From: a virus
Reading direction: 5' to 3' (one strand)
Length of the DNA stretch: 25,438 bases
IMG/VR virus record: IMGVR_UViG_3300020603_000126
Coordinates: 1-25,438 of that record
The translations under genes were made by a program, and so were the position numbers. Positions 1 to 25,438 of the stretch are shown here, piece by piece (positions within the stretch are counted from its first letter, which is position 1; the number at the start of each line of letters is the position of its first letter). Under the pieces are notes generated by a model. The model was not told the DNA's origin, did no database searches, and was given only the letters and a program-made list of their open reading frames with translations.

Positions 1-502
1 TGGTGATCAATACTTGATTAGCAGAGCCATCTGTGGAGGGATAAGTGATACCGTTGGCTATCAATCCTGAATTCGCCGTCAGCGTGCCGGAAATATTCAC
101 ACCATCATTGATTTGAATGGCTGTGCTGTCATCTGATTGTAGCGTGTTGGCAATTAGAGTGTTCTTTAATACTATACCACCTGTGCCCGCAGCCGAAATA
201 ACAATGTCTTCGTTGGATCTGATTCCGGTGATGTTGTTGTCGTCCACTAGTATTGCGCCGGTATTGAGGTTATTGATTGTTAATGCGCTGGCCTCGAAGT
301 TCACCGAACCACTCACATTGAGGTTTCCTGTGATCGTGGTGTTGCCGTTTACGTGTAGTGCTGCTGTTGGTTCAGAGGTTCCTATACCCACTCGACTGTT
401 GGTCACGTCAAGATACAGTAGGTTTGTTTCAAATGCTAGATCGACGCCGTTTCGAGTAAGATTACTCTTTAACACCGATCCAGATATACGGCCTATCGCC
501 AT
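1..502 (-). CDS. Fibre-like virion protein, C-terminus beyond the window
   Basis: The minus-strand frame is open from the ATG at 502 to the window edge, giving 167 residues with the end missing. The first 50 or so residues (MAIGRISG, then DLAFETNLLYLDVTNS and VGIGTS) match the N-termini of the proteins starting at 4254 and 6250. After that come beta-strand repeats rich in G, T, N and I (for example the AAGTGGIVLKN and YPSTDGSANQVL motifs), the style of phage fibre shafts. A GAGAGGA ribosome site at 512-518 lies 9 bases from the ATG. The shared N-terminus is most simply a virion-attachment module, with the missing part likely to hold the variable tip; that division is inference. Function is called from composition and neighbours only. 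Confidence 0.75.
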   Translation of the reverse strand, partial: MAIGRISGSVLKSNLTRNGVDLAFETNLLYLDVTNSRVGIGTSEPTAALHVNGNTTITGNLNVSGSVNFEASALTINNLNTGAILVDDNNITGIRSNEDIVISAAGTGGIVLKNTLIANTLQSDDSTAIQINDGVNISGTLTANSGLIANGITYPSTDGSANQVLIT

Positions 503-584
503 ACCTGTGGATCCTCTCTATAAAAATATTTCAACGAGCATATGCTCGCAGAGCTCTATTACATTGTGAGCCAAACAGTGTAGA

Positions 585-592
585 TATTTATG
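585..592 (-). promoter_or_regulatory. Late-promoter-like octamer (CATAAATA)
   Basis: CATAAATA on the minus strand differs at one base from the T4 late consensus TATAAATA. It lies in the gap before the fibre gene starting at 502, so transcription would begin near 579 and give a leader of about 75 bases. Confidence 0.4.
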
Positions 593-603
593 CTATAGAC
601 GAG

Positions 604-625
604 AAAAGGGCCTTGCGGCCCTTTT
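604..625 (-). terminator. Hairpin terminator after the 464-aa fibre gene
   Basis: A perfect 9-bp stem (AAAAGGGCC / GGCCCTTTT) with a TTGC loop. It follows the stop at 652 of the minus-strand gene. The A/T flanks make it usable in both directions, but only the minus-strand gene ends here. Confidence 0.8.
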
Positions 626-651
626 CAACTACTGAGGAAGTATTTTACTTA

Positions 652-2046
652 TTAGTTCTTTGCTTGAACGAAACAATTTACCATTCCAATACCCTCATCG
701 GATTTGCTTTCTAAAGCTCTTCCAATTACGTGGAAAGGATTGATAGATTCGCCAGTTCGAGCAGCTCTAGCTGTACCTTTTACGCTAGATGATACCAATC
801 TGTCACCTTTGTTTACTGAACCAGTTACTCTCACATGAGTCCTACCGGTCATAGCCACAAAAGGATGTGATTCATTGTTACCTGCACCTGCATTCATCAT
901 GTAGGCCGGTTTTGAAGAGATAACACCAAAAACTTGATCAGAAAGTTCATCTGCTGTTTCTGTGATCTCTTGTGCACCGCCCAACATAACCACTGCGCCT
1001 TCGGTCATTGGAGCATCTGCTGCGAATCTTTCCGCGATGTCCGCGTACTGAGCTGAGGTCGCTGTGGCATTGATCACTCTGCATCGGATGTCCACAAGTG
1101 TGAAATCATCGTTTGGCAGTCCTGCTCCCTCGTTGTGGGTGGATCTCATGGCTGTGAAAGCACCGCCCGCTGCTGCTGGGAATATCGTGGATGCGTCATC
1201 GTTGTATGCATCGTCCCAGATCCAATATACGTCTTGTTCCAGCGCATCTGACCCTGTGCCTCTGTGTATGTGTACACCGGAGAATCTTGGCATCTGTGCT
1301 GCGGAAGACACGTTGCTGTTGATGGCGATCATGTTGTCTGCCACTTCATATGTTTGTGTGTTAAGTATGGTCTGCGTACCATTCACTGTCAGGTCGGAAT
1401 TAATAGTCACTGCGCCATTGAAGGTTGAAGTTGAACTTGCTGTCAATGTGGTGAATGAACCCGCTGCCGCTGTTGATTGTCCGATCGACGTGTTGTTGAT
1501 CGTTGAAGCCGCAGTTGGGTTGATGGTCAATGCACCTGCTGGTGAAATGGTCACTGTACCAGTTCCAGTCGGTGACAGGGTTACTGTCTGGTTGGATGTG
1601 GTAGCTGAAATGTTACCTGCCAAAGTAGAAGTTACTCCTGCAGTACCTAAAGTCAATGTGCTAGCTGGTGCAATTGACACTGTGCCAGTTCCAGTTGGTG
1701 ACAGAGTCACTGTTTTGTTAGATCCTGTTAAGGTCAAATCCGCACTGAAAGAGGCATTGTTTGCGATTGTGGTAGTAGCAGAAGTCACAGTCACAACATC
1801 AGTGCTATCAGTCATGATAGCAATTGACCCTGATCCTGTGTCAGTCACTGTTACTGCAGAGTTGCCTGCTTGAATTGAATATTGACTCAAAACCGATAGA
1901 CTGTCGTCTACGTATTTTTTTGTTGCCACATCACCGTCTGCCGATGGTGCTGAGGTCGATAAGCCTGTTATCTTGTTTGTTGAAGCGTCAATTACGATAT
2001 CACCTACTGATAATCCTTTATTGACTCTAAAGTTTCTTAATGTCAT
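652..2046 (-). CDS. Fibre-like virion protein with internal 42-residue repeats
   Basis: A 464-residue protein. After a short N-terminus (GDIVIDASTNKITGLSTSAPSADGD is split by a typical fibre 'ATKKYVDDSL' motif near residues 41-50) come threonine/serine-rich beta repeats containing TVTLSPTGTGTV twice, 42 residues apart. Near residues 215-280 is the LTVNGTQTILN ... YWIWDDA module also found, diverged, in the 701-, 335- and 278-residue proteins. The C-terminal 140 residues (YADIAERFAAD, VFGVISSKPAYMMNAG, TGRTHVRVTGSVNKGDRL) form a separate globular-looking domain common at fibre tips of marine phages. A GGGAG ribosome site lies 10 bases before the ATG. A structural role is likely; the receptor is unknown. 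Confidence 0.8.
   Translation of the reverse strand: MTLRNFRVNKGLSVGDIVIDASTNKITGLSTSAPSADGDVATKKYVDDSLSVLSQYSIQAGNSAVTVTDTGSGSIAIMTDSTDVVTVTSATTTIANNASFSADLTLTGSNKTVTLSPTGTGTVSIAPASTLTLGTAGVTSTLAGNISATTSNQTVTLSPTGTGTVTISPAGALTINPTAASTINNTSIGQSTAAAGSFTTLTASSTSTFNGAVTINSDLTVNGTQTILNTQTYEVADNMIAINSNVSSAAQMPRFSGVHIHRGTGSDALEQDVYWIWDDAYNDDASTIFPAAAGGAFTAMRSTHNEGAGLPNDDFTLVDIRCRVINATATSAQYADIAERFAADAPMTEGAVVMLGGAQEITETADELSDQVFGVISSKPAYMMNAGAGNNESHPFVAMTGRTHVRVTGSVNKGDRLVSSSVKGTARAARTGESINPFHVIGRALESKSDEGIGMVNCFVQAKN
1559..1722. repeat. Imperfect direct repeat inside the fibre gene (about 35 bp, 126 bp apart)
   Basis: The units beginning at 1559 and 1685 share CCAGTTCCAGT-GGTGACAG and the bases after it with few changes. 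The 126-base spacing equals 42 codons, so this is an in-frame duplication of a shaft unit. Confidence 0.7.
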
Positions 2047-2107
2047 GGTTCCATATCTCCCACATGATTATTGTTATTATTATTTGCGCCATCAAGTGTC
2101 GCACGTG

Positions 2108-2115
2108 TATTTACC
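2108..2115 (-). promoter_or_regulatory. Weak late-promoter-like octamer (GGTAAATA)
   Basis: The minus-strand TAAATA core lies 61 bases before the ATG at 2046. The first two positions differ from the consensus, so this is called mainly because most other gaps in the window have the same core. Confidence 0.25.
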
Positions 2116-2148
2116 CAAATCTGGTAATTTTTACGATTAAAGGCCCAA

Positions 2149-4254
2149 TTATGCTGCTGCCAATGAGTACTGCACTATTGCACTGGATTGCCCGCCTGTG
2201 CTGGTAGCTTTTACGCTCACAGTTCCGCCGGAATAAGTGGCGGTGAGTTCAGCAGTGTCCGCTGAGCCTGTGTTGACCACACCATAGGTATTGATGTAAG
2301 CAGATGACCCATCATGTATAACGTGTGCCTTCATCACCGAATACTCGCCGTTGGCCGAATCGGTTACCTGCACATACAATTCAGCTGATCTGTAGGTAGT
2401 TGCGTTGAAATCCATTATTGTGGTGGCAGCACTGGTGAAATTCACTGATGATGTCAGTGATCTCGCAACCCCGCCCGCTTGGACTGCAGTGTTATCAAAA
2501 CCTTCTATGGCGAATATCCTTGCTCCCGAATGCGGAGCAGAACCAAACGTTATGCCTGTACCAGACACAGTGTAGTTCTCTGTGGGTTCTTGATACACGT
2601 TGTCAATGTACACCTGTACGTTGTTGGCGCCGGCTGGTGCAGTTGAGAAGAATCCTGAAAAAGTTGATGTTGAGCCATCACCTGTAGCGCTGACCTTGTT
2701 GATTGAAACGTTGGACCCGCCCAGTGCGAAAGAGGCCCAAGTTGATCCGTCCGTGGATCCTTCATAGGTGCTGAGTGTTGTGTTGTACCTTATGACCCCG
2801 GTGTTACACGTGGGTCGCTCTGCTGTGGAACCCTGTGGCAATTGTAGTGCATCTGTGGTGCTGATGTCCAATGAGTAGGCCGGTGTGCTGGTGCTGATAC
2901 CGATCTTGTCCGCTGATGCGTCCACGTAGAACAGATCTGCGTCTGAGTCTCCCTCGATGACCACGTCAACGTTGGCTCCCGCCTCGTTGATCCTGATCGA
3001 GCTGGTGGCCGCTCCGTCAATCTTCAATATGCCTGTGGTGTTTGTGACCTGTGTATTGGTGCCATCGTGTGCCACTGTGAAATCATTTCCTGCACCGATC
3101 CTCAATGATTGGTTGTCCGCGTCGATGTCAATGCCAGCGTTGGCGTCTATTGATGTAAACTGTCCTGTGCTTCTTGAACTTGCGCCAATAGCAGTGCCAT
3201 CGATCGTGCTACCGATCGTGCCACCAGTTATGGTAACACCGCTAGAAGAAAAATTATTGGCAGTAACGGCGCCAGTGGAGTTAGCAATAGTGATAGATTC
3301 TGTTCCGTCTAGTGCCTTGATTGCTCCTGTATTCAATGATGTCGATGCAGAGATTATGCCTGCTCTGATATTTGAATATGAGTCTATGGTAACGTTACCT
3401 GCTGTGTTGCCTGTTTCTGCTGCTGTGTTGGCGAATGCGAACTCATCAGCTGATTCATCCCAAATGAAAGACACGTTGCTTAATGAACCCCTGTTGAATA
3501 ATAGACCTTGATCGTATGTGTTGCCTGCTCCACCTGAATTATTTTTTGCCAAAATAATAAGCGGATCTTCGATCGTTAAAGTTGTGGATTCGATCGTTGT
3601 GGTAGTACCATTAACTGTCAGGTTACCTCCCACTGTTACGTTGCCGGATGTGTCCACTGTGGTGAAAGTTCCCGCTGCTGCAACACTGCCACCGATTATG
3701 GTGCCATCGATAGCACCGCCATTGATGTCCACTGTGTTGGCGTTTAATGTGGTGAACGCGCCACTAGCTAGCACCGATGCACCGATCGTGGTTCCGTCTA
3801 TGGCTCCGCCATCGATGTTTACTTTGGTCATGACCACAGATCCTGTGCCATTAGGTGTTATACTAATATCTGCATTGGCAGTTGATACGATTGAAAATCC
3901 ATTAACATCTAAATTGCCACCAAGTTGCGGAGTTGTATCTTCCACTATGTCGTCAATACCTTGATCTGCTAAATTCTTCCATTCGCTATTGCTGTATCCT
4001 TCGATGGTGTTCAAGGTGCTGTTGTATCTGATATCTCCATTGGCCGAAGTGCCTCGCTGTTCGGTGGTGCCCGATGGTAATCTCAGAGCGCCTGTGCCGC
4101 TCAAGTGTAATTGTCTTGATGGTGTTGATGTACCAATACCCACGAATGAGTTGGTTACGTCTAAAACTAATAAATTTGTCTCGAATGCTAAGTCAACGCC
4201 AGACCTTAATAGGTTGGCTTTGAGCATCTGTCCTGAAATACGTCCTATAGCCAT
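2149..4254 (-). CDS. Large modular fibre-like virion protein
   Basis: A 701-residue protein starting with the shared module (MAIGRISGQMLKANLL, DLAFETNLLVLDVTNS, VGIGTSTPS). It then has two copies of an LPxGTT-xxR-xxxxGxIRYN-T module (near residues 57 and 475), three copies of a GG-IDGTxIGAS-xxxGxFT unit, the LTVNGTTTTIES ... FIWDESADEF module, and a VYIDNVYQEPTENY module near residue 575. The last 120 residues (SVNFTSAATTIMDFN onward) form a distinct end domain. The mix of repeats is typical of trimeric beta-helical fibres. A GAGGA ribosome site precedes the ATG. It carries more of the region's modules than any other gene here, so it may be the main long fibre; that is inference. Confidence 0.8.
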   Translation of the reverse strand: MAIGRISGQMLKANLLRSGVDLAFETNLLVLDVTNSFVGIGTSTPSRQLHLSGTGALRLPSGTTEQRGTSANGDIRYNSTLNTIEGYSNSEWKNLADQGIDDIVEDTTPQLGGNLDVNGFSIVSTANADISITPNGTGSVVMTKVNIDGGAIDGTTIGASVLASGAFTTLNANTVDINGGAIDGTIIGGSVAAAGTFTTVDTSGNVTVGGNLTVNGTTTTIESTTLTIEDPLIILAKNNSGGAGNTYDQGLLFNRGSLSNVSFIWDESADEFAFANTAAETGNTAGNVTIDSYSNIRAGIISASTSLNTGAIKALDGTESITIANSTGAVTANNFSSSGVTITGGTIGSTIDGTAIGASSRSTGQFTSIDANAGIDIDADNQSLRIGAGNDFTVAHDGTNTQVTNTTGILKIDGAATSSIRINEAGANVDVVIEGDSDADLFYVDASADKIGISTSTPAYSLDISTTDALQLPQGSTAERPTCNTGVIRYNTTLSTYEGSTDGSTWASFALGGSNVSINKVSATGDGSTSTFSGFFSTAPAGANNVQVYIDNVYQEPTENYTVSGTGITFGSAPHSGARIFAIEGFDNTAVQAGGVARSLTSSVNFTSAATTIMDFNATTYRSAELYVQVTDSANGEYSVMKAHVIHDGSSAYINTYGVVNTGSADTAELTATYSGGTVSVKATSTGGQSSAIVQYSLAAA

Positions 4255-4289
4255 TTTTAAATCCTCGAGTGTTTGTATCTGTTACCATT

Positions 4290-4297
4290 TATTTATT
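4290..4297 (-). promoter_or_regulatory. Late-promoter-like octamer (AATAAATA), leftward
   Basis: AATAAATA on the minus strand, 35 bases from the ATG at 4254. It forms a divergent pair with the rightward motif at 4319-4326. Confidence 0.4.
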
Positions 4298-4318
4298 TTT
4301 TTTGCTTGTAAAACCTCT

Positions 4319-4326
4319 GTTAAATA
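4319..4326 (+). promoter_or_regulatory. Late-promoter-like octamer (GTTAAATA), rightward
   Basis: The plus-strand TAAATA core lies 18 bases before the ATG at 4345. The expected start near 4332 would give a leader of about 13 bases with no Shine-Dalgarno sequence. Confidence 0.35.
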
Positions 4327-4344
4327 CCCGTAATAACAACATAT

Positions 4345-4899
4345 ATGCCTGGTCATTTAATAACAGTAATGGGGGAATTGGGTGAAGATAATATCAATGC
4401 TTCTGTGTTAAAACATTCTAATGTATTGATAGCAGCTGGCTTGCAAAAACAGCACGCTATTGCGGATTATGTGTGTACCAATTCTGCGGAAGATCTGGAT
4501 ATCTTGATGAAGGAACGCGGCGAAAAAACAACCATCGTGGCGCCACGCAATCTCTACGCCAAATATGTGTGGCAGAATGGCATAGAATGTGTGCCGGATT
4601 TCGAGGATCTTAAAGAATATCAGTGGAATCCCAACACCTGCTCTCAGCAGCTGATGGGCCTCGCATTGGCCTGTTGGATCGGCAGCCCTGTGATCGCGGT
4701 ATTTGATTACTTGTTGGATCCAGAAAAAGAAACACCTGCATTTAGAGCACTGTTAACACTGTATCCGGGCACTCGATTTCTTTACGTAAGAACAGTCAAG
4801 GGCAACAAGATCAAGTTGTTTCACAAGATGAAGAATTTTTCACACATGGATCAAAATGAATTTTTAAACTTTTATGAAAAATATACAGAATCAAAATAA
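4345..4899 (+). CDS. Protein of unknown function, possible Rossmann-like fold
   Basis: A 184-residue protein, not recognised with confidence. It begins MPGHLITVMGELGEDNIN and contains alternating hydrophobic strands and helices. The central part (CSQQLMGLALACWIG, then PVIAVFDYLLDP) resembles in layout the 'SGPTALKMAA ... YILGFDY' part of the GNGxS protein at 13946-14572, so it may be a remote relative; this rests on pattern only. It is the first gene of a two-gene plus-strand cassette inserted among minus-strand fibre genes, and its end overlaps the next gene by 26 bases. No Shine-Dalgarno sequence is visible before the ATG. Confidence 0.7.
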   Translation: MPGHLITVMGELGEDNINASVLKHSNVLIAAGLQKQHAIADYVCTNSAEDLDILMKERGEKTTIVAPRNLYAKYVWQNGIECVPDFEDLKEYQWNPNTCSQQLMGLALACWIGSPVIAVFDYLLDPEKETPAFRALLTLYPGTRFLYVRTVKGNKIKLFHKMKNFSHMDQNEFLNFYEKYTESK

Positions 4900-5251
4900 A
4901 GTAGGATTGTTAAAATATCATGTGGTCGTGGAATGGCTGCCCACCTGCCGCAACAGATCACCTAGGACTCTGCAGAATCGTCCGGACCTTGTGCATAAAA
5001 TGAACGAGTACACCAAGAATGTCGTTGCCATATGTGAGGGATATAAAAATCCCATACAGATAGATCAGAGTTACAACATGCTGGGCATACGCACTTGGTG
5101 GCAAGAAGGATCAGATCTATATCATTTTTTGATGACACAAGAGCAAAACAAAATAAATGTGATTCCAGAAATTGGAGTATTGAATCAGTTAACCGGTAAA
5201 ATTGTGATGTTCAAATTCTCTGTGGATAAAAACGGTATTACTCTATATTAA
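4874..5251 (+). CDS. Protein of unknown function, second gene of the plus-strand cassette
   Basis: A 125-residue protein I do not recognise. It has no signal peptide or membrane segment. Charged and aromatic residues dominate (VVVEWLPTCRNRSP, IRTWWQEGSDLYHF). The start overlaps the upstream gene by 26 bases in another frame, which suggests translational coupling. Its 3' end overlaps the stop of the minus-strand gene at 5243 by 9 bases, so the two converge tail to tail with no space for a terminator. The ATG at 4874 is the first in frame. A later GTG or TTG start is possible, because the first ten residues look less protein-like. Confidence 0.6.
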   Translation: MKNIQNQNKVGLLKYHVVVEWLPTCRNRSPRTLQNRPDLVHKMNEYTKNVVAICEGYKNPIQIDQSYNMLGIRTWWQEGSDLYHFLMTQEQNKINVIPEIGVLNQLTGKIVMFKFSVDKNGITLY

Positions 5252-6250
5252 ATCGTCAGCGAATCCACTGATCACCACTATTCTAGCACCAATGTGAGGG
5301 GCTTCATCCGTAATGGTTATAGAAGATGTTGATCCATCTGTGATATAATTCACGTCCGGTTCCTGCATCACGCTGTCTATGTACACGATCAAATTCTCTG
5401 GTGCTGTGGTTACGTTGGCAGATATAAAAGTTTGTGTGCTGCCATCACCTGTGAACACGTCCTTCAACACTGTCTTTGATGTGGATTCAGTTTTTAGTGC
5501 AGTGTATGTGCTGCCGTCGAGGCACACTTCGTACTTGTTGGTCTCGGTGTTGAATCTAATGACGCCGATCTGCCCAGATGGTCTCTGTGCAGTGGTTCCC
5601 TTGGGCAATATCAATCCCGTAGTGCCAGCCAGCACAAAATTTCCCGTGCCCGTGGTCTCTATCTCGAAGTCGGCATTGGTAACATTTTGTGTTAAAGTGT
5701 TGCCAGAAAAGGTAAAACTCCCCAAAGATGCGGCGGTTGCGATTGAAATGGCTGTGTTCATTGATTGCAATGTTACAAAATCTTCGTTGTCCACAGGATT
5801 GGCTCCCGCCAGCCTGGTGTAGGCAGTGTCATCAATGTTGGTCACTGTGCTGCCGTCAGACGTGGTGGTCACTATTTTGAATTTGTCTGCACCTTCGTCC
5901 CAATAGAATGCCGCATTGTTGCCTGAGGACTGTCTCTTGATCATTATACCAGCATCGTTGCCCACGCTGCCACCACTGTTCAACATCAATATGTTGTCTT
6001 CGATCTCCATGTTGGTGGTGTTGACCACTGTGGTGGTGCCTGTGACTGTTAGATCTCCAGTGATCTCGACCGAATTTTGGAATCTCGCTGATCCGTTGAC
6101 ATCCAGAGCAAAGTTGCCTGGAGCGGCAGTGCGTATGCCCACTCTGGAATTGGACACGTCCAGATACAATAGATTGGTTTGAAACGCCAGATCCGTACTG
6201 CGAGTCAAATTTGACTCAAGCATTTGGCCAGGAATTCGTTGTATAGACAT
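5243..6250 (-). CDS. Modular fibre-like virion protein
   Basis: A 335-residue protein starting with the shared module (MSIQRIPGQMLESNLT, DLAFQTNLLYLDVSNS, VGIRT). Then come LTVTGTTTVVNTTNMEIED ... AAFYWDEGADKF (residues about 65-130), a DTAYTRLAGANPVDNEDFV linker of the 'ATKxYVD' type, LPKGTTAQRPSGQIGVIRFN (about 215-235), and a C-terminal VYIDSVMQEPDVNY ... GARIVVISGF module. All these modules recur in the 701-, 278- and 145-residue proteins, so this gene is a compact assembly of them. It is probably a fibre or fibre-connector subunit. Its own motif at 6263-6270 would start the transcript about 7 bases before the ATG, and no Shine-Dalgarno sequence is visible. Confidence 0.8.
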   Translation of the reverse strand: MSIQRIPGQMLESNLTRSTDLAFQTNLLYLDVSNSRVGIRTAAPGNFALDVNGSARFQNSVEITGDLTVTGTTTVVNTTNMEIEDNILMLNSGGSVGNDAGIMIKRQSSGNNAAFYWDEGADKFKIVTTTSDGSTVTNIDDTAYTRLAGANPVDNEDFVTLQSMNTAISIATAASLGSFTFSGNTLTQNVTNADFEIETTGTGNFVLAGTTGLILPKGTTAQRPSGQIGVIRFNTETNKYEVCLDGSTYTALKTESTSKTVLKDVFTGDGSTQTFISANVTTAPENLIVYIDSVMQEPDVNYITDGSTSSITITDEAPHIGARIVVISGFADDLI

Positions 6251-6262
6251 AGTTTTACCAGT

Positions 6263-6270
6263 TATTTATT
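6263..6270 (-). promoter_or_regulatory. Late-promoter-like octamer (AATAAATA), leftward
   Basis: AATAAATA on the minus strand, 12 bases from the ATG at 6250. It is the left half of a divergent pair with 6296-6303. Confidence 0.4.
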
Positions 6271-6295
6271 AGTTTTTTCGAGGAATTATACTACC

Positions 6296-6303
6296 AATAA
6301 ATA
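6296..6303 (+). promoter_or_regulatory. Late-promoter-like octamer (AATAAATA), rightward
   Basis: AATAAATA on the plus strand, only 9 bases before the ATG at 6313. With normal T4 late spacing the transcript would start about 4 bases before the start codon. Confidence 0.4.
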
Positions 6304-6312
6304 TGCGATAAT

Positions 6313-7224
6313 ATGTCCATAGAACTCAGCATCAAGCAGGTCATCGAAGAGCAGGTACAGAAGGTCACCCAAGCCTATATACAGAGATTAACAAATGAGT
6401 ATTCTCGCATTACTAAAAAATTAGTGGAAGCAGATGACAAGCTCAATGATGTATTAAACAAACTAGCCAGCCACAATAATATTATCAGTGATCGAGAATT
6501 ATCTGGAGATAAAATAGACAGTGGGATCATAACCAATTTTGCCAGCACAGGTATTGATGACAATGCTTCTAAAAAAAGAATCACCATATCTGATGATAAA
6601 ATTGTGATAGAAAATGACCTAGAGATCAAAGGCAAAATAAAATGCGATACACTCTATTACAGCAGCGCCACAGCAGATAATTTAGATGTCAAAAATTCTG
6701 TAAGAATTGACAAGAACGAGGTACTTTGGAAAGACCGATTGGGAAATTCTGTAACTAAATCTAAACTAGAAGAAGTGGGTGTATTAAAAGAATTGAATGT
6801 GAATGACACACTGAGAGTTGTAAAAAATTTTGTAGGGGTGAATACCTTGAATCCTAATTCTTCTCTTAGTATTGTCAAACACGGGATTGAGATAATTCAC
6901 GATGTCAAGGGCTCTGTGGCCTATGTTGGTACTTTTGCCTCTGATGATTTCAGCGTAGGATCGGGTGGCGAACCCACTCTCTTTGTTTCCCATGATAACA
7001 AAATTGGTATTAAGGTTAGAAAACCCAAGGCCGATTTAGATGTGGCTGGCCCAATTAGATATCAAGGACAGATACATCAGTATGATGATAAAATACCTTC
7101 GGCTGGTGCATATTCACAAGGTGATATTGTGTGGAATACTAAACCCATTAAAGGGTCAGTGTTGGGTTGGGTATGTATATCTGCAGGCAGTCCCGGTGTG
7201 TGGCAACCTTTTGTTAGTCTTTAG
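6313..7224 (+). CDS. Fibre-like virion protein with N-terminal coiled coil
   Basis: A 303-residue protein on the opposite strand to the other fibre genes. Residues 1-55 are a long amphipathic helix (VIEEQVQKVTQAYIQRL, LVEADDKLNDVLNKL), likely a trimerising coiled coil. The rest is beta-rich with fibre-type motifs (NDLEIKGKIKCDTLYY, VGVNTLNPNSSLSI, KPKADLDVAG). It ends in a small domain (GDIVWNTKPIKGSVLGWVCI, then GVWQPF) that is common at fibre ends of marine myoviruses. It lacks the MAIGRISG-type N-terminus. It converges on the 145-residue gene, and the two stop codons share the bases TTAG at 7221-7224. The AT-richer, Lys/Asp-rich sequence differs from its neighbours and may reflect separate acquisition. 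Confidence 0.75.
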   Translation: MSIELSIKQVIEEQVQKVTQAYIQRLTNEYSRITKKLVEADDKLNDVLNKLASHNNIISDRELSGDKIDSGIITNFASTGIDDNASKKRITISDDKIVIENDLEIKGKIKCDTLYYSSATADNLDVKNSVRIDKNEVLWKDRLGNSVTKSKLEEVGVLKELNVNDTLRVVKNFVGVNTLNPNSSLSIVKHGIEIIHDVKGSVAYVGTFASDDFSVGSGGEPTLFVSHDNKIGIKVRKPKADLDVAGPIRYQGQIHQYDDKIPSAGAYSQGDIVWNTKPIKGSVLGWVCISAGSPGVWQPFVSL

Positions 7225-7658
7225 ACTGAATCAAATCCGTGTATTATTACCAAGCTAGAGTCAATATCTCCAGAAACCAGTGCTAACATTTTGATATAAG
7301 GTGAAGTGCTATCTGAGTTTATATTATACGCTGATGGTGGTTGATAAACACCGCCCAAGAACACAAGAACATTTTGATCTGCAGCAGGAGTCAATGATAA
7401 TGGAGAGTAGCTATCTCTAGGAATTCCTGTAGCGTCTTCATCTAAAATTGTGAATGTGTCCACAGTAATAGTGGACGCTCCACCTGTGCCACCTTTTATC
7501 TGTTTGAATTCTGTGCCGTTGTAGAACTCCAGCATGTTCAGTGATGTGTTGAATCTCAGCATGCCTGACACTGGGCTGGTTGGCTGTGATGCCGTTGTTC
7601 CTTTTGGAAGTGCGACAGCGTTGCCATCTAAAGATGTGTTCTTTGCGTACCTGCCCAT
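7221..7658 (-). CDS. Small fibre-module virion protein
   Basis: A 145-residue protein made of two modules seen elsewhere in the window. One is LPKGTTASQPTSPVSGMLRF with NTSLNMLEFYNGTEF (residues 18-55). The other is a C-terminal VFLGGVYQPPSAYNI ... LVIIHGFDSV domain (about 100-145). It is the last gene of a three-gene minus-strand set with the 278- and 104-residue genes, only 4 bases after the stop of the latter. It may be a fibre tip or an accessory structural subunit; the family is recognised by module, not by a named protein. Confidence 0.7.
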   Translation of the reverse strand: MGRYAKNTSLDGNAVALPKGTTASQPTSPVSGMLRFNTSLNMLEFYNGTEFKQIKGGTGGASTITVDTFTILDEDATGIPRDSYSPLSLTPAADQNVLVFLGGVYQPPSAYNINSDSTSPYIKMLALVSGDIDSSLVIIHGFDSV

Positions 7659-7662
7659 GTGA

Positions 7663-7977
7663 TTACAATCCTATGGTTGATATTGTTGCGGTAAATTCAC
7701 CTGCAGAATCTGGAGCAGCGATATAAATTTTGTCGCCGTTGGCCAATATTAATTTTTCTGTGTCGATTATGTAGGTGTCGTTGGATCTTATCACTAGATT
7801 TTTGTAGATCAGATGTTGTGACCCCACGCTCTCTGCGCTGGGCACCACGTACACGTCAACGTCTCCGTCTGAGCCCGAAATGTTGCAGATGTAAATCACC
7901 GTGACTGCAACATCACCGGATGCCGTGAATGCAGCTACTGATGTACTGGTTCCTACTTGAAAATTTGTAATAGCCAT
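7663..7977 (-). CDS. Small beta-rich virion protein
   Basis: A 104-residue protein of predicted beta-sandwich character (VAVTVIYICNISGSDGDVDV, LIYKNLVIRSNDTYII, LANGDKIYIAAPDSAG). Small proteins of this type occur among structural genes of many marine phages, and I know of no assigned role. It starts 4 bases after the stop of the 278-residue gene, with an AGGAT ribosome site overlapping that stop, and is followed 4 bases later by the 145-residue gene. This tight packing points to translational coupling in one operon. Confidence 0.65.
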   Translation of the reverse strand: MAITNFQVGTSTSVAAFTASGDVAVTVIYICNISGSDGDVDVYVVPSAESVGSQHLIYKNLVIRSNDTYIIDTEKLILANGDKIYIAAPDSAGEFTATISTIGL

Positions 7978-7981
7978 ATCT

Positions 7982-8818
7982 TTATCCTAGAGCAATTGCC
8001 AAGGCAGTTGCTTTCTTCTTACTTATCAATTCTCCTACCGTGCCTGACGGGTTTTTAAAATATATACCACTGTCTCCCCCACCTATTGTTTTGTGATATA
8101 TTTTGGTATAGGTTGGTGTACCTGCAGGATCTGAAGCAGTTGAAGCAAATGTTAAAATGTTGTTCACAACAACCAATCCTGTATCTCCAGCCAATGTTAA
8201 ATTTTGTCCTGTAGCTGATGTGATAGAGTTCACACTAGTCAAATTTTGATCTAAATTAATTGTGATGGTGTCGGTGGCACTCACCGCTGTGCTGATGTTG
8301 CCGCCTCCCACAAAAGTGATGATGTTTGAATCTACCACTGTTTGTGCTGAGCCTGTGTCGGCCGTGATATCGAAGCTGGTCATGCCCGCTGCCGCTACCA
8401 CCGTCGAGTCCACGTAGCTCTTGCTGGCCGCGTGGTTGTTGTCCGTGGGCGTGGTGGCCACCTTTATGTTGGCCAGGGCGATGTTGGTTATGGGGCTGGT
8501 TCCCGCGTCGTTGGTGGTGGTGCCCACTATAAAATTGTCTTCGGACTCATCCCAGTAGAACAGTGCGTTGTTGCCGGCTGTGCCCCTGTTCACGTACAGT
8601 CCCGCGTCCAGCAGTTCGCCGGAGTTGTTCCTGGCCAGCTCTATGAATGTGTCCTCCACTGAGAGATTGGCTGTGTTCACAGTGGTTGTGTCCCCATCTA
8701 TGATTAGGTCCCCACGCACCCTCACTGTTTTTGAATCCAGGTCGATCTGATGGGTGCCCGCGGCACCTGATCCTGCCTTTATGGTGTAATCTCCTGATGT
8801 GCGTAGTGTTTTTGCCAT
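7982..8818 (-). CDS. Modular fibre-like virion protein
   Basis: A 278-residue protein. It opens with MAKTLRTSGDYTIKAGSG, then LIIDGDTTTVNTANLSVED and ALFYWDESEDNFIVGTT (residues 37-105), the module shared with the 701- and 335-residue proteins. An 'AASKSYVDSTV' linker follows near residue 125. The C-terminal stretch IYHKTIGGGDSGIYFKN / ELISKKKATALAIALG is a common end of marine phage fibre proteins. It is the first gene of a three-gene operon. A perfect late promoter at 8828-8835 would start transcription about 4 bases before the ATG, and no Shine-Dalgarno sequence is present. Confidence 0.8.
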   Translation of the reverse strand: MAKTLRTSGDYTIKAGSGAAGTHQIDLDSKTVRVRGDLIIDGDTTTVNTANLSVEDTFIELARNNSGELLDAGLYVNRGTAGNNALFYWDESEDNFIVGTTTNDAGTSPITNIALANIKVATTPTDNNHAASKSYVDSTVVAAAGMTSFDITADTGSAQTVVDSNIITFVGGGNISTAVSATDTITINLDQNLTSVNSITSATGQNLTLAGDTGLVVVNNILTFASTASDPAGTPTYTKIYHKTIGGGDSGIYFKNPSGTVGELISKKKATALAIALG

Positions 8819-8827
8819 ATCCAGCTG

Positions 8828-8835
8828 TATTTATA
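8828..8835 (-). promoter_or_regulatory. Late promoter, perfect TATAAATA
   Basis: Exact match to the T4 late (gp55-dependent) consensus on the minus strand, 9 bases before the ATG at 8818. It would drive the 278-104-145 residue gene set. Confidence 0.65.
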
Positions 8836-8884
8836 ACTGTGGAAGGGGGATATTGAATCCCCCATCCTGCTTGTTGCGTTGCTA

Positions 8885-9301
8885 TTAGACCACGTCGATT
8901 ACAACTGATCCAGAAACTGCAGTGTCTTCTGCTGCCGCTGTGCCTAGGCTGTACTTGGCCACGCCTGTGGCGCCAGCCGCTGTGACATAGTGGACGGTGT
9001 TGTTGAAGAACTTGGCAACGTAGGCCACTGTAGAGTCTCCCAGCAACACTTTGACGCAGAATTCGCCTTCTGCCAATGATGCCGGAGCCACGGCCTTGAG
9101 TGTCAAGATTGAATCAGAGCTGTCGTTTTGCTGATGTATCTTGAACCTCTTAGATGATCTCTGGCTGATGATGAAAGAATTGTCGTCTTGCTGCAGAGAG
9201 CCACCAGTTGGAAAGTAGGCTGTAACTTCGATCTTGCCCGCTGTTCCTTCTGCGTTTACGTTTGGGTCTGAGAAACGTATTTTTTTTAATGGTCGTCCCA
9301 T
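8885..9301 (-). CDS. Conserved small virion structural protein
   Basis: A 138-residue protein starting MGRPLKKIRFSDPN, then a beta-rich body (KIEVTAYFPTGGSL, NSFIISQRSSKRFKIHQ, FCVKVLLGDSTVAYVAKFF) and a C-terminal valine-rich strand (SGSVVIDVV). The MGRPL-start type with a 'VSQK/ISQR' motif is familiar from marine myovirus structural regions but has no assigned role that I can name. It is monocistronic in layout. A long structured leader (9302-9405) lies between a late-type promoter and a strong AGGAG ribosome site 7 bases from the ATG, which suggests high and perhaps controlled expression. A capsid-decoration or tail-associated role is possible but unproven. Confidence 0.65.
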   Translation of the reverse strand: MGRPLKKIRFSDPNVNAEGTAGKIEVTAYFPTGGSLQQDDNSFIISQRSSKRFKIHQQNDSSDSILTLKAVAPASLAEGEFCVKVLLGDSTVAYVAKFFNNTVHYVTAAGATGVAKYSLGTAAAEDTAVSGSVVIDVV

Positions 9302-9308
9302 TTGTTTT

Positions 9309-9324
9309 CTCCTTTGTTTAGGAG
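9309..9324 (-). promoter_or_regulatory. Ribosome binding site inside a small hairpin
   Basis: On the minus strand CTCCT (9324-9320) can pair with the ribosome site AGGAG (9313-9309) across an AAACAA loop. The ATG is 7 bases further on. The stem is only 5 bp, so it may merely tune translation. Confidence 0.45.
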
Positions 9325-9330
9325 TCCAAT

Positions 9331-9387
9331 GCTGGTTCTACCAGCTACGCGGTGGTTATCCGCATAAGTCTCCACACCATTGTGGAG
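9331..9387 (-). other. Structured 5' leader with three hairpins
   Basis: In order on the minus strand: CTCCACA/TGTGGAG (9387-9370, 7-bp perfect stem, 4-base loop), GCGG/CCGC (9363-9349, 4-bp) and GCTGG/CCAGC (9345-9331, 5-bp, 5-base loop). All lie between the late-type promoter at 9406 and the ribosome site of the 138-residue gene. Confidence 0.5.
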
Positions 9388-9405
9388 CACTGCTTGAACT
9401 GAAGC

Positions 9406-9413
9406 TATTTATG
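9406..9413 (-). promoter_or_regulatory. Late-promoter-like octamer (CATAAATA)
   Basis: The same variant as at 585-592, on the minus strand, 104 bases before the ATG at 9301. It gives the 138-residue gene a leader of about 98 bases. Confidence 0.45.
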
Positions 9414-9442
9414 CGATGCTGAAATATATTATACTGTGTGAT

Positions 9443-9471
9443 AAAAGGGCGATGCTCGCGAACACCGCCCT
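9443..9471 (-). terminator. Hairpin terminator after the small membrane-protein gene
   Basis: AGGGCG/CGCCCT stem (9466-9471 with 9446-9451) with further inner pairing (TGTTCG/CGAGCA). On the minus strand it is followed by TTTTA. It lies 18 bases after the stop at 9489. Confidence 0.75.
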
Positions 9472-9488
9472 CAGTTTCCTGGGCCGTG

Positions 9489-9722
9489 TTACTTCTTCTT
9501 GTAGATGCTGTACAAGACAAAGATGGCTATCAAGCCAACCAGTCCCTCAGTGGAAAAAGTTTTCACGATTTGGGTGATGTTGCCTATGATGTTGGTCTGA
9601 GACAGGAACGGTATGCTCTGTCCCTTGAACAACACTTCCAGCACTATCCCAAGGGCCAACAGGGTCACGCCAAGATCTGCCAGCGCGGACGCCCATTGTT
9701 TTACTTTGTTTAAGTATTCCAT
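9489..9722 (-). CDS. Small two-helix membrane protein, holin candidate
   Basis: A 77-residue protein with two hydrophobic segments, about residues 14-32 (LGVTLLALGIVLEVLF) and 59-74 (GLVGLIAIFVLYSIY), and a basic C-terminal tail (KKK). There is no signal-peptide cleavage site. The size, two membrane helices and charged tail fit a small holin, but membrane-associated virion or assembly proteins look the same and the position next to gp23 is not where T4 keeps its holin. A strong AAAGGAG site (9732-9738) precedes the ATG. The gene has its own terminators on both sides (9443-9471 and 9880-9907), so it is expressed separately from the capsid operon. Confidence 0.7.
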   Translation of the reverse strand: MEYLNKVKQWASALADLGVTLLALGIVLEVLFKGQSIPFLSQTNIIGNITQIVKTFSTEGLVGLIAIFVLYSIYKKK

Positions 9723-9773
9723 TTTATTGGACTCCTTTCACATTGTTGCGACGAACTTGATTGTTCGTAGAAA

Positions 9774-9781
9774 TATTTAAA
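9774..9781 (-). promoter_or_regulatory. Late-promoter-like octamer (TTTAAATA)
   Basis: The TAAATA core on the minus strand lies 51 bases before the ATG at 9722. Between them, ACGAAC and GTTCGT (around 9750-9768) form a 6-bp hairpin in the leader. Confidence 0.3.
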
Positions 9782-9849
9782 TGGCAGCTAGATTTATTAA
9801 AATACTAGATTTGCTTTGTGGTTCGTATGACAGTGAAAAAATTCGATAA
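9781..9849 (+). CDS. Possible 22-residue plus-strand peptide
   Basis: ATG at 9781 to TAA at 9849 encodes MAARFIKILDLLCGSYDSEK plus two residues, which looks amphipathic and protein-like. The terminator at 9880-9907 would end its transcript. There is no Shine-Dalgarno sequence and no plus-strand promoter motif just before it, so this may be chance. Confidence 0.15.
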   Translation: MAARFIKILDLLCGSYDSEKIR

Positions 9850-9879
9850 TATGTATATAGAATGACGCCCGGTCAAAAA

Positions 9880-9907
9880 AAAAGGGCGCCATTTCTGACG
9901 CCCTTTT
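9880..9907 (-). terminator. Hairpin terminator of the capsid operon
   Basis: A 9-bp stem (AAAAGGGCG / CGCCCTTTT) with a 10-base loop. On the minus strand a run of T follows, complementary to the A-run at 9875-9883. It lies 25 bases after the gp23 stop and closes the long head operon. Confidence 0.85.
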
Positions 9908-9932
9908 CTAGAAAAATTCTCCAATCTTGCGA

Positions 9933-11117
9933 TTATTTGAATTTTAAGTTTGATGTGGTTACCGTTACTGTACCTAGGTAGTCGGCAGCGTTACCAAGAG
10001 ATGACGCAGTGTTTGACAACTCTACGTAACCGTATCTTGTTAAGAAACCTACTACTGGTTCAAAGGTAGACGGATCAAGCACAACGCCTGAACTCATCAA
10101 AGGAATGTAAGGACAATAGAACGCAGCAGCATCTGCTTCTGACGATCCTTTGTATCCTACAAGCACTTTGTTACCTGCATCTGTGTCAGCTGAGTAAGAA
10201 TTTACGTAAACTCTCATCGCTGAGTTCAATGTTCCAACAAACTTGGTGTTTGATGGAGCCTCGAACGTTCCTTCAGTTGTTCTTGCGAACGCTGAGGTTG
10301 TTGCAGATTGAAGCACAGTCAACATAGTTGGTGATACCACCGCCCAGTTACCTGCACCTCTTCTTGTTCTTTGTGCGATTGTGTTTGCCACTCTGTTGAT
10401 CAAGATTGCAAGTGCCGCGTGCTCATCGCCCACGAAAGTTGCAGTTCCAGATACAGCGGCTTGGTCGAACGCTTCTGTGTTACTAGAACCCGCTAAGGTC
10501 ACTAGTGAACCCAGGATTTCTTGGTCGATTTCAGCAGTAATTTCTTGTGCTAAAGCGGCCATGATTTCAGCTTCGATGTCGATGCCTTGCTGTGCCTGTG
10601 CGTCTTGAGCAGCCTCAAAAGTCCATCTTGCAGATAGTTTTCTTGATTTTGCTTCAACAGCTTGTTTTAAGATCTGGATGCTTAATTTCTTTCCAGGAGT
10701 TCCTTCTAGAGCAGAAGTTGCGCCTGCTTTTGTAGAAGAGTTGTCACCTGAATAAGCTTCAGCGATCTTGAATGGAGATAACGCTTCTTCACCTGCGGTA
10801 GTTGTAGTCGTACCAGATGATGCTTCTGCGTATCTTATTCTTAAGGTATGGATTTGTCCCACCGGTCCAGTCATAGGTTGAACACCAACGATCTCGTTTG
10901 CGATCACGGTTGGCATAACCCGTCTGATTACTGGGAGGATAACCCTGTTTAAGGTAGCAACGTTACCTGCAGATGTAGCACCTGCGGTAGCGGCTTCAGT
11001 TAATGCTCTCTTTGTGTTCTCAAGCACTATGTCCAAAGTCTTTTTTCTATTGCCACTTAAACCTTCGGTCAATGCGGCTTTTGTTTCGCCCCATTTTGAT
11101 TCAAATAGTTCTGACAT
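9933..11117 (-). CDS. gp23: Major capsid protein (gp23-like)
   Basis: A 394-residue protein matching T4-type gp23 in motif and place, directly after gp21 and gp22. Recognisable parts include LNRVILPVIRRVMPTVIANE and VGVQPMTGPVGQIHTLRIRY near residues 55-95, and the C-terminal YCPYIPLMSSG / VVGFLTRYGYVE. It forms the hexamers of the head shell. LTE|A at residues 39-42 and LTE|G at 16-19 fit the known gp21 cleavage rule (I/L-x-E, then A or G), so a propeptide of about 41 residues is likely. At 394 residues it is shorter than T4 gp23 (521). An AGGGA ribosome site precedes the ATG, and no separate promoter is seen in the 21-base gap to gp22. Confidence 0.95.
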   Translation of the reverse strand: MSELFESKWGETKAALTEGLSGNRKKTLDIVLENTKRALTEAATAGATSAGNVATLNRVILPVIRRVMPTVIANEIVGVQPMTGPVGQIHTLRIRYAEASSGTTTTTAGEEALSPFKIAEAYSGDNSSTKAGATSALEGTPGKKLSIQILKQAVEAKSRKLSARWTFEAAQDAQAQQGIDIEAEIMAALAQEITAEIDQEILGSLVTLAGSSNTEAFDQAAVSGTATFVGDEHAALAILINRVANTIAQRTRRGAGNWAVVSPTMLTVLQSATTSAFARTTEGTFEAPSNTKFVGTLNSAMRVYVNSYSADTDAGNKVLVGYKGSSEADAAAFYCPYIPLMSSGVVLDPSTFEPVVGFLTRYGYVELSNTASSLGNAADYLGTVTVTTSNLKFK

Positions 11118-11138
11118 TTGATCTTTTTCCCTTTTTGT

Positions 11139-12212
11139 TTAGTGTTGAATACCCGCCAATTTGCGGATATTGGTTAAATCAGCATCTTCCCTCTGTGCTC
11201 TGTCGCCTTTGGCTTCTGAGATCACTCTCTTGCCAACGGGTCCAACGGACTTGTCGTCCATCACTGGGGGCAGATACTTTGCATATGCAGATTTGAGGTC
11301 TTTTGTTTGAACTGATTCAAGCAACTGACTCATCACGTCTGCCTTGTCTTTGCTCAATGGTTTGAGCAACTCAGCCATCGTTTCCTTGCGTTCCATTAAA
11401 TCTTTGGATCGGGAAATTTCCTTCTCCTTGGATTCAATCACCGCCTGCTTCTCGTCGATGGATTTCTGGGCTTCCGCTATCTTCAAAGTCTGCTCGTCGA
11501 CCACTTTTAATAGTCTGGCAGTCTCGCTCTTCTCATTGAGATAAGAAGATTGATATTCTGAAGCGAACGCCTCGAAAACTCTTTTTCCAAAATTGGTCTG
11601 TCTTGCCGCAGTGATGTCCTCTTTCAACTGAGCGAGTTCCTCGCCCAATTTCTTGGTCACTGCATCTTCAACCACTTTGGCCGATTTAGTGATGAAAGCT
11701 TCTTTGAGTTTCTTCATCTGCTCCTTGGCTTCCTTCACTAATTTAACCTTGGTCTCCACTACTGACTTCTTGTCTTCGTGGAATTCTTTGATTTCTCTTG
11801 CTAGAGCTGCCACAACGAATTCTTCCAATTTGGAGAAATTCTCATGCACGCTCTTTCGATCGGCATTAAGTTCTGTGATCTCTTCTGCTAATTTGTTCAT
11901 CACGAATGATTCCAATTTGGCAGAATGCTTGCCCACGTTCTCTTTGTATGCCGTCTTTTCCATTGCAAGTGCTTTTCTGTCTTCTACGAACTTGGTGATC
12001 TCTTCGCTGAGCTTGTCGGTCATCATCTTGTCGATGGCCTCGATCATGTTGCCCTTGTCGTGCTCATATCGCTTGGCGAACTCTTCTCTAAGTTCAGCAG
12101 CAGCTTGCTCTTTATTTTCTTTAACCTTGTTGTCCCAGGCTTCCTGGATGCTCTTTTGAGTGTCCTCGGAAATAACACCTGACTCAACCAGTTTTGATAT
12201 TGCGTCGAACAT
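11139..12212 (-). CDS. gp22: Prohead core scaffolding protein (gp22-like)
   Basis: A 357-residue, highly charged, almost wholly helical protein between gp21 and gp23, as in T4. It would form the inner core on which gp23 assembles and then be degraded by gp21. The middle holds repeated helical units of roughly 30-40 residues with an 'L(A/S)xEI-xxx-xDRK-xxxE' pattern (LSEEITKFVEDRK, LAEEITELNADRK, LAREIKEFHEDKK, LGEELAQLKED). It is longer than T4 gp22 (269). Possible gp21 sites include LKE|A in the middle. The ATG overlaps the gp21 stop by one base (TAATG), with AAGGA upstream, indicating coupled translation. Confidence 0.9.
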   Translation of the reverse strand: MFDAISKLVESGVISEDTQKSIQEAWDNKVKENKEQAAAELREEFAKRYEHDKGNMIEAIDKMMTDKLSEEITKFVEDRKALAMEKTAYKENVGKHSAKLESFVMNKLAEEITELNADRKSVHENFSKLEEFVVAALAREIKEFHEDKKSVVETKVKLVKEAKEQMKKLKEAFITKSAKVVEDAVTKKLGEELAQLKEDITAARQTNFGKRVFEAFASEYQSSYLNEKSETARLLKVVDEQTLKIAEAQKSIDEKQAVIESKEKEISRSKDLMERKETMAELLKPLSKDKADVMSQLLESVQTKDLKSAYAKYLPPVMDDKSVGPVGKRVISEAKGDRAQREDADLTNIRKLAGIQH

Positions 12213-12841
12213 TATTTTAGGTCCTTTATTATGTTGGTTAGCGCCTCTTTCAGGTACTTTTGTGCTTTTTTGTCATCTCTAATCTCAGCAGCCAGACCCA
12301 TCGCTTTATTTCCGCCCCTTGTGTTTAGCAAGTGTTCGTAAATCGCGGTTGGGTAAGCACCTGGTGCCGAAGGTTGTGCCACTACGTCAACTGTTATTAT
12401 CTCGTAGTCGCTGACCTGTCCTCCACCGTATTCTGACACATTGCCAGAACCTCGGCTAGACACGCCCAGTTTGACTCCGGACTCTAACATAGTCTTCACT
12501 AGTTGGCCCATTGGTGTTGGCAGGATCTTCATCTTGCCGTATCCATTTGGACCGTCCATCCACATGTCTGTAATCATGTGGCTTACTCGGTCCAAATTAA
12601 TTTTTAAATCATCGGGATGGTCCACTTCTCCCAGAACAGAATAACCTGACGTGATCTGGTCATTGAGTGTCTTCACAGCCTTTTGTATCTCATTGACTGG
12701 GTACACTCGCTGATTGGCATTCTTGATGCCGCCCTGGATGCAGATTCCCTTCATGTAAAGGTCCTTGCCTTCCTTGCCTTCGTGCAAGATTTCCATCCTG
12801 GCCTGATCGTAGGTCAAATGCTCTCTTAGGTACAGTGACAT
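12212..12841 (-). CDS. gp21: Prohead maturation protease (gp21-like)
   Basis: A 209-residue serine protease of the T4 prohead protease family, which has the herpesvirus-protease type of fold. Visible catalytic segments are GEVDHPDD with His75 and GVSSRGSG with Ser128 or Ser129, followed by a DVVAQPSAPGA strand near residues 152-162. It cleaves gp22, gp23 and other core proteins inside the prohead and finally itself. The length is close to T4 gp21 (212). An AGGGAG ribosome site lies 6-7 bases before the ATG. It is followed by gp22 with a one-base stop/start overlap. Confidence 0.93.
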   Translation of the reverse strand: MSLYLREHLTYDQARMEILHEGKEGKDLYMKGICIQGGIKNANQRVYPVNEIQKAVKTLNDQITSGYSVLGEVDHPDDLKINLDRVSHMITDMWMDGPNGYGKMKILPTPMGQLVKTMLESGVKLGVSSRGSGNVSEYGGGQVSDYEIITVDVVAQPSAPGAYPTAIYEHLLNTRGGNKAMGLAAEIRDDKKAQKYLKEALTNIIKDLK

Positions 12842-12868
12842 TTCGCTCCCTCTTTCCTCTCTTAGCGC

Positions 12869-13840
12869 TTACTTCTTAGCAGCAGCGATTGGAGATTTAG
12901 CTGATTTGTCCGATCCATCGGTGTTGTTGGCCTTCACTTGTTTTGTGAACGCTGGCTTTTCCTTACCGATTTGATTTTCAAATCCGCCCATTTCTTTAGC
13001 TTTGGGTGCAGGTCTGCCTTTTTCTTCGCCGCCCTGAACGATATTCTTGGCTGTGCCACCCATATCATTTTTTCCGGCTATCGGAGATTTGGCAGATTTG
13101 TCTGAATGGTCCGCTGTGTCGGCAGTCTTCTTCTCATGATACTCCTTCACAGTTTCCTTCTTCATGTCATCCTTCTTAGCTTCTTGCGCCACAGCCACTG
13201 GTGCTGCTGGTGCCTGAGCGTCTTGAACTGGTGCTGCGGGTGCTGCGGACTCTTCTGATTTGTCCTCGCCCTTGTCACCGTTCATCATTTTTTCGAATTC
13301 CGCTTTGAGTTCTTCCAAAGCATCTTCAAGGTCAACGATTTTGTCCTCGACTTCGGCATGATCCTTCTCGTGCGCGTCGATTTCGCCATCTTTGTCATAG
13401 TCTTCTGCTTCGCCCTTTTCGTCGGCCGCAACATCAGCTATAAGATCATCGGTAGCATCACCGCCCACTTCTTCGATTGACTCTTCTTCTTTTGACGCTT
13501 CTTCGATCTCTACTTCTTCATCTACTGTTTCGTCTTTTGAATCTGTCTTTTCAGTTTCTTTCATGTCTTTCTTGTCATGCATTTTTTCAGAAACGGTTTC
13601 GGTTTCTTTCATGTCTTTCTTGTCATGCATTTTTTCAGAAACTACTTCTTCTTTTACTTCTTTTTCGTCTTTTTTCTCATCTTTGGCTTCTTCGATTGCT
13701 GTTTCGCTGTCTACTAGGCCTTCATAGATGTCTCTGGATTTCTCCACAACGATTTCATGGAATAGCGCTTGCGCTTTATCATTCTCTTCGTTGATTAATA
13801 ATTCAAGCAATTGCTCAAATTTATTGGTTGATTGTGTCAT
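12869..13840 (-). CDS. Acidic prohead core protein (gp67/68-like)
   Basis: A 323-residue protein counted from the ATG at 13840. An upstream in-frame ATG at 13864 exists, but an AGGAG (13849-13853) 8 bases before 13840 decides for the later one. Residues 1-45 (KFEQLLELLINEENDKAQAL, then VEKSRDIYEGLV) resemble the N-terminus of T4 prohead core protein gp67, and the place between gp20 and gp21 fits. The rest is low-complexity: Glu/Asp/Lys-rich, two exact 16-residue repeats (VSEKMHDKKDMKETET type), an EF-hand-like DYDKDGEIDAHE loop, Ala/Pro-rich linkers, and DKSAKSPIA twice near the C-terminus. T4 gp67 is about 80 residues, so this is a much extended version. It is probably an internal scaffold component. 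Confidence 0.8.
   Translation of the reverse strand: MTQSTNKFEQLLELLINEENDKAQALFHEIVVEKSRDIYEGLVDSETAIEEAKDEKKDEKEVKEEVVSEKMHDKKDMKETETVSEKMHDKKDMKETEKTDSKDETVDEEVEIEEASKEEESIEEVGGDATDDLIADVAADEKGEAEDYDKDGEIDAHEKDHAEVEDKIVDLEDALEELKAEFEKMMNGDKGEDKSEESAAPAAPVQDAQAPAAPVAVAQEAKKDDMKKETVKEYHEKKTADTADHSDKSAKSPIAGKNDMGGTAKNIVQGGEEKGRPAPKAKEMGGFENQIGKEKPAFTKQVKANNTDGSDKSAKSPIAAAKK
13554..13642. repeat. Exact 41-bp direct repeat, 48 bp apart
   Basis: 13554-13594 and 13602-13642 are identical over 41 bases. The 48-base period is 16 codons, so the repeat duplicates a 16-residue unit in the core protein in frame. The absence of silent changes points to a recent duplication. Confidence 0.9.
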
Positions 13841-13848
13841 TGCACGTG

Positions 13849-13853
13849 CTCCT
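13849..13853 (-). promoter_or_regulatory. Ribosome binding site that fixes the core-protein start
   Basis: AGGAG on the minus strand, 8 bases before the ATG at 13840 and lying inside the extra N-terminus that a start at 13864 would give. Confidence 0.75.
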
Positions 13854-13888
13854 TTTGTCGGCAAGGTTGTTTATACTTTAAAGTGTTG

Positions 13889-13896
13889 TATTTAAG
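13889..13896 (-). promoter_or_regulatory. Late-promoter-like octamer (CTTAAATA)
   Basis: The minus-strand TAAATA core lies 48 bases before the ATG at 13840. The same GGCTTAAATA context occurs at 14827-14836, so the two may be a variant late promoter serving internal points of the head operon. Confidence 0.3.
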
Positions 13897-13928
13897 CCAG
13901 TTCCCTAATAAAGCAGTACTTTTAGTCA

Positions 13929-13944
13929 AAAAACGGTGGTTTTT
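13929..13944 (-). terminator. Weak hairpin after the GNGxS-protein gene
   Basis: AAAAAC/GTTTTT stem with a GGTG loop, 2 bases past the stop at 13946. The stem is AT-rich and likely weak, perhaps a partial terminator or processing site within the operon. Confidence 0.3.
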
Positions 13945-13945
13945 A

Positions 13946-14572
13946 TCAAGATCGGTGTTGTATATTAAGTATTTTTAGGAAATCTTCAATATCTATGTGT
14001 TTAAAGTTGGCGCTGAATTCCAGATCCGTGGGTTTGAAGGCATCTTTGCGTATCACCCTGCGAAATTGTATTTGCGGATAATCTGTCAGCACTCTTTTGG
14101 TTTGATTAAGCCAATTTCCATGATAAGTGGCTTCATCTGTGCTTTTTTTATAGTTTCTGGTATCTTTGAAAACATTGTTAAAGCCGTATCTTTTATTTTT
14201 TGAGTCCTTGACGTGCCCTTGATAATCAAAGCCCAGTATGTAGATCAGGGAGAATTTCTTATCGGCGGCCATTTTCAAAGCGGTTGGACCCGAACTCCAG
14301 CCAAGGCTGGGTTGAAACCATTTGATGTAATTTTTGGCATTGGCGTTCTTTGAATATTGATGATTGTAATTGGTCCATACTTCATGTGTCTTGGGATAGT
14401 CAGTTTCGGCAATTTCAAGTATCATTTTGGGATCAACTGCTATGAGATAGTCGGGCTCTTCGGTTCTGTACACCGCATTGCAGGCAAACACGGTGCCGTG
14501 TTTCTTCAAATCTGCTACAAGGATATTTTTGCGTGATTCGCCATTGCCCAATACAAATGCTGTGTTGGACAT
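13946..14572 (-). CDS. GNGxS Rossmann-like protein (DUF115/GT42-like)
   Basis: A 208-residue protein starting MSNTAFVLGNGESRK, a nucleotide-binding-type loop after the first strand, followed by VFACNAVYRTEEPDYLIAVD. Later come SSGPTALKMAA and LIYILGFDYQGH. The layout recalls the DUF115 family and GT42 sialyltransferase-like proteins, in which a GNGxS loop starts the fold and a conserved 'GxDY' strand follows. A glycan- or nucleotide-sugar-related role is a guess. It sits inside the head operon between the 81-residue gene and the prohead core gene. No such gene lies there in T4, so it is an inserted accessory gene. The ATG is 3 bases after the stop of the upstream gene. Confidence 0.7.
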   Translation of the reverse strand: MSNTAFVLGNGESRKNILVADLKKHGTVFACNAVYRTEEPDYLIAVDPKMILEIAETDYPKTHEVWTNYNHQYSKNANAKNYIKWFQPSLGWSSGPTALKMAADKKFSLIYILGFDYQGHVKDSKNKRYGFNNVFKDTRNYKKSTDEATYHGNWLNQTKRVLTDYPQIQFRRVIRKDAFKPTDLEFSANFKHIDIEDFLKILNIQHRS

Positions 14573-14575
14573 TGT

Positions 14576-14821
14576 TTAAAGAGATGGGTTGTCAAGGCCA
14601 GCCGCGGGTTGGCCGTACATCTTTTGCACAAATTCTGCTTGTTCTCTCTGATCTTTATCGTGTGCTTCGCTGGCCAGGCGCATTTTGTTGATATCTTGTA
14701 ATTTTAAACGAGTCTTGCGTGTGTCGTCGGCATCCAACACAGAGATGTCATCTTCTGCATTGTAATTTTTATTCTGTTCAAATCCCTGTGGCGTGTATGA
14801 CCACATTTCTGTCAATCGCAT
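14576..14821 (-). CDS. Small protein downstream of the portal gene, unknown function
   Basis: An 81-residue hydrophilic protein (LTEMWSYTPQGFEQNKNYN, then a charged helix TRKTRLKLQDINKMRLASEA and KDQREQAEFVQKMYGQP). No membrane segment or catalytic motif is seen. Its place directly after gp20 matches small prohead-core genes of T4 (67 follows 20), but the sequence is not clearly gp67-like. A minor core or portal-associated protein is the likeliest role. There is no Shine-Dalgarno sequence; a TAAATA motif (14827-14834) lies 5 bases before the ATG. Confidence 0.65.
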   Translation of the reverse strand: MRLTEMWSYTPQGFEQNKNYNAEDDISVLDADDTRKTRLKLQDINKMRLASEAHDKDQREQAEFVQKMYGQPAAGLDNPSL

Positions 14822-14826
14822 AATGC

Positions 14827-14834
14827 TATTTAAG
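14827..14834 (-). promoter_or_regulatory. Late-promoter-like octamer (CTTAAATA)
   Basis: The core lies 5 bases before the ATG at 14821 in the short gap after gp20. Used as a promoter it would give a transcript starting at or next to the start codon. It may be chance. Confidence 0.22.
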
Positions 14835-14836
14835 CC

Positions 14837-16552
14837 TTAGACGGTAGCTCCACCCCCTGGCGTGGTGCCCGGAGTACCGCCCGTAGATGGCGTGCCACCG
14901 GGTCCTGGCGTGGCTGTGCCTGGCGTTGGTGATCCTTCTCCTGGGGTTGGGTTTTCAAACTGATCTAGATCTGATTGCAGTCCTGCCTGGCTGATTCCTG
15001 CAGTCCGCAGTTGGGTGGTTTTCGTCTGTTTCTTCTGCGCCACTGCATTTTCTTCGGACCATAGTGTGCTGTTATGGGCCATTTCTTCTTCTGATAATCC
15101 TAAAAATCTCTTCAAAGCGAAACGTTTGCTCATGTAAGGCAGCTCTGCCACCTGCACAAATGTGCTCACTCGACTTTGATCCATCTCCGTCTGTCTGTAC
15201 TGCGCGAAGTTCTGTGGTGGATTGAACTTTATCTCAAATGTGCTGTTGTCAATGGTGTAACCTTTGTTTTTGATCCACAATTTGAACTCCTCGTCAAACA
15301 CCGGACCTATCAGGCTCTGCAATCTTTCGCAGTATTTGTTAAATCTCAATTCTTGGATGTATGCCGTGCCCACTCTGCCATCGTTGTACTGTTGCGCGCC
15401 GTCGTCCGCCCCCGTTGGCAAATATGACGCCGGTATTCTGAGACCCCTGTACAGCTTGTTGGTGAAATATCTAAGGTCATCTATCTCTCCCAGGTTGGTA
15501 CCGCCGGGCAGTGTGTCAACCTTTGATCCTCTTCCTTCCGCTGTCTGTGGGAAGAAGTAGTCCTCGTTGATGCTCATGGGGTTGTATGTGGCGTCGATAT
15601 AGCTCATGCCTCCCGTGGTGCTGGGTATTCTTCTCTGATTGATCTCATTTTTTACTCTCTCCACGAATTGCATCGCCAGGTGGGTTGGCATGTTGCCAAC
15701 ATCTATATAGAACACTCTTCGTTCTGGTGCCCTCTGCACTCGATAAATGATGATAGCGTCTTCTAACAGTTCTTTCTGCTTGTAGACCTTGAATACCTGT
15801 TCCAGCACGGATTGACCAAACGGGAATAGATTGTCCATGCCATCTGACAGACTCATGTGCACCACGTGCTCGGCATTGATCGCATACTGATTCATGGTTC
15901 TGTAGAACCTGCCTCCGCTGCCGCCGGTGGGGTAGCTCATGCTCATGCCCTGCCCTGTGCCCATGTAGTTCTGATTGTATGGCCCACCTGTGGTGCCACC
16001 ATACAGTTGATTTGGCGTGATCTGTGTGGCAGATAATTTTTGTAAATTGGGGTTGATGTCTCTGATGATATACTGTTCTGGAACCTTGCCTTCCGATTCA
16101 TTCACTATGATCCTGTCGATCTTGGCAGGATCCATGTACAACCATTTGTTGGTCTCAGTATCTCTCACGAAGAAACAGTCACCATATTTCAAGCAGTTCC
16201 TAAAAATACGGAATATTCTCCTGCCGAACCTGTTGCTTTTCGTCCACTGTTGCAGTGCTTTCTTTAATAATTTTACTTCGGTCTCTGTGACATCGTCCTT
16301 GAATATCAGATCGAATGGTGTTTCGTTCTCATCATTGCCCTGCGTGCAAAATTCTGCGAGTATGTCCAACGCTGCATTGATCTCGGAGTCGTTGTCCATT
16401 TGATCATATTGAAAGTATCTCTGTATCCTGTTTGGATGCCCCGTGTACACGTCGGGCAGATAGGATGAATAATTTCTTTTGGCAAAATTGGGAGTCCTTT
16501 CCCCACTGATGGGGCTTAGATTGGGTTCTTTGAAATATTTTTTCCAGCTCAT
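14837..16552 (-). CDS. gp20: Portal vertex protein (gp20-like)
   Basis: A 571-residue T4-type portal protein. Diagnostic parts are DQMDNDSEINAALDILAEFC near residues 50-70, RAPERRVFYIDVGNMPTH in the middle, and YFTNKLYRGLRIPASYLP with LRFNKYCERLQ further on. Twelve copies form the ring at the special vertex that starts head assembly, passes DNA and later joins the neck. T4 gp20 has 524 residues. The extra length here is mostly a C-terminal tail of Gly/Pro/Thr repeats (SPTPGTATPGPGGTPSTGG) that looks disordered. It starts 13 bases after the tape-measure gene, and an AT-rich segment without a clear Shine-Dalgarno precedes the ATG. Confidence 0.95.
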   Translation of the reverse strand: MSWKKYFKEPNLSPISGERTPNFAKRNYSSYLPDVYTGHPNRIQRYFQYDQMDNDSEINAALDILAEFCTQGNDENETPFDLIFKDDVTETEVKLLKKALQQWTKSNRFGRRIFRIFRNCLKYGDCFFVRDTETNKWLYMDPAKIDRIIVNESEGKVPEQYIIRDINPNLQKLSATQITPNQLYGGTTGGPYNQNYMGTGQGMSMSYPTGGSGGRFYRTMNQYAINAEHVVHMSLSDGMDNLFPFGQSVLEQVFKVYKQKELLEDAIIIYRVQRAPERRVFYIDVGNMPTHLAMQFVERVKNEINQRRIPSTTGGMSYIDATYNPMSINEDYFFPQTAEGRGSKVDTLPGGTNLGEIDDLRYFTNKLYRGLRIPASYLPTGADDGAQQYNDGRVGTAYIQELRFNKYCERLQSLIGPVFDEEFKLWIKNKGYTIDNSTFEIKFNPPQNFAQYRQTEMDQSRVSTFVQVAELPYMSKRFALKRFLGLSEEEMAHNSTLWSEENAVAQKKQTKTTQLRTAGISQAGLQSDLDQFENPTPGEGSPTPGTATPGPGGTPSTGGTPGTTPGGGATV

Positions 16553-16565
16553 ATTTTATACATCA

Positions 16566-18782
16566 TTATATTATAGAAGGCCCCACTTTATCAACCACTT
16601 TGGAAGTTTTTTTGGTATTCTTCTCGGTGGCTGCATTAATGCTTACCAAGGTATTTAATGCTTTGTTGTTGGCTTTTTGCAGCTCCAGTGTCTCCTTTGC
16701 AGTCATGTTGTACTGTGTCATTTGTGACGTCAGCATTGCATACTGAGCAGCAGCGCTCTGTCCTTCCTTGTTGTATTCCTGTGTTTCCTGCCGATTTAAT
16801 ACCCTCTCACCTGATTCCACTTGCAACATGCTGGTTTTGGGTTCAAATGGTAAACCTGTTTCGCCCAGGGTGCCCGTGGCGCGCTTCTCTGGTGGTTGCA
16901 GAGAGGCCATGCCCGCCGATGCTCCCAATATCGCTCCAATTACACCGCCAATCGCTGTGCCTATACCCGGAATTATACTGCCAATTGATGCTCCTGCCAG
17001 GGCGCCGCTGGCAGCACTGGTGCCAATGCCCAACAGTTTGCCCGCATCTGACTCCGACGAGGCTGCCATGGCAGATCCTATACCGACTCCCGCGAGGCCA
17101 ATCCCCACGCCACCTGCTACTCTGGCTGCTCCACCTAATTTGCCACCCATGCCGCCGGCTCCTCCGCCCAATCCTCCGCCCAGGCCACCGGCCATTCTTA
17201 TACCAGCATAAGTACCCATAGCGTGTGTGGCTATTTGTCCTCCCTTGTCTAGTAAAAATCCCCCAATGGTTTTGCCCATGTACAGCATAGCTTTGGTACC
17301 ATTACTCAAGCCGTTGATTCCATCTGCTAGAGATTTGACACCATTGTTAAGTTGGTTGCCTGTGGTTCCTATAAAATTTCCTAATGTTGTGTAAAATCCC
17401 GTTTCGATGGATTGGAAACTGGAGCTGAGTCTCTTGGAGGAATCTTCAAACAGTGCGAGAGATTTAGTGGCTTTATCCTGTTCTGCTCTCTGTTCTTCGG
17501 TAACTGCTTTTAGATTTAGTTCGGCTGAGGCAAGTTGGTTAACCGCGCTGAATTGCCTCGCAAAAGCCACCTGTCCGGTCACTGCCACGCCTGCCAATGC
17601 TATGTTGGATCTCTTAGCAGCGTCTCTCAACATTATCATGGCCTGTGCAGAGTCTAGGGTTCCGGCGGTTAACTGTTGAATAATGCCGCTGGCCTCTGGT
17701 ATGTTCTGCACCAACATTCTTGCAGACTCGGTGACCGGAGCCCCGGAGTTAGCAATCAAATCTTGGAAGCCTTCTTTCAATCCTGGGGACAATTCACCGA
17801 TAGAAGCCGCAAACGCACTCAGTCTCTGTCCGGTCTCTTTGCTAACTGTGCCTAGGAATGCTGTGAATCTTTCGTTGGTCAGCTGAGATTCTAACTGTTT
17901 GGCCAGTGTGGTTCTCTGTTGTCCTGTCAGTTTGGAAAGTTTGTCCAGTTCTGTTCCTAAACTTTCAGCTGATTTTATTTGATCCTGCGTTGAATCTGCA
18001 ACAAAAGTACCTGTTCTTCTTTGTAAGTTTAACGTGGCCAGCAACACATCATTCAACTCATCCACTGTGAATCCCAGTGGTCCTAAACGTTCGATACTGG
18101 TTCTTCTAAACTGTTCGCTGAGTTGAGAAAATCTTTTTGCTCCCAGGGTGCTACTACCATAAAGGGCTGCCAGGCCTTCACTGTTGCGAGAAATCAATCT
18201 CACAAAATCCTGCAGTGGCAGAGCCGCGCTGGCAGCAGTTTCTCTCAGCGTGAATAAATTCTGTCCAAATGATGCCCCCACATTGGACAGCGTGCGGAAT
18301 GCGTCCAGTGAGGTGTCAGCAAAATTACCAAAATTTTGTAAACCGATGCCTATGAGGCCGAGCCTATCTTTGAAAGCACTGGTGAATTCTGTGATAGAAC
18401 CCTTGCCTGCATATGCGGCTTTGCCTAATTTTTCTAAAACATCAGCGGCACCGGTGGCATTGTCTGCTTGTTTCTGAGCTGCAGTTTCGTTCAATCCCAG
18501 CTGTCTAAATAAGCTGTAAAATTTATTGTTTAATCCTTTGGTTGCCTCGATCTCTTTTTCTTTTGCATCTATCAACTTGTTTGTGAGATCGTTTAATACT
18601 TTTTCGTCCCTGGCATTTAGGTTCAATCTTTTGGTTAAATTTTTGAACTCATCGTTGACTCGTTTGACTTGAGATGCGCTGAGGATTGGCGCCTTGCGTA
18701 ATTCGTTGATAAGCCTAGTGATTTCTTTGACTAAATCTTGGTTATATTTGGCCAGTAGCCGCTGCAGTTCCTGTTCATCCAT
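16566..18782 (-). CDS. Tail tape-measure protein candidate
   Basis: A 738-residue protein. Residues 1-110 are helical coiled coil (LAKYNQDLVKEITRLINELR). The middle is a long Ala/Leu/Gln helical region. About residues 525-635 form a Gly/Ala-rich hydrophobic stretch (GIGLAGVGIGSAMAA, IIPGIGTAIGGVIGAILGAS) like the membrane-inserting part of tape-measure proteins. A VESGERVLNRQETQEYN motif follows near residue 665. These traits and the neighbour gp26 support a tape-measure role, setting tail length and crossing the inner membrane on ejection. T4 uses gp29 (590 residues) for this, and I cannot show homology to it. It heads the head operon. AGGGG lies 10 bases before the ATG, and a perfect late promoter is at 18842-18849. 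Confidence 0.75.
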   Translation of the reverse strand: MDEQELQRLLAKYNQDLVKEITRLINELRKAPILSASQVKRVNDEFKNLTKRLNLNARDEKVLNDLTNKLIDAKEKEIEATKGLNNKFYSLFRQLGLNETAAQKQADNATGAADVLEKLGKAAYAGKGSITEFTSAFKDRLGLIGIGLQNFGNFADTSLDAFRTLSNVGASFGQNLFTLRETAASAALPLQDFVRLISRNSEGLAALYGSSTLGAKRFSQLSEQFRRTSIERLGPLGFTVDELNDVLLATLNLQRRTGTFVADSTQDQIKSAESLGTELDKLSKLTGQQRTTLAKQLESQLTNERFTAFLGTVSKETGQRLSAFAASIGELSPGLKEGFQDLIANSGAPVTESARMLVQNIPEASGIIQQLTAGTLDSAQAMIMLRDAAKRSNIALAGVAVTGQVAFARQFSAVNQLASAELNLKAVTEEQRAEQDKATKSLALFEDSSKRLSSSFQSIETGFYTTLGNFIGTTGNQLNNGVKSLADGINGLSNGTKAMLYMGKTIGGFLLDKGGQIATHAMGTYAGIRMAGGLGGGLGGGAGGMGGKLGGAARVAGGVGIGLAGVGIGSAMAASSESDAGKLLGIGTSAASGALAGASIGSIIPGIGTAIGGVIGAILGASAGMASLQPPEKRATGTLGETGLPFEPKTSMLQVESGERVLNRQETQEYNKEGQSAAAQYAMLTSQMTQYNMTAKETLELQKANNKALNTLVSINAATEKNTKKTSKVVDKVGPSII

Positions 18783-18808
18783 GCGTAAAAACCCCTAAAA
18801 TATGCTCA

Positions 18809-18816
18809 TATAAATA
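18809..18816 (+). promoter_or_regulatory. Late promoter for gp26, perfect TATAAATA
   Basis: Exact T4 late consensus on the plus strand, 43 bases before the gp26 ATG. The expected start is near 18822, so its transcript runs through the opposing promoter at 18842-18849. Confidence 0.65.
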
Positions 18817-18841
18817 GTGACAAGCACATTAATATAATGTA

Positions 18842-18849
18842 TATTTATA
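18842..18849 (-). promoter_or_regulatory. Late promoter for the tape-measure operon, perfect TATAAATA
   Basis: Exact consensus on the minus strand, 59 bases before the ATG at 18782. The expected start is near 18836, so its transcript runs through the opposing promoter at 18809-18816. Confidence 0.65.
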
Positions 18850-18859
18850 GAATATAAAA

Positions 18860-19717
18860 ATGACAGAAAACACCAACCCATTAAAACGCTACTACAGGCA
18901 GCCGCAGATCAGCATACGCTTGCCCAGCGGTGAAAAAAACTATGCTGAAACAGTGGTGCAGAAGACCGTCACGGGAGAACACCCTGTGCTGCCCATGACT
19001 GCGATGGATGAACTGGCCTTCCGCACGCCGGACAGCATGATGAACGGCCAGGCCACGGTGGATGTGATCAAAAGTTGCATTCCCACCATACAGGATCCAT
19101 GGCAACTGGTCAATCACGACATAGACACAGTGCTGATTGCCATCCGTATAGCCAGCTATGGAGAGACCATGGACATCACGGCAGGAGTCCCGGGCACCAA
19201 TCAAACACAGACACACACTGTGAACCTGCCACAGATGTTGGAAATCATACGGCAGGATAAGATCACAGATCACTGTGAGCTGCAGGATGGATTGAAATTG
19301 CACATCGCTCCGCTGACCTACAAACAGATCACAGATGCACAGCTGAAAACATTTGAACAACAGAGGATCTATGCGCAGGTGTCTCAGAGCAATCTCAGCG
19401 CGGAAGAAAAGACCAAGCGTTTCACGGAGAGTTTCCGGGTGCTGAGCGATCTCAATGTGGAGCTGCTGATCAACAACATCCAACGTATCCAGCTGCCCAC
19501 GGGAGAGACGGTGACCGACAGAACTGCCATACTAGACTTCATCAAGAACGCAGATGCCAGGGTCATCAGAGAACTGGAAAACAAACTGGGCAACATCCGC
19601 CAGCAGGGTTCCATCAAGCCCGTCAGGGTCAAGGCCACGGAAGAGCAGATCAAGGCCGGCGCGCCCGCCAACTACGAAGTGCCCATCACGTTCGACAACG
19701 CAAATTTTTTCGTATAA
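18860..19717 (+). CDS. gp26: Baseplate hub protein (gp26-like), zero-frame product
   Basis: A 285-residue protein with the hallmark of the T4 gp26 baseplate family near residues 54-100: FRTPDSMMNGQATVDVIKSC followed by DPWQLVNHDIDTVLIAIRI. In T4, gp26 (208 residues) acts in assembly of the baseplate hub. This version has a longer C-terminal half of amphipathic helices (YKQITDAQLKTFEQQRIYAQ, IRELENKLGNIRQQG). The ATG at 18860 has no Shine-Dalgarno sequence and depends on the late promoter at 18809. Just before the stop lies the slippery string at 19702-19711, and the -1 frame beyond it is open and protein-like, so two products are likely: this one and a 360-residue fusion. It is divergent from the tape-measure gene, which suits a tail-assembly role. 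Confidence 0.85.
   Translation: MTENTNPLKRYYRQPQISIRLPSGEKNYAETVVQKTVTGEHPVLPMTAMDELAFRTPDSMMNGQATVDVIKSCIPTIQDPWQLVNHDIDTVLIAIRIASYGETMDITAGVPGTNQTQTHTVNLPQMLEIIRQDKITDHCELQDGLKLHIAPLTYKQITDAQLKTFEQQRIYAQVSQSNLSAEEKTKRFTESFRVLSDLNVELLINNIQRIQLPTGETVTDRTAILDFIKNADARVIRELENKLGNIRQQGSIKPVRVKATEEQIKAGAPANYEVPITFDNANFFV
19702..19711 (+). promoter_or_regulatory. Tandem slippery site for -1 frameshifting
   Basis: In the gp26 frame the bases read A AAT TTT TTC. Both A AAT TTT (19702-19708) and the overlapping T TTT TTC (19705-19711) fit the X XXY YYZ rule. The zero frame ends two codons later (GTA TAA, stop 19715-19717) while the -1 frame stays open to 19941. No obvious downstream pseudoknot or upstream Shine-Dalgarno stimulator was found by eye. 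Confidence 0.7.
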
Positions 19718-19941
19718 AATTATTATCGCTCTCGGAATCTGACCTCATAAGATATCTCAAGGACCTCGAGACTGAAGGCAAGAGCATCAAGCACGAGCTG
19801 TTCAAGATCTGTTGGTACATGCGCGGTGGAGTTACCTATCAGGAAGCGCTGGCGCTGAGCCCCGCGGATCGCGACATAGTGTCCCGCATAGTCAAGGACA
19901 ATCTGGACGTCACCAAGAAAACCGGGCAGCCATTCTTTTAA
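19708..19941 (+). CDS. -1 frame extension of gp26 (C-terminal part of a 360-residue fusion)
   Basis: 77 codons plus stop in the -1 frame relative to gp26. The sequence is plainly coding: SESDLIRYLKDLETEGKSIK, then LFKICWYMRGGVTYQEALAL and DIVSRIVKDNLDVTKK, ending TGQPFF. No ATG, GTG or TTG occurs in this frame from 19501 until the ATG at 19819, which lies in the middle of the conserved-looking part and would leave only 40 residues. The simplest reading is ribosome slippage at 19702-19711, joining 283 gp26 residues to these 77. By analogy with lambda gpG/gpGT it may recruit the tape-measure protein. In T4 gene 51 follows gene 26, so this piece could instead be a remnant or counterpart of gp51. 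A sequencing or assembly indel is the main alternative. Confidence 0.7.
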   Translation, partial: FRIKLLSLSESDLIRYLKDLETEGKSIKHELFKICWYMRGGVTYQEALALSPADRDIVSRIVKDNLDVTKKTGQPFF

Positions 19942-19956
19942 CAGTTGTGCCCTGCG

Positions 19957-20099
19957 AGATGTGCTGCGCACATCTGAAACTTCGCTTGCGCTCGTTTCCT
20001 TTCCTAGTCCTGCTGCAGTGATTGCCAAGCGCGATGCGACAGCATCGTGCGCCTTATGTGCTAGATGAGCAGTCACAATTCGGCTATCGCTAGCCGAAT
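19957..20099. repeat. Cluster of four short hairpins
   Basis: AGATGTGC/GCACATCT with a TGC loop (19957-19975). GAAAC/GTTTC with an inner CGC/GCG (19976-19998). GCGCGATGC/GCATCGTGC with a GACA loop and one G-U pair (20029-20050). ATTCGGCTA/TAGCCGAAT with a TCGC loop (20078-20099). None is followed by a T run, so they are not ordinary terminators. Confidence 0.7.
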
Positions 20100-20138
20100 C
20101 GACCGACCCTGCATATGTGCTGAGTTCGCAGTCACCAT
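20055..20138. repeat. Imperfect 25-base direct repeat flanking a hairpin
   Basis: 20055-20079 and 20114-20138 share TATGTGCT at the start and GCAGTCAC near the end, with six differing bases between. They flank the perfect hairpin at 20078-20099. Confidence 0.55.
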
Positions 20139-20392
20139 ACATCGCTGCTGTCGCCGGGCGGTTGTGCTGTACCCGTTAGCTCATTCATTACAACGCGAAT
20201 CCATGTGGTCTCTGCATGATGATCCCACCTGGACCTGGAGTTGGATCTGTTTCCCAGAGCTCCATCCTTTTTGCCTGTCGCGTCAAGTGATTCGCCGCCC
20301 ACCTGCATGGGAGTAGTTCACTGTTTTACCAAGGACGCTATAGAGCCTATTGTATTTTTTTTTTTGATTTTAAGATGCCTGTGTCATGTGTA

Positions 20393-20398
20393 TATAAT
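20393..20398 (+). promoter_or_regulatory. Possible early (sigma-70 type) -10 box
   Basis: A perfect TATAAT, with only a weak TTAAGA at 17-base spacing as the -35. It could give the endonuclease gene an early transcript. The box overlaps a hairpin (20394-20411). Confidence 0.3.
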
Positions 20399-20429
20399 AT
20401 GCGTATATTATTCTCAAGTGATTCTTGAG
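20394..20429 (+). other. Two adjacent hairpins before the endonuclease gene
   Basis: ATAATAT/ATATTAT with a GCGT loop (20394-20411), then CTCAAG/CTTGAG with a TGATT loop (20413-20429), followed at once by TTTAAATA. They may end or attenuate early transcripts reading toward the endonuclease; this is inference. Confidence 0.45.
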
Positions 20430-20437
20430 TTTAAATA
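20430..20437 (+). promoter_or_regulatory. Late-promoter-like octamer (TTTAAATA)
   Basis: The TAAATA core on the plus strand lies 10 bases before the GTG at 20448. The spacing is similar to that at 6296-6313 and 8828-8818. Confidence 0.35.
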
Positions 20438-20447
20438 CGCACATGCA

Positions 20448-20873
20448 GTGGATCTACAGAAACCAGCCAGTGACCGAATTACAAATGATTGTGTGGGGTT
20501 CGTATATCTCATTACCAACATGGAGAATGGTCGCATGTATGTGGGCAAGAAGCTGTCTAGATTCAAGACTACGCGATACAAGATGCACACGCAAAAAAAC
20601 GGAAAAAAAGTGCGCAAAAAAATTCGCGGCGCTGTGGACAGCGACTGGCAAGACTACTACGGCAGCAGTGATCAGCTGGAGCGAGACATAGAAGCTTTGG
20701 GCAAAGATCGATTTCGGAGAGAAATACTTTTCTATTGCAGGAGCAAAGCAGAATTGAATTATGTGGAGGCCCGTGAACAGTTTGCCAGGAAAGTTTTGGA
20801 GTCTGATCGATACTACAATGGACACATCCGCGTGCGAGTGCATGGATCACTGATCATTGATAAAGAATTATGA
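20448..20873 (+). CDS. SegE-like GIY-YIG endonuclease, probable GTG start
   Basis: A 141-residue protein. The GIY-YIG hallmarks are VGFVYLITN and GRMYVGKK (residues about 16-35), an Arg-rich segment, DSDWQDYYGSS (near 65-75), KDRFRREILFYC, the catalytic-type Glu in NYVEAREQFARKVL and YYNGHIRV near the end. This is the layout of the SegE-type single-domain endonucleases of T4 relatives, which cut DNA and spread their own gene. The frame is open upstream to an ATG at 20241, but that 69-residue extension is hydrophobic, Cys-rich and lies over the hairpin region, so it is rejected. No ATG exists near the domain in frame. GTG at 20448 fits length and promoter position, with a second GTG at 20493 right at the domain edge. 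Confidence 0.75.
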   Translation: MDLQKPASDRITNDCVGFVYLITNMENGRMYVGKKLSRFKTTRYKMHTQKNGKKVRKKIRGAVDSDWQDYYGSSDQLERDIEALGKDRFRREILFYCRSKAELNYVEAREQFARKVLESDRYYNGHIRVRVHGSLIIDKEL

Positions 20874-20884
20874 TCCCATCATAA

Positions 20885-20918
20885 AAAAAGCCTGCACATT
20901 GGTATGCACAGGCTTTTT
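20885..20918. terminator. Bidirectional terminator between convergent genes
   Basis: A 10-bp stem AAAAAGCCTG/CAGGCTTTTT. Runs of A on the left and T on the right let it end both the endonuclease transcript (plus) and the histone-like transcript (minus). Confidence 0.85.
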
Positions 20919-20936
20919 AAATTCCAAAGGTTTTAA

Positions 20937-21131
20937 CTAGGCTGCTGCGTTCTTCTCAGCGTTTTTAGTTTCTTGGATTTCTTTTCTTCTTGCTTTTACT
21001 AGTTTTCCTAATTCGGCAAGAGCTTTTCTCGCTCGGGTTCCCGAAGCTTTGATACCTTTTTCGGTGAACTTTTGGTTCTCTTCAGAATAGGTCTGAATAG
21101 AGGCCATGATCGATTCATGTGTATTTGACAT
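20937..21131 (-). CDS. Small histone H1-like (Hc1-type) DNA-binding protein
   Basis: A 64-residue basic, helical protein. The core KGIKASGTRARKALAELGKL with VKARRKEIQETKN matches the conserved helix of bacterial histone H1-like/Hc1-type proteins, which bind DNA without strong sequence preference. It lacks the long Lys/Ala tail of many family members. An AAAGGAG site (21137-21143) lies 5 bases from the ATG, and a near-consensus sigma-70 promoter (21167-21195) stands before it, so it is expected early and strongly. It may coat phage DNA, compact host DNA or modulate transcription. It is transcribed alone and ends at the terminator 20885-20918. Confidence 0.7.
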   Translation of the reverse strand: MSNTHESIMASIQTYSEENQKFTEKGIKASGTRARKALAELGKLVKARRKEIQETKNAEKNAAA

Positions 21132-21146
21132 GTATTCTCCTTTGTT

Positions 21147-21160
21147 GTATTAATTAATAC
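21147..21160. promoter_or_regulatory. Palindrome at the start site of the histone-like gene (possible operator)
   Basis: GTATTAATTAATAC is a perfect 14-base palindrome covering about +1 to +14 of the transcript from the promoter at 21167-21195. The position fits a repressor site; the binder is unknown. Confidence 0.4.
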
Positions 21161-21166
21161 ATCTGT

Positions 21167-21195
21167 ATTGTATGCTGTAAAAAAGCGTTAGTCAA
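21167..21195 (-). promoter_or_regulatory. Sigma-70 type early promoter
   Basis: On the minus strand TTGACT (21195-21190), a 17-base spacer and TACAAT (21172-21167). Each box is one base from consensus and the spacing is ideal. It is the strongest host-type promoter in the window. Confidence 0.75.
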
Positions 21196-21198
21196 TAC

Positions 21199-22992
21199 CT
21201 AAATGACAATGTCCACGTCATTGGCATAACTGGTAAAACCATTTTCTTTTACCACTTTCAACACAGAGTTCACTCTGGATATCAACTCGTCCTTGTGTGA
21301 TATCAAGAATATGTTCTTGGACTGCGTCCTGCTCATCTCTTTCAAGACTGCCATGGAGCTCTCCACGCCAGATGTATCCATGCCGGCATCGATTAATTCA
21401 TCAATGAATAGCAGGTTGATGTGCTGGTAAAGTCCTTCCCACACGTCACGGAACGCCCAGCTCAGGCTCAGTATCAATCGATTTCTCTCTCCCCTGCTGA
21501 GGTTATCAAAATCCAACTCCCTGCCCAGCTCTTCGATCCTCACATTGAGATCAGACAAGAATACCACCGTGTGTGGTAATTTAACCTGTGCGAGATAAAA
21601 TGCCAATCGTTGATTGAGATAGGTCAAGTTCTGCTCTATGATCCTTGTTCTAATGAATGAATCCTTGGCGGTCAATAGTTTATACAAGAATTCTTGATGT
21701 TTGAAAAGGTCCTCCATCTCGTTGGCCTTTACATAATCCACTTTCTGCACAGCGCTTGTTGTTAACTCGTCGATCTGTTCTTGGTATGGATTTTCTTTGG
21801 CAACGGTCTGATCCAGCTGCCTTTTGAGATCCTCCACAGAGCTCTTGTGATTGTATGCTTCGTCGATGCTGTCATAATAGGTGTCCGGCACGGATCCCAG
21901 ATCTCCGATGGCCGTGATGTCATTTTGTATCTCTGTCAGTTTTGTAGATAACGTGTGCTCATAATGTGTCTGCTCCGTGAGATCCGTTTTGAGCTTGTCG
22001 ACGAGATGCTCGTGCTTGTCCCCGTGCAGGTCTTGTTCGCAGGTGGGGCACGTGGCCTTCTCAGCGTACTCCAGATCCTTCACAGTCTGTTCTTTCTGTC
22101 TGGTGGCCTTGGTCAAAGAGTCTTCGTGATAGCTCTTCTCTTTTTCCAAATTCCTCAGAGTCTTGGAATCATCTGTGTGTTTGGCCAAGCGTTTGTGGCT
22201 ATCTAATTCGGTTTGGATATCCACTCTCTCCAGTTCTTCTATGGCAGATTCAAATTTGGTGATGTCTTGGTTTTTCTGTGTTTGCCACGCAATGCTCCTC
22301 AGTTCGAATGTTTTGATAGACTCTTCAACTTTCTTGTTGCTGGCCAGGATGGCATCCAATCGCATTTTTTCTTCGGCCAATTCCAGTTTGGTCACTCGCA
22401 TCTGCTCTTTCAGCAGCTCTGCCTTCTCGCTCAACAGGGTGATGCCTAATAATTGTTCTATGATCTCCCGCTGCTCCGCCTGTTTGGTCGCCAGGAACGG
22501 CTGCGTATAGGTGTTGAGTGCTATGATGTTCTTGAACATGGCATGGGTCATGCCCAATAGTCTATTGATCTCTTCCTGGGTCTCCTTGTTCTCTCCCTGA
22601 GCCTCGTTGTTGTCGTCCGTGCCGTCTGCCCCGGAGTTTTGTTCTACCTCATTGATGAAGAATTTCAATATCTGTGGTTTCCGGCCTCGCTCGATCTTGT
22701 AGTTGACTCCATTCTTCTCGAAATTCACAGTGACCAACATGTCCTTGTTATTCGTCTTGTTCACCAGGTTGTCTCTTCTTATCTGCGTCAATGCCTCGCC
22801 AAAGAACACGTAGCTGATAGCATTTATGATGGTGGTCTTGCCAGTGCCATTTCTAGCCCCCGCGTCGTCACCGCCCAGATCCATGTTCTCGCCGATGACC
22901 AGCACCAGGTGCTTGCCGTCAAAACTCACGGCCTGCGTGTGGTTGCCCACGCTCATGAAGTTCTTTACTGTGAGATCTCTAATTGTTAACAT
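21199..22992 (-). CDS. gp46: Recombination endonuclease subunit, Rad50/SbcC-like (gp46)
   Basis: A 597-residue SMC-type ATPase. Walker A is GARNGTGKT (residues 45-53). A zinc hook CPTC (315-318) sits at the tip of two coiled-coil arms. The ABC signature is LSRGER (498-503), Walker B LLFIDEL with Asp531 and Glu532, and a switch His566 in LISHKDEL. With gp47 it forms the nuclease that trims DNA ends for recombination-dependent replication and, in T4, host DNA breakdown. The length is near T4 gp46 (560). The start overlaps the end of gp47 by 14 bases, so the pair is coupled. Residues 115-140 hold an acidic Asn/Glu-rich insert (TDDNNEAQGENKETQEE). Confidence 0.95.
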   Translation of the reverse strand: MLTIRDLTVKNFMSVGNHTQAVSFDGKHLVLVIGENMDLGGDDAGARNGTGKTTIINAISYVFFGEALTQIRRDNLVNKTNNKDMLVTVNFEKNGVNYKIERGRKPQILKFFINEVEQNSGADGTDDNNEAQGENKETQEEINRLLGMTHAMFKNIIALNTYTQPFLATKQAEQREIIEQLLGITLLSEKAELLKEQMRVTKLELAEEKMRLDAILASNKKVEESIKTFELRSIAWQTQKNQDITKFESAIEELERVDIQTELDSHKRLAKHTDDSKTLRNLEKEKSYHEDSLTKATRQKEQTVKDLEYAEKATCPTCEQDLHGDKHEHLVDKLKTDLTEQTHYEHTLSTKLTEIQNDITAIGDLGSVPDTYYDSIDEAYNHKSSVEDLKRQLDQTVAKENPYQEQIDELTTSAVQKVDYVKANEMEDLFKHQEFLYKLLTAKDSFIRTRIIEQNLTYLNQRLAFYLAQVKLPHTVVFLSDLNVRIEELGRELDFDNLSRGERNRLILSLSWAFRDVWEGLYQHINLLFIDELIDAGMDTSGVESSMAVLKEMSRTQSKNIFLISHKDELISRVNSVLKVVKENGFTSYANDVDIVI

Positions 22993-24001
22993 CTAAGTTG
23001 TTGTAAATTGCCATCAGTATTTTTTTATCATAGGTCTGTGAATCCACTGCTTCCAATTGCTTGATCACGATCTGATCCACGCTGTCAAATTTTTCCACGT
23101 TTACCATTGGTTGATCTGCTTGATTAAGCTGTTCAGGTATCAATTGCAGTTCCCTCAATTGATATTTTTCCATGAATGTCTCCCTGATGAAATTGGCTTC
23201 CTCATAGGAAATCTTGATGTCCAAACCCACACGCACATACATCCGCGATGCCAATATGCTGTCAGCATCGGACAACAGCTGTGATATCTTCACATTCCTG
23301 TATTTTGGCATGTTGGGATAGTTGATGTATTTTGGCTGTCCACCATATTCCAACACCATCATGCCGCGCTCGTCGTCTCCCGCGTCCGCATAGTTGTGGG
23401 GGAACGCGTTGCCGATGTAGTGTATGTTGTCTCTGATCTGCCTCTTGTGGAAATGTCCTGTGAACACATATTCCTGATTCACGAAGTGTTCTGCCTTGAT
23501 TGTGCCCACGTCTGGCATGTCCACCATGGCGTTCATCTTGAAATATGGCAGTTCAAAATGTCCAAAGATGTATCTCTGTTTCAGATCTCTTATCTGACGC
23601 CACTCGTCCTGTACTATCCACGGCACTATAGCCACATCATCTGCCAATACCCAGTCATTGACGATCTTTATGTTGGGAATGTTCCTGCAGTATTCCATGC
23701 TGTTTATTTCCCTCTTGTCTCTGTAGAATAGGTCGTGGTTGCCCATCATGACATAGACTCGCTCAAATGCCTGGCCCAGCCTCTCCATGTTGCTGACCGT
23801 GTAGTTCATGGTGCTGACATTAGTGGCGCTTCTGTGGTGATGCCAATCTCCCAGGAATATGCAGGTCTCACAGCCATGCGCCTTCGCTTGCTCGATGAAC
23901 CAGTAGCAGAATGCCTCTCCGTCGTCGTTGTGGACCCGGCTGTTGCCCTTCAATCCAAAATGTATGTCAGTGAAGCAAGCGACCTTTTTAAAAAATGCCA
24001 T
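22979..24001 (-). CDS. gp47: Recombination endonuclease subunit, Mre11/SbcD-like (gp47)
   Basis: A 340-residue metallophosphoesterase nuclease. Its metal-binding motifs are complete and in order: DIH (Asp12, His14), GDWHH (Asp52, His54), GNHD (Asn88, His89), GHFE (His148) and GHFHKR (His183, His185). The length equals the T4 protein (339). It binds gp46 to process double-strand ends. It begins 9 bases after the gp55 stop and overlaps gp46, so 55-47-46 read as one minus-strand unit. No late-promoter motif stands before it, in line with early/middle expression. Confidence 0.95.
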   Translation of the reverse strand: MAFFKKVACFTDIHFGLKGNSRVHNDDGEAFCYWFIEQAKAHGCETCIFLGDWHHHRSATNVSTMNYTVSNMERLGQAFERVYVMMGNHDLFYRDKREINSMEYCRNIPNIKIVNDWVLADDVAIVPWIVQDEWRQIRDLKQRYIFGHFELPYFKMNAMVDMPDVGTIKAEHFVNQEYVFTGHFHKRQIRDNIHYIGNAFPHNYADAGDDERGMMVLEYGGQPKYINYPNMPKYRNVKISQLLSDADSILASRMYVRVGLDIKISYEEANFIRETFMEKYQLRELQLIPEQLNQADQPMVNVEKFDSVDQIVIKQLEAVDSQTYDKKILMAIYNNLDVNN

Positions 24002-24010
24002 AGTTGGATA

Positions 24011-24940
24011 TTATTTTATTTTGTCCTCTGTTGCAAGTGATAGTTTGCCAGATGCCTTCAACTGTCGGTTCATTTCCTTGATAGCGGCCTTGCTGTAGAC
24101 TTTCACTGGCCCTTGCAGCTCTTTTTGTCGACGCTTGGCCTGCGGAGTCTCGCTCTCGTTCTTGGCCTGCCGGGTATAGCTGGGCATCATCTCGTTCATC
24201 TCCAGTATGTCATCACGAATATTTTGATTTTTCTTTTCGATGTTAAGTATCCTGGTAAACGAGTTTGTTATAGCCGCCGTGTAGTAGGCGAAGGGATTTT
24301 CAGATTTGGATTCGTCAAATTGCAACCCGATCTGGCTCAATTGCACCAGTGCTTGGGAACGCATCTCGTCCACATAGGTATAACCTCGCCAGTTGCTCCT
24401 CTGGCTGTATCTCTCCGCTAGTTTCAGAAACATGTGGGCCAACGTCGCAGTGATCTTGCCGTGATCATTGGAGAAGCGTCCATTGCTCATGCCGCCCACC
24501 CAGTGGCTCTTGCCCACGCAGATCAGTTGTCCCTTGTCGTTTATTCTATAGTGTTGGAAAGGTGGAAAGTTGACCTTGGTGTGATGATCCGCCCTGGTCT
24601 TGGGATTCTTCTTTCTCTCGCTGTCTGTGGTGATGTGATCAAATGTCATCACTCGAAACACTAGATCTGTCTTTTTAACTTTCCTTGGAGATACTTCATA
24701 ATCACTCATCTTGATTCGTTTGTTGCCTGCCTTTTTGGCTTGTTCCCATGCTTCTGCAGTGAGTCGTTTGGCATGTATTTTCCTTGCCCGGGAGATATTG
24801 GCACCGTTGATTTTTTTGATGTCGTTCACGATCATGTCATATTGACTGTCATCTGTGCTCACGTAAGAAGAATAGCTATTCTTGCTCTTGTGTATCTCGG
24901 ACAGCAAGTCACGATTGTTTAGATAATTTACTTTCTTCAT
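24011..24940 (-). CDS. gp55: Late-transcription sigma factor (gp55-like)
   Basis: A 309-residue protein. Residues about 160-250 match the sigma region-2 part of T4 gp55: LAHMFLKLAERYSQRSNWRG, then VDEMRSQALVQL, and ENPFAYYTAAITNSFTRIL with the following basic helix. gp55 replaces the host sigma and recognises TATAAATA, which this window contains in perfect form four times. T4 gp55 has 185 residues. The extra length here is mainly an N-terminal region of about 145 residues with several His/Lys-rich strands (VMTFDHITTDSERKK, HYRINDKGQLICVGKSHW), of unknown role. An AAAGGA ribosome site precedes the ATG. The assignment is by motif; a different phage sigma-like protein is less likely. Confidence 0.8.
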   Translation of the reverse strand: MKKVNYLNNRDLLSEIHKSKNSYSSYVSTDDSQYDMIVNDIKKINGANISRARKIHAKRLTAEAWEQAKKAGNKRIKMSDYEVSPRKVKKTDLVFRVMTFDHITTDSERKKNPKTRADHHTKVNFPPFQHYRINDKGQLICVGKSHWVGGMSNGRFSNDHGKITATLAHMFLKLAERYSQRSNWRGYTYVDEMRSQALVQLSQIGLQFDESKSENPFAYYTAAITNSFTRILNIEKKNQNIRDDILEMNEMMPSYTRQAKNESETPQAKRRQKELQGPVKVYSKAAIKEMNRQLKASGKLSLATEDKIK

Positions 24941-25011
24941 CTTCGTAGATCCTTTGTTTTTTGAATATTTTTTGGGTGTTTTTAGTTATAAAGTACGCCT
25001 AAAATGGTGCC

Positions 25012-25019
25012 TATAAATA
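25012..25019 (+). promoter_or_regulatory. Late promoter, perfect TATAAATA
   Basis: Exact late consensus on the plus strand, 25 bases before the ATG at 25045. It is divergent from gp55. Confidence 0.7.
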
Positions 25020-25044
25020 CAGTTGTTATTATAAGAGTTTTTTT

Positions 25045-25438
25045 ATGGATTTACAACCTAATATCGAGCAACAAAATTCCAGCACAGGAGGCATAGGCAA
25101 GGTGCTGTCCAACGTGGGTGGTAAAATCTTCAATCGCACACTGGGCAGGCTGTTTGGCAATGGTCTTAACAAGGGCGCAGAAGCCAACATGAAACTGCGA
25201 GGATCAGCGCAGTGGACCGTGCGCAGCGGAGCACAGGATTTTAGAGTCAAAGTGGTTTTGCCAACAGACAGTCAATTGCAATCAATATTTTTTGAATCGG
25301 GCAGAGACGACGACGGCGGAGTATTGAGAAATAATGTGCTTGCTCCCTTGGCCAGCACTGGTGGAGTTATATTCCCCATCACCCCTTCCATCATAATCAA
25401 TCATTCGGCATCTTACAATACATTGGCCCTGACACACA
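25045..25438 (+). CDS. Structural protein, tail/baseplate type, C-terminus beyond the window
   Basis: 131 residues are visible. A polar N-terminus with a Gly/Asn-rich helix (VLSNVGGKIFNRTLGRLFGN) leads to a strand-rich start (QWTVRSGAQDFRVKVVLPTD) and VLAPLASTGGVIFPITPSII followed by INHSASYN. The 'F(P)xTPxIxINHxAxYN' pattern is one I associate with tail tube/baseplate proteins of marine T4-type phages annotated as gp48-like, but I cannot confirm which protein this is. It has its own perfect late promoter, consistent with a virion protein. The ribosome site is weak (AAGAG). The frame is open to the window edge. Confidence 0.7.
   Translation, partial: MDLQPNIEQQNSSTGGIGKVLSNVGGKIFNRTLGRLFGNGLNKGAEANMKLRGSAQWTVRSGAQDFRVKVVLPTDSQLQSIFFESGRDDDGGVLRNNVLAPLASTGGVIFPITPSIIINHSASYNTLALTH

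Follow-up and report, generated by a model that had tools for sequence, protein, structure and literature searches.

Frameshifting in tail-assembly chaperone genes is reportedly conserved in several groups of T4-like phages. In phage lambda, the tape-measure protein is served by two tail-assembly chaperones, gpG and gpGT (PMC5009743), and the work of Xu, Hendrix and Duda (2004), as summarised in the same article, describes a conserved tail-assembly frameshift of dsDNA phages. The T4 proteins gp26 and gp51 are both given as hub assembly chaperones in the list of PMC3004832, and Vladimirov, Gautam and Davidson (2022; Virology 566:9-15) reportedly identified the tail-assembly chaperones of T4-like phages as gp26 (TAC-N) and gp51 (TAC-NC). 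The 2022 study is cited in PMC10885494 for some T4-like phages having two separate genes instead of frameshifting, and in PMC12846349 for poly-T -1 frameshift signals in T4-like TAC-N genes. PMC12846349 also deals with the Vandenendeviridae/Andersonviridae, whose phage Adele has the slippery string GTTTTT. The original prediction for the locus reported here had assumed that no frameshift was established in gp26 of T4-type phages, an assumption that these reports on genes 26 and 51 and on the poly-T signals contradict; the chaperone genes 26/51 were described in 2022, frameshifting has been reported for other T4-like phages, and the present locus is not a new system.

The DNA examined is a 25,438-base viral fragment from IMG/VR, the whole of which we call the window. 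The features of its chaperone locus are as follows.

16566..18782, minus strand: tape-measure-like neighbour gene, divergent, 738 aa (phrog_794 and similarity to the neighbours of gp26 in jumbo relatives)
18860..19717, plus strand: TAC-N, a gp26-like baseplate hub/tail-assembly chaperone ORF, 285 aa, 0 frame (PF12322, phrog_150 and profile link)
19702..19711, plus strand: tandem slippery string A_AAT_TTT_TTC, invariant in relatives
19715..19717, plus strand: 0-frame stop codon TAA ending TAC-N, read from the sequence
19705..19941, plus strand: TAC-C, the -1 frame domain, 78 aa plus stop
join(18860..19711,19711..19941), plus strand: predicted TAC-NC fusion, 360 aa, about 40 kDa
19734..19742, plus strand: GGAATCTGA, synonymously constrained motif (consensus G GAN TCT GA), 22-31 nt 3' of the heptamer and inside the -1 domain

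The first protein is homologous to gp26, as indicated by a PF12322 (T4_baseplate) match of 44.9 bits against a curated cut-off of 24.5, by a chain of profile comparisons running from the window's clade to cyanophage gp26 (96.7%) and from cyanophage gp26 to T4 gp26 (95.8%), and by the fold matches of its AlphaFold2 model (pLDDT 86), which are T4-like baseplate hub assembly proteins. The baseplate hub family phrog_150 also matches this ORF (E=3.6e-14), and searches of the PDB by sequence and by fold, the latter for gp26 only, gave no useful match. The chaperone locus adjoins a tape-measure-like gene, though this is read divergently: its product matches the tail length tape measure family phrog_794 with E=1.1e-7 and resembles the products of genes adjoining gp26 in jumbo phages (best phmmer value 7e-10). 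The likeness of the upstream protein to gp26, a T4 hub assembly chaperone, together with this tape-measure-like next gene, speaks for reading the locus as a chaperone pair, and the G/GT-like arrangement beside a tape-measure gene that had been proposed gains support. We found no separate full-length second chaperone gene beside gp26 within the 25 kb fragment. Just 3' of the chaperone locus lies an ORF (20241-20873, plus strand) that matches the homing endonuclease family phrog_7363 with E=4e-10 and has as its best-scoring match phrog_447, named NAD synthetase. Elsewhere in the window, a freshwater-2 RNA (Rfam RF02980, a cis-regulatory-type family; 76.3 bits, cutoff 49.9) occupies 9299-9387 on the minus strand, directly 5' of the minus-strand ORF 8885-9301.

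The gp26-like ORF ends in GCA (19700), AAT (19703), TTT (19706), TTC (19709), GTA (19712) and TAA (19715), and thereby carries the tandem slippery string that had been noticed at this point, set one codon (GTA) before the stop and not two as then stated. It comprises two overlapping in-frame heptamers, A_AAT_TTT (19702-19708) and T_TTT_TTC (19705-19711), the latter being the core. Read from 19705, the -1 frame translates to FFRIKLLSLSESDLIRYLKDLETEGKSIKHELFKICWYMRGGVTYQEALALSPADRDIVSRIVKDNLDVTKKTGQPFF, 78 residues closed by a TAA at 19939-19941. No stop interrupts this frame from 19357 onwards, and the earliest ATG, GTG or TTG in it stands only at 19819, in the middle of the domain, so that the claim of a hidden domain devoid of an early start codon is borne out in the window. 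When a -1 slip was allowed at any heptamer in the 25 main ORFs of the window, gp26 alone gained length past its own stop (+221 nt), the remaining ORFs having either a negative score or no heptamer; in addition, CAAATTTTTTCG occurs once in the window against an expectation of 0. The tryptic peptide predicted to span the junction of gp26 and the domain is AGAPANYEVPITFDNANFFR.

In our reading, programmed -1 frameshifting at the end of gp26 very probably yields a TAC-N and a TAC-NC tail-assembly chaperone comparable with lambda G/GT. The majority of ribosomes would stop at gp26's own stop codon and produce TAC-N, and a minority would slip back by one base, with tRNA-Phe on TTT TTC inside the tandem A_AAT_TTT_TTC, and continue for another 76 codons to give TAC-NC, i.e. 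gp26 joined to a C-terminal helical domain in a protein of about 40 kDa. If the roles parallel those of lambda G/GT, TAC-N would coat the tape-measure protein ahead of tail-tube assembly, and the extra domain of TAC-NC would recruit tail-tube subunits. The DNA itself shows a slippery site that does not vary among relatives and a conserved -1 frame under selection, to which the slip is the sole entry in many copies; that slippage occurs, the rate at which it does so and the two chaperone roles are what we infer.

Set against the systems described above, the window shares with T4-like gp26/gp51 the membership of its TAC-N in the gp26 family (PF12322) and the -1 extension, which is also the form taken by cyanophage gp51; T4 itself is said to use two separate genes. 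The window's clade differs from these phages in its longer domain, for which the alignment with the gp51 C-terminus is not significant, in the string A_AAT_TTT_TTC, in its divergent tape-measure-like neighbour and in the 3' motif. Relative to lambda G/GT, the site T_TTT_TTC is unlike the lambda heptamer, no sequence homology is shown, and the tape-measure-like gene is divergent whereas that of lambda lies downstream. Phage Adele and its kin likewise have a poly-T slip at the end of TAC-N and a -1 frame conserved across divergent genera, but they belong to other phage families and use another slippery string, with no significant sequence relation to the window shown.

The conservation of the locus among relatives is the decisive evidence that the slippery site and the -1 frame are real features of these genomes. 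We assembled 109 loci, i.e. 108 from two IMG/VR protein searches plus the window, and in all of them (109/109) the domain lies in the -1 frame and AAT TTT TTC is kept. Among the non-redundant complete copies, the distance from slip to stop is exactly 78 codons in 76/76. Synonymous codon use was then compared, column by column, between same-residue codon pairs in the 73 copies that have a long gp26. The four codons XCA (for Ala or Ser), AAT, TTT and TTC were 100% identical, against a mean same-residue codon identity of 45% over the 204 other gp26 columns, and elsewhere in gp26 Asn and Phe each use both of their codons about evenly. Across the 76 non-redundant copies the -1 domain displays a pS of 0.65, a pN of 0.14, a dN/dS of about 0.10 and zero stops, which indicates purifying selection; the same DNA read in the other two frames gives dN/dS values of 1.2 and 2.4, with stops present. 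This constraint reaches the FFR residues that precede any start codon, and TTT TTC is held constant at its synonymous positions too.

In a third search the sole criterion was a peptide motif lying at a distance, [KE][IML][CS]W[YF]MRG, and this returned 80 loci, of which 73 were unique (partly the same contigs as in the first searches). T TTT TTC was present in 73/73 of this unbiased set, and the AAT preceding the T-run was replaced by GCT, GAT or AGT in seven of the 73. As T TTT TTC is thus universal in the set while AAT varies, these data suggest that T_TTT_TTC is the essential site and that A_AAT extends it in the window's closer clade. The proposed fusion of gp26 to a hidden -1 domain is therefore supported by an invariant heptamer and a selected frame, and the conserved heptamer and the downstream segment under purifying selection that it led one to expect among relatives are both found.

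The way in which ribosomes could enter the domain was examined in the same copies. The -1 frame is open for merely 6-9 nt 5' of the slip in 66/76, and six unique distant copies have a -1 stop codon immediately next to the slippery run and the 0-frame stop a few codons beyond it, which brackets the slip position. Between the last upstream -1 stop (or a 60-nt limit) and codon 15 after the slip, 31 of the 76 copies lack any ATG, GTG or TTG; one of the six distant copies with a -1 stop abutting the slip (L186) also has no start codon. In such start-less copies, judged on their reading frames, slippage at TTT TTC is the natural way into the domain.

The same arrangement extends to more distant phages. 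All ten jumbo phages in our gp26-homologue set (Atu_ph07, Phosso, PA5oct, 121Q, XbC2, XaC1, Vibrio 2.275.O, CBB, RaK2 and Kaldavass) have TTT TTC near the end of gp26 and a -1 domain starting FF (mostly FFR), and two cyanophages likewise keep TTT TTC with a -1 domain starting FF. When a divergent domain sequence was used as a tblastn query, matches were obtained in 81 phage records. In the cyanophages S-RIM8, S-WAM1 and P-SSM3, Pelagibacter phage HTVC008M, Ochrobactrum phage OC and others, a T-run likewise joins gp26 to a gp51-like extension in the -1 frame. The so-called gp51 of cyanophages is the -1 extension after TTT TTC. In S-RIM8 the gp51 annotation, 'baseplate hub assembly catalyst' (3621-3758), begins in the middle of the domain; this gp51 very probably represents just the end of a gp26 made by frameshifting, and its annotated N-terminus looks wrong. 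A frameshift would also explain the observation of Sullivan et al. (2010; PMC3037559) that cyanophage gp51 has just about 20% of the usual length. T4 gene 26 terminates in GAG TTC TTT GAG, with no T_TTT_TTC and no long -1 frame at this position, and gp51 lies beside gp26 as a separate gene; the lack of a slippery site is consistent with T4 using separate genes.

Of the other explanations, the one that survives best, which we nevertheless regard as very improbable, is that ribosomes re-initiate or start independently just past the gp26 stop and make the domain as a small protein of its own, the T-run being incidental. It draws on the separate gp51 gene of T4, on the short separate ORFs annotated at the domain in databases and on half of the jumbo relatives (Atu_ph07, Phosso, 121Q, XbC2 and Kaldavass), in which an ATG overlaps the gp26 stop as ATGA or TAATG in the -1 frame. 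The TAATG form, with a one-base overlap and its ATG in the -1 frame that the slip would reach, is that of 121Q, XbC2 and Kaldavass. The expectation that the segment would have no start of its own stood for the window and the 31 start-less copies, but not for these distant jumbo relatives, in which separate initiation or re-initiation may add to or replace slippage. Against such initiation as the general route are those start-less copies, the absence of any Shine-Dalgarno-like run from the 20 nt upstream in all 76 copies, the conservation of FFR ahead of any start, the frozen synonymous positions of TTT TTC, and the retention of TTT TTC in phages with no ATG near the domain start, namely PA5oct, RaK2 and XaC1.

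Slightly less probable again is slippage of the RNA polymerase on the T-run, whereby one U inserted in some transcripts would generate the fusion. A single inserted U gives the same peptide, the T-run is invariant, and a longer run of eight T is present in HTVC008M and Melnitz-1. However, the run has merely six T in the window and in the whole clade, and efficient polymerase slippage is known at longer runs than this; moreover, neither the AAT before the run nor the C after it varies, a pattern more in keeping with codon-anticodon re-pairing. Finally, a sequencing or assembly indel that split one gene into two is next to inconceivable and is refuted, since, for all that homopolymer frame breaks are typical errors, the identical break recurs in 109 loci, in the 73 unique contigs of the third search, which overlap in part with those loci, and in the complete genomes of isolates.

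We also looked for signals that could stimulate ribosomal frameshifting. A conserved motif, GGANTCTGA, lies 3' of the slippery site. Within it, every copy with Ser at codon 12 encodes it by TCT (66/66), whereas TCT makes up 7% of the domain's other Ser codons, and the third base of codon 10 is G in 90% of copies, whatever the residue; in the unbiased set the Ser codon is TCT in 51/52. The slippery site and the 3' motif together were matched exactly in at least 119 IMG/VR contigs, and a few divergent relatives are without G GAN TCT GA. The motif is near-palindromic, and a search for a complementary partner mainly returned the motif itself. It contains GANTC, the frequency of which in the window is at chance level. 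No consistent conserved 3' stem-loop emerged from single-sequence folding (z=+0.98), alignment folding against column shuffles or mean pair probabilities, all of them covering pseudoknot-free structures, and the 20 nt upstream held no Shine-Dalgarno-like stimulator in the 76 copies. G GAN TCT GA is a candidate stimulator or some other RNA signal. That this element, as a new kind of 3' signal, tunes slippage in the clade together with the tandem slippery string, in place of a stem-loop or pseudoknot, is a tentative proposal that we consider rather unlikely.

The -1 domain itself is predicted by AlphaFold2 to be helical, with a pLDDT of 91.9, and it matched no family in Pfam, NCBIfam or PHROGs; the baseplate hub assembly catalyst family phrog_634 gave a weak match (E 0.038) in 3/52 domain members. 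Comparison with the T4 gp51 C-terminus by hhalign aligned a 'P-x-E/D-R' region common to both but did not reach significance. Fold searches returned weak matches to ZZ1 gp51 (prob 0.41, E=2.3) and to the tape measure chaperone of Moogle (prob 0.66, E=2.0).

What is new here is the large marine and jumbo clade, the tandem slippery string and the conserved 3' motif, the last being the most original feature. These findings widen the range of an established recoding mechanism to jumbo phages and to marine T4-like viruses, a large group of which most are uncultured. They offer a correction of annotation for the jumbo-phage records, which either list the second half as a hypothetical gene of its own or omit it. 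The cultivable jumbo phages 121Q, RaK2 and PA5oct offer systems in which slippage can be measured, and the conserved downstream motif could be a new frameshift stimulator.
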